Below, in pieces: positions 1 through 64,000 of a stretch of DNA of 64,000 nucleotides. The DNA is from Flavobacterium soyangense. Its GTDB lineage: Bacteria; Bacteroidota; Bacteroidia; Flavobacteriales; Flavobacteriaceae. The position numbers were made by a program, and so were the translations under genes. The notes below the pieces were generated by a model. That model worked only from the letters and a program-made list of their open reading frames with translations, made no database searches and had not been told where the DNA came from. The DNA lies in contig NZ_JADHEC010000016.1 in assembly GCF_015277675.1 (NCBI RefSeq), positions 1 to 64,000 on the forward strand, read 5' to 3'. Position 1 is the stretch's first letter. Every line of letters starts with the position of its first letter.

Positions 1-99
1 TGCAATTCTTCTGAAATATAGGGAGGTAGGTTTTTTATTTTACAAAATAATCCTAGCATTTACTAGGGTTAAAAGGAATTTATTGCCTAAATCTTAGTT

Positions 100-666
100 T
101 TGTCGGTCGATAGTGATATAAAATACATGGTCAGTAACCGTTGTAAAATAGCAGTAAAAGAAGAGCTTAAAAATCTTGGACTCCATTATATCGTTGTTGA
201 TTTAGGCGAAGTTGAGATAATGGAAAATATTTCTATGGAGAAACGAAATTTATTAAAAGCTAATTTGCTTCATTCCGGTCTTGAATTGATGGATGATAAG
301 AGAGCGATGCTGATTGAAAAAATCAAAAATGTTATCGTTGGAATGGTGCATCATTCGAATGAAATTATAAAAATAAACTTTTCGGATTATTTGAGTGAAA
401 AAATGAATCACGATTATACCTATTTGTACAATTTATTTTCAGAGGTGCAAGGAACCACCATTGAGCAATTCATAATTTCCCATAAAATTGAGCGTATCAA
501 AGAATTAATTATATATGGAGATCACAATATCACCGAAATTGCTTGGAAAATGGGTTATAGCAGTGTGGCACATTTATCGAGCCAGTTCAAGAAGGTTACG
601 GGACTTTCACCTTCTCACTTTAAACAATTGAAAGATAAAAGGCGAAGTCCTATTGAGGATATTTAA
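100..666 (+). CDS. AraC-type helix-turn-helix regulator with HMA-like N-terminus
   Basis: This is a predicted cytoplasmic transcription regulator of about 188 residues. The last 100 residues form an AraC double helix-turn-helix; 'NITEIAWKMGYSSVAHLSSQF' style residues followed by a KKVTG-LSPSHFK end are typical of the family. The N-terminus (IKYMVSNRCK, ELKNLGL) resembles a heavy-metal-associated fold, but the usual first Cys of MxCxxC is Ser here. An in-frame stop lies at 88-90. The start is either TTG at 100 or ATG at 127; TTG gives the better N-terminal match to the family as I remember it. The target is unknown. It directly precedes the histidine kinase gene. Confidence 0.8.
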   Translation: MSVDSDIKYMVSNRCKIAVKEELKNLGLHYIVVDLGEVEIMENISMEKRNLLKANLLHSGLELMDDKRAMLIEKIKNVIVGMVHHSNEIIKINFSDYLSEKMNHDYTYLYNLFSEVQGTTIEQFIISHKIERIKELIIYGDHNITEIAWKMGYSSVAHLSSQFKKVTGLSPSHFKQLKDKRRSPIEDI

Positions 667-717
667 TTCTAAAACAGAATTAGATAATTGACAAAAATTT
701 ACTTTTACAAAAGCATT

Positions 718-3700
718 ATGAAATTCATATTAGAAAAAAAATCGCAACTTTTTTATATTGTATCCTCTATTGTATTGATTACAGTTTTGGTAATTTTCTA
801 TGCAAACAGTCAAAAAGAAATAGCTTCAAGCAAAAAATTATTACACACTGAGGAAGTCATTGGCAAGAGTAATGAGGTCTTGTTGGATGTGCTTAATATT
901 GAAACCGGTTTTAGAGGATATTTATTATCTGGAAATAAAGTTTTTTTAGAACCTTATAATGTATCTAAAACTAATGTAAAAGCTAATTTAGATACACTGG
1001 AAGTCCTAACCCAAGATAATCCTGATCAGCAAAACAATGTCTTTTTGTTGAAAAAAAAGGTTGTTGACCGGCTCGATTTTACAGAAAAATATCTTTCTGT
1101 CAAGAATCCTAGTTTATTGAGTAATTCTGAAAAAACAGGAATAATTAGCGAGGGAAAAATTATTACGGACAAAATTAGATCAGCAAAAAGCTCTATAACC
1201 GATAAAGAATCCAAACTGCTTAAAGGGCGAAAAATTGAAAACGAAAAAGACTATCATTTTTCTGAATTAATCTTTATTTTACTGCTTATTTTTCTTGCAA
1301 CTATTTTTATTCTTGGATTTCTTATCATTAGAAGTCAAAAAGAAAAAAACAATGAATTAGAAAGCCATGCTGCTGACCTTAAATTGGCGTCTCATTATTC
1401 ACTAAGTCTTATTGAAGCTAGTCTCGATCCATTAGTTACCATCAGCATCGAAGGAAAGATTATGGATATGAATCAGGCATTGGTAAACATTACAGGTCTT
1501 GAACGAAAAAAACTTATCGGATCTGATTTTTTTGATTATTTCACAGCACCACAAATGGCAAGGGAAGTTTATCAGGAAGTATTTGCCAAAGGTTCTGTTG
1601 CTGATTCTCCCCTTACACTTCGTCATAAAGAAGGTAAACTTACCGATGTTTTGTTTAATGGTTCCGTTTATAAAGATGAAAATGGAAATATCCTTGGAGC
1701 TGTTATAGTTGCCAGAGATATTGCTGAGCAAAAATGGGCATTAGATTTGCGAATTGCCAACCAAGAACTAGCTTTTCAAAACGAAGAGAAGGAAAAACGT
1801 GCTAATGAGTTGAGTATTGCTAACAATGAACTGGCCTTTCAAAACGGAGAGAAGGAAAAAAGAGCCAATGAATTAAGTGTTGCCAATGAAGAATTAGCAT
1901 GCCAATATGAAGAAAAAGAGAGTCGGGCTGCAGAATTAATAATTGCCAATGAAGAATTAGCATTTCAAAATCTCGAAAAAGAAAATCGTGCAGCAGAATT
2001 AGTCATTGCTAACGAAGAACTCGAGTATCAAAACAAGGTTAAAGAAAAACGTGCAGCAGATTTAATCATTGCCAATAAAGAATTGGCATTTCAAAATGAA
2101 GAAAAAGAAAAACGTGCGGCAGAGCTGGTTATTGCCAACAAAGAATTAGCATTTCAAAATCTCGAAAAAGAAAATCGTGCTGCAGAGTTAGCCATTGCCA
2201 ACAAAGAATTGGCATTTCAAAACAATGAGAAAGAAAATCGCGCCAATGAATTAATTATTGCGAACAAAGAACTTCAATTTCAAAGCGAAGAGAAGAAAAA
2301 ACGTGCAGCAGAGTTAGTTATTGCGGATAAAGAGCTTGATTTTCAAAACATTGAAAAAGAGAAACGGGAAATAGAAAACAAGGAGCTTGAAGCACTCAGT
2401 TATTCGGCTAAATTAGCTTCCCAGTATTCTCTCAGTCTTATCGAGGCCAGTCTTGATCCACTAGTGACCATCAATATAGAAGGAAAGATTACTGATATGA
2501 ATGAAGCAACGGTTAATATTACCGGAATGACGCGAAAAGAACTAATTGGATCAGACTTTTTTGACTATTTTACAGAACCACAAATGGCTCGCGGAGTGTA
2601 TCAGGAAGTATTTGCCAAAGGTTCTGTCGCTGATTCACCACTTACACTTCGTCATAAAGAAGGCCAGCTGACCGATGTTTTATTCAATGGTTCTATTTAT
2701 AAAGACGAAAATGAAAATGTAATGGGCGTAGTAATTGTAGCCCGTGATGTTACAGAACAAAAAAGAATTGAAAATGAGTTGATAGAAGCAAAGGTTTTTG
2801 CCGAACTGGCAACAGAAATTGCAGAACAAGCACAAACTAAAGCAGAAAGCGCCACAAAAATTGCCGAAAATGCCGTAAAAGCAAAACAACAATTTTTATC
2901 GAATATGAGCCACGAAATCCGCACACCGATGAATGCCATTATTGGATTTACAAAAGTGGTTTTGAAAACAGATTTATCGACCAAACAAAAAGAATATTTA
3001 TCGGCCATAAAAATGAGCGGTGATGCTTTAATCGTGCTCATCAATGACATCCTTGATTTGGCAAAAGTAGATGCCGGGAAAATGGTTTTTGAGCAAGTAC
3101 CTTTTAAAATGCATCAATCTATTAAAGCAATGCTTCATGTTTTTGAAACTAAAATTCAGGAGAAAAACCTGCAGTTGGTTACCCAATATGACAACTCTAT
3201 TCCCGAGGTATTGCTTGGGGATTCTGTTCGTTTGCACCAAATCATTTTGAATCTGGTGAGTAATGCCGTGAAATTTACAACCAAAGGAAAAATTACAGTA
3301 AGTGTCCGCCTGTTGAATCAAAATGATGAGAAAGTAACCATTGAATTTGCTGTTTCGGATACTGGAATCGGAATCCCGGAAAATAAAATAGACAGCATTT
3401 TCGAAAACTTTCAGCAAGCTTCCAGCGGCACTTCGAGATTGTATGGAGGAACAGGATTAGGCCTTGCCATTGTTAAACAATTAGTAGAGCCACAAGGAGG
3501 AACGATTACCGTAAAAAGCAAAGAGGATGAGGGCTCTACCTTTAGTTTTATATTGGATTTTCCAAAGACGAATGCTGTTACTGAAACTGATGCAGCAATA
3601 TTGGAATTAGATGCTGTAAATAAAGATATCAAAGTATTGGTAGTCGAAGATATGGCGTTGAATCAATTGTTGATGAAAACAGTATTGGATGATTTTGGAT

Positions 3701-4404
3701 TTGAACGTGACATCGCTGATAACGGACAAATAGCCATCGATAAACTAAAAACCAAATCTTTTGATATTATATTGATGGACTTGCAGATGCCCGTAATGAA
3801 TGGGTTTGAAGCCACAGAATACATCCGGAATACCTTAAATTCAAAAATCCCAATTATCGCTTTAACTGCTGACGTAACCACTGTTGATTTAGCAAAATGT
3901 AAAGCCGTGGGTATGAATGATTATATAGCAAAACCAGTTGATGAACGATTGTTGTACAGTAAAATAATTGGGTTGGTTAAAAAACCTGTCGCTTTAAAGG
4001 ACAATAGACCTAAAGTAATGACCGACAAAGCCATTCCAAAAATAAAATGTATCGATCTGGACTATTTAAACCAGCGAACCAAATCAAAACCCAAATTAAT
4101 GATGGAAATGATCTCGCTTTATCTGATACAAACGCCTCCATTAATCAGTGCGATGAAACAAAGTTTACTCGATAAAGATTATACCTTGTTACGCTCCTCG
4201 ATGCATAAAATAATCCCTTCGTTTTCTATTATGGGGTTTAGCCCGGATTATGAAAATATGGCAAGAAAAATAGAGGAATCTGCTGATGGACAAGAGCTCA
4301 ATGAAGACGTAAATGAAATGGCCATCAAATTAGAGGCTATTTGTGAGCAGGCCTGCGAGGAATTAGAAATAGAATTCAACATAATTAAAAACAACTTATC
4401 GTGA
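718..4404 (+). CDS. Hybrid sensor histidine kinase (CHASE3-PAS-coiled coil-PAS-HisKA-HATPase-REC-HPt)
   Basis: This is an inner-membrane phosphorelay kinase of about 1228 residues. In order: TM1 (about 10-28), an extracytoplasmic CHASE3-like domain (GFRGYLLSGN), TM2 (about 183-204), PAS1 (about 226-343), ten 21-residue repeats (about 346-555), PAS2 (about 569-690), HisKA with phospho-His near 732 (NMSHEIRTPMN), HATPase with DTGIGIP and GGTGLGLAIV, a receiver with Asp near 1021 (ILMDLQMPVMNG), and an HPt with His near 1163 (SSMHKI). A TTG start at 688 is possible, but ATG 718 sits directly before the TM1 signal. The stop overlaps the start of the next response regulator, so the two are co-translated. 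The signal it senses is unknown. Confidence 0.93.
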   Translation: MKFILEKKSQLFYIVSSIVLITVLVIFYANSQKEIASSKKLLHTEEVIGKSNEVLLDVLNIETGFRGYLLSGNKVFLEPYNVSKTNVKANLDTLEVLTQDNPDQQNNVFLLKKKVVDRLDFTEKYLSVKNPSLLSNSEKTGIISEGKIITDKIRSAKSSITDKESKLLKGRKIENEKDYHFSELIFILLLIFLATIFILGFLIIRSQKEKNNELESHAADLKLASHYSLSLIEASLDPLVTISIEGKIMDMNQALVNITGLERKKLIGSDFFDYFTAPQMAREVYQEVFAKGSVADSPLTLRHKEGKLTDVLFNGSVYKDENGNILGAVIVARDIAEQKWALDLRIANQELAFQNEEKEKRANELSIANNELAFQNGEKEKRANELSVANEELACQYEEKESRAAELIIANEELAFQNLEKENRAAELVIANEELEYQNKVKEKRAADLIIANKELAFQNEEKEKRAAELVIANKELAFQNLEKENRAAELAIANKELAFQNNEKENRANELIIANKELQFQSEEKKKRAAELVIADKELDFQNIEKEKREIENKELEALSYSAKLASQYSLSLIEASLDPLVTINIEGKITDMNEATVNITGMTRKELIGSDFFDYFTEPQMARGVYQEVFAKGSVADSPLTLRHKEGQLTDVLFNGSIYKDENENVMGVVIVARDVTEQKRIENELIEAKVFAELATEIAEQAQTKAESATKIAENAVKAKQQFLSNMSHEIRTPMNAIIGFTKVVLKTDLSTKQKEYLSAIKMSGDALIVLINDILDLAKVDAGKMVFEQVPFKMHQSIKAMLHVFETKIQEKNLQLVTQYDNSIPEVLLGDSVRLHQIILNLVSNAVKFTTKGKITVSVRLLNQNDEKVTIEFAVSDTGIGIPENKIDSIFENFQQASSGTSRLYGGTGLGLAIVKQLVEPQGGTITVKSKEDEGSTFSFILDFPKTNAVTETDAAILELDAVNKDIKVLVVEDMALNQLLMKTVLDDFGFERDIADNGQIAIDKLKTKSFDIILMDLQMPVMNGFEATEYIRNTLNSKIPIIALTADVTTVDLAKCKAVGMNDYIAKPVDERLLYSKIIGLVKKPVALKDNRPKVMTDKAIPKIKCIDLDYLNQRTKSKPKLMMEMISLYLIQTPPLISAMKQSLLDKDYTLLRSSMHKIIPSFSIMGFSPDYENMARKIEESADGQELNEDVNEMAIKLEAICEQACEELEIEFNIIKNNLS
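1753..2382 (+). repeat. Ten tandem 63-bp coding repeats (21 aa each)
   Basis: Ten in-frame units of 63 bp lie inside the kinase gene, each reading approximately IANKELAFQNEEKEKRAAEL plus one residue. Twenty-one residues make exactly three heptads, so the block should form one long coiled coil joining PAS1 to PAS2. Codons differ between units, so the repeats are old or under recombination rather than a fresh expansion. Confidence 0.95.
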
Positions 4405-4835
4405 AAAACGAAAACAAAATTAAAATTTTCCTGGTTGATGACGATGCCTTCTATCTAAAATCATTAGAAATAGAATTTCTGGAACATGCCGATTTTATAA
4501 TTGAAACGTATCCTACAGGAGAACTTTGCTTGAAAAATCTATCCCATAATCCGGATATAATTGTATTGGATTATCATCTTGATGGGATTGATAAAACAGC
4601 AATGAATGGACTGGAAACCTTGGATGAAATAAAGGCTGTTAATCCGGATATTCCAGTTATAATGTTGTCTTCGCAGGACAAGATTGATGTGGCAATTAAG
4701 TGTATGCACCACAGAGCTTTTGATTATGTGGTCAAAAGCGAAACCGCTTTTATGCGTTTGCAAAAAATCATCACAACTATTTTCAGCTACAAAAAAATGG
4801 AAAAAGAATTAAGCTGGTATATGGACAGAATGTAA
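4401..4835 (+). CDS. Single-domain response regulator
   Basis: This is a CheY-like receiver of 144 residues. The acidic pocket (VDDD), the phospho-acceptor Asp in IIVLDYHLDG and the conserved Lys in YVVKSE are all present. There is no DNA-binding output domain, so it probably passes phosphate on or acts by protein contact. It starts with GTG overlapping the kinase stop (GTGA), which indicates translational coupling and a shared job with the hybrid kinase. The C-terminal 20 residues are helical and basic/acidic and could bind a partner. Confidence 0.88.
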   Translation: MKNENKIKIFLVDDDAFYLKSLEIEFLEHADFIIETYPTGELCLKNLSHNPDIIVLDYHLDGIDKTAMNGLETLDEIKAVNPDIPVIMLSSQDKIDVAIKCMHHRAFDYVVKSETAFMRLQKIITTIFSYKKMEKELSWYMDRM

Positions 4836-5362
4836 TCATTCCGGTCTTATTCTACCTCATTGTTTAATCTGTTTTCTTCCCTACTAATGTGCAATTTTTA
4901 TAGAAGATTGCACCATTTTTATGATAGCATCTGATTTTTAATACCAAATCAGAACTCTTTTTTTCTTATTGTAAAATGTGTGAATGATGTAACTTATTCT
5001 AAAAATTATGTAAGCCTTTCTTTCCTAAATCCGGTCATATTTGTAATGTCCTGAAAATTCATTCATGGCAAAAAATAAAAAGAAATGGAAGACATAACAA
5101 TCCTTATGGCATCAACCTAACCGCAGAATGCTATTACAAAAAATCAAACACTGAATATTGATTTAGAAAGTCTTGAAGTTACCCGCAAAGATTCAGTGAT
5201 TCCGTATTATGCAAGCGTAAAATCAAATAGAAGAGGATTATTACGATAAAGTTCGCGGATGTTCTTTAAAAGCTCAGGAAAATATTTTTTTTTGATAATC
5301 GGGCCTATCAGAAAAACTAATAAAATGACATCCAGAAAATCACATTATGATATCGAAATAAA
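4836..5362. other. Intergenic stretch with stress-type promoter and decayed coding remnants
   Basis: No intact gene is seen in these 527 bp. A copy of the 42-bp stress element and a -7-like box lie at 4972-5044. Downstream, both forward frames around 5085-5250 have short protein-like stretches (for example NIDLESLEVTRKDSVIPYY) broken by stops, which suggests a small decayed gene. The family could not be recognised. The surviving promoter may now serve the membrane protein at 5363. Confidence 0.5.
4972..5044 (+). promoter_or_regulatory. Stress-cluster element copy 1 and -7 box
   Basis: This site has the element TAAAATGTGTGAATGATGTA, continuing as ACTT..TTCT.AAAATTATGTAA, and then CATATTTGT at 5036-5044. 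From the T of TGTGAAT to the G of TTTG there are 58 bases, as in copies 2 and 3. It probably combines an activator site with a Bacteroidota -7 box. Confidence 0.65.
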
Positions 5363-5767
5363 ATGAGAAAAATACAAAAGATATACAGCTCCACCGAGAA
5401 AATTTTTGAAAGACTCGTTTCTTCGGTCACCTCCATTCTTGGTAACTCCATCACTTTTATTCTGGCTTTTTGTCTAGTGTTATTCTGGTGGACCAATAAT
5501 CTGTTTACCACTCGGGATGTTCATCAAATAATTGGGGACATCATTTTTGGAACAACATTTTTGAGTTTGTTTATCATTCAAAAATCATTCAACCGATTTT
5601 CAGGCTCTTTGCATTTAAAAGTTAATGAACTGGTTTCCTCGCACGAACCAGCCAATAATTCAGTTATAAATGCTGAAGAAAAAACAGAACGAGAAATAAC
5701 GGAACTTTCTAAAGAGTATGCTGAACTGGCTGAACAAGTCAGGGAACTTGAGGAAGGAAATACTTAA
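5363..5767 (+). CDS. Low-affinity iron permease (Fet4-like) family membrane protein
   Basis: This is a small inner-membrane protein of 134 residues. Two hydrophobic segments (about 27-45 and 58-76, FGTTFLSLFIIQKSFNR) match the Fet4-like family seen in bacteria, followed by a charged, Glu-rich coiled-coil tail (about 100-134). The family name comes from yeast iron permease; transport by the short bacterial members is not established. It lies in a group of stress-type small genes. The promoter may be the shared element about 320-390 bp upstream, across a decayed stretch. Confidence 0.75.
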   Translation: MRKIQKIYSSTEKIFERLVSSVTSILGNSITFILAFCLVLFWWTNNLFTTRDVHQIIGDIIFGTTFLSLFIIQKSFNRFSGSLHLKVNELVSSHEPANNSVINAEEKTEREITELSKEYAELAEQVRELEEGNT

Positions 5768-5844
5768 AATTAATTTTATTCACAAGGTTAAATTCGATCT
5801 GTAATTTCTGTAAATCCAATGCAGCGTTATTGTCGAATTTCTTC

Positions 5845-5917
5845 TAAAATGTGTGAATATTATAACTTCTTCTTAAAATTATATAACATTTTAAGGCTGT
5901 AAAGAAACCACCTTTGT
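5845..5917 (+). promoter_or_regulatory. Stress-cluster element copy 2 and -7 box
   Basis: TAAAATGTGTGAAT is followed by ATAACTT and AAAATTATATAAC, then CACCTTTGT with the final TTTG at 5913-5916. TGTGAAT ends 58 bases before that G. It lies 39 bp upstream of the CsbD start and is the best placed of the three copies. Confidence 0.75.
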
Positions 5918-5955
5918 ATCGTTGTGAAAATGAATTTACATCTAAATTAAATACG

Positions 5956-6141
5956 ATGAACACCACAGAACTAAAGGGGGATTGGGAACAGCAAAAGGGT
6001 AAACTAAAACAAAAATTTGCCGCTTTAACTGATAATGATTTGCTATTTGTAAAAGGCAAAAAAGAGGAAATGCTAGGGAAACTTCAAACGAAACTAGGTA
6101 AAACCAAAGAGGAATTATTCAAAATTATTGGACAACTATAA
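5956..6141 (+). CDS. CsbD family stress protein
   Basis: This is a 61-residue hydrophilic, Lys/Glu-rich protein with the CsbD pattern: LKGDWEQQKGKLKQKF, then TDNDL, KGKKEEMLGKLQ and a short Leu-rich end. CsbD-type proteins are induced by general stress in many bacteria; their biochemical role is unknown. ATG 5956 is chosen over an earlier in-frame start because the family begins just before the GxWxxxKG motif and the promoter lies at 5845-5917. A decayed paralogue follows at 6896. Confidence 0.9.
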   Translation: MNTTELKGDWEQQKGKLKQKFAALTDNDLLFVKGKKEEMLGKLQTKLGKTKEELFKIIGQL

Positions 6142-6186
6142 TATTTCAACTTTAAAACTTAAAAAAAAACTTAAAAATTTATAATC

Positions 6187-6678
6187 ATGAAAAAAAATAT
6201 TTTATTGGCTGCTATGCTATTTGGTTTAGTAATTAGCGCACAGGCACAAGACATTTCGAAAAACGCACTTGGTTTACGATTGGGAGATAATGACGGATTT
6301 GGAACAGAAGTTTCTTATCAGGCAAGACTATCGCAAATGAATAGATTAGAATTGGATTTGGGGTTGAGAAGCAATAACAATGAAAATGATTTGAAACTAG
6401 CTGGTTTATACCAATGGGTTTGGAATATTGACGGTGGTTTTAATTGGTATGCCGGAATTGGTGGTGGTGTTGGAAGCTGGAAATACAATGATAATCATGG
6501 AGTAACTGACAGCGGTGCTTTTGCTTTTGCAGCCGGTGATTTGGGAATTGAATATAATTTTGATTTTCCAATACAAGTTTCATTGGATGTACGTCCTGAA
6601 TTGTATTTTGCTTCAAATTCTTACGTAGATAATAATTATGGATCAGATTTAGCATTAGCAGTTCGTTACAGATTTTAA
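6187..6678 (+). CDS. Outer-membrane beta-barrel protein
   Basis: This is a secreted protein of 163 residues. A signal peptide (MKKNILLAAMLFGLVISAQA, cleavage before QD) is followed by alternating polar and aromatic beta strands and a C-terminal strand ending in YRF, the outer-membrane insertion signature. The length suggests an eight-stranded barrel of the OmpW/OmpX size class. It starts 45 bp after csbD, so both could share the stress promoter. Ligand or function is unknown. Confidence 0.8.
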   Translation: MKKNILLAAMLFGLVISAQAQDISKNALGLRLGDNDGFGTEVSYQARLSQMNRLELDLGLRSNNNENDLKLAGLYQWVWNIDGGFNWYAGIGGGVGSWKYNDNHGVTDSGAFAFAAGDLGIEYNFDFPIQVSLDVRPELYFASNSYVDNNYGSDLALAVRYRF

Positions 6679-6783
6679 AAAACTTTTTGACAATAAGCTA
6701 TTCAATCTCGTTGATGGTTTCAATTTTCAAATAAAACCCAAGATTCACCTTTTCGACAAAAAAAAAATTTTTTTGATATTGTC

Positions 6784-6855
6784 TAAAAGTGTGAATTTTG
6801 TAATTTTTATTTAAAATCATATAAAACAATGTAATTCAGTTATTTGCATCTTTGT
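6784..6855 (+). promoter_or_regulatory. Stress-cluster element copy 3 and -7 box
   Basis: TAAAAGTGTGAAT is followed by TGTAATTT and AAAATCATATAAA, then CATCTTTGT with TTTG at 6851-6854. The spacing from TGTGAAT to TTTG is again 58. It lies 41 bp before the start of the decayed CsbD paralogue. Confidence 0.7.
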
Positions 6856-6895
6856 ATTGTTAAGAAAAAGTATTCTAAACATAATATAATTAAAA

Positions 6896-7079
6896 ATGGA
6901 CACTACAAATTTGAATGGTAGCTGCGAAGTACAAAAGAGTATACTGAAACAAAAATTTGCTGCTTTGACTGAGAATGATTTGCTATTTGAAGATGGCAAA
7001 AAAGAAGAAATAATTGAAAAAATTTAAATGCAATTGGGTAAAACCAAAGAGGAATTAAATAAAAATAATTGGAGACTAG
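6896..7079 (+). pseudogene. Decayed CsbD paralogue
   Basis: Translation from ATG 6896 gives MDTTNLNGSCEVQKSILKQK and then a FAALTENDLLF segment that matches the intact CsbD at 5956. A TAA at 7025-7027 interrupts it where the intact copy has LQTKLGK. The reading frame then resumes with MQLGKTKEEL, and one extra A near 7062 shifts the frame before the final IIG.. residues. The GDW/KG core is also altered. It is a recent duplication whose promoter copy is still intact. Confidence 0.85.
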
Positions 7080-7152
7080 ATATTACGTTTGTCAAAAACA
7101 GCAAAGAGAAACGTTTTATCAATCAGTGAATTATACAAATCTCAACAATAAA

Positions 7153-7189
7153 TGTGTAACATATCAAGTTTATATATTTTGCATCTTTA
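7153..7189 (+). promoter_or_regulatory. Possible partial stress-type promoter
   Basis: TGTGTAAC at 7153-7160 is followed by CATCTTTA at 7182-7189. The AAC-to-box spacing equals that of ATATAAC to CACCTTTG in the csbD promoter. The distal TAAAATGTGTGAAT half seen in the other copies is absent. It lies 28 bp before the gene at 7217. Confidence 0.4.
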
Positions 7190-7216
7190 CACTATAAATA
7201 ATTAAAACTAAAAAAC

Positions 7217-7534
7217 ATGAAAAAATTACCTCTTTATTTAATGATAATGGTATTGTCATTAAGTATTTTCCCTTCGACAATTAATGCTGCAGAAAAAAAT
7301 CCAACAGCTATTACTGCAAATACAAAAGAAATTCCAGCAGAAGTAACAGTAATGTATAATCGTCTGGAGGAAATAAAAGCAATGGATAAGTCTTCGATGA
7401 ATTTTTCAGAAAAAAAAGCACTTCGTAAAGAAGTACGTGCAATCAATGCTACTTTAAGATCATCAAATAACGGAGTTTATCTATCAGTTGGTGCCATTAT
7501 CATCATCATCCTTCTATTAATTCTTCTTTTGTAA
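7217..7534 (+). CDS. Small exported protein with C-terminal membrane anchor
   Basis: This 105-residue protein is not assigned to a named family. It has a signal peptide (cleavage after INAA), a helical charged middle (YNRLEEIKAMD, FSEKKALRKEVRAIN) and a C-terminal stretch of nearly pure Ile/Leu (about 90-105) that should be a membrane helix. The layout suggests a periplasmic helix tethered to the inner membrane. It sits in the stress cluster and is followed by its own terminator. Confidence 0.75.
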   Translation: MKKLPLYLMIMVLSLSIFPSTINAAEKNPTAITANTKEIPAEVTVMYNRLEEIKAMDKSSMNFSEKKALRKEVRAINATLRSSNNGVYLSVGAIIIIILLLILLL

Positions 7535-7549
7535 TTAATTAAAAAAACG

Positions 7550-7600
7550 AAAAGTCAATTAATTGTTAAAACTATGTTTTTGGAACAATTCTTGACTTTT
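7550..7600 (+). terminator. Rho-independent terminator
   Basis: AAAAGTCAA and ATTGTT pair with AACAAT and TTGACTTTT across a loop of about 16 bases, ending in a T-rich tract. It closes the 7217 transcript. Confidence 0.65.
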
Positions 7601-7641
7601 ATAAAAAATATTGAAATGATTTAATATAAAATACAAAAAAA

Positions 7642-8151
7642 ATGAAAACTTTAAAATTAATTACCCTAGGAATAATGATGTTTTTCGCATCGAGTTCGAT
7701 GCACTCACAAGTTTCAATAAGTGTCAATTTAGGATTGCAACCTTCTTGGGGGCCAGTAGGCTATTCTTCAGTAAACTATTATTATCTTCCAGATATTCAA
7801 GCTTATTATGATATACAGGCTTCTCAGTTTATTTATATCAGTGGAGGGACCTGGATTCGATCAAGATATTTACCAAGACAATATAGGAACTATGATTTAG
7901 ACAGAGGCTATAAAGTCGTCTTGAATGATTACCACGGTTCAAGACCTTATTCTAATTACAGATATGATAGAGTAAAATATTACAAAGGATATAGCAGACC
8001 GCAAGAATCAATAGGTCATAGAGGTGAAAATCACGGAAATGGTGGAAACTATGAAAATCACGGGAATAATGGTAATAATAGAGGAAGAGGAAATGAAGGT
8101 CACGGAAATGAAGGTCATGGAAATGGCGGACACGGACACGGAAAAAAATAA
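7642..8151 (+). CDS. Secreted protein with Gly/His/Asn-rich tail
   Basis: This is a 169-residue exported protein with a signal peptide (cleavage near SMHSQ). A Tyr-rich middle region (YYYLPDIQAYYDIQ and SGGTWIRSRYLP) is followed by a low-complexity tail of about 35 residues made of HGN, GGN and GHGH units. The His-rich tail could bind metal ions, which is inference. Similar short Tyr-rich proteins occur in flavobacteria with no known function. A strong terminator follows. Confidence 0.75.
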   Translation: MKTLKLITLGIMMFFASSSMHSQVSISVNLGLQPSWGPVGYSSVNYYYLPDIQAYYDIQASQFIYISGGTWIRSRYLPRQYRNYDLDRGYKVVLNDYHGSRPYSNYRYDRVKYYKGYSRPQESIGHRGENHGNGGNYENHGNNGNNRGRGNEGHGNEGHGNGGHGHGKK

Positions 8152-8199
8152 TTTCCAGTTTTTATAATATAGAATGAGATTTTCTAAACACACATAAAT

Positions 8200-8235
8200 A
8201 ATATCGGGAATTTAAAAACCCGATATTTTTTTTTA
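8200..8235 (+). terminator. Rho-independent terminator
   Basis: AATATCGGG pairs perfectly with CCCGATATT across a ten-base loop and is followed by a run of nine T. Confidence 0.85.
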
Positions 8236-8485
8236 TACTTTTTAAGGGATAAAGTAACTATTAATCTATTTTACTGTATTTGCAAAAACATGGTTGTGTG
8301 ATTTATAAGAAAAAAATTAAGCGTTCTTGTATCTGTCATTTTCGGCTAATCGATTTTCTGAATGAAGAGGTTAAATTTCGCAAAATCAAAAGTTAGCTGT
8401 AATTAGAAAAATTGAATATTTAAGTTCAATAATCCGCCAATTTTGACTTATTTTTGTACCGTTTAAAATATATAAGAAACTTTCT
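8236..8485 (+). promoter_or_regulatory. trxB upstream region with -7 box
   Basis: These 250 AT-rich bases hold no gene. A consensus -7 box TATTTTTG lies at 8449-8456, 30 bp before the trxB ATG. No clear -33 TTG was found at the usual spacing. Confidence 0.45.
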
Positions 8486-9433
8486 ATGTCTACTACAATC
8501 GAAAAAATTAAATGCCTTATTATAGGTTCTGGTCCCGCAGGTTATACTGCTGCTATTTATGCTGCAAGAGCAAGTATGAATCCTGTTTTATACCAAGGAA
8601 TGCAACCTGGAGGCCAACTGACAACTACTAATGAAGTAGAAAATTTTCCTGGATATGTCGATGGAATTTCCGGCCCAGAAATGATGGTGCAATTACAAGC
8701 CCAAGCACAACGTTTTGGTTCTGATATCAGAGACGGTTGGGCTACTAAGGTTGATTTTAGCGGTGAGGTACACAAAGTATGGATTAATGACAGCATCGAA
8801 TTGCATTGTGAAACTGTAATTATATCTACAGGGGCATCGGCTAAATATTTAGGATTGCCATCAGAACAACATTATTTAAAAATGGGTGGCGGCGTTTCTG
8901 CCTGTGCTGTTTGTGATGGATTTTTCTACAGAAATCAAGAAGTGGTAATTGTAGGAGCGGGAGATTCTGCTTGTGAAGAAGCCCATTATTTGTCAAAAAT
9001 GTGTTCGAAAGTTACGATGCTGGTGCGCAGCGAAAAATTCAGAGCTTCAAAAATTATGGAAGCCCGTGTTCGCAAAACCGAAAATATCACGATTTTAATG
9101 AACCATGATACTGTTGAGGTTTTGGGAGATGGTCAAGTAGTTACGGGTGTAAAGGCTAAAAACAAAACAACTGGAGATATTTTTGATATTCCAGCCACTG
9201 GTTTCTTTGCAGCCATTGGGCACAAACCCAATACGGAAATTTTTAAAGATTATTTGAATTTAGATGAAACGGGTTATATTATCAATGTTCCAGGAACCTC
9301 AAAAACGAATGTTAATGGTGTTTTTGTAGCCGGTGATGCTGCGGATCACGTTTATCGTCAGGCTATTACTGCCGCTGGTACGGGTTGTATGGCTGCCTTG
9401 GATGCCGAAAGATATTTGGCTTCAAAAGAATAA
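8486..9433 (+). CDS. trxB: Thioredoxin-disulfide reductase
   Basis: This cytoplasmic flavoenzyme of 315 residues reduces thioredoxin with NADPH. It shows the FAD motif GSGPAGYTAAIYAARA near the N-terminus, the redox pair CAVC (about 137-140), the NADPH motif GAGDSACEEA and the second FAD motif GVFVAGDAAD near 280. The length is normal for the low-molecular-weight class. It is transcribed alone and converges on the GIN operon, with a shared terminator between. Confidence 0.97.
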   Translation: MSTTIEKIKCLIIGSGPAGYTAAIYAARASMNPVLYQGMQPGGQLTTTNEVENFPGYVDGISGPEMMVQLQAQAQRFGSDIRDGWATKVDFSGEVHKVWINDSIELHCETVIISTGASAKYLGLPSEQHYLKMGGGVSACAVCDGFFYRNQEVVIVGAGDSACEEAHYLSKMCSKVTMLVRSEKFRASKIMEARVRKTENITILMNHDTVEVLGDGQVVTGVKAKNKTTGDIFDIPATGFFAAIGHKPNTEIFKDYLNLDETGYIINVPGTSKTNVNGVFVAGDAADHVYRQAITAAGTGCMAALDAERYLASKE

Positions 9434-9457
9434 TCCTGAAAGGATAATGTATCGCAT

Positions 9458-9493
9458 AAAAAAGTCCGAATTTTTTTAAGTTAGGACTTTTTT
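9458..9493. terminator. Bidirectional terminator
   Basis: AAAAAAGTCC and GGACTTTTTT form a perfect ten-base stem flanked by A and T runs, between the convergent trxB and GIN-domain genes. Confidence 0.85.
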
Positions 9494-9501
9494 GTTTGTC
9501 A

Positions 9502-10338
9502 TTATTTTGTTGGTTTCTTGCTCAAAGTTGCATTATCCATAAATCGTTTGATTTCGACTTTTTGCTCCCCATAAATTTTAATATCTGAATTTCCGGATGC
9601 TTCAATACTAAGGTTTGTATTTGCATTGATACTACAATTCGAATAACCTTCAGCTATTAATTCTGCGGTTTTTATGATAAGATTATTTCCTGTAAATTCG
9701 GCATTGTTATCCAGACGAATAAGCGCATTGGTAACGTCTCCTTCCAGTTTTGCTTTTGATTTTTGGTATAAGTCACAATTTAATTCAGCTGAAGCAATTA
9801 AGGCTTTCAATGTAGAATTTTTACTCAATTCGATTGTTGCTTTCTCCGATTTTAAATTGAGTTCCGTTTTTGAATCGTTGTCTGTCAGCAAGGTAAAATC
9901 TTTTGAATTCACATTTAAATTAAGCTTAGAATCACCGAAAGCTTTAAAAGTAATTTTGTTCAATTCAATTTCCTGAATCGCATTTATGATGGCTTCATTT
10001 TTTGAGGTTACCATTTTCAATTCATTTGTATACGTAACTCTTACAATTAATTTTTTGTAGTTTATTGCTTTTTTTGAAGTGTTTATTCTTAGTGTATTGG
10101 AACTTAAATCGATGTTGATGATATCGTGAAGATTATCATCAGCTTCAATTTTTAATTCACTTTTTTCGCCTTTATCCAAATAAATTTCAATATTGTCGCT
10201 TACTTCAAGTGAGTCAAAAACGCCAATTTTCTTTTGTTCTATCGTCACTATTTTAGAGCCTTTTATTTTTTCATTTTTTTGTGCCAAGGCTGATGTGGAA
10301 AAGAATAGGACAAGCAATACAATAGAATAATTTTTCAT
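9502..10338 (-). CDS. Exported GIN-domain (DUF2807) protein
   Basis: This is a 278-residue secreted protein. ATG at 10338 is chosen because it begins a clear signal peptide (MKNYSIVLLVLFFSTSALA, cleavage before QK); the frame is open for 26 more codons upstream without signal character. The rest is a repetitive beta-helix-like GIN domain with an early DSLEVSDNIEIYLDKGEK motif typical of DUF2807. The function is unknown; such proteins are thought to act at the envelope. It is the last gene of the PadR-PspC operon. Confidence 0.85.
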   Translation of the reverse strand: MKNYSIVLLVLFFSTSALAQKNEKIKGSKIVTIEQKKIGVFDSLEVSDNIEIYLDKGEKSELKIEADDNLHDIINIDLSSNTLRINTSKKAINYKKLIVRVTYTNELKMVTSKNEAIINAIQEIELNKITFKAFGDSKLNLNVNSKDFTLLTDNDSKTELNLKSEKATIELSKNSTLKALIASAELNCDLYQKSKAKLEGDVTNALIRLDNNAEFTGNNLIIKTAELIAEGYSNCSINANTNLSIEASGNSDIKIYGEQKVEIKRFMDNATLSKKPTK

Positions 10339-10426
10339 TTTTGATTGAATTTTGAATATTACAAATATAAAAAAACCATCCACTTTTGATGAATGATTTT
10401 TATGATTTTTTGGCAAAAAGCGTTTC

Positions 10427-11167
10427 TTATTTTTCGTCGACGCTTCCTCCTGATGATTCCTCTTTTGAGATTGTTTTTGGGCTTTTATGATAATTTATGG
10501 AACTTCCGCTTGAAGCTTTTGCATCCAGTTTCACAATTGGATAAACTGAAGTGCTGCTTCCGCTTGAGGTTTGCGAAATCACTTCGTTTGCCATTAAATT
10601 TTCGGCATTAATTTCACTTCCGCTAGACGAAGAAGTTTCTAATTTTAATGCTTTTCCACCTGCTTCAATACTGCTTCCACTTGTGCTTTCCAAAGAAATA
10701 GCATCGGCTTCCACATCAATATTTATTTGACTTCCGCTACTGGATTTTATATTGATATTTTCTGTTATTAATGCATTAGAACTTTCGATTTCAGAACCAC
10801 TGCTGGCACTCAAGCCATTTATAACAGGCATTTTTACATTTACAACCGGTGTTTCGGTTGAATTGTAGTTTTTATCGGATTCAATTATCAAAACGCCATT
10901 TTCTATTTTGGTAATAATGTGTTTTTGCAAATTATCATCGGCTTCGACAGTTATAGATTTAGTGTCTGATTGTTCTACATTCACTTTAATTCCCTGACTC
11001 ACTTCAATGCTTTTGAAATCTTCATTCACAGCTCTTGTTTCGGTTGTAATATTTCCACTTCCTTTAATTCCATTGCCAAAAGGGAATGAAGGATTGCAGG
11101 ATGAAAATAGCAATGCAATTAGAGTTGCAACAATAAATTTAGTTATTATCGTGATGATTTTAATCAT
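10427..11167 (-). CDS. GIN-domain (DUF2807) lipoprotein
   Basis: This 246-residue protein has a hydrophobic start and a lipobox (LLFSSC, Cys near 24). The body is a DUF2807 domain: the FKSIEVSQGIKVNVEQSD motif, then many SSGS turns (SASSGSEIESS, STSGSSIEAGG, TSSSSGSEINAE), which fit a right-handed beta-helix with a Ser/Gly turn in each coil. It starts 2 bp after the PspC gene stops, so they are translated together. The role in envelope stress is inferred from the operon. Confidence 0.87.
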   Translation of the reverse strand: MIKIITIITKFIVATLIALLFSSCNPSFPFGNGIKGSGNITTETRAVNEDFKSIEVSQGIKVNVEQSDTKSITVEADDNLQKHIITKIENGVLIIESDKNYNSTETPVVNVKMPVINGLSASSGSEIESSNALITENINIKSSSGSQINIDVEADAISLESTSGSSIEAGGKALKLETSSSSGSEINAENLMANEVISQTSSGSSTSVYPIVKLDAKASSGSSINYHKSPKTISKEESSGGSVDEK

Positions 11168-11169
11168 GG

Positions 11170-12891
11170 CTAATTCGTTTTGATTATTACTCCGTCTTTG
11201 TCTACTGATAAACCTTTTTTAGTACCCGTTTTATTAACTGTTACTACTTCTCCGTTTACGGTGACTGTTGTTGTAACAACGCTGTCTTTTTCTTGAGTAC
11301 TGTCAACATCGTTAAGTTCATTTTTGTTGTCTTCATTTAGACAATTTTGGCATTTTATTTTATCAGTCTCTACTTTAAAAATTTCATTTTCATTAGGATG
11401 CCAATAAAAATAATCGCTATTCGTTTCGTCATATCGCCTTACCGAGTCATCCATTTTCAATAAAGTGCCTAAAGGTAAGAATAAAGTTATTTCAATTTCT
11501 TGATCACGGAATTTTTCTTTTAAATCGGTCAATAAATAATTATCAAAAACCAATTGATTACCAATAATTTTATAAGCGTATTTTATTTTCTCTGCTCTTT
11601 GTTTGGCTTCGAACAGAGTTTTTCCTTTCGCTTCCTTTTCGATTTGAATGTAAGCTGATTTAGTATCGCTTTGCGCAATTCTGAAACTCACATTGTTCGA
11701 ATAAATGACATCATTTCCTGTTGAATCTATCGTGATTTTAAAATTGTCATTGTCATCAATATTCTTTGCAAAATAATCATTGTGTTTGAATTTGATCAAA
11801 AGTGTATCTGTTGGATTCAAGTTGAAGTTTTCTTTCACTACAACTCTTCCATCAATCGCAAAAGCCGATGCTTGTTTTAATCCAATGGCTATTGCCAAGG
11901 AAATAGCTATAAGCCAAACCGCTAATAACGTAGATTTCGCAATATTTCCTATTGATTTCAAGTTAGGCGACAATAATTTAAAGCCCAATAAAGACAAGAA
12001 AAAGAATGGAATTCCTATAGCAAAAAACATAATTAATCCAAAGGTCCAAACCGGATAATCCGTGAAATTTCCAGCCTCAATAAAACCTTGCCAAGGCACA
12101 TCAATTACAGAAGAAGATCCTAAAGTAAATACACCGATGAACAAAGCAGCCAATACAAACAGTCCGGTAATAATCAAAATCACCCCCAGGAATTTAGAGA
12201 ACGCTCTCAAAACTGCTATTATAAAATTCCCAAAAGAACTTCCTATTTTTTCAGCACCGGTTTTTACACGGTTTCCCATTTCGTCATAATTGGCATTTTT
12301 GAATTTCTCGGAAACCGTTTCAAATTCTTCACGGACTTTTTTTTCGATATTCGAAATAGTTACAGGTTCACCTGTCATTTCCAGTTTTTCGGCTGTTGTT
12401 TTTGCCTCCGGCATCACTATCCAAAGAATAATATAAGCCAAGAAACCAGTTCCCCAAGCAAAAATCATTATCAAAAGAAATACTCGAAGCCACACTTTAT
12501 CAATTCCAAAATAATGACCCAAACCAGCAAGTACACCACCAACCATTCCGTTTTCAGTGTCACGGTACAGTTTTCGGGTTTTAGAAGAAGAAGAATAATT
12601 AGGCAAACTATTTTCGGTTCCTTCTTCATCAATTCTGTAATCTTCTGGTTGACCCATTACAGCAATTACTTCATCAACATCTTTCATCGCAACAACGTGA
12701 TTGTCCGTTTTTTGCTTTTCATTCAACAATTCCGAAACACGCATTTCAATATCTTTTATGATTTCGTCTTGCCCTGATGAGTTGGAAAGAGAACGTTTTA
12801 TGGCGTCAAAATAGCGTGTTAATTTTTGGTATGCATCTTCGTCAATATGGAAGAACATTCCGCCTAGATTTATGTTTACAGTTTTGTTCAT
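11170..12891 (-). CDS. PspC domain membrane protein
   Basis: This is a 573-residue inner-membrane protein. The N-terminal 90 residues are a cytoplasmic domain that starts MNKTVNINLGG. A PspC domain (about 105-165) follows with GMVGGVLAGLGHYFGID and a hydrophobic segment ending IVMPEA. Several further membrane helices lie between 220 and 345, and a large beta-rich C-terminal region follows. PspC-type proteins sense membrane stress in proteobacteria; here it is joined to PadR and GIN proteins, a common Bacteroidota arrangement. It begins 2 bp after padR ends. Confidence 0.9.
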   Translation of the reverse strand: MNKTVNINLGGMFFHIDEDAYQKLTRYFDAIKRSLSNSSGQDEIIKDIEMRVSELLNEKQKTDNHVVAMKDVDEVIAVMGQPEDYRIDEEGTENSLPNYSSSSKTRKLYRDTENGMVGGVLAGLGHYFGIDKVWLRVFLLIMIFAWGTGFLAYIILWIVMPEAKTTAEKLEMTGEPVTISNIEKKVREEFETVSEKFKNANYDEMGNRVKTGAEKIGSSFGNFIIAVLRAFSKFLGVILIITGLFVLAALFIGVFTLGSSSVIDVPWQGFIEAGNFTDYPVWTFGLIMFFAIGIPFFFLSLLGFKLLSPNLKSIGNIAKSTLLAVWLIAISLAIAIGLKQASAFAIDGRVVVKENFNLNPTDTLLIKFKHNDYFAKNIDDNDNFKITIDSTGNDVIYSNNVSFRIAQSDTKSAYIQIEKEAKGKTLFEAKQRAEKIKYAYKIIGNQLVFDNYLLTDLKEKFRDQEIEITLFLPLGTLLKMDDSVRRYDETNSDYFYWHPNENEIFKVETDKIKCQNCLNEDNKNELNDVDSTQEKDSVVTTTVTVNGEVVTVNKTGTKKGLSVDKDGVIIKTN

Positions 12892-12893
12892 GA

Positions 12894-13226
12894 CTATAGT
12901 TTTTGTTTGGTGATTAGGTTTACAGCATCAGACAATTCAGTCCAGGTGCCATTTAATTCGTTTAAAAATGTTTGTCCAATTTCGGTTAGTCCATAATATT
13001 TTCTTGGTGGACCAGATAACGATTCTTCCCAACGGTAGTTGAGTAATCCGTCATTTTTCAATCGGGTGAGCAGCGGATAAACCGTTCCCTCCACAACCAA
13101 TAATTTTGCGTTTTTCAAAGTGTCCAGTATTTCTGAAGTGTATGCTTCTTTGTCTTTTAATACTGACAAGATGCAAAACTCAAGAACACCTTTGCGCATT
13201 TGGGCTTTTGTGTTTTCAATGTTCAT
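12894..13226 (-). CDS. PadR family transcriptional regulator
   Basis: This is a 110-residue winged-helix repressor. It shows the PadR pattern: KGVLEFCILSVL near the start, YTSEILDTL, VVEGTVYPLLTRL with the recognition helix, the wing with GPPRKYYGLTEIGQ, and a short C-terminal helix for dimerisation. It is the first gene of the operon with PspC and two GIN proteins and probably represses that operon. Its ligand is unknown. Confidence 0.93.
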   Translation of the reverse strand: MNIENTKAQMRKGVLEFCILSVLKDKEAYTSEILDTLKNAKLLVVEGTVYPLLTRLKNDGLLNYRWEESLSGPPRKYYGLTEIGQTFLNELNGTWTELSDAVNLITKQKL

Positions 13227-13287
13227 GATTCTCTTTTTGTTTTTTTGATTTAATTAAACTGTTCATTTTTTGATTAATTGATGATGA

Positions 13288-13743
13288 TTATTTAATAAAC
13301 GGTATCGTCAGCGGATACTTGTATTTTTCTCCATTAGATGCTTTTACCGAAGCATAAATGATTAAGAAGAATTCCGCAACTTTCAGGCCAACAAATATGA
13401 AAATGGCGATTATTGCAACTATTACAATTCCGGTTATATTTTCTACACTAAGATGATTCGCCACAAATTCATGGTCATTCATTATTGCGTTTAAAGGGAT
13501 ATTGCTAAAAATTGTAATTATGAAAATAGGAATAGCAATCATTGCCAGTACTAAGGAGTACAATAATATACTCAATTGAAAGTTAAGTACTTGCTTACCG
13601 TGATAATCCACAAATTCCGATTTATCTTTATTGGTACTCCAAATCAATATTGGAAAAATATAATTCCCAAACGGAATGCAGTATTGACTCAATGTGCTCA
13701 AATGTGTAAATGTGGCCAGGTTTTTCTCGTTCGTTGTTTCCAT
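13288..13743 (-). CDS. DUF4870 domain membrane protein
   Basis: This 151-residue protein has the DUF4870 pattern: FGNYIFPILIWSTNKDKSEFVD near residue 25, then VLNFQLSILLYS, and four membrane helices in total. It is likely an inner-membrane protein of unknown function. It lies 61 bp upstream of padR on the same strand and may be transcribed with the PspC operon, where DUF4870 genes are often found. Confidence 0.85.
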   Translation of the reverse strand: METTNEKNLATFTHLSTLSQYCIPFGNYIFPILIWSTNKDKSEFVDYHGKQVLNFQLSILLYSLVLAMIAIPIFIITIFSNIPLNAIMNDHEFVANHLSVENITGIVIVAIIAIFIFVGLKVAEFFLIIYASVKASNGEKYKYPLTIPFIK

Positions 13744-13975
13744 AGTGTAAAAGTATATAGTAATTTCTTATGCAAATATATGTCCAAAAGACAGTATCTT
13801 GTATCGCATAGTAGTAAATATTAACAAAACATTAACATTTTTATTTAATATGTTTTTCACTTTTTTACGCTAACTTCTTATAATACAGTTATTATGTGTG
13901 TTTTAATAAAATTAAGTTGTTCCATAAATTTTATGGGTATTATTTATTATTTTTACATAAACTTAATCATTTAAA

Positions 13976-14434
13976 ATGAAAATTTCAGTATCTAAACTCA
14001 ATAAATTTCTTTTTTTTAAATTGCCATCGGCATTTATATGTGGAGTCAGGGTAAAACATATTGATGATTCTAAATGCGAGGTAACTGTGAAACATCGTTG
14101 GATTAACCAGAATCCGTTTAACTCCATTTATTTTGCTGTTCAAGCTATGGCTGCGGAACTATCGACAGGAGCTTTGGTTATGAATTATATTCAAATAAGC
14201 GGTAAAAATATTTCGATGTTAGTTGCTAATAATAAAGGGAATTTCACTAAAAAAGCTACCGGAAAAATTACTTTCGTATGCAATGATGGTCATTTGGCAG
14301 AACAAGCCATTCAAGAAGCGATATCCACTAAGGAAGGACAAACATTTTGGATGAAATCAATTGGAACTAACGAAAAAGGAGAACAAGTATCCGAAATGGA
14401 TTTTGAATGGAGTGTCAGAACAAAATTGGGTTAA
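13976..14434 (+). CDS. DUF4442 (hot-dog thioesterase-like) protein
   Basis: This is a 152-residue cytoplasmic protein. It has a hotdog-fold pattern: VKHIDDSKCEVTVKHRW, then NPFNSIYFAVQAMAAELSTGAL as the central helix, as in DUF4442 proteins related to PaaI thioesterases. The substrate is unknown. It is a single gene with its own strong terminator. Confidence 0.82.
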   Translation: MKISVSKLNKFLFFKLPSAFICGVRVKHIDDSKCEVTVKHRWINQNPFNSIYFAVQAMAAELSTGALVMNYIQISGKNISMLVANNKGNFTKKATGKITFVCNDGHLAEQAIQEAISTKEGQTFWMKSIGTNEKGEQVSEMDFEWSVRTKLG

Positions 14435-14460
14435 TTTTCTATTTATAAATCCAACAAAAA

Positions 14461-14491
14461 AAGCTTCGTTTATTAAACGAAGCTTTTTTTA
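14461..14491. terminator. Rho-independent terminator
   Basis: AAGCTTCGTTTA pairs perfectly with TAAACGAAGCTT around a one-base loop (so a slightly opened loop in practice), followed by a run of T. The flanking A run makes it usable from both strands. The rest of 14492-14700 is AT-rich and shows nothing else. Confidence 0.9.
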
Positions 14492-14716
14492 AATATAGTA
14501 CATAGTGAATTAATAATAATTTAAAGCCCAGAGCTAACCTTTTAGTTCGTTTTTTAAAATCTATTATAGAACATAATTTTCACAAATTTATACAAACTAA
14601 ATCGTGATAGTCTTAAAATTATATTAAAATTTCAATCCGATAAAAAGACAGTTTTTTTAATTACAAAACTCATCCTAAAGTTTCGAGATCAAATCTTAAT
14701 AATTAATAGTGACAAT

Positions 14717-14748
14717 TTGACATTTTAAAAGATTTGGCAGTACTTTTG
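14717..14748 (+). promoter_or_regulatory. grpE promoter (TTG-N21-TACTTTTG)
   Basis: TTG at 14717-14719 and TACTTTTG at 14741-14748 match the Bacteroidota -33/-7 consensus with a 21-bp spacer, 22 bp before the grpE ATG. No CIRCE-type inverted repeat was seen. Confidence 0.75.
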
Positions 14749-14770
14749 CAATCAATAGAACAGAATAAAA

Positions 14771-15370
14771 ATGAAGTTTAAGAATTTTTTTAAAAATAAC
14801 ACAAGAATGACGACTGAAAACACGCTAAACAACGAAATTGTTGATCCAACTCCAATTGAAAACAATGAAATTGATTCCGATACCTTGGATGCTTCAATCG
14901 AAGAAAGAGTAGAGGAAATATCTAAAGAAGAACAATTAACACAAGATTTAGCCTCCGAAAAAGATAAATTCCTGCGATTATTTGCCGAATTTGAAAACTA
15001 CAAACGAAGAACTGCAAAAGAACGTATCGAGTTGTTTAAAACAGCAAATCAAGAAGTGTTGCTTGCTATGCTTCCTGTTTTGGATGATTTTGACAGAGCA
15101 TTAACTGAAATAAAAAAAACAGATGATAACATCTTAATTCAGGGTGTAGAACTCATTCAGGAAAAATTAAAAAGCACTTTAGTTTCTAAAGGTTTAGAAG
15201 AAGTCGAAATAAAAGCAGGGGATGTTTTTAATGCTGATTTTGCCGAAGCAATTACCCAAATTCCAGCTGCATCAGCTAAAATGAAAGGAAAAATTGTTGA
15301 TGTAATAGAAAGAGGATACAAATTAGGAGATAAAATTATTCGTTTTCCAAAGGTTGTAATTGGAAATTAA
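14771..15370 (+). CDS. grpE: Nucleotide exchange factor GrpE
   Basis: This cytoplasmic co-chaperone of 199 residues releases ADP from DnaK. The N-terminal 60 residues are acidic and disordered, then comes the long dimer helix (KDKFLRLFAEFENYKRRTAKER) and the C-terminal beta domain ending with the family signature GYKLGDKIIRFPKVVIGN. A second ATG at 14810 is possible, but the upstream one fits the promoter. dnaJ follows 58 bp downstream; dnaK is not in the window. Confidence 0.96.
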   Translation: MKFKNFFKNNTRMTTENTLNNEIVDPTPIENNEIDSDTLDASIEERVEEISKEEQLTQDLASEKDKFLRLFAEFENYKRRTAKERIELFKTANQEVLLAMLPVLDDFDRALTEIKKTDDNILIQGVELIQEKLKSTLVSKGLEEVEIKAGDVFNADFAEAITQIPAASAKMKGKIVDVIERGYKLGDKIIRFPKVVIGN

Positions 15371-15383
15371 TTCCTAAATCCCA

Positions 15384-15412
15384 ATCGTCACCCTGAGCTA
15401 GTCGAAGGGCTA
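15384..15412. repeat. REP-like GTCACCCTGAGC..GTCGAAGGGC element
   Basis: GTCACCCTGAGCTAGTCGAA followed by GGGC, which can fold with CCCT/AGGG arms, lies between grpE and dnaJ. A related fragment (GTCGAAGGGTTC) lies inside the cassette repeat at 31446. Elements of this form are widespread in flavobacterial intergenic regions. Confidence 0.6.
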
Positions 15413-15428
15413 AATCCTAAATTAAGAA

Positions 15429-16547
15429 ATGAAAAAAGATTTTTACGAAATACTTGGTATTGCCAAAAATGCCGATGCTGGCGAAATAAAAAAAGCGTAC
15501 AGAAAAAAAGCACTAGAGTTTCATCCTGACAAAAATCCAGGGAATGCTGCTGCGGAAGAAAAATTCAAATTAGCTGCCGAAGCGTATGAAGTGCTTAGTG
15601 ATCCTAATAAAAAAACCAAATATGATCAATACGGTCATCAAGCCTTTGACAACGGCGGTGGTGGTTATGGCGGTGGCGGTCACATGAATATGGATGATAT
15701 TTTCAGCCAGTTTGGGGATATTTTCGGAAGTGCTTTTGGCGGAGGCGGAGGTTTTGGCGGCGGAGGCGGAGGTTCCCGTCGTGTAAAAGGAAGCAACCTT
15801 CGTATCAAAGTAAAACTAACTCTTGAAGAAATAGCTAACGGAGTTGAGAAAAAAGTAAAAGTAAAACGCAAAGTTCAAGCTCCAGGAGTTTCTTATAAAA
15901 CCTGTTCTACCTGTAATGGTCAAGGACAAGTAATGCGCGTGACTAACACTATTTTGGGACGAATGCAATCGGCTTCAACCTGTCCAACTTGTGGAGGTTC
16001 AGGTCAAATATTAGACAAAAAACCTTCGGAAGCGGACTCTCAAGGAATGATTTTGGAAGACGAAACCGTAACCATAAAAATTCCCGCAGGAGTAGTTGAC
16101 GGAATGCAGTTGAAAGTTTCCAATAAAGGAAATGATGCACCCGGAAACAGTATTCCCGGGGATCTAATCGTAGCTATTGAAGAAATTGAGCATGAATTTC
16201 TCAAACGAGAAGGCGAAAATTTACATTTTGATTTGTACATCAGCTACTCCGAAGCAGTTCTTGGTATTTCAAAAGATATTGAAGCCATCAACGGAAAAGT
16301 GAGAATAAAATTGGAAGAAGGAATTCAGTCCGGAAAAATCCTGAGATTAAAAGGAAAAGGAATCCCAAGCATCAACGGATACGGAACAGGAGATTTATTG
16401 GTTCACGTGAATGTCTGGACTCCAAAAACTCTCAACAAAGAACAAAAACAGTTTTTTGAAAAAAATCTGACAGACGAGAATTTTATTCCAAATCCTGAAA
16501 AAAGCGATAAATCCTTTTTTGAAAAAGTTAAAGATATGTTCTCCTAA
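15429..16547 (+). CDS. dnaJ: Chaperone DnaJ
   Basis: This is a 372-residue co-chaperone that stimulates DnaK ATPase and binds unfolded substrates. The J domain (1-70) has HPD in EFHPDKNPG; a Gly-rich linker (about 75-118) follows, then the substrate-binding beta domains. The zinc region has only two CxxCxGxG motifs (CSTCNGQG and CPTCGGSG) in place of the usual four, so it should bind one Zn2+ at most. The C-terminal domain is complete. It probably shares the grpE promoter. Confidence 0.95.
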
Positions 16548-16568
16548 TTTTTAATTAGTTGAATTTTT

Positions 16569-16602
16569 CCCATCCTTGTGAAAACAGGGGTGGGTTTTTT
16601 TA
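16569..16602 (+). terminator. Rho-independent terminator after dnaJ
   Basis: CCCATCC pairs with GGGGTGGG (one wobble pair) and is followed by seven T. Confidence 0.8.
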
Positions 16603-16693
16603 TTTTATTTAACACCTTATTACGCCCTATTTTTCTATTTTTACAAACCCTTGACCGAAAGGTTAAAAAGATGAAATAAATCAAAAAGTCAGT

Positions 16694-17617
16694 ATGAGTA
16701 ATATACTTGAAGTAAAAAATGTTGTCAAGAAGTATGGTGATTATGTTGCCCTTAATGAAGTTTCTCTTACCGTTCCCAAAGGTAGTATTTATGGGCTTTT
16801 AGGTCCAAATGGTGCCGGAAAAACATCACTAATCCGTATAATCAATCAAATTACAATGCCAGACAGTGGCGAAATTATACTCGATGGTGAAAAACTAAGT
16901 CCAAAACATATTCAACAAATAGGATATTTGCCTGAAGAGCGTGGTTTGTATAAAACTATGAAAGTGGGTGAGCAATGTCTGTATTTGGCACAAATGAAAG
17001 GTCTTTCAAAAGCAGAAGCCAAAAAACAACTCGAATATTGGTTTGAAAGACTGGGGATTCAAGGTTGGTGGAACAGAAAAATCCAAGAACTTTCTAAAGG
17101 AATGGCGCAAAAAGTGCAATTTGTGGTTTGCGTTTTGCACAAACCAAAATTATTGATTTTTGACGAACCATTTTCCGGTTTTGATCCCGTAAATGCTAAT
17201 GTTATCAAAGACGAAATTCTGGAATTGAGAAATCAAGGTTCTACTATAATTTTTTCCACACATAGGATGGAAAGCGTTGAAGAATTGTGTGACCATATAG
17301 CCTTAATTCACAAATCGAACAAACTCATCGAAGGAAGATTAGACGATGTGAAACGAAAATTCAGAACCAATAGTTTTGAAGTTGGTATCTTATCGGATAA
17401 TGTTGAAGGTTTAATGTATGACATCACGCAAAAATTCAAAGTGGGTCAAACGAATTTCAAATCACTCAACAACGAAATAAAACTCGAAATTCAACTTGGT
17501 AATGCAACGCCAAATGAATTATTGCACATCCTGACTCAAAGGGGACAAGTAACCCATTTTATGGAGAAAATTCCAAGTGTGACCGATATTTTTATTCAGG
17601 CAGTTAGTGAAAAGTAA
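16694..17617 (+). CDS. ABC transporter ATP-binding protein (NatA-like)
   Basis: This is a 307-residue ATPase subunit of an exporter. Walker A is GPNGAGKTS (about 38), the signature is LSKGMAQKVQ, Walker B is LLIFDEPFSGFD, and the switch His is in FSTHRMES. The C-terminal third is the DUF4162-type extension of NatA/drug exporters. It is co-transcribed with the permease 40 bp downstream. By family the pair may export Na+ or small molecules; the substrate is not shown. Confidence 0.92.
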   Translation: MSNILEVKNVVKKYGDYVALNEVSLTVPKGSIYGLLGPNGAGKTSLIRIINQITMPDSGEIILDGEKLSPKHIQQIGYLPEERGLYKTMKVGEQCLYLAQMKGLSKAEAKKQLEYWFERLGIQGWWNRKIQELSKGMAQKVQFVVCVLHKPKLLIFDEPFSGFDPVNANVIKDEILELRNQGSTIIFSTHRMESVEELCDHIALIHKSNKLIEGRLDDVKRKFRTNSFEVGILSDNVEGLMYDITQKFKVGQTNFKSLNNEIKLEIQLGNATPNELLHILTQRGQVTHFMEKIPSVTDIFIQAVSEK

Positions 17618-17657
17618 TTTTTTTTGGAAACCCAAAACCTAAAAACCAAGATCTAAG

Positions 17658-18974
17658 ATGAGCATCATATCATTAATAATAAAAAGAGAATTTATTGCCA
17701 AAGTCCGCAATAAATCATTCATCGTAATGACTTTTTTAAGCCCGTTGCTTTTTGTGGGAATAGCGGTTTTTGTTGGCTATCTAAGCTCTATGAAAGCCGA
17801 TACTAAAAAGGTTGCCATTCACGATGAAACGGGTTTATTCGCTAATGAATTTAAAGCATTGAATAGCAAGGATGGCGAATATGTCTATCAGGATTTGTCC
17901 TCGATTGATATAAAATCACTGAAAGACAGTATCACAAAAGAGAGTTACGAGGGCTTGCTTTATATTCCAAAAGTGACCAACGACAAGGATTTAGAAAATA
18001 AAATCCAATTCATTTCGAACGAAAGTCCAAGCATTTCATTTATTGAAAATGTTCAAGATATAATTGCAAAAAAGCTCACCAAAGACAATTTTGAAAAAGC
18101 CAAATTAGACACATTGGCCATAAAAAATGCCGAAGCCAAGGTTAATATAAGTTTAGCCAAAGCATCCGGAGAAGAAAGTTTAAAAGGACTCAACGAAATC
18201 AAGATTGCCATTGGAGGCGCATTTGGTTATCTCATTATGATGTTTATCATTATTTACGGCAATATGGTGATGCGCAGCGTTATCGAAGAAAAAACAAATC
18301 GCATTGTCGAAATCATCATTTCCTCAGTAAAACCATTCCAATTGATGATGGGAAAAATCATCGGAACTTCATTGGCAGGATTGCTGCAATTCTTTATTTG
18401 GGCCATCATCGGATTGACCTTAATGATTGCCGCTTCCGCATTTTTAGGTATCGATGCCAGTCCAGTGGCGAAACTTCCTCCCACTATAATACAAAACGCC
18501 CATCAGGAATTTACCGGAACCGCACAAATGTACATCAAGGAATTATGGGGATTGCCTATCGCCACCATCCTTATAAGTTTTGTTATATATTTCATAGGAG
18601 GTTACTTTTTATATAGTTCATTCTATGCGTCAATAGGAGCTGCAGTAGATAATGAAACCGATTCGCAACAGTTTCTTTTGCCTATAATAATGCCATTAAT
18701 TTTAGCCGTTTACATCGGTTTTTTTACTGTCATCAACGATCCTCACGGAACAATTGCCACAGTATTTTCAATGATTCCGCTCACATCACCTATTGTTATG
18801 CTGATGCGAATCCCGTTTGGTGTGCCTTGGTGGCAACTCGCAATTTCGATAGCTTTGCTTTTCGGAACCTTCTTTTTCGTAGTTTGGTTTGCCGCAAAAA
18901 TATACCGAGTGGGAATATTGATGTATGGCAAAAAACCTACGTGGAAAGAATTATATAAATGGTTAAAATATTAA
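17658..18974 (+). CDS. ABC transporter permease (NatB-like ABC-2 type)
   Basis: This inner-membrane subunit has 438 residues. TM1 (about 22-45) is followed by a large extracytoplasmic domain (about 46-180), and then about five membrane helices from residue 188 to 420, as in NatB/YhaP ABC-2 permeases. The motif RSVIEEKTNRIVEIIISSVKP after TM2 is characteristic. It pairs with the ATPase at 16694. Confidence 0.92.
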   Translation: MSIISLIIKREFIAKVRNKSFIVMTFLSPLLFVGIAVFVGYLSSMKADTKKVAIHDETGLFANEFKALNSKDGEYVYQDLSSIDIKSLKDSITKESYEGLLYIPKVTNDKDLENKIQFISNESPSISFIENVQDIIAKKLTKDNFEKAKLDTLAIKNAEAKVNISLAKASGEESLKGLNEIKIAIGGAFGYLIMMFIIIYGNMVMRSVIEEKTNRIVEIIISSVKPFQLMMGKIIGTSLAGLLQFFIWAIIGLTLMIAASAFLGIDASPVAKLPPTIIQNAHQEFTGTAQMYIKELWGLPIATILISFVIYFIGGYFLYSSFYASIGAAVDNETDSQQFLLPIIMPLILAVYIGFFTVINDPHGTIATVFSMIPLTSPIVMLMRIPFGVPWWQLAISIALLFGTFFFVVWFAAKIYRVGILMYGKKPTWKELYKWLKY

Positions 18975-18984
18975 ATTAATTTGG

Positions 18985-19113
18985 AGCCATTTCCCGCTAT
19001 GCGTTACAATCCACGCCCAAAAGCCTGGGATTTCCACTGCTATCGGGGCTCAGGGAATCCTGTTATAAATAAACTTGTGAACTTTGTGAAAAACTTTGCA
19101 AACTTTGCGGTAA
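18985..19113. repeat. Intergenic repeat region with CTTTGCGG block
   Basis: A GC-richer block (TTTCCCGCTATGCGTTAC, GGGATTTCCACTGC) at about 18985-19055 looks like a dispersed intergenic repeat. It is followed at 19072-19113 by AACTTTG copies that end CTTTGCGGTAAAA just before the NtrC-like gene. A reverse copy of the second block lies at 39508-39553. Confidence 0.6.
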
Positions 19114-19124
19114 AATAAAAAAAG

Positions 19125-20288
19125 ATGTCAAAAATACTAATCATAGAAGACGAAGCCGCTATTCGAAGAGTACTTACTAAAATACTTTCCGAAGAGAATG
19201 ACACGTATCAGGTTGAAGATGCCGAAGATGGTCTTGCCGGACTCCAAAAAATAAAAAATAACGACTACGATCTTGTTTTGTGTGATATCAAAATGCCCAA
19301 AATGGACGGTGTCGAAGTGCTTGAAGCGGTAAAAAAAATTAAGCCTGAAATTCCAATGGTGATGATTTCCGGTCATGGCGATATGGAAACTGCTATCCAA
19401 ACGATGCGTTTGGGTGCTTTTGATTATATCTCAAAACCACCGGATTTGAATCGATTATTGAATACCGTTCGCAATGCGTTGGACAAAAAACAACTTGTGG
19501 TCGAAAATAAAATTCTAAAGAAAAAAGTTAGCAAGAATTACGAAATGATTGGCGAAAGCGAACCTATCAATCACATCAAACTGATGATTGATAAAGTCGC
19601 CCAAACCGAAGCCAGAGTTTTAATTACAGGACCAAACGGAACCGGAAAAGAGTTGGTTGCCCATCAATTACACGAAAAAAGTCAAAGAGTAAATTTTCCG
19701 TTGATCGAAGTAAATTGTGCCGCCATTCCCAGTGAATTGATAGAAAGCGAATTGTTTGGCCACGTGAAAGGGGCTTTCACATCTGCGGTGAAAGATCGAG
19801 CTGGAAAATTTGAAGCGGCCGATAAAGGAACTATTTTCTTGGATGAAATTGGCGATATGAGTCTTTCGGCCCAAGCCAAAGTTTTGCGTGCTTTACAGGA
19901 AAATATAATTACCAGAGTAGGTGCTGACAAAGACATTAAAGTCGATGTTCGCGTGATTGCCGCCACCAATAAAGACTTGAAAAAAGAAATTGCCGAAGGT
20001 CGTTTCCGCGAGGATTTGTACCATCGATTAGCAGTAATTCTGATCAATGTTCCTTCGCTTAACGAAAGAAGAGACGATATTCCGCTTTTGATTTCGCATT
20101 TTGCCGAAAAAATTGCTTCCGAACAAGGAAATACAGTAAAACATTTTTCACCAAAGGCTATTAAATTATTGCAGGAATACGATTGGACTGGAAACATTCG
20201 CGAATTGCGTAATGTGGTTGAACGCTTGATCATCCTTGGCGGAAACGAGATTTCCGAAAATGATGTGAGGATGTTTGCAAGCAAATAA
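19125..20288 (+). CDS. Sigma-54-dependent response regulator without Fis domain
   Basis: This is a 387-residue NtrC-class activator. A receiver domain (1-120, phospho-Asp in VLCDIKMPKMDG) is followed by the AAA+ domain (about 140-380) with Walker A GPNGTGKE, the sigma-54 contact loop GAFTSA, Walker B GTIFLDEIGDM and the R-finger region. The protein ends at the end of the AAA+ C-subdomain (GNIRELRNVVERLII) with no Fis-type DNA-binding helix. It may act in trans from solution or through another DNA-binding partner. The sensor kinase is not adjacent. Confidence 0.9.
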   Translation: MSKILIIEDEAAIRRVLTKILSEENDTYQVEDAEDGLAGLQKIKNNDYDLVLCDIKMPKMDGVEVLEAVKKIKPEIPMVMISGHGDMETAIQTMRLGAFDYISKPPDLNRLLNTVRNALDKKQLVVENKILKKKVSKNYEMIGESEPINHIKLMIDKVAQTEARVLITGPNGTGKELVAHQLHEKSQRVNFPLIEVNCAAIPSELIESELFGHVKGAFTSAVKDRAGKFEAADKGTIFLDEIGDMSLSAQAKVLRALQENIITRVGADKDIKVDVRVIAATNKDLKKEIAEGRFREDLYHRLAVILINVPSLNERRDDIPLLISHFAEKIASEQGNTVKHFSPKAIKLLQEYDWTGNIRELRNVVERLIILGGNEISENDVRMFASK

Positions 20289-20386
20289 AATTAATTAAAA
20301 AGATTAAAAAATTTAGACATTTAAAGATCCGATTTAGGTATTTAATCTTTCAATCATTAAATTTTTTAATCTTTCAATCTTAAAAG

Positions 20387-21037
20387 ATGAAACTAAAAAA
20401 AATAAACGAAAACCTTCAGCAAGCACTCATCGAAAACGGTTTGACCGAAGCTAATGAAATGCAGCAAGAAACATTTTCGACCCTGAAAAGTGGTGCCGAT
20501 TGTATCGTTATTGCTCCAAAAGGAAGCGGAAAATCGACCACAATAGTGCTGAATGTTATCCAGCAATTAAAAGGAGAAGGAGAGGAATCGCCTCGTGCTT
20601 TGATTATTGTGGAAGACAAAACCAAGGTTTTAGAAATGGAAGACCTTTTCGAAAAGTTTGGGAAATATACCGATTTGAGAGTGTATGGCGTGCACGACAA
20701 AGGCGATATGGAATATGATAAGAATTATATTTCGACGGGAATCGATGTTTTGATTGGTACTCCTTTTAAATTGAGTGAAATGTTTACAACTGCTGGTTAC
20801 AATGTAAACCGATTGAAAATGTTTATTCTAGATGATGCTGATCCAATTTTGAAACTGCGTCACGAAACCCGGATTATGCGTATTTCGAATAGCATCAACA
20901 AAACTCAACGCATTATTTTTTCGGAAGAATTTACAGAGCGAATTGAAATTCTTGCTGAGAAAATGCTAGTTGAACCGTTTGAATTCGATTTTGAGCAAGA
21001 GGAAGATATAGAAGAGGAAGAAGAAACAGAAGAATAA
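20387..21037 (+). CDS. Half DEAD-box protein (single RecA domain)
   Basis: This 216-residue protein covers only the first RecA domain of a DEAD-box helicase. It has a Q-motif-like start (EANEMQQETF), motif I APKGSGKST, motif Ia-like residues, and IGTPFKLSEM (motif Ib). Motif II reads DDAD instead of DEAD, and motif III is FSEEF in place of SAT. A Glu-rich tail (about 195-216) ends it. The second RecA domain is absent, so it cannot be a normal helicase; it may bind RNA or ATP. It sits with the DUF2007 gene 20 bp downstream. Confidence 0.82.
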   Translation: MKLKKINENLQQALIENGLTEANEMQQETFSTLKSGADCIVIAPKGSGKSTTIVLNVIQQLKGEGEESPRALIIVEDKTKVLEMEDLFEKFGKYTDLRVYGVHDKGDMEYDKNYISTGIDVLIGTPFKLSEMFTTAGYNVNRLKMFILDDADPILKLRHETRIMRISNSINKTQRIIFSEEFTERIEILAEKMLVEPFEFDFEQEEDIEEEEETEE

Positions 21038-21057
21038 TTAAAAAAAATAAAGATAAA

Positions 21058-21273
21058 ATGGGATTAATGAAAGTGTTTTCAGGAAGTGAAATTTTGGCTT
21101 TGGCTTTGCAGGGAAAAATTGAAGAAATAGGCATAACCACCGTAATTAGAAACAATAATCAATCTAATGTTTTGCCTAGTATTGAAAATGCAAAAGCAGT
21201 GGAATTATTTATTCAGGAAACTGACTTTTCAAAAGCCAATCCTGTTATTGAGGAGTTTAGATTGAGTATTTAA
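21058..21273 (+). CDS. DUF2007 domain protein
   Basis: This is a 71-residue protein matching DUF2007 (putative signal-transducing protein): KVFSGSEILALALQGKIEEIG, then VEL-FIQETDFSKAN near the C-terminus. The fold is a small ferredoxin-like domain of unknown function. It begins 20 bp after the half DEAD-box gene and is probably transcribed with it. Confidence 0.8.
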   Translation: MGLMKVFSGSEILALALQGKIEEIGITTVIRNNNQSNVLPSIENAKAVELFIQETDFSKANPVIEEFRLSI

Positions 21274-21283
21274 CAATGCTCCG

Positions 21284-21328
21284 CAAAGTCTTCGACTTTG
21301 AGGATGTGTTTTTCAGTCTCCGACTGAA
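21284..21328. repeat. Two adjacent 7-bp hairpins
   Basis: CAAAGTC-ttc-GACTTTG (21284-21300) and TTCAGTC-tcc-GACTGAA (21312-21328) are two perfect three-base-loop hairpins in tandem between the DUF2007 and HAD genes. They have no T run, so they are more likely a REP-type element or mRNA stabiliser than a terminator. Confidence 0.6.
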
Positions 21329-21355
21329 GAATAAAAACAAATTAAAGTACATAGA

Positions 21356-22159
21356 ATGAAATATAAAATGCTGGTCGTAGATATGGACGACACCTTGTTG
21401 ACAGATGATCACGAAATTTCAATTGAGAATGCAACTATGCTTTTGAAAGCACAGGAGATGGGTGTTTACGTAGTTTTAGCTTCAGGAAGACCAACTTCCG
21501 CAATGTTAGCGTATGCCAAAGAATTGCAATGTGATATTAACAATTCCTATATGATTTCTTTTAATGGTTCTACAATTACTGACCTAAAAGCAGATGAGAT
21601 TATTTTTGAGCAAAAGCTGACCAAAGAACAAATTCATTCTCTGTATGATTTTAGTCAGCAAAACAACACGCATATTATTACGTATTTAGATGGGAAAATC
21701 ATTAGCGAAAGTAATTCAGAATATATTGATATTGAAAGAGATATTACAGGTTTAGAGCTTATAATTGTTCCAAATTTTAAAGAAGCAGTAACCACTTCGG
21801 CGGTAAAATGTCTTTTATTGGAAGAGCCTAGTTTTCTCAAAGGTGTTGAATCAGTATTAAAAGCCGCAATGCCCGATTTGAGTGTTTGCATGTCAAAACC
21901 CTTTTTTCTTGAAGCCGCACCAAATGGCGTCGACAAAGGTGCTGCTATTCAGATTTTAGCTAAAAAATTGAATATTCATCAAAGCGAAATTATAGCCGTA
22001 GGAAATGCAGGTAATGATTTAACGATGGTGCAATATGCCGGATTGGGTGTTTGGGTAGATAATGTTGATGCTGAATTAAGAGAATTTGGCGATGTCATTG
22101 TGGCTTCAAATAATAATCACGGAGTTGCCGAAGTGGTTAGGCGGTTTATTTTGAATTAA
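21356..22159 (+). CDS. Cof-type HAD-IIB family phosphatase
   Basis: This is a 267-residue cytoplasmic hydrolase that removes phosphate from small phosphorylated compounds. HAD motif I is VVDMDDTLLTDDH, motif II Ser/Thr is in VVLASGRP, Lys lies in GVDKGAAIQ, and motif IV is VGNAGNDLTMVQYAG. The C2-type cap lies between. The length is typical of the Cof/YidA group. The substrate is not predictable. Confidence 0.92.
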   Translation: MKYKMLVVDMDDTLLTDDHEISIENATMLLKAQEMGVYVVLASGRPTSAMLAYAKELQCDINNSYMISFNGSTITDLKADEIIFEQKLTKEQIHSLYDFSQQNNTHIITYLDGKIISESNSEYIDIERDITGLELIIVPNFKEAVTTSAVKCLLLEEPSFLKGVESVLKAAMPDLSVCMSKPFFLEAAPNGVDKGAAIQILAKKLNIHQSEIIAVGNAGNDLTMVQYAGLGVWVDNVDAELREFGDVIVASNNNHGVAEVVRRFILN

Positions 22160-22161
22160 CC

Positions 22162-22169
22162 TATCTTTG
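22162..22169 (+). promoter_or_regulatory. -7 box TATCTTTG for the ABC-F gene
   Basis: A perfect TAnnTTTG match lies 68 bp before the ABC-F ATG. No -33 TTG was found at the usual distance. Confidence 0.45.
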
Positions 22170-22237
22170 CACTTTCAAAAAATGTTCGGTTTTTTGCGAC
22201 TTCAAACTTTTGAACATTAAACTTTAAACAAAAATTA

Positions 22238-23872
22238 ATGATTACAGTTAACGATATTTCCGTTCATTTTGGCGGAACTACTTTATTTAGCGATGTTTCT
22301 TTTGCCATAAATGAAAATGATAAAATTGCCCTTATGGGTAAAAATGGAGCAGGAAAATCAACACTTTTAAAGATTATTGCAGGGCAAAGCAAGCCTTCCA
22401 CAGGAAATATTTCGGCACCAAAAGATGCTGTTGTTGCTTATTTGCCTCAGCATTTATTAGCTCAAGACGGATCTACTGTTGTCGAAGAAGCTTCGAAAGC
22501 CTTTGGAGAAATTTTTTCTATGAAATCCGAAATTGACGAAATCAATGAGCAATTAACGATTCGTACCGATTATGAAAGTGATGCGTATATGAAATTGATC
22601 GAAAGGGTTTCCGACTTAAGCGAGAAGTTTTACGCTATCGAAGAAGTAAATTATGAAGCTGAGGTAGAGAAGATTTTACTTGGTTTGGGTTTTGTACGTG
22701 AAGATTTTACGCGTCAAACCTCTGAGTTTTCAGGTGGTTGGAGAATGCGAATTGAATTAGCCAAAATCCTTTTGCAAAAACCAGACTTGATTTTGCTGGA
22801 TGAGCCTACCAATCATATGGATATTGAAAGTATTCAATGGTTAGAGGATTTCTTGATTAATGCCGCGAAAGCGGTTGTCGTGATTTCGCACGATAAAGCT
22901 TTTGTCGACAATATTACCAATCGTACCATTGAAGTTACTATGGGAAGGATATACGATTATAAAGCCAAATATTCTCATTATTTAGAACTTCGAAAAGACC
23001 GAAGAGTACATCAACAAAAAGCCTACGACGAGCAGCAGCGAATGATTGCTGATAATAGAACTTTTATAGATCGTTTTAAGGGAACATTTTCTAAAACTGA
23101 TGCCGTTCAATCGCGTGTTAAGATGTTAGAAAAGTTGGTTATCGTTCAGGTGGATGAAGTGGATACTTCGGCATTGAAACTGAAATTTCCACCAGCGGCA
23201 CGTTCGGGTCAATATCCGGTAATTGTCAAAGATTTATCAAAATCGTATGGCAATCATATTGTTTTTGAAAATGCCAATATGGTTATCGAGCGCGGCGAAA
23301 AAGTGGCTTTTGTAGGGAAAAATGGTGAAGGAAAATCGACCATGATCAAAGCCATTATGAAAGAAATTGAAATCAATGGCGGAAGTCTGGAAATAGGACA
23401 TAATGCCCAAATTGGTTATTTTGCTCAAAATCAAGCCTCTTTATTGGACGAAAACGCAACAATTTTTGAAACCATTGACGACATAGCTGTGGGGGATGTC
23501 CGAACAAAAATCAAGGATATTTTGGGAGCATTTATGTTTCATGGAGATGATGTTACCAAGAAGGTTAAAGTGCTTTCGGGTGGGGAAAAAACACGTTTGG
23601 CAATGATAAAATTATTATTGGAACCTGTAAATTTATTGATTCTCGATGAGCCTTCGAACCACTTGGATATGAAAACCAAAGACATTATAAAAGATGCTTT
23701 ACGTGATTTTGACGGAACTTTGATTCTGGTTTCGCACGACAGGGATTTCCTCGACGGATTGGCGACCAAAGTTTTCGAATTTGGAAATAAACGCGTAAAA
23801 GAACATTTTGAAGATATTGCCGGTTTCTTGGCACATAAAAAAATAGAAAATTTACGAGAAATAGAAAAGTAA
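22238..23872 (+). CDS. ABC-F family ribosome-associated ATPase
   Basis: This is a 544-residue soluble protein with two ABC domains and no membrane part. Domain 1 has GKNGAGKST, FSGGWRMR and LLDEPTNHMD; domain 2 has GKNGEGKST, LSGGEKTR and LILDEPSNHLD. The linker between them (about 240-310) is the P-site tRNA interaction motif region. The length and lack of a C-terminal coiled coil point to the Ybit/EttA-like housekeeping groups rather than antibiotic resistance types, but this is not certain. Confidence 0.93.
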   Translation: MITVNDISVHFGGTTLFSDVSFAINENDKIALMGKNGAGKSTLLKIIAGQSKPSTGNISAPKDAVVAYLPQHLLAQDGSTVVEEASKAFGEIFSMKSEIDEINEQLTIRTDYESDAYMKLIERVSDLSEKFYAIEEVNYEAEVEKILLGLGFVREDFTRQTSEFSGGWRMRIELAKILLQKPDLILLDEPTNHMDIESIQWLEDFLINAAKAVVVISHDKAFVDNITNRTIEVTMGRIYDYKAKYSHYLELRKDRRVHQQKAYDEQQRMIADNRTFIDRFKGTFSKTDAVQSRVKMLEKLVIVQVDEVDTSALKLKFPPAARSGQYPVIVKDLSKSYGNHIVFENANMVIERGEKVAFVGKNGEGKSTMIKAIMKEIEINGGSLEIGHNAQIGYFAQNQASLLDENATIFETIDDIAVGDVRTKIKDILGAFMFHGDDVTKKVKVLSGGEKTRLAMIKLLLEPVNLLILDEPSNHLDMKTKDIIKDALRDFDGTLILVSHDRDFLDGLATKVFEFGNKRVKEHFEDIAGFLAHKKIENLREIEK

Positions 23873-23898
23873 AATCTTAAAAATAGATTTTGGATATA

Positions 23899-23942
23899 AG
23901 CAATCAATTATAAGAATATAACTTATGATTGATTGCTTTTTT
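23899..23942 (+). terminator. Rho-independent terminator after ABC-F gene
   Basis: AAGCAATCAAT/ATTGATTGCTT, extended by ATAAG/CTTAT across one mismatched pair, is followed by a T run. Confidence 0.85.
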
Positions 23943-24044
23943 TGTTTCATGAAATCCTGCATTTAAATAACTGAATATAAGTGTATTAAAAATATATTTT
24001 GTAACTTGTAGTTCGTTTATTTTTTAATATAAAAATGGTGAGTC

Positions 24045-25157
24045 ATGAAAAAAATAATTTTTGTTTTAGTGTTTTTAACAACAAGTTTGTTATGTGCATC
24101 TGTGTTTTCCCAAATAGGAAATGAGCCTTTAGCTCTAGGTTTGCCTGGGGATAATTTAAATCTCTATGCTGTATTGGATGTTTTTCAAAAATCTCCAACA
24201 TTGGAAGAATTTGAAAGAAGATTAAATGACAAAGAATCAAACATTAATAACCTCGATTTGAACAATGACAATGTCATAGATTATATTGAGGTGATTGGGA
24301 ATAAGAATAATAACTCTTTTTCGGTGGTACTTCGAGTTGCCATAAACAATTATGAATACCAAGATGTAGCCGTTATTGAAGGACATAAAAACTATGCGGG
24401 AAAGGTTATTGTTCAAATAATTGGAGACGAAGACCTTTATGGAAAGAATTTCATTATAGAACCGTCTTTTTCAGAAAACCCAAACCCTGGTTATGTTGGG
24501 AATCAAAGGGTAATTGTTACAGGGAGTGCTATTTATTATGCCAATGATTGGCCAATAATCGCTTACTTGTTTTCTCCAGTGTTTTCGGTTTATATTTCTC
24601 CTTGGCATTGGGGTTTTTACCCAACTTATTGGCATCCATGGTCACCTATATTTTTCCATGTTTATTGGGATTTTCATAGACACTATTATACCAATAATTT
24701 TTACCGTCGATCGGGATATATAAGATACCCCATTAGCCATTCTTATTATTTTAAAAAAAGACAAACTTCTTCAATTGTCAGACAGTACAAAAGGGACGGT
24801 AGGTATAATGGAGTTTATGATGGTAGAACTTATAAAAAACCAATGGCTCCTGAGAGGAGAATAATAACACCCTCATCACCAACAAGATCTGTTGCTCCTT
24901 CTAGAACACAACCGGGAACTCCATCAGGGGCAAGACCTTGGATACATCGAATAACTCCTCCAACAACACGTCCAGCTACACAACCAGTCTCGCCTTCAAC
25001 AACTCGTCAGGCAACAAAAAAAGTTGTGCCTTCAGCTACCCGTCCGGAGACAAGACCTTGGATACATCGAGCGGTACCTTCGACCACACGTCCGGTGGGA
25101 AAACCAGTGCCTCCTTCTTCAGACAAATCAGAAAGACCTGGGAACAGAAGGGACTAG
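24045..25157 (+). CDS. Secreted protein with EF-hand-like loop and Pro/Thr/Arg-rich tail
   Basis: This is a 370-residue exported protein that I do not assign to a named family. A signal peptide (cleavage near VFSQ) is followed by a segment with an EF-hand-like loop (LDLNNDNVIDYIEVIG, about 70-85), a Trp/Tyr/His-rich middle (ISPWHWGFYPTYWHPW), and from about 265 a low-complexity tail. That tail contains a duplication: ARPWIHRITPPTTRP and TRPWIHRAVPSTTRP. The loop could bind Ca2+. It may be cell-surface or cell-wall associated. Confidence 0.8.
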   Translation: MKKIIFVLVFLTTSLLCASVFSQIGNEPLALGLPGDNLNLYAVLDVFQKSPTLEEFERRLNDKESNINNLDLNNDNVIDYIEVIGNKNNNSFSVVLRVAINNYEYQDVAVIEGHKNYAGKVIVQIIGDEDLYGKNFIIEPSFSENPNPGYVGNQRVIVTGSAIYYANDWPIIAYLFSPVFSVYISPWHWGFYPTYWHPWSPIFFHVYWDFHRHYYTNNFYRRSGYIRYPISHSYYFKKRQTSSIVRQYKRDGRYNGVYDGRTYKKPMAPERRIITPSSPTRSVAPSRTQPGTPSGARPWIHRITPPTTRPATQPVSPSTTRQATKKVVPSATRPETRPWIHRAVPSTTRPVGKPVPPSSDKSERPGNRRD

Positions 25158-25220
25158 GATTAAATGGTTGTGACATTTACATAAAAGAGGGGGGTGTTTT
25201 CTTTAAGAAATAGCCCTCTT

Positions 25221-25523
25221 TTATAGTCGTATTCCAGGAGGAAGCAGTTCTTTATAGACTGGATTTTTTTTGAAAAATACGACAATTTTGGGAAGTATGG
25301 GAACCACTTTCAGCTTTCTTTCCATAGCAATTGCCATAATATTTTTAAGTAGGTTTGATATGAAAATCTCATCGTCAAATAAATCTGGGACATTGATTTT
25401 TGTTAAAAATATTTTTTTCTCTTGAAAAGAATATTCGACCGTAACTAATCCTTGATTGGTTATTGTTTCAAATTGTCTGGCAAAAGTATTGTCCTTGATT
25501 TCAATGATGACTGCGGATTCCAT
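25221..25523 (-). CDS. GNAT family N-acetyltransferase (YjdJ/COG2388 type)
   Basis: This 100-residue protein matches the short GNAT group: a beta-sheet start (SAVIIEIKDN), VEYSFQEKKIFLTKINVPDLF, and the C-terminal pattern KLKVVPILPKIVVFFKKNPVYKEL that resembles the YjdJ 'CPFVxxYxxxxPEY' end. The acetyl-CoA loop normally reads RGxGxA; here that region is FDDEIFISNLLKNIMAIA, so acetyl-CoA binding may be lost. It is 11 bp downstream of the pirin gene and probably in one operon. Confidence 0.7.
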   Translation of the reverse strand: MESAVIIEIKDNTFARQFETITNQGLVTVEYSFQEKKIFLTKINVPDLFDDEIFISNLLKNIMAIAMERKLKVVPILPKIVVFFKKNPVYKELLPPGIRL

Positions 25524-25534
25524 AATAATTTATT

Positions 25535-26251
25535 TTAATTCATTGGCACTTCGACCAAAAGTATTTTTGATTTCGAATTGATTTTGATTTTAAATTGTTC
25601 AACATCAATAATTTCCATTGCGTCTCTTTCTTTCAAAATCTGATTGTCGACTTCAATTTCGCCTTCAATCAAAAAAAGATAAACGCCGTTTTGGGGGATA
25701 TTTACTTTATAAGTGATGGTTGTGCCTTTTTCGAAAATTCCCAGATTAAAGAAAGTTTGCTGGTAAACCCATAATGCTTGACCATCATTTTTATCTTTTG
25801 GAGAAACAATATTTACAAAGGTATTGATTTGATTTTCAATATTAAACGATTTCTGTTCGTATCTTGGTTTTACGTCTTGCTTGTCAGGAAATACCCATAG
25901 CTGTAATGTTTTTGCCTGTTCTTTTTGGCTTGCATTCATCTCGGAATGTTGAATTCCGGTTCCTGCACTCATGACTTGCACTTCTCCAAAATGAATAACG
26001 CCTTCGTTGCCCATACTGTCTCGATGTTTTAAGCCTCCTTCAAGCGGAATCGTGATGATTTCCATATTGTCGTGTGGATGTGTGCCAAAACCTGTTCCGC
26101 CATCAATGGTGTCATCGTTTAAAACACGTAGCATTCCAAATTGAACTCGCCCCGGATTGTAATAATTTCCGAAGGAAAAAGAGAAATTGGCTTTAAGCCA
26201 ACCATAATCTGCTTTGCCTCTTGAATTTGCTTCAAATAGTTTAGTTGTCAT
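25535..26251 (-). CDS. Pirin family protein
   Basis: This is a 238-residue bicupin. The N-terminal cupin has the metal ligands of pirins: HPHDNMEIITIPLEGGLKHRDS and GEVQVMSAGTGIQHSE. Some pirins have quercetin dioxygenase activity and others act as redox sensors; the role here is not known. The C-terminal domain (KINIPQNGVYLFLIEGEIEVDN type) is intact. The ATG is preceded by a short AT-rich region that also serves the divergent hydrolase at 26367. Confidence 0.92.
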   Translation of the reverse strand: MTTKLFEANSRGKADYGWLKANFSFSFGNYYNPGRVQFGMLRVLNDDTIDGGTGFGTHPHDNMEIITIPLEGGLKHRDSMGNEGVIHFGEVQVMSAGTGIQHSEMNASQKEQAKTLQLWVFPDKQDVKPRYEQKSFNIENQINTFVNIVSPKDKNDGQALWVYQQTFFNLGIFEKGTTITYKVNIPQNGVYLFLIEGEIEVDNQILKERDAMEIIDVEQFKIKINSKSKILLVEVPMN

Positions 26252-26366
26252 AATTTATAGATAATATAAAGTTGGAATCGAAGTTGGTTTTAAAATAATA
26301 ATTAATTTTATACAAAATTCGTAATAATAAATCGGAATGCCCTTGTAAAATAGTAAAAACCCAATT

Positions 26367-27020
26367 ATGAGCAAAATACATGTTTACATGATGCCAGGCT
26401 TGGCGGCCAATTCGTTGATTTTTGAAAGGATAAAATTACCGGAATCCACTTTTGAGATTCATTTACTGGATTGGGAAACTCCTAAAAACAATGAAACTTT
26501 ATTGGAATACGCCAAAAGGATGTCAAAATTAGTCAAATATGAAAAAGCAGTTTTGATTGGGGTATCATTTGGAGGTGTTCTGGTTCAGGAAATGGCTCAC
26601 TTTTTAGATTTGAGAAAACTGATCATTATTTCCAGCGTCAAATCAAATCTTGAATTGCCATTGACAATGAAAATTGCCAAAACAACTAAAGCCTATAAAT
26701 TAATGCCTACCAGTCTGTTTCAAAATATGGAATCATTGGCAAAATTTTCTTTCGGTAATGTCATCAAACAGAGAATCAAGTTGTATCAAAAATACATGTC
26801 AATGCGAGAAAAGACGTATTTGGATTGGGCAATCGAACAAATGATCTTGTGGGACAGAGAAGAAATAGATAAAAATGTGATTCACATACACGGTGATGCG
26901 GATGCCATTTTTCCCATAAAAAACATTCAAAATTGTATCGCGGTAAAAGGCGGAACCCACATTATGATTTTGAGTAAATACAAATGGCTTAATGAAAATT
27001 TACCTAAAATTATTTTATAA
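26367..27020 (+). CDS. Alpha/beta hydrolase
   Basis: This is a 217-residue cytoplasmic hydrolase. The start YMMPGLAANSLIFERIKLP gives the oxyanion region, the nucleophile elbow is IGVSFGGVL (Ser near 71), the acid is in IHGDADAIFP, and the His is in KGGTHIMI. All three triad residues are present. The substrate is unknown. A hairpin terminator follows. Confidence 0.87.
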   Translation: MSKIHVYMMPGLAANSLIFERIKLPESTFEIHLLDWETPKNNETLLEYAKRMSKLVKYEKAVLIGVSFGGVLVQEMAHFLDLRKLIIISSVKSNLELPLTMKIAKTTKAYKLMPTSLFQNMESLAKFSFGNVIKQRIKLYQKYMSMREKTYLDWAIEQMILWDREEIDKNVIHIHGDADAIFPIKNIQNCIAVKGGTHIMILSKYKWLNENLPKIIL

Positions 27021-27030
27021 TAAAAAAATA

Positions 27031-27067
27031 CCACAAACTTCACTAATCAAATTAGTATAGTTTGTGG
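27031..27067. terminator. Hairpin between convergent genes
   Basis: CCACAAACT pairs with AGTTTGTGG, with an inner ACTAAT/ATTAGT pair. A long A run precedes it, so it works best for the minus-strand gene's end and probably both ways. Confidence 0.7.
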
Positions 27068-27111
27068 CAAGTATAATCTTCCTATCCTTTGGAGTGGGTC
27101 GGGGAGAGGAT

Positions 27112-27627
27112 TTATATTTTCTTCATTTGTTCTTTCATCATCTTGATTTGGTCAGCCAACATGTTCTGCTTATCTAATTTTTTAGCTTCATTGAGTAAGC
27201 TGGTCGCTTCTAGTTTTCTTCTTCTTGTCATAGCAACTCCGGCGAGATTTAATTTGGCAACAGCCAAATCCATATCCATAGATAATCCTAATTCAATAGC
27301 TTTCTTAAAATATTTTTCCGCTTGATTAATATTCGTTTGCGAAAGCATAATTCCGTGCAAATAATTGAAATATCCTTGTTGTTTTTGCACCAAAGCAGCT
27401 TCAGGATTTTTGATGTAAGCTAACCATTTTTTAGCACCTTCAAAATCTTGTTTTCTTAATTTAAGGAATGCCAATAAAATAAACTCGTTTTTAAAATAAA
27501 GAAAAATTGGAATTGCAGTCAATAATATAAGGAAGATTCCATTGCCAATATTAGATTCGGTAAATTGCCAAACAGCAGCAGCCACAATAAGTCCAGAGAT
27601 AATAAGTTTAATGTTTTTATGAAACAT
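27112..27627 (-). CDS. Small membrane protein with tetratricopeptide-like helices
   Basis: This protein of about 171 residues is placed from ATG 27627 (MFHKNIKLIISGL); the frame is open further upstream, but that part reads over the rpmH promoter and lacks a start. Two membrane helices lie in the first 60 residues, followed by helix pairs (QQGYFNYLHGIMLSQTNINQAEKYFKKAIELG) of TPR character. The function is unknown; it may be a membrane-anchored scaffold. It is divergent from rpmH. Confidence 0.78.
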   Translation of the reverse strand: MFHKNIKLIISGLIVAAAVWQFTESNIGNGIFLILLTAIPIFLYFKNEFILLAFLKLRKQDFEGAKKWLAYIKNPEAALVQKQQGYFNYLHGIMLSQTNINQAEKYFKKAIELGLSMDMDLAVAKLNLAGVAMTRRRKLEATSLLNEAKKLDKQNMLADQIKMMKEQMKKI

Positions 27628-27689
27628 GATGTATATATTTAAGTTTGCAAAGATAGTAAAAGGAATTAAAAAAAAATTTATAAAACCAC

Positions 27690-27719
27690 TTGCCAGAAAT
27701 AAAAGTCTTTGTATATTTG
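27690..27719 (+). promoter_or_regulatory. rpmH promoter (TTG-N19-TATATTTG)
   Basis: TTG at 27690-27692 and TATATTTG at 27712-27719 give an exact -33/-7 match with a 19-bp spacer, 71 bp before the rpmH ATG. Confidence 0.82.
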
Positions 27720-27790
27720 CACTCGGTTTTAGAATAACAAAATTCAAAACTATTAAGACATCGTAAATACATTTTTAAAGATACAAAGCA

Positions 27791-27952
27791 ATGAGCAAAA
27801 GAACGTTTCAACCATCGAAAAGAAAAAGAAGAAATAAGCACGGATTTATGGACAGAATGGCTTCTGCAAATGGAAGAAAAGTCCTAGCTCGTCGTAGAGC
27901 AAAAGGTAGACACAAATTGACTGTTTCTAGTGAACCAAGACACAAAAAATAA
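27791..27952 (+). CDS. rpmH: 50S ribosomal protein L34
   Basis: This is a 53-residue very basic ribosomal protein. It begins [19 protein letters not shown] and continues [18 protein letters not shown], which is the L34 signature. It is part of the large ribosomal subunit. rpmH is usually near the replication origin and dnaA/rnpA in many bacteria; here it stands alone, followed by carB. It has its own promoter and terminator. Confidence 0.98.
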
Positions 27953-27970
27953 TGTTTTTATAAACATACA

Positions 27971-28006
27971 TAAAGGCGTTACTGTTATTAGTATCGCCTT
28001 TTTTTA
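27971..28006 (+). terminator. Rho-independent terminator after rpmH
   Basis: AAAGGCG pairs with CGCCTTT around a loop of about 16 bases and is followed by T residues. Confidence 0.7.
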
Positions 28007-28038
28007 TATCTTATCGTGAATAAAAGTTTAGGCTTAAG

Positions 28039-28080
28039 GTTTAAAGTTGCGCAGCTAACTGTAAACACTAAACTTTAAAC
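28039..28080. repeat. Inverted repeat upstream of carB
   Basis: GTTTAAAGTT (28039-28048) and AACTTTAAAC (28071-28080) are perfect ten-base arms 22 bases apart, 28 bp before the carB ATG. AACTTTAAACAAA also occurs just before the ABC-F gene (about 22217-22230). The role is unknown; it could be an operator or a dispersed repeat. Confidence 0.5.
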
Positions 28081-28108
28081 AAATAGAAAAACAATAAATA
28101 ACTGCACA

Positions 28109-30961
28109 ATGCCAAAAGACAATTCAATAAAATCGGTTTTAATAATAGGTTCAGGTCCAATCGTTATCGGTCAAGCTTGCGAATTTGATTATGCAGGTTC
28201 CCAATCGGCACGTTCTATACGTGAAGAAGGAATCGAAGTTATCCTGATTAACTCGAATCCGGCAACGATTATGACCGACCCATCGATGGCTGATCATATT
28301 TATTTGTTACCACTTACAACCAAATCGATTATCCAAATTTTAAAAGCGCATCCGCAAATCGATGCGGTTTTGCCAACGATGGGAGGACAAACCGCTTTGA
28401 ACTTATGTCTTGAAGCGGATGAAAAAGGGATTTGGGCAGATTTTGGAGTGAAATTAATTGGTGTCGACGTAAATGCCATTAACATTACCGAAGACAGAGA
28501 ACAATTTAAACAACTTTTAGAACGAATTGGAGTTCCTACTGCACCTGCTAAAACAGCTACTTCTTTCCTTCAGGGAAAAGAAATTGCACAGGAATTTGGT
28601 TTTCCATTAGTGATTCGCCCTTCGTTTACACTTGGTGGAACTGGAGCGGCAATAGTGTACAAAAAAGAAGATTTCAACGAACTTTTAACCCGCGGATTGG
28701 AAGCTTCGCCAATTCATGAAGTCTTGATTGATAAAGCTTTGATGGGTTGGAAAGAATATGAATTAGAACTTTTAAGGGATAAAAACGATAACGTAGTCAT
28801 TATCTGTTCTATCGAAAATATGGATCCAATGGGAATTCACACCGGAGATTCCATAACGGTTGCACCAGCGATGACTTTGTCGGATACCACTTTTCAAAGA
28901 ATGCGTGATTATGCCATCTTGATGATGCGCAGCATCGGGAATTTTGCAGGTGGTTGTAACGTGCAATTCGCTGTTTCGCCTGACGAAAAAGAAGATATTG
29001 TGGCAATTGAAATCAATCCTCGTGTGTCTCGTTCATCGGCTTTGGCATCAAAAGCCACGGGTTATCCTATTGCAAAAATTGCTTCAAAACTGGCTTTGGG
29101 TTATAATCTGGACGAATTGCAAAACCAAATCACCAAATCGACTTCGGCGCTGTTCGAACCAACTTTGGATTATGTGATTGTGAAAATACCACGTTGGAAT
29201 TTCGATAAATTCGAAGGTGCCGACAGAACTTTAGGACTTCAAATGAAATCCGTGGGTGAAGTAATGGGAATTGGACGTTCGTTCCAAGAAGCTTTGCATA
29301 AAGCGACGCAATCTTTGGAAATCAAAAGAAATGGGCTAGGAGCTGACGGAAAAGGATATACAAACTACGAACAAATTATCGAGAAACTGACTTTTGCAAG
29401 TTGGGATCGTGTTTTCGTGATTTATGATGCTATCGCAATGGGAATTCCGTTGAGTCGCATTCATGAAATTACCAAAATCGATATGTGGTTCTTGAAACAA
29501 TACGAGGAATTATATACTTTGGAAAAAGAAATATCAAACTTCAAATTAGAAACTTTACCAAGAGAATTGCTTTTGGAAGCGAAACAAAAAGGTTTTGCTG
29601 ACAGACAAATTGCACATATGTTGGGTTGTTTAGAAAGTCAAATTCACAATTTGCGTATCGAAATGAACATCAATCGGGTATTTAAATTGGTTGATACTTG
29701 TGCTGCCGAGTTTAAAGCGCAAACTCCTTATTATTACTCGACTTTTGAAGCTGAAATTGAAAAAGCAAACGGAGAACGTTACGTTCATAGCGAAAGTATC
29801 GTAACCGAAAAGAAAAAAATAATAGTTTTGGGTTCAGGTCCAAATAGAATTGGTCAAGGAATAGAATTTGATTATTCTTGTGTTCACGGAGTTCTTGCAG
29901 CCAAAGAATGTGGTTACGAAACTATCATGATTAACTGTAATCCCGAAACGGTTTCGACTGATTTTGACACTGCCGATAAATTGTATTTCGAACCGGTATT
30001 TTGGGAACATATTTACGATATTATCCAACACGAAAAACCAGAAGGTGTCATCGTGCAATTAGGCGGACAAACGGCCTTGAAAATTGCGGAAAAATTGGCC
30101 AAATACGGAATTAAAATTATTGGAACCAGTTTCGATGCTTTGGATTTAGCCGAAGACAGAGGAAGATTCTCGGAACTTTTGACTGATTTAAAAATTCCTT
30201 TCCCACAATTCGGGATTGCTGAAACGGCCGACGAAGCCTCTGCTTTGGCAGATACTTTGGATTTTCCCTTATTGATTCGTCCCTCATATGTATTGGGTGG
30301 TCAGGGAATGAAAATCGTGATCAACAAACAAGAATTAGAAGAACACGTTATCAATTTATTGAAAACGATTCCGGGAAATAAATTGCTTTTAGACCATTAT
30401 TTAGACGGTGCCATCGAAGCCGAAGCCGATGCCATTTGCGATGGTGAAAACGTGTACATCATTGGAATAATGGAACATATAGAGCCTTGCGGAGTACATT
30501 CTGGTGACAGTAATGCCACTTTGCCACCGTTTAATTTAGGTGAATTTGTGATGACCCAAATAAAAGATCATACCAAAAAAATCGCTTTGGCTTTGCAAAC
30601 CGTTGGTTTAATCAACATTCAGTTTGCGATAAAAGACGATATCGTTTATATCATTGAAGCCAATCCAAGAGCTTCTCGTACTGTTCCGTTTATTGCAAAA
30701 GCGTATGGCGAGCCTTATGTAAATTATGCCACGAAAGTAATGCTTGGGGTGAATAAAGTGACGGATTTCAAATTCAATCCGCAGTTGAAAGGATATGCGA
30801 TCAAGCAACCGGTTTTCTCTTTCAGCAAGTTCCATAATGTGAACAAAGCGTTGGGACCAGAAATGAAATCAACCGGAGAAAGCATCTTGTTTATTGACGA
30901 TTTGAAGGACGACCAGTTTTATGAATTATATTCTCGAAGAAAAATGTATTTGAGCAAATAA
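28109..30961 (+). CDS. carB: Carbamoyl-phosphate synthase large subunit (no MGS domain)
   Basis: This 950-residue enzyme makes carbamoyl phosphate from bicarbonate, ammonia and two ATP, for pyrimidine and arginine synthesis. Two homologous ATP-grasp halves are visible: GSGPIVIGQACEFDYAGSQ starts the first and GSGPNRIGQGIEFDYS the second (near 577). Ligands such as EINPRVSRSSALASKATGYP and EANPRASRTVP are intact. The protein stops after the second ATP-grasp half; the methylglyoxal-synthase-like allosteric domain of about 120 residues present in E. coli is missing. carA is not in the window. Confidence 0.97.
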   Translation: MPKDNSIKSVLIIGSGPIVIGQACEFDYAGSQSARSIREEGIEVILINSNPATIMTDPSMADHIYLLPLTTKSIIQILKAHPQIDAVLPTMGGQTALNLCLEADEKGIWADFGVKLIGVDVNAINITEDREQFKQLLERIGVPTAPAKTATSFLQGKEIAQEFGFPLVIRPSFTLGGTGAAIVYKKEDFNELLTRGLEASPIHEVLIDKALMGWKEYELELLRDKNDNVVIICSIENMDPMGIHTGDSITVAPAMTLSDTTFQRMRDYAILMMRSIGNFAGGCNVQFAVSPDEKEDIVAIEINPRVSRSSALASKATGYPIAKIASKLALGYNLDELQNQITKSTSALFEPTLDYVIVKIPRWNFDKFEGADRTLGLQMKSVGEVMGIGRSFQEALHKATQSLEIKRNGLGADGKGYTNYEQIIEKLTFASWDRVFVIYDAIAMGIPLSRIHEITKIDMWFLKQYEELYTLEKEISNFKLETLPRELLLEAKQKGFADRQIAHMLGCLESQIHNLRIEMNINRVFKLVDTCAAEFKAQTPYYYSTFEAEIEKANGERYVHSESIVTEKKKIIVLGSGPNRIGQGIEFDYSCVHGVLAAKECGYETIMINCNPETVSTDFDTADKLYFEPVFWEHIYDIIQHEKPEGVIVQLGGQTALKIAEKLAKYGIKIIGTSFDALDLAEDRGRFSELLTDLKIPFPQFGIAETADEASALADTLDFPLLIRPSYVLGGQGMKIVINKQELEEHVINLLKTIPGNKLLLDHYLDGAIEAEADAICDGENVYIIGIMEHIEPCGVHSGDSNATLPPFNLGEFVMTQIKDHTKKIALALQTVGLINIQFAIKDDIVYIIEANPRASRTVPFIAKAYGEPYVNYATKVMLGVNKVTDFKFNPQLKGYAIKQPVFSFSKFHNVNKALGPEMKSTGESILFIDDLKDDQFYELYSRRKMYLSK

Positions 30962-31049
30962 GCTTGAGTTTTGTATATTGGAAAAGCTTCGATTGGGGCT
31001 TTTTTTTTGTTATTGTATAAAAAATGGCGATGAGGTATAAGTGCTTTTT

Positions 31050-31378
31050 TTAATTTTGATACGCTCCAGAAGAGTAGGTTAATTCGTAGCTGTGTGTATA
31101 AATCTCGAACACTATTCCAAATGGGTCTTCAACATAAACCATTTTATGGTTTTTTCATTGGGATAATATTCTCTTATTGGCATACATTGTTTTTCCTACG
31201 TATTCAACAATTTTATTTGTCAATTCTTCAATATTTGGGTCTTGAACACAAAAGTGGAAAAGTACTGTATTGAAGGGTTAAATTCTAGTGCTTCTTTAAT
31301 TCCATTAGGAAAGGAAAACAGCTCAATTCCTATTCCATCCGATGTTGACATATGGGCAATTTCAAAATTCTGGAATTC
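31050..31378 (-). pseudogene. Glyoxalase/VOC-family gene, truncated and frameshifted
   Basis: On the minus strand three frames read in turn EFQNFEIAHMSTSD and IGIELFSFPNG, then FNTVLFHFCVQDPNIEEL, then MPIREYYPNE, and finally KMVYVEDPFGIVFEIYTHSY. This is the end of a VOC (glyoxalase/bleomycin resistance) domain with at least three frameshifts. The N-terminal half is absent because the upstream side is replaced by the cassette repeat at 31375. The enzyme is dead. Confidence 0.82.
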
Positions 31379-31512
31379 TCTCTCAAAACTTTACGATAAC
31401 TCCATAGTGTTAATGGCAGGTACTCTGGATCCTGTCCTGGGTTTGTCGAAGGGTTCAACACGGGTTTGTTTCATTAAAGCAACAAAACTCTGGCTGTTGT
31501 TCGGTTTTATTT
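31375..31512 (-). repeat. Cassette-end repeat copy A
   Basis: The block 31375-31425 is identical to 32783-32833 at 49 of 51 positions. A variable central part follows, and then a conserved GCTGTTGT at 31493-31500, 29 bp beyond the stop of the DJ-1 gene. The middle holds a CCTGGG..CGAAGGG hairpin-like segment. It is in the same orientation as copy B, 1408 bp away. Confidence 0.85.
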
Positions 31513-31528
31513 TTAGTTTTTTTCTAAA

Positions 31529-32335
31529 TTATTTTTTATTTACAATTAAGCCTTGTTCAGGAATCCATTTATCATATTCGATAATTTTGGCGATTTTTTT
31601 AGCAAATTCTTCGCCTTTTATTTTAGCGACAAAATGTAATGCTCCGTCAATTCCAGCCGAAATTCCGGCAGTTGTAATTACATTTCCATTATCTACAAAA
31701 CGTACATTTGGTAATACTTTGGTTGTTGGCAATGCTTTTTGAAGTGCTTCAATTTGGCTATGAAAAGTTGTTGCAGTAAGGTTGTCTAATATCCCTGCTT
31801 TTCCCATGATAAATGCGCCTGTACAAACTGATATAAAGTAGTCAGTATTTTTTTTACGAGATTTTATCCACGAAATCACGGCTGGGTCATTTGTAGGGGT
31901 ACTGTGACTGCCTCCAAAGAAAACCATAACATCTGACTTCGGTGCGTCTTGGATGCTGTATTCTGGGATTATTGTTAACACTCCTTGGGAAGTAATTCTG
32001 TCTTTTGTTTTTGACACCGTAAACACTTTAAATCCTGCAGCGGTAAATACTTCCATTGGTCCCGCAAAATCTAATAACTCGACATTATCCTGCAAATAAA
32101 AACAGATTGTTAAATCCTTTTTGTTTGCATTTTTTTTAGTTCCTAAACTTGTTTTAGGGATCAATTTCATATCACAATACGGACAGATTCCTTCTTTTTC
32201 ATAAGTTATACTATCATAACTTTCGCCACAAGGTGGACAAACGAAAATTTGTTTTTCTTTTTGAATATTTCCATGACCTATTGATTTATTACAACCAATC
32301 AATGTAATAAAAGCAATTAAAATTATTTTTCTCAT
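31529..32335 (-). CDS. DJ-1/PfpI-family lipoprotein with heavy-metal-binding domain
   Basis: This is a 268-residue exported lipoprotein. The lipobox is LITLIGC (Cys near 15), followed by a heavy-metal-binding domain of the CPPCG..ICPYCDMKLI form (about 34-62), and then a DJ-1/PfpI domain with the nucleophile Cys in ISVCTGAFIMG (about 165). A glutamate in the first loop is in NVELLDFAGPMEVF. This combination is not the usual cytosolic AraC-linked GlxA. It may handle metals or aldehydes in the periplasm, which is inference. It is flanked by cassette-type repeats. Confidence 0.82.
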   Translation of the reverse strand: MRKIILIAFITLIGCNKSIGHGNIQKEKQIFVCPPCGESYDSITYEKEGICPYCDMKLIPKTSLGTKKNANKKDLTICFYLQDNVELLDFAGPMEVFTAAGFKVFTVSKTKDRITSQGVLTIIPEYSIQDAPKSDVMVFFGGSHSTPTNDPAVISWIKSRKKNTDYFISVCTGAFIMGKAGILDNLTATTFHSQIEALQKALPTTKVLPNVRFVDNGNVITTAGISAGIDGALHFVAKIKGEEFAKKIAKIIEYDKWIPEQGLIVNKK

Positions 32336-32782
32336 TTTCTTTATTTTTGCTGTCGCTCGAAACTAACACGCAACATTTCGTCACCTTGTGTTTGTTGCGG
32401 TTTTTTAAGACCAATTTTTTTACGAATATACACAAAACCTTAATTAATCAGTGTGGTTTAAGAAAAATACCTAAACCGGCTATATTGTCAAACAACTGTT
32501 GATCTAAACCTTCGGTAGCAATCGATTTGAGAAACTACAAGTAAAAGTACAGAGAAACCCTTTCTTCCTAAATGTCCTTGTTGCAAAAACAGATAATTTG
32601 CATCGAATAGCTTTTTTTGACCACCGTGGTTTTCCTGCTTGGTATCTTGGCGGTAGCCAAAAATCCATTCCCTGTAAAAGCTAAATTATGGGTAAGGGCA
32701 AGTATGACCCAAAAGTGACCGAAGACACTATAAAATGACCTTCAAATTGTTCCAAAAAAAGAGGACTATAAATCCTCTTACT
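32336..32782. other. Non-coding or decayed stretch inside the island
   Basis: No intact gene is seen in these 447 bp. The minus strand has broken protein-like pieces, one reading FLKSIATEGLDQQLFDNIAG and ending LGIFLKPH before a stop, which I cannot assign. A CTAAC core lies at 32363-32367, just upstream of the DJ-1 start. Confidence 0.45.
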
Positions 32783-32907
32783 ATTCTCTCTCAAAACTTT
32801 ACGATAACTCCATAGTGTTGACGGCAGGTACTCCGGTTCCGTTCAACCGGAGTTTCATTGTTCGTGCTGCGCACGCAACGAAACTCTAGCTGTTGTAGGC
32901 TGTGCTT
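32783..32907 (-). repeat. Cassette-end repeat copy B with two hairpins
   Basis: This copy keeps perfect arms. One is CTCCGGTT-6-AACCGGAG at 32831-32852. The other is GAGTTTC..GAAACTC at 32850-32886, with inner TTG/CAA and CGTG/CACG pairs. The conserved GCTGTTGT lies at 32889-32896, 16 bp beyond the stop of the 161-aa gene. The whole is GC-richer than its surroundings. Confidence 0.87.
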
Positions 32908-32911
32908 TTAT

Positions 32912-33397
32912 TTAGTCTTGATGTCCATAATTTAATTCTTCATTTTTATCCCAAAACAACATAAAAAGCTCTGCAGAAGTTCCTTTTTTGCTTGTCCAGT
33001 CTGCAACAATCTTAATGGCAATCTCTAAATCGTCCATATAAGCCATTCTACCATCACTACCTCTAATTCCCTTTTCATCTTTTTTGGCTCCTCGATTTAT
33101 AAGAATATTTTTTTCATCATATATGATTCTTCTAACATCTTCAAATTCTTTACCTTTTGGTAAATTATCTTTTAAAAGTTTAGTTAATCCATTGTAATAA
33201 AGCTGAAATTTAGTCACAGGGTCATCAATTTTTTGCCCTAATAATTTTTCAGCTTCGTTTTCTATTGCTAATTCAGAATCCATATTTAAGACTAACTGTT
33301 CGCCTTTAATTTCTTCGGATTTTTGGAGTAACTCTAATCTCTCAATGTCTTCTTTGGAGAGATTTCTTTCTATAATTTTCTTTTTATTTTCTTTCAT
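32912..33397 (-). CDS. Hypothetical protein coupled to the XRE/ImmA gene
   Basis: This 161-residue protein is highly charged, helical in its first half (KENKKKIIERNLSKEDIERLELLQ) and matches no family I recognise. It starts 6 bp after the XRE/ImmA gene stops, so they are very probably translated together and functionally linked. It could be the partner of the metallopeptidase (for example a substrate or toxin). That is inference from context. A cassette-type hairpin repeat follows its stop. Confidence 0.72.
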   Translation of the reverse strand: MKENKKKIIERNLSKEDIERLELLQKSEEIKGEQLVLNMDSELAIENEAEKLLGQKIDDPVTKFQLYYNGLTKLLKDNLPKGKEFEDVRRIIYDEKNILINRGAKKDEKGIRGSDGRMAYMDDLEIAIKIVADWTSKKGTSAELFMLFWDKNEELNYGHQD

Positions 33398-33403
33398 TTT
33401 CGA

Positions 33404-34582
33404 TTATGATACTGTTAATAATTCTCTTATTTTTAATGATGTTTCTTTTATTGATTCAACGTTCCAATTTGCGATATTTAAGTTTTTAGTTACAATTGAA
33501 ATGTTTGGAAATTGGTCTTTAAAAGCTCCCCAATAATCATTGCCAATTTCAGATTGTCTCCATTGAAATTGCGAATAAATTATTGAAGGATGAATTTGAC
33601 AATCATTGGCTAATTTTGTAACAACAACTTTATTATGAATTAACTTCTCAATATATCTCATTTTTTCACTAGAAAATAAATATTCAGAAGCAAATTCATT
33701 AGCTCGGTCTTCCTGAATTAAAAATAAATCTGGTTCACCTGATAAATGATAACTAGTTTTTTCAATAATTTCTAAATCATAAAGTACGTGATGTAATTCG
33801 TGAATTAATGAAAACCAAATTGTTGCATAATTTTTATTAAAATCAGTTATTACAATACAAGGTTTGTTGTTTACAATAAATGTTGCACCTCTAATTTGAG
33901 TTTTAGGTAAAGATGGTTGAAACACAATTGTAATTCCTATATTGTATAGGGCTTGAAAAACTGTTTTTAAACCATTTTCAATATTTTTTGTATAAGGTTT
34001 AATTTTAGGAATCAGTTCAATTAAACTTTTTCTGTCGAATTCGTTTGGATTATTTACAGATTCAAAGTATTTGTAACTGGATTTTATCCAAAAATCTTTC
34101 ATTTTATCGCTGAAAGTTTTTTTTGTTCTACTGTATAATGCTTCATTTAACTGAATATCATAATCATAAATTGATTCAATTTCAAAAAAACGACAGATTC
34201 TCTCTTTTAATTGTTCTATGCTGTCATTTCTGCCGATAAAGCCTAAACTAGTTAATGTTTTTATATCGAAAAACTTATTTATAAATGTAATATCCATAGA
34301 GTCTTGTAACTCTTTTATTTCTTCTACAGGTCTTTCGTTGAAGTGTAATATTAATAAATCTTCAAGACTTATTTCTAGAAACTCTCCAAGTTTTACTAAT
34401 TTCGCTATATCAGTTTGTTTTGAAGTTTTATTTAAAATTGAATCTAGACTTTTTCTCTCCATTCCAGCCAATTTTTCAAATTGAGTTTTACTTAAACCAG
34501 ATTGCTCTAATTTAAATTGAAACAATTCTTCTAATGAATTTCCAGAATATTCAAGACTTTTATTTAAAATATTATTTATCAT
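33404..34582 (-). CDS. XRE-family regulator fused to ImmA/IrrE metallopeptidase
   Basis: This is a 392-residue cytoplasmic protein. The N-terminal 80 residues form an XRE helix-turn-helix (LSKTQFEKLAGMERKSLDSIL). The C-terminal half is an ImmA/IrrE (COG2856) zinc peptidase with HELHH near residue 260 (WFSLIHELHHVLYDL) and the downstream Glu in EDRANEFASEYL. Such proteins repress by binding DNA and are lifted or act through peptidase cleavage, in mobile elements and toxin-antitoxin modules. Two palindromic operators lie upstream. Confidence 0.9.
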   Translation of the reverse strand: MINNILNKSLEYSGNSLEELFQFKLEQSGLSKTQFEKLAGMERKSLDSILNKTSKQTDIAKLVKLGEFLEISLEDLLILHFNERPVEEIKELQDSMDITFINKFFDIKTLTSLGFIGRNDSIEQLKERICRFFEIESIYDYDIQLNEALYSRTKKTFSDKMKDFWIKSSYKYFESVNNPNEFDRKSLIELIPKIKPYTKNIENGLKTVFQALYNIGITIVFQPSLPKTQIRGATFIVNNKPCIVITDFNKNYATIWFSLIHELHHVLYDLEIIEKTSYHLSGEPDLFLIQEDRANEFASEYLFSSEKMRYIEKLIHNKVVVTKLANDCQIHPSIIYSQFQWRQSEIGNDYWGAFKDQFPNISIVTKNLNIANWNVESIKETSLKIRELLTVS

Positions 34583-34590
34583 AGTTGTTA

Positions 34591-34604
34591 AGGTAAATTC
34601 ACCT
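34591..34604. promoter_or_regulatory. Operator palindrome O1
   Basis: AGGTAAATTCACCT, 9 bp upstream of the XRE/ImmA start codon, shares GGTAAATT(C/T)ACC with the site at 34644. Its central bases are the only mismatch to the palindrome. It is probably bound by the XRE domain for autoregulation. Confidence 0.7.
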
Positions 34605-34643
34605 CAAAAGTATGTAATATTTTAATATAATCAAAATTATAGC

Positions 34644-34655
34644 GGTAAATTTACC
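34644..34655. promoter_or_regulatory. Operator palindrome O2
   Basis: GGTAAATTTACC is a perfect 12-bp palindrome, 52 bp (about five helical turns) from O1 in register. Cooperative binding with looping is possible. Confidence 0.72.
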
Positions 34656-34688
34656 TTTTTTTTTCTTGTGCGGAATTTTTGGAGCATT

Positions 34689-34697
34689 GCCACTAAC
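34689..34697 (-). promoter_or_regulatory. Junction core GTTAGTGGC
   Basis: On the minus strand the sequence reads GAGTTAGTGGCAATGC. The same GTTAGTGGCAAT lies at 58711-58722. It may mark the 5' edge of the first island gene. Confidence 0.5.
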
Positions 34698-34703
34698 TCG
34701 TTT

Positions 34704-34738
34704 ATATACTCAGTTTTTAATCCAAAAACTGAGTATAT
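34704..34738. repeat. Perfect 15-bp inverted repeat
   Basis: ATATACTCAGTTTTT pairs with AAAAACTGAGTATAT around AATCC, between the recombinase end and the XRE/ImmA upstream region. A second small palindrome, CTCAACT-AG-AGTTGAG, lies at 34761-34776. They may be a terminator for the recombinase or part of a recombination site. Confidence 0.75.
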
Positions 34739-34784
34739 CTTACTTTTTTTGGACGCTTTGCTCAACTAGAGTTGAGGTTTATTT

Positions 34785-35828
34785 TTATAAATCATCAAAA
34801 GGCGATTTAATGTTTTGTATGCTTTTTGTGCTTACGTGGGTATGTATTTCAGTTGTTTTACTACTGTTGTGGCCTAATAATTCCTGTATGTATCTTAAAT
34901 CTGTTCCGTTTTCCAGTAAATGAGTGGCGTAACTATGCTGCAGCCAATGCAAACTTACGGGTTTATTAATTCCTGCCAATCTAATACTTTTTTTTAAAAC
35001 TTCTTCTAAACTTCTGTCAGAATATTTTGTATTTCCTTGTTGTCCTTCAAAAAGCCATTTCTTGGGCTTATAGCTTTTATAATATTCTCTCAGTATTTCT
35101 ATTATCTTGTCACTTAGAGACACGATTCTATCCTTTTTTCCTTTTGATTGTTTAATGATTAACAATTTTCTATCGCTTTGAATATCACCAAAAGTAAGAT
35201 TCAATAATTCGCTTCGTCGCAATCCACAGGCATAAATTAAACTCAACATGGCTTTGTGTTTAACATTAGTCAATGCTCCTAAAATAGCCTTTATTTCTTC
35301 TTTGCTCAACACATTGGGCAATGGTTTAGATCGTTTTGGTCGGTGTATTTTATCTATTTCAATCTTTGTTGCTCTTCCTGTTGCGAAAAACAATTTGATA
35401 GCATTAACGATTTGGTTTTGGTACGAGGCTGATAGATAGTTCTTTAAAATAAATTCGTTATTGTAGATAATCACATCTTCATTGGTAATTTCAGCAATGG
35501 ATTTATCACGATAGAAAATTAGGAATGATTTCAAAGCTTCGCTATATGTTTTTAGAGTGCTTTCGCTATACCGTTTGGAACGCAGCCATTGCTTGAATTT
35601 TTCGATTTGTTCCATTCCTTCAACCGAAGGCAACGAGTGGGAGTGGGGCGATAAGTTGAATCGTTCCCTGTTTTCCTGCGTGTCCGGAAGGTGCCAAGCC
35701 ATCAGCGATTGACTCCATCTAGCCCCATCAAATTTTTTAATTCGGACGATTAATTCGGCATTTTTATCGAAATAAACTGCGATTCTTTTGCTGCCTTTAT
35801 GCGTGATGATTTTGGAGCTCCAGTTCAT
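34785..35828 (-). CDS. Tyrosine recombinase lacking two catalytic residues
   Basis: This 347-residue protein has the Xer/integron-integrase layout: an N-terminal extension (about 1-75), a SAM-like core-binding domain (about 76-160), and a catalytic domain. Box I is intact (CGLRRSELLNL, Arg near 204), Lys lies in SKGKKDR, and the second box reads HWLQHSYATHLL: HxxR is HxxQ (Q297). The nucleophile site in KTTEIHTHVS has His329 instead of Tyr. Both changes are single transitions (CGG to CAG and TAT to CAT). It ends KSPFDDL, as in integron-type and flavobacterial recombinases. The catalytic steps should fail, although DNA binding may persist. Confidence 0.88.
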   Translation of the reverse strand: MNWSSKIITHKGSKRIAVYFDKNAELIVRIKKFDGARWSQSLMAWHLPDTQENRERFNLSPHSHSLPSVEGMEQIEKFKQWLRSKRYSESTLKTYSEALKSFLIFYRDKSIAEITNEDVIIYNNEFILKNYLSASYQNQIVNAIKLFFATGRATKIEIDKIHRPKRSKPLPNVLSKEEIKAILGALTNVKHKAMLSLIYACGLRRSELLNLTFGDIQSDRKLLIIKQSKGKKDRIVSLSDKIIEILREYYKSYKPKKWLFEGQQGNTKYSDRSLEEVLKKSIRLAGINKPVSLHWLQHSYATHLLENGTDLRYIQELLGHNSSKTTEIHTHVSTKSIQNIKSPFDDL

Positions 35829-35869
35829 AATTAATACATTTAGTGTACTAATAAAGTAACGAATTGCTT

Positions 35870-36619
35870 CTACTTATTCCATATTTCCCACGCTTTCTCC
35901 GCCTGAAAAATAAGCATATCTTGTCCGTTTTTAGTTTGTGCTCCAAGTGCTGCAGCTTTTTTAAGGAATTGGGTTTCCGCTGGATTGTAAATCAGGTCGT
36001 AAGCAATGTGCTTTTCGGTAAAATATTCGTAGGGAATCAAAGGGAAAGCCTCGGTATTTGGACTTGTTCCTACTGGTGTAGAATTAATGATGATTTGGTA
36101 ATTGTCAAAAGTTGTGGCGTTGATTCGGCCGTAATCGATAATACCTTCTTTGGCTTCTCTGGAAACAAAGGTGTATAAAATACCCAATTCTTTCAAGGCA
36201 TACGCCACGCCTTTTGATGCGCCGCCAGTTCCCAGAATCAGTGCTTTTTTGTGATGCGGTTGCAATAGCGGTTCCAATGATTTCATAAAACCATAATAAT
36301 CGGTGTTGTAACCTTTCAGCCTCCCTTTTTTGGTAATCTTTATGGTATTTACGGCGCCAATTTCTGTTGCTTTTTCAGATAATTTATCCAAATAAGGAAT
36401 CACCACTTCTTTGTACGGAATTGTGACATTCAAACCTTTTAAGTCGGGAGTGTTTTTTATGATTTCCTGAAAAGCCCTTATTTCTGGAATATCAAAATTC
36501 TCGTAAGTGCAACCTACAAAGTTTTCGTTGTTGAATTTTTCGGTAAAATACCCTTTCGAGAAAGAATAACTAATGTTGTGTCCCAGTAAACCAAAGCGTT
36601 TTCGTATTGTATCCAGCAT
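35870..36619 (-). CDS. aroE: Shikimate dehydrogenase
   Basis: This 249-residue enzyme reduces 3-dehydroshikimate with NADPH in the aromatic amino-acid pathway. It shows the shikimate-binding NISYSFSKGYF, the catalytic Lys in LNVTIPYKE, the NADP glycine-rich loop in ILGTGGASKGVAYALKELG, and the family's GADMLIFQ-type ending GQDMLIFQAEKAWEIW. The length is short but normal for flavobacteria. It marks the far edge of the island. Confidence 0.95.
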   Translation of the reverse strand: MLDTIRKRFGLLGHNISYSFSKGYFTEKFNNENFVGCTYENFDIPEIRAFQEIIKNTPDLKGLNVTIPYKEVVIPYLDKLSEKATEIGAVNTIKITKKGRLKGYNTDYYGFMKSLEPLLQPHHKKALILGTGGASKGVAYALKELGILYTFVSREAKEGIIDYGRINATTFDNYQIIINSTPVGTSPNTEAFPLIPYEYFTEKHIAYDLIYNPAETQFLKKAAALGAQTKNGQDMLIFQAEKAWEIWNK

Positions 36620-36760
36620 TTTTATAGTAGTTTATTAAAACACAAATTTAGCTCATTTAATATTATTTATTTTGGTATTCGCTGATTTTTAATTCACGAA
36701 TTTACACCAATTAATTAGTGTAAATTCGTGAAATTTGTGTCTGTTTTTATTTTAATAAAA

Positions 36761-38155
36761 TTATTTTTTGTGTTTTGCAATGTAATTCTGCACCATTTTT
36801 CGTGCCCAAACCACTGGGAATAAATCTTCGATAAGAATATAATTGTCAAAATTCAAACGCATTGCATTGCTCAAATGAAATTTAGCTTTGGTCGTATCCT
36901 GAATCATAAAGTACAATCCCGCCAAACGATATTCGACTTCATTCTCTTCCGGGAAATATTCCGAGGCTTGCAACAAAGTTTGTATCGCGCTTTCGAATTC
37001 GCCCAAAAACAGAAGAATATCAACCCAAAACAACCAAGTATCCAGTTCGTAATCACCAAATTCAACCGCTTTTCGATAGCCAAATTCCGCTTCTTCAAAA
37101 AGGTTCAGCTGCTTATTTATAGAGGCATAACGTTTCCAATACAAACGATTTTGATTGTCAATCGCTAATGCTTTATTGACGAAAAATAAGGCTTTCTGAT
37201 AGTTTTTTTGGCGAATGTAAAAATCGGTAATGGCAATCCAGCCTTTATCCAAAAGAGGATCCTCATGAACCGTTTTATTGAAATATTTTAAAGCCTGCAC
37301 TTTGTTGCCTAACTTTTCGTAGCATTTACCTATTCGTAGCAAAGCATACGAAGTTGGCTCATCTAATTCGATGGTTCTGTTGTAGCTTTCAATTGCTTCT
37401 TTGTATTTTTTCAATCGTTCCAAAGCCTTGGCTCTTTCCATAAAAGCACCCAGGAATTCATCGTCAATTAGCGTAGCATAATCAAAGGCTCGAATGGCAC
37501 TTTCATATTCTTTTACGCCATAATGCAAGCGACCCAATTGATGCCAAGCGATTTCGCTGTATGGATTTTGGTCAATGTATTTTTTTAAATAGTCAATTGC
37601 TTCCTGATTTTGGTCTAAAAATTCGAAACAATAGACCACGTTATACAAAGCCGATTGGTCTTCAAGATCTTCTTCCAGACATTTGATAAAGCTTTCTTTG
37701 GCCATTTCCAGATTGTCCATAAACAGATATTCCATCCCGATTAAATTGTAGACATCAGCTAAATCATCGGTATATTCTAAAGCAATTTTGAGTAATTCGA
37801 CCGCTTTTTCGTGTTGGTCTCTTTTGGAACAAATATTTGCTTTTTGAATGTAGATTTCTTCGTTTGTTGGTTCGATGGCGTACAATTCGTTCAATAACTT
37901 TTCAGCTTGTTCGAGCTTGTCGTCATAAACCAGCATTTCAACCTGGACAAGTTTTAATCCAGTTGATTTCGGATGTTGTTCCAAAGCCAGTTTTAAGGCT
38001 TTTTTAGCCAGATTGGCTTTTCCCATATCGAGATAATGAAGAATAATTTCTTCAAATTCTTCGGAGTCAAAAAAGAGCACTTTGTTGGTTTTCAACATTG
38101 ACTCAAATTTGGATAGGGATAAGTTATATTCTTCTTCCTCGTTGCTTAATTGCAT
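36761..38155 (-). CDS. Tetratricopeptide repeat protein
   Basis: This is a 464-residue soluble protein made almost wholly of TPR units, for example YNRTIELDEPTSYALLRIGK and YEKLGNKVQALKYFNKTVHEDP. Ten or more helix pairs form a superhelix that should act as a protein-protein scaffold. It has no signal peptide. The gene stands between aroE and the aminotransferase with 130-160 bp gaps, so it may have its own promoter. A specific partner is not known. Confidence 0.9.
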   Translation of the reverse strand: MQLSNEEEEYNLSLSKFESMLKTNKVLFFDSEEFEEIILHYLDMGKANLAKKALKLALEQHPKSTGLKLVQVEMLVYDDKLEQAEKLLNELYAIEPTNEEIYIQKANICSKRDQHEKAVELLKIALEYTDDLADVYNLIGMEYLFMDNLEMAKESFIKCLEEDLEDQSALYNVVYCFEFLDQNQEAIDYLKKYIDQNPYSEIAWHQLGRLHYGVKEYESAIRAFDYATLIDDEFLGAFMERAKALERLKKYKEAIESYNRTIELDEPTSYALLRIGKCYEKLGNKVQALKYFNKTVHEDPLLDKGWIAITDFYIRQKNYQKALFFVNKALAIDNQNRLYWKRYASINKQLNLFEEAEFGYRKAVEFGDYELDTWLFWVDILLFLGEFESAIQTLLQASEYFPEENEVEYRLAGLYFMIQDTTKAKFHLSNAMRLNFDNYILIEDLFPVVWARKMVQNYIAKHKK

Positions 38156-38313
38156 ACTTTATATTTTTTTGGTTTGCCCAAAATAAAATTAGGCAACCTA
38201 GGTATTAGTGTGAGGAAAATTTAGAATTGTTGTGAACAATTTAGTTAACAGATTTTCAATGACAATATCAATGGCAATTTTAATCTGAAATCAAAAATCG
38301 TTAATCTGCAATC

Positions 38314-39495
38314 TTAAATCATTATTTCATTCATTACCTCAATCATAATCTCGCAACCTTCCCGAATTTCATCTTCGGAAATTGTTAATGGCGGTGTAAT
38401 TCTTATGGCACATTCTTCGAAAAGTAACCAAAATAAAATTAGTCCCCTGTCTTGGCATTTCAGAATCACTTCGTTAGTTACTGTTGCGCTTTCTGTCATT
38501 GCCGCCAACATTAATCCTTTTCCTCGAATTTCTTTTATCAAAGGATGTACCAAAAGTGATCTGAAGAGTTTTTCCTTTTCCAAAGCCTCCGTCATCAAAT
38601 TTGTTTCGGTAATTTCCTGCAAAGTGGCCAAACAGGCTGCCGCAATGACAGGATGTCCACCAAAAGTCGTGATGTGTCCCAATTTGGGATCGTGGCTCAA
38701 CAAATCCATCATTTCCGAGGATGCTGTGAAAGCACCCACAGGCATCCCACCACCCATTCCTTTTCCCATAACGACAATATCAGGAACGACATCGTAATTT
38801 TGGAATCCAAAAAGTTTTCCCGTTCTACCAAAACCCGGTTGGATTTCGTCGAGAATCATCATTGCGCCCACTTCCGTACAACGTTCTCTGACTTTTTTCA
38901 GGAAATCGTTCTGAGGTTGAATAAATCCGGCGCCACCTTGAATGGTTTCAAGAAGAATCCCGGCAGTTTTAGTGGTTATTTTTTCTAAATCAGCTTCGTT
39001 GTTGAAGGTGATAAATTCGACATCGGGAATCAAAGGACGAAAAATTCTCTTGCGTTCTTCAAATCCCATCATGCTCATAGAGCCCATTGTGTTGCCGTGA
39101 TACGCATTGTGGCAAGAAATCAATTGGCTTCTGCCTGTTGTTCTTCTGGCGAGTTTTAAGGCGCCTTCAATGGCTTCGGTACCGGAATTGACGAGATAGG
39201 TTTTATCTAATGGTTTGGTCAGAAGAGAAGCCAGCAATTTGCAATATTCCACGGCCGGACTTTGCGAATATTCGCCATAAACCATCACGTGCGAATATTT
39301 GTCCAATTGGTCTTTAATAGCCTGATTTACTCTTGGCGGTTGATGCCCAAGCGTGCAAGCCGAAACTCCAGCCACAAAATCCAGGTATTTTTTATTGTTA
39401 GTATCGAAAATATAAGAACCTTTTGCGTGTGAAACTTCCATTCCTAAAGGATAGGGAGAAGTTTGGGCTTGGTATTTTATGAAATCGTTGTTCAC
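38314..39495 (-). CDS. Class III PLP aminotransferase
   Basis: This 393-residue enzyme belongs to the acetylornithine/4-aminobutyrate group. It shows the small-residue loop NSGTEAIEGALKLARR, the aromatic and acidic residues in SCHNAYHGNTMG, DEIQPGFGRTGKLF, and the PLP Lys in VVMGKGMGGGMPVGAF. The amino-group donor is not certain; flavobacterial members are often labelled aspartate aminotransferase family. It is upstream of the TPR gene. A repeat with CTTTGCGG lies just before its start. Confidence 0.9.
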   Translation of the reverse strand: MNNDFIKYQAQTSPYPLGMEVSHAKGSYIFDTNNKKYLDFVAGVSACTLGHQPPRVNQAIKDQLDKYSHVMVYGEYSQSPAVEYCKLLASLLTKPLDKTYLVNSGTEAIEGALKLARRTTGRSQLISCHNAYHGNTMGSMSMMGFEERKRIFRPLIPDVEFITFNNEADLEKITTKTAGILLETIQGGAGFIQPQNDFLKKVRERCTEVGAMMILDEIQPGFGRTGKLFGFQNYDVVPDIVVMGKGMGGGMPVGAFTASSEMMDLLSHDPKLGHITTFGGHPVIAAACLATLQEITETNLMTEALEKEKLFRSLLVHPLIKEIRGKGLMLAAMTESATVTNEVILKCQDRGLILFWLLFEECAIRITPPLTISEDEIREGCEIMIEVMNEIMI

Positions 39496-39507
39496 GTTTT
39501 ATGTTTT

Positions 39508-39553
39508 TAACCGCAAAGTTCTCAAAGATTTTCGCAAAGTTCACGGAGTTTTA
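39508..39553 (-). repeat. CTTTGCGG repeat before the aminotransferase
   Basis: On the minus strand the sequence reads GTGAACTTTGCGAAAATCTT and then TGAGAACTTTGCGGTTAAAA. It matches the block at 19072-19113 in order and spacing, and lies about 12 bp before the aminotransferase ATG. Confidence 0.65.
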
Positions 39554-39596
39554 TTTTATGTATTTATTAGAATTGAATTCTGCAATTGACCACTGA

Positions 39597-41225
39597 TCAC
39601 TTTTTCTTCTTCTTATCGTAATTCAATGTTTCCTTCCGGATTTTCATCGGAACATTTTTCTTGTCATTTTCAGCTTTGCCTTGCTTGATGAGTTTATCGT
39701 TTTCTATATTTTCTTCGGGCGGAAAAATATCGTCTTTTGATTTTATTCTTTCATCGCCACGCCAAAACAACGCCCGCAGTCTTCGTGCGTTTTCGGGCAA
39801 GTCTTTTTCGGGATAAATATCTCCGTCAATTTGCTTGAAAAAAGTGATGGTTTCTATAGCATTCTTATTAAAAATAATATTGATTTTACTGCTCACGTTT
39901 TTGTTGATACCAATGAGATCGTGAGTTTCATTCCGCATATAATAAATAACTTCGGTGTTTTTTATGATATCGACATCGTGGAGTTTCCCGTCCTCGAATT
40001 TGCCGTAGAGATTTTGTCCTTTTACCTGGTTGAAACCTGTGCCGAGTGTGTCTTTCGAGACCAGAAACGTATTGTTGAGCACCTTGAGCGAATCGAGTTT
40101 TTTGGTGGTGTTGTTGCCAATGAGATGCATCACATCGCCTGTAATTTGGCTATCACCGTTCCAAAGAATTGGATTTCCCATGAGTTTTGTCAACGCTATT
40201 TTTGAGCTGGAATGCAGCGAATCACATTTTCCGCTCATATCGGTTTTATAAAAACGAACATTATTAAAAGCGCGAATAATTCGATTGCCTTCTGGACCCG
40301 TAACCATTAGCTTTTTTCCGTGAATATAAACAGAATCGTTATCGACAAAGTTGACCGCCACGGCTCTTTTAGTGACAAACATCGAGTCCTGATTTTTGTA
40401 AATTTCGGCATAATGGCCTTTAACAATTCCCCGATTTATGGAGTCGGTTATTTTTACATTCCGCGTTGCTGAAGCAAATTCCCGGTTTCGGTCATAATAT
40501 AAACTATCGCCTTCAATCAATCGGTCATCGTATCTAATGTAGGACTTCCGAAGAAAATGCGCCACATTTTTTTTGGTATCATAAAATCCTTTTTCGGTAT
40601 AAATATAATTGGCTTTACTGGTGATTGTTGACGGTCCAAAAAGGTATGAATGTCCAGAATTACTGTAATAATCCAAGTGATTTGACTTGATGACATATTT
40701 TGGATTCGTGATGGTAACCGCAGTCAGGAATTGAAATTTTTTTTCTGCAACAAAGTATTTTCCAGACATGCTTTTCAACGTATTTTCTCTGTTGGTAATC
40801 GTTCCATTCGAGTTGTAATAGACTTCTTGTGTGTTTCGATTGAAATTAATTGTATCTGTAATCATAGTTGATTCAGGCGAACGCATAACGGCATCTCCGG
40901 TAGCAAAAGCCTGTTTCATATTGCCATTGTATTCAGCATATTTGCTGTTGAGGTATAAAGTGTCGCCTTGCACTAATTGCACGTTTCCAAAGGCTTTTAT
41001 GTAATTTTCCTTTTGGAAATAATAAGCTTTGTTGCAAGTCATAATTACACCGTCGTGATTGACACGCACATTTCCGGTAAGCAATACAGCATCTGGAGCT
41101 TCCACTTGGTTTACATCGAAATAATCAGAATGTTCTACAAGGATTTTTTTTGGTACTTGCGCCAAAAGGTTTTGGAAACTTAGAACTACTAAACAACAAC
41201 TTATGAAAAATAGTGATTTCTTCAA
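39597..41225 (-). CDS. OstA/LptA-like LPS-export protein
   Basis: This is a 542-residue periplasmic protein. The signal peptide (MKKSLFFISCCLVVLSFQNLLAQ) is followed by an OstA-like beta-jellyroll made of repeated strands (VLLTGNVRVNHDGVIMTCNKAYYFQ, and MKQAFATGDAVMRSPES). LptA-type proteins bridge LPS between inner and outer membrane. It is longer than E. coli LptA (185 aa), as is usual in Bacteroidota, and ends in a charged Lys-rich tail. It is placed upstream of the aminotransferase gene with a 101-bp gap. Confidence 0.88.
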   Translation of the reverse strand: MKKSLFFISCCLVVLSFQNLLAQVPKKILVEHSDYFDVNQVEAPDAVLLTGNVRVNHDGVIMTCNKAYYFQKENYIKAFGNVQLVQGDTLYLNSKYAEYNGNMKQAFATGDAVMRSPESTMITDTINFNRNTQEVYYNSNGTITNRENTLKSMSGKYFVAEKKFQFLTAVTITNPKYVIKSNHLDYYSNSGHSYLFGPSTITSKANYIYTEKGFYDTKKNVAHFLRKSYIRYDDRLIEGDSLYYDRNREFASATRNVKITDSINRGIVKGHYAEIYKNQDSMFVTKRAVAVNFVDNDSVYIHGKKLMVTGPEGNRIIRAFNNVRFYKTDMSGKCDSLHSSSKIALTKLMGNPILWNGDSQITGDVMHLIGNNTTKKLDSLKVLNNTFLVSKDTLGTGFNQVKGQNLYGKFEDGKLHDVDIIKNTEVIYYMRNETHDLIGINKNVSSKINIIFNKNAIETITFFKQIDGDIYPEKDLPENARRLRALFWRGDERIKSKDDIFPPEENIENDKLIKQGKAENDKKNVPMKIRKETLNYDKKKKK

Positions 41226-41510
41226 TGGATTTATTTTTTGCCAAATTTAAGAAAAAGGAAACAACCTGAATCCATATTATGATTTATTTATAACTGTCCA
41301 AAAATGATGAATGTTTCATACGATTTCGATTTTAAACTTATCAACAAAAAGGAATACTGTTTCGTTGTAGTTCCAATTCTAGTGAATAGTTCCAGATAAA
41401 TCTTGAATGATTCTTAAATTGATAGCAAAAAAATAGTATTTTTAGAAGTTGTTAATTCATTTGGATAGGATTTCATAATTAGCAATAAAAATTAGGAAAA
41501 ATAATTTACT

Positions 41511-43379
41511 ATGATAAAAAAAATAACTATTGTTGCAGGAATAAGCATAATGCTTTTGGCGACAGCCTGTAAAACTTCAGCAACAAAAATGAATTCAGAT
41601 AAGAAACGAATTACATCAGAAAATAAAATAGTTGTTTATCAGGTTTTTACCAGATTATTTGGCAACAAAAACAAGACCAACAAACCTTGGGGAACCATCG
41701 AGGAAAATGGAGTAGGGAAGTTTAATGATTTTACGGATAAAGCATTGAATGAAATCAAGGATTTGGGCGTTACTTATATTTGGTACACCGGAGTTCCGCA
41801 TCATGCTTTGGTTCGTGATTATACTTCGATTGGAGTTTCAAACGATGATCCCGAAGTGGTAAAAGGTCGCGCTGGTTCGCCATATGCCGTTAAAGATTAT
41901 TATAATGTAAACCCTGATTTGGCTGTAAATCCTGCTAATCGTTTGCAAGAATTCGAAGACTTGATTGCCCGAACCCACAAAGCGGGATTGAAGGTAATTA
42001 TTGATATTGTTCCCAATCATATTGCTCGAAAATATGAAGGAAAAAGTAATCCAAAAGGCGTGAGAGATTTTGGTGCTGACGATGATACATCAGTAGAATA
42101 CAAACGCGACAACAACTTTTATTATATTCCCAATACTCATTTTGAAGTCCCTGATGGCATTCATCCTTTAAACGGTGAAAATAACCCGCTAATTGATGGG
42201 AAATTTGATGAATTCCCAGCAAAATGGACGGGTAACGGTTCACGAATGGCAAAACCAGATAAAAATGATTGGTACGAAACCGTGAAAGTAAATTATGGAA
42301 TTCGTCCTGATGGTTCGAAAGATTTTCCGGAACTTCCCGCCGGTTTTGACACCAAATCAAACCAAGAACATTTCGATTTTTGGAGGGATAAGGATGTTCC
42401 GAGTTCTTGGAAGAAATTCCGTGATATTGCCTTGTATTGGACAGCAAAAGGCGTAGATGGTTTTCGATATGATATGGCCGAAATGGTGCCGTATGAATTC
42501 TGGAGTTATATGAATTCAGCGATAAAAGTTAAAAATCCGGAGGCTTTCTTGATGGCCGAAGTGTACAATCCAAATGAATATCGCAATTATATTCGTCTCG
42601 GAAAAATGGATTATTTGTATGACAAAGTCGAAACCTACGACCATTTGAAAGCCGTAATTCAAGGAAAAACTTGGCCTGACGGACTTTCGGATATTGAACA
42701 TCGAATGGCTGATATAGAACATCATATGCTTAAGTTTTTAGATAATCACGATGAACAACGTTTGGCTAGTCCTGAATTTGCCGGAACGCCAGAAAAAGGA
42801 AAGCCGCTAATGGTAGTTTCGGCAACGATAAGCACTGCGCCTATGATGATTTATTTTGGTCAGGAAGTAGGGGAAGCCGGAAATGAAAATGCCGGTTTTG
42901 GGACTCATTCCAGAACTTCAATTTATGATTATGTTGGTGTGCCAAATCATCAACGTTGGATGAATGGAGGGAAATTTGATGGAGGACAACTTTCGCAAGA
43001 CGAAAAAGACCTACGTGATTTTTATAAAAGGTTGTTGAATTTTTCTATCAATAGTTCGGCTTTGATGGGGAAATTTCAGGAAATACAAACTGCAAATCGA
43101 AACATCACACCCGGTTATGATATTGCGATTTATGCTTATACGCGTTGGTCGGATACTCAAAAATTGATTGTTGTGACTAATTTTTATTCGTTGGCTTCCA
43201 GTAATTTCGACTTACGAATTCCTGCGGATATTATTCAAAAATGGAATTTGAAAGATGGAACTTATACCATCACCGATCAATTGTATCATAAAAAAACGAC
43301 GCAATTGAAAGTGGAAAATGGTGAAGGAAAAGCCCAAATCAGTATTGGCCCTTCGGAATCGTTTATTTTTCAGTTGTAA
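41511..43379 (+). CDS. GH13 alpha-amylase family lipoprotein
   Basis: This 622-residue lipoprotein has a lipobox (LLATAC) and a TIM-barrel amylase domain. The conserved regions are IDIVPNHIARK (region I), VDGFRYDMAEM with the nucleophile Asp (II), FLMAEVYNP with the acid Glu (III) and FLDNHDEQRLAS (IV). A C-terminal beta domain follows (about 540-622). It probably cuts alpha-1,4-linked glucans at the cell envelope. There is no nearby SusCD pair in this window, so it stands outside a polysaccharide utilisation locus as seen. Confidence 0.9.
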   Translation: MIKKITIVAGISIMLLATACKTSATKMNSDKKRITSENKIVVYQVFTRLFGNKNKTNKPWGTIEENGVGKFNDFTDKALNEIKDLGVTYIWYTGVPHHALVRDYTSIGVSNDDPEVVKGRAGSPYAVKDYYNVNPDLAVNPANRLQEFEDLIARTHKAGLKVIIDIVPNHIARKYEGKSNPKGVRDFGADDDTSVEYKRDNNFYYIPNTHFEVPDGIHPLNGENNPLIDGKFDEFPAKWTGNGSRMAKPDKNDWYETVKVNYGIRPDGSKDFPELPAGFDTKSNQEHFDFWRDKDVPSSWKKFRDIALYWTAKGVDGFRYDMAEMVPYEFWSYMNSAIKVKNPEAFLMAEVYNPNEYRNYIRLGKMDYLYDKVETYDHLKAVIQGKTWPDGLSDIEHRMADIEHHMLKFLDNHDEQRLASPEFAGTPEKGKPLMVVSATISTAPMMIYFGQEVGEAGNENAGFGTHSRTSIYDYVGVPNHQRWMNGGKFDGGQLSQDEKDLRDFYKRLLNFSINSSALMGKFQEIQTANRNITPGYDIAIYAYTRWSDTQKLIVVTNFYSLASSNFDLRIPADIIQKWNLKDGTYTITDQLYHKKTTQLKVENGEGKAQISIGPSESFIFQL

Positions 43380-43411
43380 TACAATCTTGACTTGATTGTT
43401 TAACTGTAAAC

Positions 43412-43485
43412 TTGTCATTTCGGCGCAGGAGAAATCGCATTAGTTGCTCTAGCTATGTGATTTCTCCCGTTGGTCGAAATGACAA
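43412..43485. repeat. Imperfect palindrome of TTGTCATTTCG type
   Basis: TTGTCATTTCG and GGAGAAATC on the left match GATTTCTCC and CGAAATGACAA on the right, so the 74-bp element can fold as a long hairpin. This form is common between genes in flavobacteria. It lies downstream of the amylase and could attenuate transcription. Confidence 0.75.
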
Positions 43486-43532
43486 ATAAACCTTTACTTG
43501 ATGAGTTATTGTGCTTGACAAAAGGGACTCTG

Positions 43533-43990
43533 TTAAGACTCTTGTTTCAAATTTGATCGAATTGCATAAATAATATCACTGTAATTCTCAAATCTATCAG
43601 GTGAAATAGATACCTGTTTGCCATTAACTAAGTTTAGGATACTTTGATGATAACCATCACTTATTGGCCCACTTCTAACCCATTGCTGAATTTTAACCCT
43701 TTCTATATTTAAAATATTATTATATTCTAATAGCTTACTTTTATTAAACAATAGATACTTGAATTCAATTCCTTTATCGGTTACACTTATAGTTTACAGC
43801 ATTAGAATTGAAATGATTTCTAAAATTAAAAAAATAATTATTAATATTGCAATCCAAGTTGGTGCATATTGAAAATTTAATTTTCCATTATTGAAACATT
43901 GAAAAACATTGTAGCAAAAAAGATTCCAGCAACAAAACCGGTAATTAGTTTTGCCCAATACATTTGTCTGAATTTAGATGAGACATTCAT
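43533..43990 (-). pseudogene. Frameshifted membrane protein with PH-like domain
   Basis: On the minus strand ATG 43990 gives MNVSSKFRQMYWAKLITGFV and a membrane helix, then the frame stops at GAAAAT-TAA. One shift gives a second membrane helix (TWIAILIIIFLILEIISIL) and a TAA after MLML. Beyond it comes VTDKGIEFKYLLFNKSKLL, NILNIERVKIQQW and VSISPDRFENYSDIIYAI, which looks like a bacterial PH domain. The gene is broken by a frameshift and a stop. Confidence 0.75.
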
Positions 43991-44070
43991 TTATAATTTC
44001 GGTTTAAACCTTTAGAGTTGATTGATTTTTTGTGATATAACTTATTCAATCTTATTAATAAACTTCAAGT

Positions 44071-44844
44071 TTACTTCCTCAAAGCTTCCTCATAATTTTC
44101 ACCCACTTTTTTCCAATCGATTATATTGAAAAAAGCATCAACATAATTTTTTCTTTTGTATTGATAATCCAAGTAGTAGGCGTGTTCCCAAAGGTCTAAA
44201 GCCAGAATCGGTTTGCCGGGTATTGTTGCATTTCGCATTAAGGGATTGTCCTGATTTTGAGTGCTGGTAATTTGAAGATTTCCCGATCGATCTACTATTA
44301 ACCAAACCCAACCCGAACCAAATTGTTTTGTGGCTTCGTCTTTGAATGCAGTAGTAAAGTTGTCAAAAGAGCCAAATTTCTTATTGATGGCAGTTGCCAA
44401 AGTATCTTGTGGTTGTCCTCCAGCTTTTGGTGTCATACATTTAAAATACAAGGAATGGTTGTAATATCCGCCTGCATTATTTTTAATATCAAGGACACTC
44501 GGGTCTAATTTTGCCAATACTTCTTCGATGGTTAGATTCTCTAATGCTGTTCCCGCAATGGCTTTATTCAAATTATTGGTGTAGGTCAAATAATGTTTAG
44601 AAAAATGGTTTTCCATTGTTGATGCCGAGATACTTGGTGCCAAAGCATCGTAAGAATAAGCCAATTTTTCAAGTTGGAATGAGCCTTCAGTGGCTTTAAT
44701 ATCGTCAGGAACTCCCATTATTGTTGTTTTCTGTTCAACATCTGGCAACGGCACATCAACAACTTCAGTGTATTTTTTGTTGTTACAGGAAAGTAATAGT
44801 GAAAGTAGCAGTAAATTTGATAGTAGTAAACTTAACTTTTTCAT
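44071..44844 (-). CDS. Lipoprotein superoxide dismutase (Fe/Mn type)
   Basis: This 257-residue enzyme converts superoxide to peroxide and oxygen. ATG 44844 is chosen because it begins a lipoprotein signal (MKKLSLLLSNLLLLSLLLSC). Metal ligands are visible: His in MENHFSKHYLTY, His in GGYYNHSLYF, Asp and His in DLWEHAYYLDY. The sequence follows Fe/Mn SODs to the end (NIIDWKKVGENYEEA). A lipid-anchored SOD would protect the periplasm or surface from external superoxide. Confidence 0.9.
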   Translation of the reverse strand: MKKLSLLLSNLLLLSLLLSCNNKKYTEVVDVPLPDVEQKTTIMGVPDDIKATEGSFQLEKLAYSYDALAPSISASTMENHFSKHYLTYTNNLNKAIAGTALENLTIEEVLAKLDPSVLDIKNNAGGYYNHSLYFKCMTPKAGGQPQDTLATAINKKFGSFDNFTTAFKDEATKQFGSGWVWLIVDRSGNLQITSTQNQDNPLMRNATIPGKPILALDLWEHAYYLDYQYKRKNYVDAFFNIIDWKKVGENYEEALRK

Positions 44845-44967
44845 ACAAAGTTTATATTTGTTTTTTAAAGGAATATGGAATTGATTCTCCTGTTCACAAA
44901 AGCTCGGGTCACATTTCAACTTTTTTTTTCATATTGAGTTTTGGTTATGCCCATTTCATAATCAGAA

Positions 44968-45237
44968 CTAATTTTCCAATATGGATTTTATAATTTCTAT
45001 GTATTGTTCTTTTGCTTCATCAACGGATAAATGGCTAATTTGAATCCAGGCATTGGTTTTGAAAGCATTTCTTAAATCATAACTTTCAGAATGATTGTAA
45101 CTTAATGTTCCATAAGTTGCCTGTTTGTAAAATGCATAAAGTCTTAGTTGGACATCTTGCGGTAATGATGCCTGAGTCATTTGTGAAGCAATTTCGACAG
45201 CTTCTTGAAACCGTGTATCTAAGTCTTTTTTATTCAT
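44968..45237 (-). CDS. Acyl-CoA-binding protein
   Basis: This is an 89-residue helical bundle that binds long-chain acyl-CoA esters. The motif LRLYAFYKQATYG, and NAWIQISHLSVDEAKEQYI near the end, match ACBP. It overlaps the psd start by 8 bp and is the last gene of a lipid operon (LUD-cdsA-psd-acbP). In bacteria ACBP is uncommon but is found in flavobacteria with these neighbours. Confidence 0.9.
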   Translation of the reverse strand: MNKKDLDTRFQEAVEIASQMTQASLPQDVQLRLYAFYKQATYGTLSYNHSESYDLRNAFKTNAWIQISHLSVDEAKEQYIEIIKSILEN

Positions 45238-45889
45238 TCAGTTTTGTTGCAATAATTGTTTTGCCTCCAATGGCTTTCTGATTAAGCACAACATTTATTT
45301 GCGTTCCCAAAGGTAAAAAAATATCAACTCTTGAGCCAAATTTAATAAAACCAGCGTCTTCACCTTGCTTGACTTGTTCACCTTCTTTGGCATAATTGAC
45401 AATTCTTCGTGCCAAAGCACCCGCGATTTGACGATATAGCACTTCACCAAAAGTTTTATTTTCGATAACAATCGTTGTTCTTTCGTTTTCTTCGCTAGCT
45501 TTTGGATGCCAAGCTACTAAAAATTTCCCAGGATGATATTTACTGAATTTTACAAGGCCGCTAAGAGCATACCGAGTTACGTGAACATTTAATGGCGACA
45601 TAAATATGGAAACCTGAATGCGTTTTTCTTTAAGGTATTCGCCTTCATACACCTCTTCAATTACCACTACTTTCCCGTCTACCGGAGCCAGAATTTGGTT
45701 TTCATTGAGAATGAAGTTGCGTTTTGGGTTTCTGAAAAATTGTAAAATGATAATTAATAATGCGAACATACTGATTTGTATGGTCATTTTAATCCAATTG
45801 GTGTCAATGAATTTATCGGATAATAAAAGCACAATGGCAGTAATAACTGTACCTATTAAAATTGATTGAGTGCCTTCTTTATGAAACAT
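45230..45889 (-). CDS. psd: Phosphatidylserine decarboxylase
   Basis: This 219-residue membrane enzyme makes phosphatidylethanolamine. Two hydrophobic helices lie near the N-terminus, then FMSPLNVHVTRYALSG and GQQIAGALARR-like residues, and the self-cleavage site FGSRVDIFLP near the end (Ser becomes the pyruvoyl group). It is the short archaeal/Bacteroidota form. It overlaps cdsA by 11 bp upstream and the acyl-CoA-binding gene downstream. Confidence 0.93.
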   Translation of the reverse strand: MFHKEGTQSILIGTVITAIVLLLSDKFIDTNWIKMTIQISMFALLIIILQFFRNPKRNFILNENQILAPVDGKVVVIEEVYEGEYLKEKRIQVSIFMSPLNVHVTRYALSGLVKFSKYHPGKFLVAWHPKASEENERTTIVIENKTFGEVLYRQIAGALARRIVNYAKEGEQVKQGEDAGFIKFGSRVDIFLPLGTQINVVLNQKAIGGKTIIATKLNE

Positions 45890-46769
45890 AGTTTAGAATT
45901 TGGTAAAATAAAAATATAATTGGTGCTACAAATATAACACTATCTAGTCGATCTAGGATGCCTCCATGGCCAGGCATAATTTTTCCGCTGTCTTTTACTC
46001 CTGCAATACGTTTAAATTTGGACTCGATTAAATCTCCAATAGTACCGAAAATTCCAACAATTAATGCAATAGAAGTCCAAATCATTATGGACCTTGCGCT
46101 AAATTGCGGGCTAGCTTTTATATAATATTTTGAAATTAAATAACCTGCCAAAATTGAAAAAACAATTCCTCCAATGAATCCTTCAATTGTTTTTTTTGGT
46201 GAAATTTTTTCAAATAATTTGTTTTTACCAATAGATTTTCCAACAATAAAAGCAAAGGTGTCATTTGTCCAAATGATAATAAATAATCCAATTATTATTT
46301 TAGGATTATAGTCTTTTATTCCGAAAGATATTTTTGTGATAAATATAAACGGAAGAATAATATACCCTAATAAGTATAGATATTTTGATGATATACTTGT
46401 GTTTTGAATTTTGTCATAAAATAAAAATAATATACACTTAATAGAAACTACAAGAGATATTACTAATAAAATGAGATCTAACTGTTTTGTATTGATTGAA
46501 AAATCAAAATCACTGTTAAATATTTTATTTATTGTATCAGTAGTGACCTTATTATAACAACTAAATAAAGTTACAGATGCATAAACTAATATTCCGAAAA
46601 GAATGGAAGGTGTTTTGTTTATTTGAATTAAATTGCAAAATTCATAGATTGCAATTATTAAGAATATTCCAAACAATATAAAAAAACTTTCAGACGAATA
46701 CAGTATTGAAGCCAGCAATAAAATTATATATATAGCACCAGATATTGATCTCTTTAGTGTTTCATTCAT
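45879..46769 (-). CDS. cdsA: Phosphatidate cytidylyltransferase
   Basis: This is a 296-residue integral membrane enzyme that makes CDP-diacylglycerol. It has eight or so hydrophobic helices and the CdsA signature near the end: SKFKRIAGVKDSGKIMPGHG then GILDRLDS. It supplies the substrate for phosphatidylserine and, via psd, phosphatidylethanolamine, which fits the operon. It starts 1 bp before the end of the upstream LUD gene. Confidence 0.96.
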   Translation of the reverse strand: MNETLKRSISGAIYIILLLASILYSSESFFILFGIFLIIAIYEFCNLIQINKTPSILFGILVYASVTLFSCYNKVTTDTINKIFNSDFDFSINTKQLDLILLVISLVVSIKCILFLFYDKIQNTSISSKYLYLLGYIILPFIFITKISFGIKDYNPKIIIGLFIIIWTNDTFAFIVGKSIGKNKLFEKISPKKTIEGFIGGIVFSILAGYLISKYYIKASPQFSARSIMIWTSIALIVGIFGTIGDLIESKFKRIAGVKDSGKIMPGHGGILDRLDSVIFVAPIIFLFYQILNYVS

Positions 46770-46770
46770 T

Positions 46771-47373
46771 CTATTGATCTTCTAAAAGCAATAAGTATAG
46801 ATTTTTTGCAGTGCTACCATATTGAGTAAAGTCTTCGTCTTCAACTTTTTCGAAATATTTTATTGTCGTTATATTTGTTGGATAATCTCTAATGTATTTC
46901 TTTTTTATAACACTCAAGCCGTCGCTTTTTGTTCCAATAATCTGGCTGGTGGTAGCTAAAACAATGATATTGGCTGGTAGTTCGTTTGGTTTATGTTGCT
47001 TGATTTGTTTGGATGAAAATAATATTGAACCTTCTTCAGTAATAAGGTTTTCACAGTTTGCCAAAAGAAAAGAAGGATGTTTTGGTTTTTGGTGCGTGAC
47101 TTTATTTTCTTCAAGCATGCTAAAAAGTTCCGGTTCATAGCATAAAGCTTCGCTTTCGAACCAGTCGTTTTCTTCCAAAATATTTTCAAAATGATCTTTT
47201 ACTTCTGCTTCATTTTCACAGTATAAAAATTTTCCGCCATTCTTCTTGAAATTATAGATAAACTGTTCTTCCAGAGGTGCATCATTATCCGGAGAGAACT
47301 TGCTGAATTCATTATCTTTTCCCCCTTCAGAATCTGGGTTATTTGAACCAAAAAATTTTCTAAAAAGACTCAT
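46771..47373 (-). CDS. LUD-domain protein
   Basis: This 200-residue cytoplasmic protein belongs to the LUD family (LutC-like). It reads NCENLITEEGSILFSSKQIK and ELPANIIVLATTSQII in the usual order. LutC is a part of L-lactate oxidation in Bacillus, but LutA and LutB partners are absent here and the gene is tied to cdsA. Its true role in this context is unknown. A strong hairpin separates it from ftsH. Confidence 0.83.
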   Translation of the reverse strand: MSLFRKFFGSNNPDSEGGKDNEFSKFSPDNDAPLEEQFIYNFKKNGGKFLYCENEAEVKDHFENILEENDWFESEALCYEPELFSMLEENKVTHQKPKHPSFLLANCENLITEEGSILFSSKQIKQHKPNELPANIIVLATTSQIIGTKSDGLSVIKKKYIRDYPTNITTIKYFEKVEDEDFTQYGSTAKNLYLLLLEDQ

Positions 47374-47421
47374 ATTTTTCTATACTACTTTATAAATTAT
47401 TTGAAAACGTCCAAAGATAAA

Positions 47422-47460
47422 AAAATCTTAATTCAAAAGACACTTTTGAATTAAGATTTT
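47422..47460. terminator. Terminator between ftsH and LUD gene
   Basis: AAAATCTTAATTCAAAAG is perfectly paired with CTTTTGAATTAAGATTTT around ACA, an 18-bp stem. It ends the ftsH transcript; the LUD-cdsA-psd genes need another promoter. Confidence 0.9.
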
Positions 47461-47483
47461 AAAATAATATATGTTTTCTCTTA

Positions 47484-49409
47484 TTAAGAGACTACTTCTT
47501 CTAGATTTGAGTCAAATGTTCTTTTTCCGAATATGGTTTCTAAGTCATCTTTAAAGATTACTTCTTTTTCGATAAGGATGTCTGCAAGCTGATTCAATTT
47601 GTCTTTATTGTCTTCCAATATTTTGATGGCTCTTTCGTATTGGCTTTCGATTAACAAAGATATTTCTTTATCAATTGTCTTGGCAGTTTCCTCGGAATAT
47701 GGTTTTGAAAAACTGTATTCACTTTGGCCTGTTGAATCATAATAAGTAACATTTCCTATTTTTTCATTCAATCCATAAATGGTTACCATTGCTCTAGCTT
47801 GTCTGGTCACTTTTTCCAAATCACTCAATGCACCAGTTGAAATTCTGTCGAATGTTACTTTCTCAGCAGCTCTTCCTCCCATTGTGGCACACATTTCGTC
47901 GAGCATTTGATCTGTGCGAACAATCAAGCGTTCTTCCGGTAAATACCAAGCTGCCCCAAGGCTTTGCCCTCTTGGAACAATTGTTACTTTTATTAATGGT
48001 GCTGCGTGTTCGAGCATCCAACTTACAGTTGCGTGACCTGCTTCGTGGATCGCAATGGCTTTCTTTTCGTCAGGAGTTACAATTTTATTTTTCTTTTCAA
48101 GTCCGCCTACAATTCTGTCTACAGCATCTAAGAAATCTTGTTTGTCAACCGCAGTTTTGTTATTTCTTGCGGCGATTAAAGCGGCTTCATTACAGACATT
48201 AGCAATATCGGCACCCGAAAATCCAGGAGTTTGTTTGGCCAAAAAGTCGGTATCAAGACCTTCAATTTTTTTCAATGGAGCAAGGTGAACTTTAAAAATT
48301 TCAGCACGTTCGCGAATGTCTGGTAGGTCCACAAAAATTTGTCTGTCAAAACGACCAGCACGCATCAAAGCTTTGTCAAGTACATCGGCTCTATTGGTTG
48401 CGGCTAAAACAATCACATTCGAATTGGTTCCAAAACCATCCATTTCGGTCAATAATTGATTTAACGTGTTTTCACGTTCATCATTTCCGCCCGACATATT
48501 GTTTTTTCCTCTTGCTCTACCCACAGCATCAATTTCATCTATAAAGATAATTGCAGGAGATTTTTCTTTGGCTTGCTTGAATAAATCACGTACTCTTGAG
48601 GCACCGACTCCAACAAACATTTCCACAAAATCAGAACCTGATAAAGAGAAAAATGGCACTTGAGCTTCGCCTGCAACTGCTTTTGCCAATAAGGTTTTTC
48701 CGGTTCCCGGAGGTCCAACGAGCAGTGCGCCTTTTGGAATTTTCCCGCCTAGATTAGTGTATTTTTCTGGATTCTTCAGGAATTCCACAATTTCTTGTAT
48801 TTCTTCCTTTGCGCCTTCTAAACCAGCTACATCTTTGAAAGAAGTTTTAATATCCGTTTTTTCGTCGAAAAGCTTGGCTTTTGATTTTCCAATATTGAAA
48901 ATTTGGCCACCGCCGCCACCGCCACCGCCGGACATTCTTCTCATTATGAATATCCAAACTCCAATGATAATGATGATTGGCAATAGGCTTACGAAAATAT
49001 CGGTCCAATTGTTTTTAGGCAAGAAATTAAAATCTTTTAATTTTCCTTCTGCAACCGCTTTCTCCAATTTAGTTTGAAAAAGTTGATCGTTACCAATGAT
49101 AAAAGTATAATGTGGCCCTTTATTTGGACGGTCTAAAATATCTTTTGCCACTTTTTTATTTGCTGGATCTTTTAGTGCTGCAGTTGTTAAAAATACTTCA
49201 GCTTCCGATTTATTGTATACAATTACCTTTTCAATCTGCCCTTTTTCCAAATAAGCATTAAAATTTGAAGATGTTAATTGCGCAGGTTCTTGAAAACTTG
49301 AACCGCCTGTAAAAAAGCTTATAGTCAGGAAAACCAACAATATGGCTGTATAAATCAACCAAGGACTAACTTTGAATTTATTTGAATTTTGATTATTATC
49401 TTTTGCCAT
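47484..49409 (-). CDS. ftsH: ATP-dependent zinc metalloprotease FtsH
   Basis: This 641-residue inner-membrane protease degrades damaged or short-lived membrane proteins. TM1 (about 15-35) and TM2 (about 135-155) flank a periplasmic domain, then come a Gly-run linker ([10 protein letters not shown]), AAA+ with Walker [10 protein letters not shown] and Walker [12 protein letters not shown], and the zinc site HEAGH in [14 protein letters not shown]. The length and order are normal. It follows rsfS with a 15-bp gap. Confidence 0.97.
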
Positions 49410-49424
49410 TAGAGGTATATTTCT

Positions 49425-49796
49425 TTAGTATTTATTCTCGATTTTAGTAATTTTGGCGTCACCCCAAAGACTTTCGATGTTGTAATATTCTCGAATGTGT
49501 TTTTGGAAAACGTGAACCACAATGCTAACATAGTCCATAAGAACCCATTCCGCATTATCAGATCCTTCAACATGCCAAGGTTTGTCTTTTAATTCTTTTG
49601 AAACTATTTTTTGAATGGAGTTAACAATGGCGTTTACTTGTGTGTTTGAATTTCCGTTACAGATAACAAAATAGTCACAAACGGCGGTGTCTATTTCTCT
49701 TAAGTCCAGAATATCGATGTCATTTCCTTTTACTTCTTCTATTCCCTTGATGATGTTTGCTAGTAGAACATCATTATTTACAATCTTTTTAGCCAT
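49425..49796 (-). CDS. rsfS: Ribosome silencing factor RsfS
   Basis: This 123-residue protein blocks subunit joining by binding L14 when nutrients are low. It has the RsfS signature DIDILDLREIDTAVCDYFVIC and GxxxxxWVLMDYVSIVVHVFQKHIREYYNIE near the end. It is the first gene of rsfS-ftsH and is divergent from birA with a 96-bp gap. Confidence 0.94.
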   Translation of the reverse strand: MAKKIVNNDVLLANIIKGIEEVKGNDIDILDLREIDTAVCDYFVICNGNSNTQVNAIVNSIQKIVSKELKDKPWHVEGSDNAEWVLMDYVSIVVHVFQKHIREYYNIESLWGDAKITKIENKY

Positions 49797-49892
49797 GAAT
49801 TATTTTTAATATAAGTTTGTAAAGTTACCATTTTTTGTGATTATTTTTGAACCTTAACATAATATTAAATTTTGTTCCACAAATAACTTCTT

Positions 49893-50621
49893 ATGAAACT
49901 AATCAAACTCGATGCCATAGATTCCACAAACGAATTCCTAAAAGGATTATCGAGCAACCAAATACTAGAAAATTTTACTGTTGTTAATGCCGAAACTCAA
50001 ACAAAAGGCAAAGGGCAAATGGGCTCTGTGTGGGATTCAGAGCCTAGTAAAAACTTAATAATGAGTGTTTTGGTTAAAGATTTTATAACAAATATTAATC
50101 GAATTTTTGACGTTAATATCGCAGTGTCTGTTTCTATAATTCAGGTATTAGAAGAGTTGAACATTCCTGAATTAAGTATTAAATGGCCAAACGACATTAT
50201 GTCAGATACTAAAAAGATAGGCGGTATTCTTATTGAAAACAGCATAAAAAGCGATGGAAGTATTAATTCTATCGTGGGTTTAGGATTGAACGTCAATCAA
50301 ATTAATTTTGAAAATTTGCCCAAAGCATCATCATTAGCAAGAATCTGCAACAAAACTTTTGACAAAGAAGAAATTCTTTTGAAGATTGTCGAAATGTTGG
50401 AACAAAATATATTGTCTTGGAACCAAAACTCACATTTGTTGTGGACTGAATACACCAATAAACTCTTTAAAATGGGAATTCCTATGCCGTTTGAAGACAA
50501 AAATAAGCAAAATTTTATGGGAATTATTCAAGGCGTTTCACCCATTGGAAAACTAGAAATACTTTTGGAAGATGATTCAATTTCTGAATTTGATATCAAA
50601 GAAATTCAAATGTTATATTAA
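49893..50621 (+). CDS. birA: Biotin--[acetyl-CoA-carboxylase] ligase
   Basis: This 242-residue enzyme attaches biotin to carboxylase carriers. The biotin loop reads KGKGQMGSVWDSE (canonical GRGxxGRxW, with K for R), and the ATP-site residues lie in SIKWPNDIMSDTKKIGGIL. It lacks the N-terminal DNA-binding domain of E. coli BirA, so it is a monofunctional ligase. It is divergent from rsfS. Confidence 0.94.
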   Translation: MKLIKLDAIDSTNEFLKGLSSNQILENFTVVNAETQTKGKGQMGSVWDSEPSKNLIMSVLVKDFITNINRIFDVNIAVSVSIIQVLEELNIPELSIKWPNDIMSDTKKIGGILIENSIKSDGSINSIVGLGLNVNQINFENLPKASSLARICNKTFDKEEILLKIVEMLEQNILSWNQNSHLLWTEYTNKLFKMGIPMPFEDKNKQNFMGIIQGVSPIGKLEILLEDDSISEFDIKEIQMLY

Positions 50622-50624
50622 GCC

Positions 50625-50676
50625 TTATAAACAAGAAAACCTTTTAGTACAAACTAAAAGGTTTTCTTGTTTATAA
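50625..50676. terminator. Bidirectional terminator after birA
   Basis: A 24-bp perfect stem (TTATAAACAAGAAAACC..., loop ACAA) separates the convergent birA and SRPBCC genes, with A and T runs on both sides. Confidence 0.92.
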
Positions 50677-50687
50677 AGTATAATAAT

Positions 50688-51080
50688 TTACAATTTTGAC
50701 ATATTTCCTGCCAAAGTTTCAATAAATTTCGATATAGGTCCTTTTATCATCATACACATCATCGCATTAAATTCGCCTTCAAAAAGTAATTGTACATTTG
50801 ACGAATTATCTGAAGCCGAATTAATATCAGCAACCAAAGTAAAAGGTAATTTATCACTTGCAGCACCAAGAACAATTTTGTTAGGTGCTACTTTTTCTTT
50901 CATTTTTAGTTTTATTTCGGGCATTCCTTTTAATCCAAAAATAAAAGCATCGTCACCGATAACTTCAAATTTTGCAATGTTTTCAGGCATTAATTTCTCG
51001 AAATTTCGTACATCGCTTAATAAATCAAATAATTCTTGTGCTGATTTTTCAACAGTAACTGTAGGGCTTTCTAAGTTCAT
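50688..51080 (-). CDS. SRPBCC (START-like) family protein
   Basis: This 130-residue soluble protein has a START/SRPBCC fold pattern: VEKSAQELFDLLSDVRNFEKLMP near the start and a helix at the C-terminus. Such small proteins bind hydrophobic ligands. The ligand is unknown. It is the gene after pyrE in the same direction with a 54-bp gap. Confidence 0.78.
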   Translation of the reverse strand: MNLESPTVTVEKSAQELFDLLSDVRNFEKLMPENIAKFEVIGDDAFIFGLKGMPEIKLKMKEKVAPNKIVLGAASDKLPFTLVADINSASDNSSNVQLLFEGEFNAMMCMMIKGPISKFIETLAGNMSKL

Positions 51081-51134
51081 TTTTTATTTTCTTAATTGAA
51101 TATTCAATAGTAATGGTCTTACTTTTTTGAAATT

Positions 51135-51782
51135 TTAAACTTTTACGATCCAAGTCGATGGACTCAAATTCCATTCTCTTAATGTTGCTTCTTCGTCTTC
51201 AGTAATGTATCTTTTGGCAACGGCCAAGTCTAATAAATTCTGATAATTACTCAAAGTTAACAAGTCAACATTGGCATTTTTAAAGTTTTCTTTGGCAACA
51301 TCAAATCCATAAGTAAAGATTGCAGCCATACCTTTTACGTTTGCTCCGGCAGTGCGCAAGGCCTCCACAGCAAGCAAACTGCTGTTTCCGGTGCTTATTA
51401 AATCTTCAACAATTACTACATTTTGACCTTTTTGAAGAAAGCCTTCCACCTGGTTTTGTCTCCCGTGTTTTTTTGGTTCTGGTCGGACATAAACAAAAGG
51501 CAAACCCATACTTTCGGCAACTAAAATCCCAATTCCTATTGCTCCTGTGGCGACACCGGCAATAACATCGGGCTTTCCAAATTGTTTTTCTATATGTTTC
51601 GAAAATTCATCACGAACATAATTTCTTATGAGCGGAAACGACAAAATTAATCGGTTGTCACAATAAATTGGTGATTGCCATCCCGAAGCCCATGTAAAAG
51701 GATTTCTTGGATTCAATTTAATTGCATTTATTTGCAAAAGCAATTCGGCAGTTTTCTCGGCAGTATCTTTATTAAATATCAT
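51135..51782 (-). CDS. pyrE: Orotate phosphoribosyltransferase
   Basis: This 215-residue enzyme joins orotate and PRPP to give OMP. ATG 51782 is chosen: the frame is open 21 codons upstream, but that part overlaps the NUDIX gene and has no family match. It has NPFTWASGWQSPIYCDNR, the Lys-rich loop VRPEPKKHGRQNQ and the PRPP motif VVIVEDLISTGNSS. Its -7 box overlaps the NUDIX start codon, so the mRNA may be leaderless. Confidence 0.95.
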   Translation of the reverse strand: MIFNKDTAEKTAELLLQINAIKLNPRNPFTWASGWQSPIYCDNRLILSFPLIRNYVRDEFSKHIEKQFGKPDVIAGVATGAIGIGILVAESMGLPFVYVRPEPKKHGRQNQVEGFLQKGQNVVIVEDLISTGNSSLLAVEALRTAGANVKGMAAIFTYGFDVAKENFKNANVDLLTLSNYQNLLDLAVAKRYITEDEEATLREWNLSPSTWIVKV

Positions 51783-51786
51783 AATA

Positions 51787-51815
51787 CAAATGTATAAAGT
51801 TTTTGTGAACGACAA
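51787..51815 (-). promoter_or_regulatory. pyrE promoter (TTG-N18-TACATTTG)
   Basis: On the minus strand TTG (51813-51815) and TACATTTG (51787-51794) are separated by 18 bp, and TTTG is 4 bases from the pyrE ATG. This is a good Bacteroidota promoter that predicts a leaderless or near-leaderless transcript. Confidence 0.7.
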
Positions 51816-52392
51816 ACCACTTTTTTTGACAAATGAAATCTCCAAGGAGACAAATTTTCAGCTATTCTTATTGGAAAGTGTTGATATAGTTCAGCTTATC
51901 GTCAAAATTTTTCAAAACAAAATTCAAAAAGCTTATCTCTACCATCCTGATGAGAAAGAGATTATGAAAACTTTGAAATCTAAAATTCCTGTTTCTAAAG
52001 CTGGAGGGGGTTTAGTCTACAATAAAAAGGGAGAGGTTTTATTTATTTTCAGAGGCGGAAAATGGGATTTACCAAAAGGAGGAACGGAAAAAGGGGAAGA
52101 AATCGAAGCCACGGCAATGCGTGAGGTCGAGGAAGAAACTGGTGTAAACCAGTTAACAATAACAAAAAAACTTCAAAAAACGTATCATGTATTCAAACGA
52201 AATGGCATTTACAAACTAAAAATCACGCATTGGTTTGAAATGCATTCCGATTTTGAAGGAATTCCTATTGGACAAATAGAAGAAGGAATAGAAAAAGCGG
52301 TTTGGCTCAGTCCGAGTGAAATGCCGGAAGTTTTAAAAAATTCCTATGAAAACATAAAATTATTGTTCGAAGACGAAAATTCTATTGCGTAA
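51790..52392 (+). CDS. NUDIX hydrolase
   Basis: This 200-residue protein has an N-terminal domain of about 70 residues (MYKVFVNDKPLFLTNEI) and a NUDIX domain with the full box GGTEKGEEIEATAMREVEEE followed by TG. It hydrolyses nucleoside diphosphate derivatives; the substrate is not predictable. Its start lies 7 bp from the pyrE start on the other strand, so the promoter must be inside pyrE. Confidence 0.9.
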   Translation: MYKVFVNDKPLFLTNEISKETNFQLFLLESVDIVQLIVKIFQNKIQKAYLYHPDEKEIMKTLKSKIPVSKAGGGLVYNKKGEVLFIFRGGKWDLPKGGTEKGEEIEATAMREVEEETGVNQLTITKKLQKTYHVFKRNGIYKLKITHWFEMHSDFEGIPIGQIEEGIEKAVWLSPSEMPEVLKNSYENIKLLFEDENSIA

Positions 52393-52451
52393 GCAATTTT
52401 TAAATTCATAATTCATAACTCATAATTCATAATTCATTTTACCTTTGCAAA

Positions 52452-53798
52452 ATGAATAAAAAGCACCATTCTAATAATTTACTCCTCAATTTAGGTATCG
52501 AAAGCCTAAACGAAATGCAGGTTGCCGCCCAGGAAACCATTTTGAGCGACAATAATATTTTACTGCTTTCGCCTACAGGTTCCGGGAAAACACTAGCTTT
52601 TCTGTTGCCCATTTTCGAAATGTTGAGACCCGAAATTCTATCTGTCCAATGTTTGATTCTGGTTCCTTCGCGTGAATTAGGCTTGCAAATCGAGCAAGTC
52701 TGGAAAAAAATGGGAACTGATTATAAAGTAAATGTTTGCTACGGCGGACATTCCATTGATACCGAAATTAAAAATTTAAGCAATCCGCCAGCCGTTTTAA
52801 TTGGAACTCCTGGACGAATTGCAGATCACATGGACAGAGGCACTTTTCGATTGGACAAAATTGAAACCTTGATTCTGGACGAATTTGATAAATCTTTGCA
52901 ATTGGGTTTTCACGAACAAATGTCATTCATCATTGGGAAATTATCTAAACTGAACAAACGGGTTTTGGTTTCGGCAACTTCTGATATCGAAATTCCAAAA
53001 TATACCCGAGTTGTAAATCCTACGATTTTGGATTTTATTCCGAGTGAAGTAGAAGCCACCAATCTTGCTATGAAAATGGTGGTTTCGAAAGAAAAAGACA
53101 AAATAGGCAGTTTGTTCAACTTGATTTGCTCGTTGAAATCACAATCGGCATTGGTGTTTTGCAACCATCGAGATGCTGCAGAACGCATTAGCGACACTTT
53201 GAACGAAAAAGGAATTTATGCCACCTATTATCACGGTGGAATGGATCAAGACGAGCGGGAACGCGCTTTAATCCAGTTCAGAAACGGAAGTGTTAGTTAT
53301 TTAATCACAACGGATTTGGCTGCACGTGGACTCGATATTCCCGAAATGAAACACGTTATTCATTATCATTTACCATCTAAGGAAGACGAATTTACACATA
53401 GAAACGGAAGAACGGCTCGAATGTTGGCATCCGGAACGGCTTATATTATCGCTCACGAAAGCGAAAAAAAGCTGGATTATATCGATTATGGAATGCCCGT
53501 TCTGAAAGTGGAAAACAGCACAACTTTGCCAAAACCTCCCGAATTTCAAACCATCTACATCAGTGGTGGAAAGAAAAATAAATTGAACAAAATAGATGTT
53601 GTGGGTTTCTTTTCCCAAAAAGGAAAACTCGAAAAAGGCGATTTGGGATTAATTGAAGTGAAGGATTTTATTTCATTCGCCGCCGTAAAATTCAACAAAG
53701 TAAAAGACTTGCTTCACAATATCAAGGACGAAAAAATGAAAGGCAAGAAATTCAAAATCGAAGTGGCCAGAAAAGTGATTAAGAAGGAGGAAGAGTAG
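52452..53798 (+). CDS. DEAD-box RNA helicase
   Basis: This 448-residue helicase has Q motif NEMQVAAQE, motif I SPTGSGKT, motif II DEFD (a variant of DEAD), motif III SATSD, and motifs IV-VI in VLVFCNHRDAAERISD and HRNGRTAR. Both RecA domains are complete, unlike the gene at 20387. A C-terminal extension with a small basic tail (KGKKFKIEVARK) follows. A TACCTTTG box ends 4 bp before ATG, so this may be another leaderless gene. Confidence 0.93.
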   Translation: MNKKHHSNNLLLNLGIESLNEMQVAAQETILSDNNILLLSPTGSGKTLAFLLPIFEMLRPEILSVQCLILVPSRELGLQIEQVWKKMGTDYKVNVCYGGHSIDTEIKNLSNPPAVLIGTPGRIADHMDRGTFRLDKIETLILDEFDKSLQLGFHEQMSFIIGKLSKLNKRVLVSATSDIEIPKYTRVVNPTILDFIPSEVEATNLAMKMVVSKEKDKIGSLFNLICSLKSQSALVFCNHRDAAERISDTLNEKGIYATYYHGGMDQDERERALIQFRNGSVSYLITTDLAARGLDIPEMKHVIHYHLPSKEDEFTHRNGRTARMLASGTAYIIAHESEKKLDYIDYGMPVLKVENSTTLPKPPEFQTIYISGGKKNKLNKIDVVGFFSQKGKLEKGDLGLIEVKDFISFAAVKFNKVKDLLHNIKDEKMKGKKFKIEVARKVIKKEEE

Positions 53799-53818
53799 AT
53801 TTTAGTTCAATTTTTAAA

Positions 53819-53858
53819 TAAAAAAGACTTGCAAAATTTAATTTGTAAGTCTTTTTTT
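53819..53858 (+). terminator. Rho-independent terminator after the helicase
   Basis: AAAAAGACTTGCAAA pairs with TTTGTAAGTCTTTTT (one wobble) and is followed by T residues. Confidence 0.8.
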
Positions 53859-53974
53859 GGTTAATAAGGCATTCAAAAAGAACTATTTTCATTTCTTAAC
53901 TCAAGTCAATGATTTTAAAATAAGATAGAAATACTTTTGCAACCGCAATAAACCTAATAAAAATTATAGTCAAG

Positions 53975-54935
53975 ATGAAATCAATAGTTTATAAAGAATA
54001 TGGTTCTCCCGAAGTACTTCAATTGAAAGAAATTGAAAAGCCAATTCCAAAGCAAAATGAAATTCTGATTAAAATTAAAGCTACAGCCGTTAATTCGGGT
54101 GATGTGCGACTTCGAAAAGCAGATCCTTTTGCCGTTCGATTATTTTTTTGGACTTTTTAAACCAAAAACAAGCATACTTGGTAGTGTTTTTTCGGGTGAA
54201 ATAGAAAGTATAGGTTCAAGCGTGCAACGTTTTAAAGTTGGCGATCAAGTTTTTGGTCATACGGATATGAGTTTTGGTACTTATGCCAACTATAAATGTT
54301 TTCCGGAAAATGGTTCTATAGCATTAAAACCTAAAACTATTTCGCATCAAGAAGCAGCAGTAATTCCATTTGGAGGAACAACTGCTTTGCATTTTTTGAA
54401 AAAAACTTCTATTCAAAAAGGTCAAAAAGTGCTTGTTTTTGGCGCTTCAGGAGCAGTTGGAACGGCTGCTGTTCAACTGGCTAAACATTTTGGAGCAAAT
54501 GTAACAGGAGTTTGTAGTACTGCTAATGTTGATTTAGTGAAATCATTAGGAGCAGACAAGGTGATTGATTATACCAAAGAAGATTTTACTAAAAACGGAC
54601 AAACGTATGATGTGATTTTTGATTCGGTAAATAAAATGCCGGTTTCAGATAGTTTACAGTCATTAAAAATTTACGGAACATTGATTTTAAGTGCCGCAGG
54701 ATTTTCAGAAATGGCACAAGGTACTTGGGTATCTATAACCAGTAGCAAGAAAATAAAAGTGATAGCAGGTATGATTAATCATACTGCGGACGACATCAAT
54801 TTTCTTAAAACGCTAATTGAATTAGGTGAACTTAAACCAATAATTGATAAAACGTATTCATTGGAGCAAATGGTAGAAGCGCATACTTATGTAGAAAAAG
54901 GACATAAAAAAGGGAATGTGGTTATTTCATTGTAG
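53975..54935 (+). pseudogene. NAD(P)-dependent alcohol dehydrogenase/quinone oxidoreductase, frameshifted
   Basis: The first 56 codons read [20 protein letters not shown] and end in [15 protein letters not shown], then a shift at a run of seven T (54143-54149) leads to a stop at 54158. The next frame continues the protein exactly ([20 protein letters not shown]) to a normal end, with the NAD(P) loop FGASGAVGTAAVQLAKHFGA. Removing one T restores the whole zinc-free MDR enzyme of about 320 aa. It could be a true pseudogene, a sequencing error or phase variation. Confidence 0.85.
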
Positions 54936-54995
54936 TCATTTTAAAATAGTAATTCAACTAAAAAATGTGAGGATGATTTATAAAAAATAAAAATT

Positions 54996-55583
54996 ATGAC
55001 GGACAGAAATTCAAATTTTAGAATAATCGAAAAACCTAAAAAAGAAGAATATCCAGAATACTCGGAAATGTATATGGAACTTTTAAAAGACGATGGAATG
55101 ATTCTTCAAAATATGAGGGAAAACTTCGTAAAAATCAAAAAATTCATATACAATTTACCAGAAGAAAAACTGTATTACAGGTATGACGAGGGAAAATGGA
55201 CCATTAAAGAAATTTTGGTTCATATAATAGACGATGAGCGAATATTTGCTTACAGAGCTTTGCGATACGGTAGAAATGACAATACGCCTTTGCACGGTTT
55301 TGAAGAGAATGATTACGCAAAATATTCATATGCCAATGAAAGAAGTTTGGATAGTATTTTTGAGGAATATGAATCTGTTAGAGACGCCACATTGTCTTTG
55401 TTCCAGAACCTTCCCGAAGATGCTTTTATGAGAAGTGGTGGTGGCATTGATAATGATGGTAGTATTATAAATAGTAGAACGGTAAGAGCATTGGCGTATC
55501 ATCTTGCGGGACACGAGTTAAGACATATTAAAATAATAAAAGAGCGCTACTTGAATGTATCAACCAAGGAGAGCATCATTTAA
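54996..55583 (+). CDS. DinB family protein
   Basis: This 195-residue four-helix bundle of the DinB/YfiT family has the metal-binding His residues in WTIKEILVHIIDDERIFAYR, and in HLAGHELRHIKIIKERYL near the end. Family members are metal-dependent thiol transferases or hydrolases. The substrate is unknown. It follows the broken oxidoreductase. A second and third DinB lie nearby at 57985 and, as a fragment, at 56506. Confidence 0.87.
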   Translation: MTDRNSNFRIIEKPKKEEYPEYSEMYMELLKDDGMILQNMRENFVKIKKFIYNLPEEKLYYRYDEGKWTIKEILVHIIDDERIFAYRALRYGRNDNTPLHGFEENDYAKYSYANERSLDSIFEEYESVRDATLSLFQNLPEDAFMRSGGGIDNDGSIINSRTVRALAYHLAGHELRHIKIIKERYLNVSTKESII

Positions 55584-55646
55584 ATAAATCTATAAATCTA
55601 TTTCATAAAATAGTAAACTTTGTTACGGTCGAAAAAATAAATAAAT

Positions 55647-56501
55647 ATGGCACTACGTTTTTTTTTAACTCCCGAAAAACAAATCCGAAGCATCTGGTGG
55701 GTGGTTCTGTTTTTCCTGATTCTGGCTTCTTTCTTATTTTCGTTAATTATTTTGGCGGATCGTTTTTCATTTGAAATAACAATGACACATCAAGTCATTT
55801 TGATTTCAGTTGTTTCTATAATTTGTCAAATGTTAAGGCGTAAATCAGTAAGTGACTTGGTTGGAAAATTTAATTCAACTTGGCTTAAAGAACTTTGTAT
55901 TGGACTACTGATTGGTGCTTTACTAATGATTTTACCTGTTTCTATTTTGACAATTTTTGGTTTTATACATTGGCAGCTAAATGTTTTTTCTTTTTCAACT
56001 ATTCTTTTTGGTTTTTCAATATTTCTTTTAGCAGCAATAGCTGAAGAGTTGCTGTTTAGAGGTTTTATGTTTCAACGATTAATTAAGGCATTTGGTGAGT
56101 GGCCAGCGCAATTCGTTCTTGCGGGACTCTTTTTACTAACGCATGTCAACAACCCAGGAATGACCGGTACAGTAAAAATATTGGCTTCAATTAATATATT
56201 TATTGCTTCCATTATGTTTGGGATTGCCTATATAAAAACTAAAAGTTTAGCGATGTCTTTAGGGCTACATTTTATGGCAAATTATATGCAAGGGACAATT
56301 CTTGGCTTTGGTGTTAGTGGCAGCAAAGAGCCTAGTTTATTTAAACCGGTATTTGATAATGCACCAGTGTGGCTTAGCGGAGGCGATTTTGGGATAGAAG
56401 CGAGTGCTCTGGGTTTGTGTTTTGTTATTTTGATTACTGTTTTGCTTTACATTTGGCCACCATCGTATTTAGGCCGCCAAATAACAACGAATATAAATTG
56501 A
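55647..56501 (+). CDS. CPBP family intramembrane metalloprotease
   Basis: This 284-residue protein has about eight membrane helices and the CPBP motifs: EELLFRGFMFQRL (EExxxR), THVNNPG (first His) and GLHFMANYM (second His). Such enzymes cleave prenylated or membrane proteins, and some are tied to bacteriocin immunity. It is 4 bp upstream of the DinB-GNAT chimera and in the same direction. Confidence 0.9.
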   Translation: MALRFFLTPEKQIRSIWWVVLFFLILASFLFSLIILADRFSFEITMTHQVILISVVSIICQMLRRKSVSDLVGKFNSTWLKELCIGLLIGALLMILPVSILTIFGFIHWQLNVFSFSTILFGFSIFLLAAIAEELLFRGFMFQRLIKAFGEWPAQFVLAGLFLLTHVNNPGMTGTVKILASINIFIASIMFGIAYIKTKSLAMSLGLHFMANYMQGTILGFGVSGSKEPSLFKPVFDNAPVWLSGGDFGIEASALGLCFVILITVLLYIWPPSYLGRQITTNIN

Positions 56502-56505
56502 TAGG

Positions 56506-56706
56506 ATGAAGGAATCAATAAAACGACTTGAATTTTTATGTAAAACAGTACCCTCTTTATTAGAAAACATAGAAGAGGAAATATTTTCATATAAACCAGA
56601 AATAGAGAAATGGAGCAAGAAGCAAATCCTAGGGCATTTGATTGACAGCGAATGGGAATCAGCAAGACAAAAAATTAGTAATCAAATAAATGATAAAGCC
56701 TTATGA
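56506..56706 (+). CDS. Chimera: DinB N-terminus joined to GNAT C-terminal tail
   Basis: This 66-residue reading frame begins like a DinB protein (RLEFLCKTVPSLLENIEEEI, then KWSKKQILGHLID) but ends DSEWESARQKISNQINDKAL. The ending matches the C-terminus of the next gene (DSEWEDVKQSIKTQIEIKA) rather than any DinB protein. It appears to result from a deletion between a DinB gene and a GNAT gene joined at a shared GACAGCGAATGGGA-like sequence. It overlaps the next gene by ATGA and is probably non-functional. Confidence 0.75.
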   Translation: MKESIKRLEFLCKTVPSLLENIEEEIFSYKPEIEKWSKKQILGHLIDSEWESARQKISNQINDKAL

Positions 56707-57311
56707 AGGACAATTGGATTAATCACCCTATAGTATTAAAAGGAGATAAAATAGAGCTCCTACCTTTAGAAAAAGAACATTTGGAAGATTTATTTCGTGC
56801 GGCATCCAATAAAGAAATATGGGAACTAACATCTGTAGACTACTCAGTTGAAGAAATATTTTATCCTAATTTCAACAACGCAATAAATGACAGAGAAAAA
56901 GGAACAGTGTATCCCTTCGTTATTGTTCACAAAGATTCCAACAAAATTATTGGAACTACCAGATTTCTTGAAATATATCCGAATGACAAAAAAATAGAAA
57001 TTGGTGTTACTTGGATTATGAAAGAATATTGGGGGACAACTGTAAACCTAGAATGCAAATTACTATTGCTCAATTATTGTTTCGAAAATTTAAAAACCAA
57101 TAGAGTTCAATTTAGAGCAAAAGAGAACAATGCACGTTCAAGAAAAGCAATTCAAAAAATTGGCGGAATATTTGAAGGGGTTTTAAGAAAAGATAAAATC
57201 GAACCAAATGGAATTCCGAGAAATACCGCTTTTTATAGTATTTTGGATAGTGAATGGGAAGATGTAAAACAAAGTATTAAAACCCAAATAGAGATAAAAG
57301 CCAACCGCTAA
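56703..57311 (+). CDS. GNAT N-acetyltransferase (RimJ/RimL type)
   Basis: This 202-residue protein has the RimJ/RimL layout: LLPLEKEHLEDLFRAAS, then IGVTWIMKEYWGTTVN with a variant of the acetyl-CoA loop, and QFRAKENNARSRKAIQKIGG then FEGVLRKD. It could acetylate ribosomal proteins or small amines. Its stop codon is part of the CCGCTAA core of the following repeat. It overlaps the chimera upstream by ATGA. Confidence 0.87.
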   Translation: MKDNWINHPIVLKGDKIELLPLEKEHLEDLFRAASNKEIWELTSVDYSVEEIFYPNFNNAINDREKGTVYPFVIVHKDSNKIIGTTRFLEIYPNDKKIEIGVTWIMKEYWGTTVNLECKLLLLNYCFENLKTNRVQFRAKENNARSRKAIQKIGGIFEGVLRKDKIEPNGIPRNTAFYSILDSEWEDVKQSIKTQIEIKANR

Positions 57312-57410
57312 GCGCTGTTTTGAAATAGGACAGGTTTAGGCTTAATTTAAAGTTGATTTAATACTTGTGAATTGAGTGATTAACTGAAGGTTTAGACTTT
57401 CTTAATCGTA
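57305..57410 (+). repeat. Junction repeat copy 1 (CCGCTAAG core)
   Basis: The core CCGCTAAG supplies the GNAT stop codon (TAA at 57309-57311). GGTTTAGGCTTAATTTAAAG and about 60 more bases follow, which match 58504-58584 at about three quarters of positions by eye. It lies between the GNAT and SnoaL-like genes. Confidence 0.75.
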
Positions 57411-57508
57411 CAAAATACAAAACCAAAATTTTTATCGAAAACATCCCCGCTTGTTCAGAGTGATACAAATTACGTAAATAGTAAATTCATAAATTAAAAA
57501 AACATAAA

Positions 57509-57856
57509 ATGACAATAGAACAAATTGTAGAGAAACAGATGCGTGCTTATGAAGAGAGAGATATTGATAGTATGATGGCTGTTTTTAGTAAAGAAATTAA
57601 AGTTGTTGACTTTTCAAACAATAAAACAATTATTGAAGGTATAAACGATTGTCGAAAAATGTACGCTGAACTTTTCTTGAATTCACCTAATCTTCGAGCT
57701 GAAATAGTAAAGACTATTACTTTTGATAATAAAGTTATTGTGCAGGAATATATTCATGGACGTAATGGGAGTGTTGAAAAAATCGAGCAAGTAGTTATTT
57801 TTGAAATAAATGACGAAAAAATAAGCAGGATAAATATGATGAAAAAATACACGTAA
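57509..57856 (+). CDS. SnoaL-like/NTF2-like protein
   Basis: This 115-residue protein has the small cone-shaped NTF2 fold pattern: an N-terminal helix (EQIVEKQMRAYEERDIDSMM), then VFSKEIKVVD strands, and YIHGRNGSVEKIEQVVIFE near the end. Such proteins act as isomerases, hydrolases or ligand binders; the role here is unknown. It is flanked by repeats. Confidence 0.82.
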   Translation: MTIEQIVEKQMRAYEERDIDSMMAVFSKEIKVVDFSNNKTIIEGINDCRKMYAELFLNSPNLRAEIVKTITFDNKVIVQEYIHGRNGSVEKIEQVVIFEINDEKISRINMMKKYT

Positions 57857-57984
57857 ACTGTTTTTTAAATGGATAAAAAAGGACAAAGAAAAAGTACTTC
57901 TTGTATCGATGAGGTAGTGGTCATTGTAACGCACGACACCGAAACAACAAAATCAAAATTACAATAAACAGATAAAATCGGAAT

Positions 57985-58455
57985 ATGACACAAAACGAAA
58001 TAATAATTCTAAACTTTGAAGAAATCAGAAGAAGAAGTATAAAACTTTGGACAGGAATTACACCAGAAAATTATTTTTGGCGACCAGACATTAATGCAAT
58101 GAATTGTCTTGAAATGATAAGACACATTTTAGAAGGCGAACACTTATTTCATATGATAGTGAATAAGAGAGGAAATTTAGGCGACTATGTTTCACCTTGG
58201 ACAAACAGACCATATACTGATTTACAGGCAGAACTTAACTTTGCAGAACCTTTTAGAATGGCTTTTTTAGAAACAATAAAAGAATTCAGTCCAAACGACT
58301 TTTCAACAATTCAAATTATTCGTTCAGAAAAAGGACAACGCAGACGACTTGGAGATTATTTACAACGAATTGCATATCACGAAGCAGTTCATACAGGACA
58401 AATGCTTTCATATTTGCGGACACTTGGACTTGAAAGACCTCAAATATGGGACTAG
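57985..58455 (+). CDS. DinB family protein
   Basis: This 156-residue four-helix bundle has DinB metal residues: MIRHILEGEHLFH (His) and RIAYHEAVHTGQMLSYLR (two His). It is complete. It is flanked by junction repeats (57305 and 58478), so it may be a movable unit with its NTF2-like neighbour. Confidence 0.87.
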   Translation: MTQNEIIILNFEEIRRRSIKLWTGITPENYFWRPDINAMNCLEMIRHILEGEHLFHMIVNKRGNLGDYVSPWTNRPYTDLQAELNFAEPFRMAFLETIKEFSPNDFSTIQIIRSEKGQRRRLGDYLQRIAYHEAVHTGQMLSYLRTLGLERPQIWD

Positions 58456-58477
58456 CAAACGGACAAAAAAAAACGAA

Positions 58478-58718
58478 CCACTAACCGTCGTTTGTCAATA
58501 TATCGGGTTTAGAGCTTAATTTAAAGATGGTTTTGTACTTGTAAAATTAGTCATTAACCGAAAGCCTAGACTTACTTAATCCGCCACATCACCAAACGGC
58601 AAACTGTCTAAAAACCTAAATTAAAGCTCTGAGGATTCCATATTTGAGATTTTTCAATGACAGGAGTCCGAATACAAAACGTAAAAACGAAGGTTATTAG
58701 ACAGACTGACGTTAGTGG
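58478..58718 (+). repeat. Junction repeat copy 2 bounded by CCACTAAC and GTTAGTGG
   Basis: CCACTAAC at 58478-58485 and GTTAGTGG at 58711-58718 are inverted copies. The first part (58504-58584) matches the repeat at 57332-57410. An inner pair CTGTCTAAAAACCT (58604-58617) and AGGTTATTAGACAG (58691-58704) can fold with one mismatch. The whole resembles a recombination site that acts as a folded strand. Confidence 0.75.
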
Positions 58719-58736
58719 CAATTTAAAACGACAGAG

Positions 58737-58970
58737 ATGAAAATAACAGTAGCACAAACAAGACCAATTAAGGGAGATATTACTGCAAATATTGAGACTC
58801 ATAATAAAATGATCAACCTTGCGGTTTCTCATAAGGCTGATGCAATATTTTTTCACGAACTTTCTTTAAAAAGTTATGAACCTGAGCTTTCAAAAGAGTT
58901 AGCAACAAATCAAGACGACACAAAGTTAGACTGCTTCCAAGAAATTAGTAATATTGACGCGGAGCACTGA
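58737..58970 (+). pseudogene. Carbon-nitrogen hydrolase fragment
   Basis: The first 70 residues match the N-terminus of nitrilase-superfamily hydrolases (MKITVAQTRPIKGDITANIE, then AVSHKADAIFFHELSL, where the Glu of the catalytic triad would lie in HELSL). The frame then runs into a GC-richer repeat (GCGGAGCACTGAAC) and stops at 58970. About two thirds of the protein is missing. GTTAGTGGCAAT lies 15 bp before its ATG. Confidence 0.8.
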
Positions 58971-59046
58971 ACTTTCGGCTACACAAAACTGTCTGCGGAG
59001 CACGAAACCCGCTTATTGCAAATGCGCTGTAGCGCTAGGTATTTTT
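58959..59046 (-). repeat. Hairpin repeat at the GNAT gene end
   Basis: GCGGAGCACTGAAC and GCGGAGCACGAAAC are direct copies, and CGCTGTAGCG forms a small palindrome near 59026. On the minus strand it follows the stop of the GNAT gene by a few bases, the same place as copies A and B in the island. Confidence 0.7.
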
Positions 59047-59050
59047 TTCT

Positions 59051-59563
59051 TTAGTCTTTTAAATTTATATCTTGTCTTAATTCGTATTCTATTTCATTGT
59101 CTTCCAAATCTGCAATTTTAATAAAGTTAAGTTTCTCAATAAGTTTTATTGCTTTCTCGTTTTGTTTAGTTGTTTTTGCCCAAATGCGTTTTAATCCAAT
59201 ATTATTTAGTCCAAATTCAATTGCTAATAACAGTGCAAAAGTCATATATCCTTGTCCACAGTATTTAGGCAATAAAACGCAACCAAGTTCCCCTTCTCCT
59301 TTGTCAAGCCCGCGATAATAACCGCAAGTCCCTACAATTTTATTCGATAATTTGTCTACAATTCCCCAGTGTATTGAATTGCCTTCAATGTAGTCCGCAT
59401 TTATTTTGGCTTGCATTTCAATTGCTTGTTTCAATGTTATCGCTTGAATAGAGTCGTAATATGAAATTTCAATAAGATCATTAATGTCGGAAAATTGAAT
59501 TTGTCGCAATGATATTATTTCGTCAGAAATACTTGGAAATTTGCTGTATGGAGGAAGTCTCAT
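59051..59563 (-). CDS. GNAT N-acetyltransferase
   Basis: This 170-residue protein has the GNAT core: an N-terminal sheet (RLPPYSKFPSISDEIISLRQ), GTCGYYRGLDKGEGELGCVLLP, and the acetyl-CoA loop KYCGQGYMTFALL, followed by RIWAKTTKQNEKAIKLIEKL. ATG 59563 is used because the frame upstream starts with TTG and lies in a CCGCTAAC core. It is RimJ-like; the substrate is unknown. Confidence 0.87.
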   Translation of the reverse strand: MRLPPYSKFPSISDEIISLRQIQFSDINDLIEISYYDSIQAITLKQAIEMQAKINADYIEGNSIHWGIVDKLSNKIVGTCGYYRGLDKGEGELGCVLLPKYCGQGYMTFALLLAIEFGLNNIGLKRIWAKTTKQNEKAIKLIEKLNFIKIADLEDNEIEYELRQDINLKD

Positions 59564-59617
59564 TTTGCTTGTTGTAGTGTTTGTCAATGTTAGCGGTTCG
59601 TTGTTCTATCGTGTCGG

Positions 59618-59995
59618 TTATTGAATTTGAAATCCACTTCCTGCAACTACTTTCCACGAATTGTCAAATAATTTCCATACTCTTAAATATCTAAATTTTC
59701 CGTCAACAATTTGGTCTGCATATTTTGCCTTTAGATGAAGTGTCACCGCAACAGTAGAAATATTGTTAATAGATTTAATTATTTGATCCGTTGCTACTAT
59801 TTCGGAAACAGTCATAATACCGGATTGATAATTCTCAATGTCCATAGACTTTGTAATAGTATGTCCAGTTGGAATATTAAAAATTAAATCGTCGTACAGT
59901 AGTTCATCGAGAACTTTGATGTTGCCAGCTTTCATTGCCTCTAAAAGTCTAATTTCACATTCTATTATTTGCTCGTCTTGTGTCATGTTTCTCAT
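59618..59995 (-). CDS. NTF2-like (DUF4440-type) protein
   Basis: This 125-residue protein has an NTF2-like fold pattern: ECEIRLLEAMKAGNIKVLDELLYDDLIF, then VAVTLHLKAKYADQ and FRYLRVWKLFDNSWKVVAGSGFQ at the end, as in DUF4440 proteins. The function is unknown. The first ATG gives MRNMTQD; the second ATG at 59986 is also possible. A CCGCTAAC core lies just after its stop. Confidence 0.83.
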   Translation of the reverse strand: MRNMTQDEQIIECEIRLLEAMKAGNIKVLDELLYDDLIFNIPTGHTITKSMDIENYQSGIMTVSEIVATDQIIKSINNISTVAVTLHLKAKYADQIVDGKFRYLRVWKLFDNSWKVVAGSGFQIQ

Positions 59996-60018
59996 AGTAA
60001 TGAATTTGAAATTGTGTT

Positions 60019-61314
60019 TTAGTTCTTTCTAACGACAATAAACCTTTCTGGCATAGTAGATATATCATAAGATTCAATCATCTTGAAGTTACCTTTCAAT
60101 ATATTATTTTCAAGCTCTTTTGATGAATAGAAATTGATCTTAGGCATTATTTTGAGCTTGTTTACGAGGGTAAAGAAATAAAATAAAATTGTTTTTTTCT
60201 GCTTTGCATAAATTGTCGAAGAAATAAAAATTCCATTAGGCTTAAGTAATTCATTTATACGTTTCATAAAAATGGCTTTATCCTCAAGGTAATGTAAAAT
60301 ATTAAAGGCCATGATTACATCAAACGAAGCAATTTGAATATTTTCATCGAAGAGCGTTGCTCTAGAGAACGTCACATTGTTTAAATTTTGTTCAATTTTA
60401 CGATTATTTGCAATCTCAATCATCTGAGAAGAAATATCTATACCATGAATGGAATTTACGTTTTTAGCGATTTCGGCTGATATAATTCCAGAACCACAAG
60501 CAAAGTCCATAACATGATCGTTTGGCTGTAGGTGTTTTTGTAAACTATCGAGAATTTTTAATGTCTTATCATTAGGTTTTTGAGAAGGATTAGTGGTTCT
60601 TTTTGCGACTCGATTCCAAAACTGTTCAGATTTATCTATTGTATTCGGGTTGCCTATTGCAATTACTTTACCACCTTTAACTAGCAACCAAACAGCTAGG
60701 CCAATTTCTGCTAATGCCATGGGAAACCCAAAGATCCTATTTAATATATCTATAAGATTTGTTAAGTGAGGCAAAAAGGTTTTTAATAAATGAATGACAA
60801 CATAAGTTGGGCCAACCATAAGCATTAGCAACCATAAAAATGCAGGGATTGATTCGTGTCCTTTCATTAGTATGCCAACTAAAAGCAAATGAAAACCAAA
60901 AAAAATCAATCCGATTGACCAATAACGTTGAAATAAATCATAGTTTTTAATGTAAACTGCTGTGTTCAATTCGTTCCTATTTTGGAATAAATAAAAAATG
61001 GCAATACAAAATAGTATAGAATAAATAATTCGTAAAAAACCTGCCCAAAGAGCTAATTTGTTGTTGTCATTTTTAAAGTATTTATATAGCGTTATAGCAA
61101 CAACAAAATCGAGTAGCATTATCATTATAATTCCCAACATCATAAAATTGTAGAGATGAGAACTTACGTTACTTTGGTTTAATTGCAGGTTATTAAAATT
61201 ATATAATTTCGGAATGGCGTATCCAAAAACATAGCCGGCTAATAGGGCCATTAACAATAATGAGTAGCCAGTAGTTTGGGCATATTTTCTGGTTTTATCA
61301 CTTGTATTTTCCAT
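60019..61314 (-). CDS. Fusion of DUF4386 membrane domain and SAM methyltransferase
   Basis: This is a 431-residue protein. Residues 1-215 are a DUF4386 domain with about six or seven membrane helices. After a short linker (about 230) comes a class I methyltransferase that begins SEQFWNRVAKRTTNPSQK like free-standing methyltransferases, with motif I VMDFACGSGIISAEIA, IDISSQMIEIAN, and NILHYLEDKAIFMKRINE. The join looks like two genes fused by loss of a stop. The substrate may be a lipid or a quinone, which is inference. Confidence 0.83.
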   Translation of the reverse strand: MENTSDKTRKYAQTTGYSLLLMALLAGYVFGYAIPKLYNFNNLQLNQSNVSSHLYNFMMLGIIMIMLLDFVVAITLYKYFKNDNNKLALWAGFLRIIYSILFCIAIFYLFQNRNELNTAVYIKNYDLFQRYWSIGLIFFGFHLLLVGILMKGHESIPAFLWLLMLMVGPTYVVIHLLKTFLPHLTNLIDILNRIFGFPMALAEIGLAVWLLVKGGKVIAIGNPNTIDKSEQFWNRVAKRTTNPSQKPNDKTLKILDSLQKHLQPNDHVMDFACGSGIISAEIAKNVNSIHGIDISSQMIEIANNRKIEQNLNNVTFSRATLFDENIQIASFDVIMAFNILHYLEDKAIFMKRINELLKPNGIFISSTIYAKQKKTILFYFFTLVNKLKIMPKINFYSSKELENNILKGNFKMIESYDISTMPERFIVVRKN

Positions 61315-61449
61315 AGTTTTTAAATCTTAAACAAAATTAGAACATCCAAGCTTTATATCTCGTTGACTTAAGATAAGAAATAGACTAATGCACCGAGGTT
61401 GTTATTCTTACTATTAACTATAAGTTTGATTTTTATTTTAAATGGGAGT

Positions 61450-61890
61450 CTATCTATTATAAATTTTACTGGATATAAACCCCCAAACAATAGACATGAT
61501 CAAATATAATCCAAATTCAAATAGTATTAAATTCAGTCCTTTCCCATTGACATCTTGTTCAGCTGCATTTGCAAATGCAACTACCATTCTAGGGACTAAT
61601 AGTACAATAATAGCCGTTTTAATTGCTCCAAAATTACCGTTATTGGGTTTGTAAATATTAGAGAAAAAATAAGTAGAGATAAAGCCCAATAATAACATTG
61701 AGGTTAGTGCTAATGGCACGTTGATTTCGGAAGCAGTAATAAAATTAAATTCTTTATATTGTCTCTCAAACCATTTGGCGTGCCAAAATGCTCCAATTGA
61801 AACTGCCACCAAGGTGTACATAGTCCATGTTAATCCAAATTGTTTTTTAGTGGACCATGTCGAGGTTTCTTTAATTTTATTTTTGTTCAT
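61450..61890 (-). CDS. Small integral membrane protein
   Basis: This 146-residue protein has four membrane helices with short charged loops: FGLTWTMYTLVAVSIGAF, LTSMLLLGFISTYFFS, IKTAIIVLLVPRMVVAFA and FEFGLYLIMSIVWGFI. I do not recognise a family. The gene lies upstream of the DUF4386-methyltransferase gene and is transcribed the same way. The start is ATG 61890. Confidence 0.7.
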   Translation of the reverse strand: MNKNKIKETSTWSTKKQFGLTWTMYTLVAVSIGAFWHAKWFERQYKEFNFITASEINVPLALTSMLLLGFISTYFFSNIYKPNNGNFGAIKTAIIVLLVPRMVVAFANAAEQDVNGKGLNLILFEFGLYLIMSIVWGFISSKIYNR

Positions 61891-62002
61891 AACTCTATTA
61901 TTAATTTATTGGAAACAAAATTAAATCAACCAAATAGAACTATTCATTGACTTTAGTTAAGAAATGCAATTGAATTTTGTAGTTGTTGCTTTTTGGATTT
62001 CA

Positions 62003-62188
62003 CTAAATTTTTTTACGGATTCTACGGAGCAATTCTGGTGTAACGCCAATATAACTTGCAATTTGATATTGAGGTATCCGCTGTACTAAATTGGGTCTAG
62101 TTGCTATTAAATTTTGGTATCGAACTATGGGTGTATTTATAGTAAAAGCTTCTAATTTGGTTTGTTGACCTAGAAATACATTTGTCAT
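62003..62188 (-). pseudogene. C-terminal fragment of a Crp/Fnr regulator
   Basis: The 61 residues read RYQNLIATRPNLVQRIPQYQ, then IASYIGVTPELLRRIRKKI, which is the DNA-binding end of flavobacterial Crp/Fnr-type regulators. The cyclic-nucleotide sensor domain is missing. Its upstream side joins the fragment at 62188 by one base. A functional product is unlikely. Confidence 0.8.
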
Positions 62189-62418
62189 TAATTTTCTTGT
62201 GAGGGTTTCAGGATTTGGGTGTTTTTTATATTAATTTTTACCCTTTTCGCTATCCCCATTAAAACCGAACAATCTGTGTAGTATTCAAAATAATGCATAG
62301 ATGATGTTCCAATTGGATATGTTTCTCCAATACTTATTAAAGTACCGAATCCGTTTTCTTTAATAAATTGTTTGATAATCGATCGATCTGTTATTTTAAA
62401 TATTTCGGGTCTGTACAT
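62188..62418 (-). pseudogene. N-terminal fragment of an FMN-binding (PaiB-like) regulator
   Basis: The first 40 residues (MYRPEIFKITDRSIIKQFIK, then ENGFGTLISIGETYPIGTS) match the N-terminus of PaiB-type FMN-binding proteins. The rest (about residues 41-76) has no relation to PaiB and stops early. Together with the Crp fragment it marks a deletion scar where two unrelated genes were joined. Confidence 0.65.
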
Positions 62419-62420
62419 AT

Positions 62421-63236
62421 TTATAACTTCGATATTTCATTGATGATTTCGATCAATTTATCAGGCATACTAAAAAATGGCGAGTGGCTCGAAGCAATTT
62501 TATATACTTTCAAGCAAGGCATTTCCGCTAGCATTTTTTCTTGCAACCAAGGTGTTATTGCTCTATCTTCGGTACATTCAATATAATATCGTGGCACACT
62601 TCCATAATTTTCTTCTGTAAGTTTCAATTTTGCTTTTGCAGACTCTGTTGATTCGGGTAACAAAATAATGTTAGCCATTTGCGTAATGTCATCGGGGCAA
62701 TCGTGGTATAATCCTTCTTTATAAATTTCAGGTAAAAGCATAGAAGAAATAGTGCCATTGTAAGTAATGTGACCACCGAGAACTTCTTTTTCATCTAGTG
62801 CAAAATAGTCCTTGGCACATTTTCCATTAGCAACAAGTACCGCTGCTAAATAGATTAATTTTTCGATTTTCTTTGGTCGTAATTCTGCTAATTGTGAATT
62901 GAATATTCCGTTTTTGCTATGAGCCACTAGTATTACTTTTCCGGGAATACTATCAATAAGTTTGCACAATTGTTGAATTGTTGAATCAAATCGTACATTT
63001 TCTATTGGCGTTTTATCTCTTCCCATTCCTGGCAAATCAATGGAGTAAACAGTATGTCCTTGCTTTTCGAGTAAGGGCGTTACTTTGTACCAATTCCAAG
63101 CACTATGCCAAGAACCGTGAATGAGAATAAATGTTTTCTTTTCATTTTTGTTTTGAGCATTCATTTGAAATGGGTTAAAAAATAGTGTAACAATTAGCAA
63201 ACTTAGGGATGCTATTATGGCGTTCTTTAGTCTCAT
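62421..63236 (-). CDS. Secreted alpha/beta hydrolase (esterase)
   Basis: This 271-residue protein begins at ATG 63236 with a signal peptide (MRLKNAIIASLSLLIVTLFF, cleavage near MNAQ). It has the oxyanion motif LIHGSWHSAWNW, the nucleophile elbow VAHSKNGIF (Ser in HSKNG, a variant of GHSxGG), an acid in CTEDRAITPW, and the His in ASSHSPFFSMP. It resembles the plant-type methyl-esterase group. The substrate is unknown. Confidence 0.87.
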   Translation of the reverse strand: MRLKNAIIASLSLLIVTLFFNPFQMNAQNKNEKKTFILIHGSWHSAWNWYKVTPLLEKQGHTVYSIDLPGMGRDKTPIENVRFDSTIQQLCKLIDSIPGKVILVAHSKNGIFNSQLAELRPKKIEKLIYLAAVLVANGKCAKDYFALDEKEVLGGHITYNGTISSMLLPEIYKEGLYHDCPDDITQMANIILLPESTESAKAKLKLTEENYGSVPRYYIECTEDRAITPWLQEKMLAEMPCLKVYKIASSHSPFFSMPDKLIEIINEISKL

Positions 63237-63302
63237 TTTTTTTGACTTTATTATTAGATGCAAAAATCAAACTATTCGTGTAGCCATAAAACCCGAAACT
63301 TG

Positions 63303-64000
63303 CTAAATAACTTCGGAATGTGTTTTTATTCCTTCCCAACCAATAATGGCCGTTTTTCTAGTATTGCCCCACATATACCCGCCCAATATTCCTGTAGATT
63401 GAATTACTCGATGACAAGGGATTAAGAAAGCAACAGGATTGCTGCCAATTGCTGTTCCTACTGCTCTTGAAGCATTTGGTTTTTCGATTTTAGCGGCAAT
63501 AGCACCATAGGTTGTCAGTTGCCCCAAAGGAATTTTCAAAAGGGTTTGCCAAACTTTTAGTTGAAAATCGGTTCCTTTTAAGTGCAGTTTTATTTGATTT
63601 AATTTTGTCCAATCGTGAGTGAAAATATAAAGGGCATTTTGCTGAATTAAATCTACCATTTGTCTGAAATGGGCATTTGGAAAATGGTTTTGCATTGTTG
63701 AAAATGCCAAAGTTTCATTATCGGCAAATGCCATATAGCAAATTCCTTTGTCGGTAGGTGCTACTATAATATGTCCAAAAGGGCTCTCCGCAAAACTATA
63801 ATTTATACCTAAATTTTTCCCACCATTTTTGTATTCGGCGGGTGTCATTCCTTCTATATTTATAAACAAATCGTGCAATCGCCCTGTACCTGAAAGTCCT
63901 GTTTCGTAGGCTGTGTCAAAAAGCGTTGCTTGATTATCTTTTAATAAAGTTTTGGCATATTCTACGGTGGTATATTGCAAAAATTTTTTTGGACTTGTGC
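63303..64000 (-). CDS. ada: Methylated-DNA--protein-cysteine methyltransferase with AraC-like part (partial)
   Basis: The open frame continues beyond the window edge at 64000, so the 5' end is cut. The visible N-terminal part (FLQYTTVEYAKTLLKDNQAT, then TAYETGLSGTGRLHDLF) is the end of an AraC-like helix-turn-helix. The methyltransferase domain follows, with the acceptor Cys in FLIPCHRVIQ (near residue 193 of the visible part) and the Arg-finger helix ASRAVGTAIGSNP. It repairs O6-methylguanine and probably regulates its own gene. The ada symbol rests on domain order. Confidence 0.88.
   Translation of the reverse strand, partial: TSPKKFLQYTTVEYAKTLLKDNQATLFDTAYETGLSGTGRLHDLFINIEGMTPAEYKNGGKNLGINYSFAESPFGHIIVAPTDKGICYMAFADNETLAFSTMQNHFPNAHFRQMVDLIQQNALYIFTHDWTKLNQIKLHLKGTDFQLKVWQTLLKIPLGQLTTYGAIAAKIEKPNASRAVGTAIGSNPVAFLIPCHRVIQSTGILGGYMWGNTRKTAIIGWEGIKTHSEVI

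Follow-up and report, generated by a model that had tools for sequence, protein, structure and literature searches.

A probable decayed copy of an integron-type cassette platform headed by a Xer-like recombinase in Flavobacterium soyangense

The stretch of Flavobacterium soyangense DNA analysed here (64,000 nucleotides of contig NZ_JADHEC010000016.1, referred to as the window) very probably contains an integron-type cassette platform, headed by a Xer-like recombinase, in decayed form. The array is small and decayed, and belongs to a family of cassette arrays that is common in this bacterial group. On the basis of sequence comparisons, we read this family as a candidate integron-type cassette system of Bacteroidota that has gone unrecognised and the activity of which we infer. 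The features of the window are reported in Table 1. The order of genes on the minus strand, from the recombinase through the XRE/ImmA pair to the DJ-1 lipoprotein gene, is that described in an earlier reading of the sequence alone. That reading proposed an unrecognised Bacteroidota cassette family on the evidence of two repeats, A and B. The proposal of a family is well supported, near a recombinase that is not IntI, but the two repeats do not serve as evidence for it, as they are 3' ends of IS91-family elements.

Table 1 Features of the window, ordered by position.
Feature	Position	Strand	Evidence or score
Repeat A, IS91-family 3' end fragment	31375..31496	+	Comparison with repeat B and IS copies
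Second cassette, DJ-1/PfpI lipoprotein with heavy-metal-binding domain	31529..32335	-	Pfam
attC-like site of the first cassette, degenerate and interrupted by the IS	32368..32504	-	16.8 bits, E 0.3
IS91-family element, internally deleted, 394 bp, both termini recognisable	32499..32892	+	5' terminus matches intact G139 copies
Repeat B, IS91-family 3' terminal hairpin; its end is the G^TT of the invaded site	32783..32896	+	
First cassette, gene 2, partner ORF, 161 aa	32912..33397	-	Pfam search: no match
First cassette, gene 1, XRE/ImmA (HTH_26 + Peptidase_M78)	33404..34582	-	Pfam
attI-like palindromic region, core ...TATAAACGAG^TTAGTGG, G at 34697	34697..34787	-	After recombinase stop
Head recombinase, 347 aa, Xer-like, ~70-aa N-terminal extension	34785..35828	-	Pfam PF00589
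Weak attC-like site after gene 56703-57311	57306..57436	+	17.1 bits, E 0.26
Better preserved attC-like site after gene 57985-58455	58479..58612	+	58.9 bits, E 2.1e-10

Repeats A and B share, as had been claimed, a conserved block (31375-31432 and 32783-32840, 58 nt, 93% identity) and a common end, GCTGTTGT, located at 31493-31500 in repeat A and at 32889-32896 in repeat B. Both also end just after stop codons, 28 nt from the one at 31529 and 15 nt from the one at 32912, respectively. The strong foldback arms attributed to both were found in repeat B only, when folding was compared with shuffled sequence (z = -2.69, against z = -0.26 for repeat A). Canonical cores, which had been said to be absent, are indeed missing from the two repeats but are present, as YAAC...GTTR boxes, in the real cassette sites described below. 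The IS 5' terminus and antisense remnants of an IS91 transposase, overlooked in the sequence-only reading, adjoin repeat B (from 32497), which is therefore a transposon end. Also overlooked were the degenerate half-site at 32368-32504, the attI-like region with its core at 34697, and the attC-like sites at 57306-57436 and 58479-58612 (Table 1).

The genome to which the window belongs carries 14 copies of the repeat, A and B included, and in all of them the terminal GTT precedes A or G. In nine copies, an ORF of 50 codons or more has its stop codon 4-26 nt from the repeat end, and in 11 copies this distance is within 53 nt; this position near stop codons exceeds chance. Four copies found in contig C37 each follow an unrelated gene, in a single orientation. 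Antisense remnants of an IS91-family (Y2) transposase, one of which matches PF04986, are located on the inner side of repeat copies in this contig. The intact arrangement was identified in a relative genome, G139, where a tyrosine recombinase of 287-288 aa, a 387-aa transposase (NF033538, 440.7 bits) and then the repeat occur together six times. This identifies the repeat as the 3' end of an IS91-family element, the six intact copies featuring both the Y2 transposase and the 3' terminal end typical of the family, and repeats A and B are worn 3' ends of such an element, which rules them out as cassette sites. Like IS91 and ISCR, the element has an IS91-family transposase and a 3' hairpin; unlike them, it encodes a tyrosine recombinase as well and is located at the G^TT of cassette sites. 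In four contigs of the window's own genome (C50, C66, C27 and C6), the first ~117 bases are near-identical IS 3' ends, which suggests that an intact multi-copy element collapsed in assembly. No known RNA family was found at 31200-33000, where snoRNA scores were at chance level only, and scans of three array loci for RNA families gave one chance microRNA score.

The 5' ends of five of the six IS copies in G139 adjoin one half of a ~130-nt palindrome, an attC-like site, so the IS was the second to arrive. Whole copies of the palindrome are found after other genes. The half-site at 32368-32504 of the window is not significant alone, and its register is the same as that of the five G139 copies. 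In an alignment of 21 hand-picked palindromes set in gene direction, YAAC is located close to the stop codon of the gene and GT(T/C) at the opposite end. All 17 predicted stem pairs feature changes on both sides with pairing kept. With the outer box included, 87.1% of the cells are paired, compared with 64.6% in column-shuffled and 29-40% in slid alignments. The outer box alone is 71.4% paired, which we count against the cassette-system reading. R''/R' boxes, L boxes, a variable terminal loop and a structure kept under sequence change, all features of attC sites, are found in the palindromes, and the covariation of the stem is consistent with recombination of a single-stranded, folded site. 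Computed strand energies, taken as a lead only, indicate a more stable bottom strand in 123 of 150 sites and a more stable top strand in 25.

Alignment of 150 sites to the model revealed that stem position 22 is A in all sites and its partner, position 122, is C in 147; an A.C mismatch is invariant among covarying pairs. No conserved extrahelical (bulged) base was found on the R''-L'' arm, the arms measuring 20 + 20 nt in 141 of the 150 sites, a count biased toward symmetry because the alignment was fitted to a model of symmetric shape. The sites thus resemble integron attC in the YAAC/GTTR boxes, the covarying stem and the loop of variable sequence, but have the invariant A.C mismatch in place of a conserved extrahelical base.

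A covariance model of the sites matched 20 times in the window's own genome, at 19 places, one match being the reverse strand of another, and 309 times in 1.08 Mb of fetched loci, the site density of which differs from genome density because the loci were chosen for holding IS ends or sites. Sites lie on one strand per locus in the 38 fetched loci with at least three of them (277/277 sites). In strand and stop-codon counts, which used 300 of the 309 sites, an ORF stop on the same strand falls at -10 to 60 nt from 203 sites, compared with 28 for the opposite strand and with 106 of 1500 random places. The 97 sites that have no ORF stop in this interval count against the reading. The sequence-only reading had asked whether the repeats follow unrelated genes at a fixed distance from stop codons and near related recombinases; the outcome is favourable, but it concerns the attC-like sites and not repeats A and B.

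In many fetched loci, sites recur every 0.5-1 kb. The cassettes (n = 239) have a median length of 888 bp, and the longest ORF is on the strand of the site in 176 of them. In contrast, it is on the other strand in 43, and 20 have no ORF of 60 aa, both of which count against the reading. Eighty cassette proteins, out of 175 eligible ORFs, matched 49 Pfam families, most of those listed just once, and 25 PADLOC families. YoeB, Gp49-like, HepT, PIN and the integron-associated Cass2 are among the Pfam families. Since toxin-antitoxin and candidate anti-phage genes are found among the cassettes, new defence systems may be sought in the arrays. In locus L070 (G112), the same 512-aa ORF, transposase-like by eye, occurs twice in neighbouring cassettes (4424-5962 and 6797-8335), beside attC-like sites.

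Sites are widespread. Among 249 genomes sampled from the genus of the window, at least 209 carry one or more (E<=1e-6). At the same threshold, at least 116 of 345 genomes sampled across the phylum carry a site, in at least 61 of 154 genera; 97 of these genomes lie outside the genus, at least 14 of them with five sites or more. All site counts are floors, because scoring was limited to 13 candidates per genome in the genus and to 10 in the phylum. The recombinase search across the phylum (E<=1e-50) gave matches in 106 of the 345 genomes, and the weaker matches may correspond to recombinases of other types. Pairs in which a site lies downstream of a recombinase on the same strand were found outside the genus, as in G513 C23, G298 C1, G342 C115, G543 C8, G503 C97 and G438 C19. 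Seven loci related to the window were found in named genomes, and three of them (L158, L159 and L164) hold sites; L159, from Flavobacterium aquidurense DSM 18293, encodes an intact head recombinase.

The recombinase found at the head of arrays is Xer-like, is usually 345-350 aa long, and lies on the same strand as the sites. In all 15 fetched loci holding both, the sites are downstream only. In contrast, IS-borne recombinases lie on the strand opposite to the sites (11/11). Eighteen of 31 recombinase loci, with flanks of up to 1.5 kb, contain a site, always downstream and on the same strand, although two are weak. Relatives of the window recombinase (E<=1e-60) were identified in 125 of 249 genus genomes, with up to three copies per genome. 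At least five sites, the counts being floors, are present in 88 of the 125 genomes with the recombinase and in 50 of the 124 without it (Fisher p 2e-6). The link between recombinase and sites is therefore strong yet incomplete, and both the 50 site-rich genomes that lack the recombinase at this threshold and the 37 that carry it with fewer sites count against the reading. Divergent recombinase forms of ~590 aa account for some of the former. Two long head recombinases, L168:4648-6402 and L189:5597-7369, have 584 and 590 aa, compared with the usual 347. Neither type of recombinase is found in 22 fetched loci with at least three sites, which is also counted against the reading; many of these loci are pieces of longer arrays or contigs. 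In this respect they resemble CALINs, clusters of attC sites without an integrase, but the site model and the recombinase of the family differ from those of integrons.

By sequence, the nearest solved structures are XerC-like 4a8e (6e-38), XerA 5hxy and then IntI4 2a3v (2.4e-30). The sequence-only reading, which had picked the right gene as recombinase, stated correctly that the integron-integrase insert is absent, as 20 residues of the head recombinase face 62 of IntI4 at this position. The predicted structure (pLDDT 79.1, pTM 0.52) features no extra helix there, and XerA and IntI4 rank first in a Foldseek search with it. None of ten genomes has a match over the cut-off of TIGR02249 (IntI), and matches are split at the insert; two head recombinases score 193-200 bits, the cut-off being 265. 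NF040815 ("site-specific tyrosine recombinase/integron integrase", cut-off 220) is matched by an intact homologue from the window's own genome (225.1) and falls just short in the window copy (217.1). We take NF040815 to be a family name rather than a prior description of such arrays. In a tree, 19 head recombinases are set apart from two others. The recombinase alignment includes 25 of 31 proteins (L206, L214, L217, L225, L230 and L233 were omitted); the L217 and L233 recombinases contain a stop.

The window copy is predicted to be inactive, because its second catalytic Arg is replaced by Gln and its catalytic Tyr by His. HxxR and Tyr are kept in all 30 relatives compared. The intact homologue, in contig C66, heads a four-site array. 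The sites of the window are themselves weak, with the exception of that at 58479-58612, which counts against the reading. A second small group of likely cassettes (56703-58612, genes 56703-57311, 57509-57856 and 57985-58455) lies on the plus strand, opposite to the array at 31-36 kb.

A palindromic region follows the stop codon of the recombinase. By eye, GTT is found at its core in 27 of 30 relatives, and sequences differ beyond it. All seven predicted pairs covary in an alignment of the window and 26 of 29 listed relatives (L026, L212 and L232 were omitted), the arms differing between genomes yet remaining complementary. The attI sites of known integrons are not known to have variable but complementary palindrome arms of this kind. 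We call the region attI-like, as it would correspond, being conserved, placed beside the recombinase and changing after GTT, to the attI adjacent to integron integrases; the joining of cassettes there is putative.

Cassette boundaries were analysed by comparing all cassettes with each other, with flanks of up to 600 nt, and keeping pairs in which each side had 200 nt of flank or more. Among the 32 non-trivial homologous pairs, homology ends at the cores on both sides (within 20 and 30 nt) in 12, and its 3' end lies within 30 nt of the core in 28. In nine pairs, homology starts 70-150 nt upstream, inside a similar preceding site. The 20 pairs in which homology does not end at both cores count against the reading. 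Among the nine pairs listed letter by letter, the change occurs at AAC|GTT on the 5' side in eight; on the 3' side, it occurs at GTT in four and 14 nt further in one, and the end sites themselves have diverged in the other four. For instance, a 744-bp cassette is shared at 96.8% identity by contig C66 of the window's own genome and G142. A change at AAC|GTT would fit site-specific recombination at G^TT, and not homologous recombination between dissimilar sites, and cassettes thus appear to be exchanged as units at G^TT, as in integrons. In G045 (C1:194000-233999, loci L182 and L183), cassettes of 647, 715, 732 and 754 bp are each present in two to three near-identical copies at distinct positions within one array, as though recently duplicated.

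Taken together, these comparisons would fit the following scheme. A Xer-like tyrosine recombinase heads the array, and its stop codon is followed by an attI-like site, the core of which is G^TT. Cassettes come next on the same strand, each closing in a folded attC-like site (R''-L'' ... L'-R'), the symmetric stem of which contains a single, invariant A.C mismatch. Most likely, either strand of a cassette site, possibly the bottom one, would fold into a hairpin, and the head recombinase, acting on this single-stranded substrate, would join the G^TT of the hairpin to the core of attI or of a further cassette site. Cassettes starting with GTT and ending with AAC would be gained, lost and copied as units. 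The IS91-family element, which has its own tyrosine recombinase, inserts into such sites at the G^TT adjacent to the stop codon of the gene.

Arrays might recombine by means of the host XerCD or of the IS-borne recombinase, the head recombinase being a passenger. At the threshold applied, the head recombinase is missing from many site-bearing genomes, and the IS does carry a related enzyme. The invariable position and strand of the head recombinase in the 15 loci, the attI-like site directly after it, and the opposite strand of all 11 IS-borne recombinases make this unlikely. A canonical integron, the IntI of which was missed or resides elsewhere in the genome, is very unlikely. Site architecture and layout are integron-like, the NF040815 cut-off is exceeded by the intact homologue, and canonical integrons are known from a few Bacteroidota (PMC9024848, PMC8618304). 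However, the TIGR02249 searches of ten genomes led us to reject a canonical IntI, and both the 20 residues found in place of 62 and the lack of a conserved bulged base in the sites argue against this reading.

Less likely again is a history similar to that of ISCR elements, in which IS91 elements mobilised adjacent genes through one-ended transposition and left a 3' end behind after each gene, with no cassette system involved. The identity of the repeats and the alternation of six intact copies with genes in G139 are in keeping with it. In contrast, folded sites form arrays without IS, cassettes change at AAC|GTT where IS are absent, and the G139 copies that abut folded sites at the 5' end mark the IS as the later arrival. 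We regard it as extremely improbable that a REP transposase spread the sites, as REP-like palindromes or terminators, between immobile genes. Sites do follow stop codons, and a REP-like transposase is encoded in the window's own genome, but genes and sites move as units, sites keep to one strand along arrays, and the recombinase and attI-like site mark one array end. REP elements are palindromes that move without genes; here, cassette genes move along with the sites. In contig C2 of the same genome, a transposase that we presume to be REP-associated (L017:3605-4204) lies ~500 bp from an IS 3' end.

The preferred reading, a cassette platform served by its head recombinase, has its closest parallel in sedentary chromosomal integrons. 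Both feature a head recombinase, an adjacent attachment site, a one-strand array of single-gene cassettes with a site after each stop codon, exchange at G^TT, and toxin-antitoxin and Cass2 genes among the cassettes. They differ in that the recombinase described here has an N-terminal extension, is devoid of the IntI insert (I2) and is oriented in the same direction as the cassettes, and in that the attI-like site is palindromic. The arrays would therefore be integron-like in working, yet they lack two features that define integrons, the IntI insert and the extrahelical bases. XerA, XerC and XerD are nearest to the head recombinase by sequence (4a8e, 5hxy) and fold. The integration of CTX phage is described as taking place at a folded site in the absence of both I2 and extrahelical bases (PMC4792948). 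The present arrays differ from Xer recombinases and CTX phage in having a dedicated recombinase at their heads, in up to three copies per genome.

The I2 domain and extrahelical bases are described as co-evolved, and Escudero et al. present the joint origin of I2 and attC sites as a chicken-and-egg paradox (PMC4792948). The insert is reported to be essential for integron function and "not fully conserved" in an integron-like subgroup (PMC8138268). Integron surveys identify integrases by this extra domain (PMC9024848, PMC2426708), and the 2022 survey (PMC9024848) reports a single complete integron, that of Salinibacter, for Bacteroidetes proper. We found no description of such arrays in the open-licence literature, preprints excluded. 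Probably, the arrays represent a second kind of integron, Bacteroidota-wide, in which a Xer-like recombinase without I2 would act on attC-like sites without extrahelical bases, using the A.C mismatch and perhaps the N-terminal extension and a folded attI. Such a system would be either the ancestral state of integrons or an independent invention of the same logic. If the reading is correct, a large gene-exchange platform has been overlooked in a major phylum, and a cassette system working without I2 or extrahelical bases would make the question of the origin of I2 and attC directly testable.

Elsewhere in the window, a Flavo-1 RNA (RF01705) was identified at 18986-19054 on the minus strand (50.2 bits, gathering 42).
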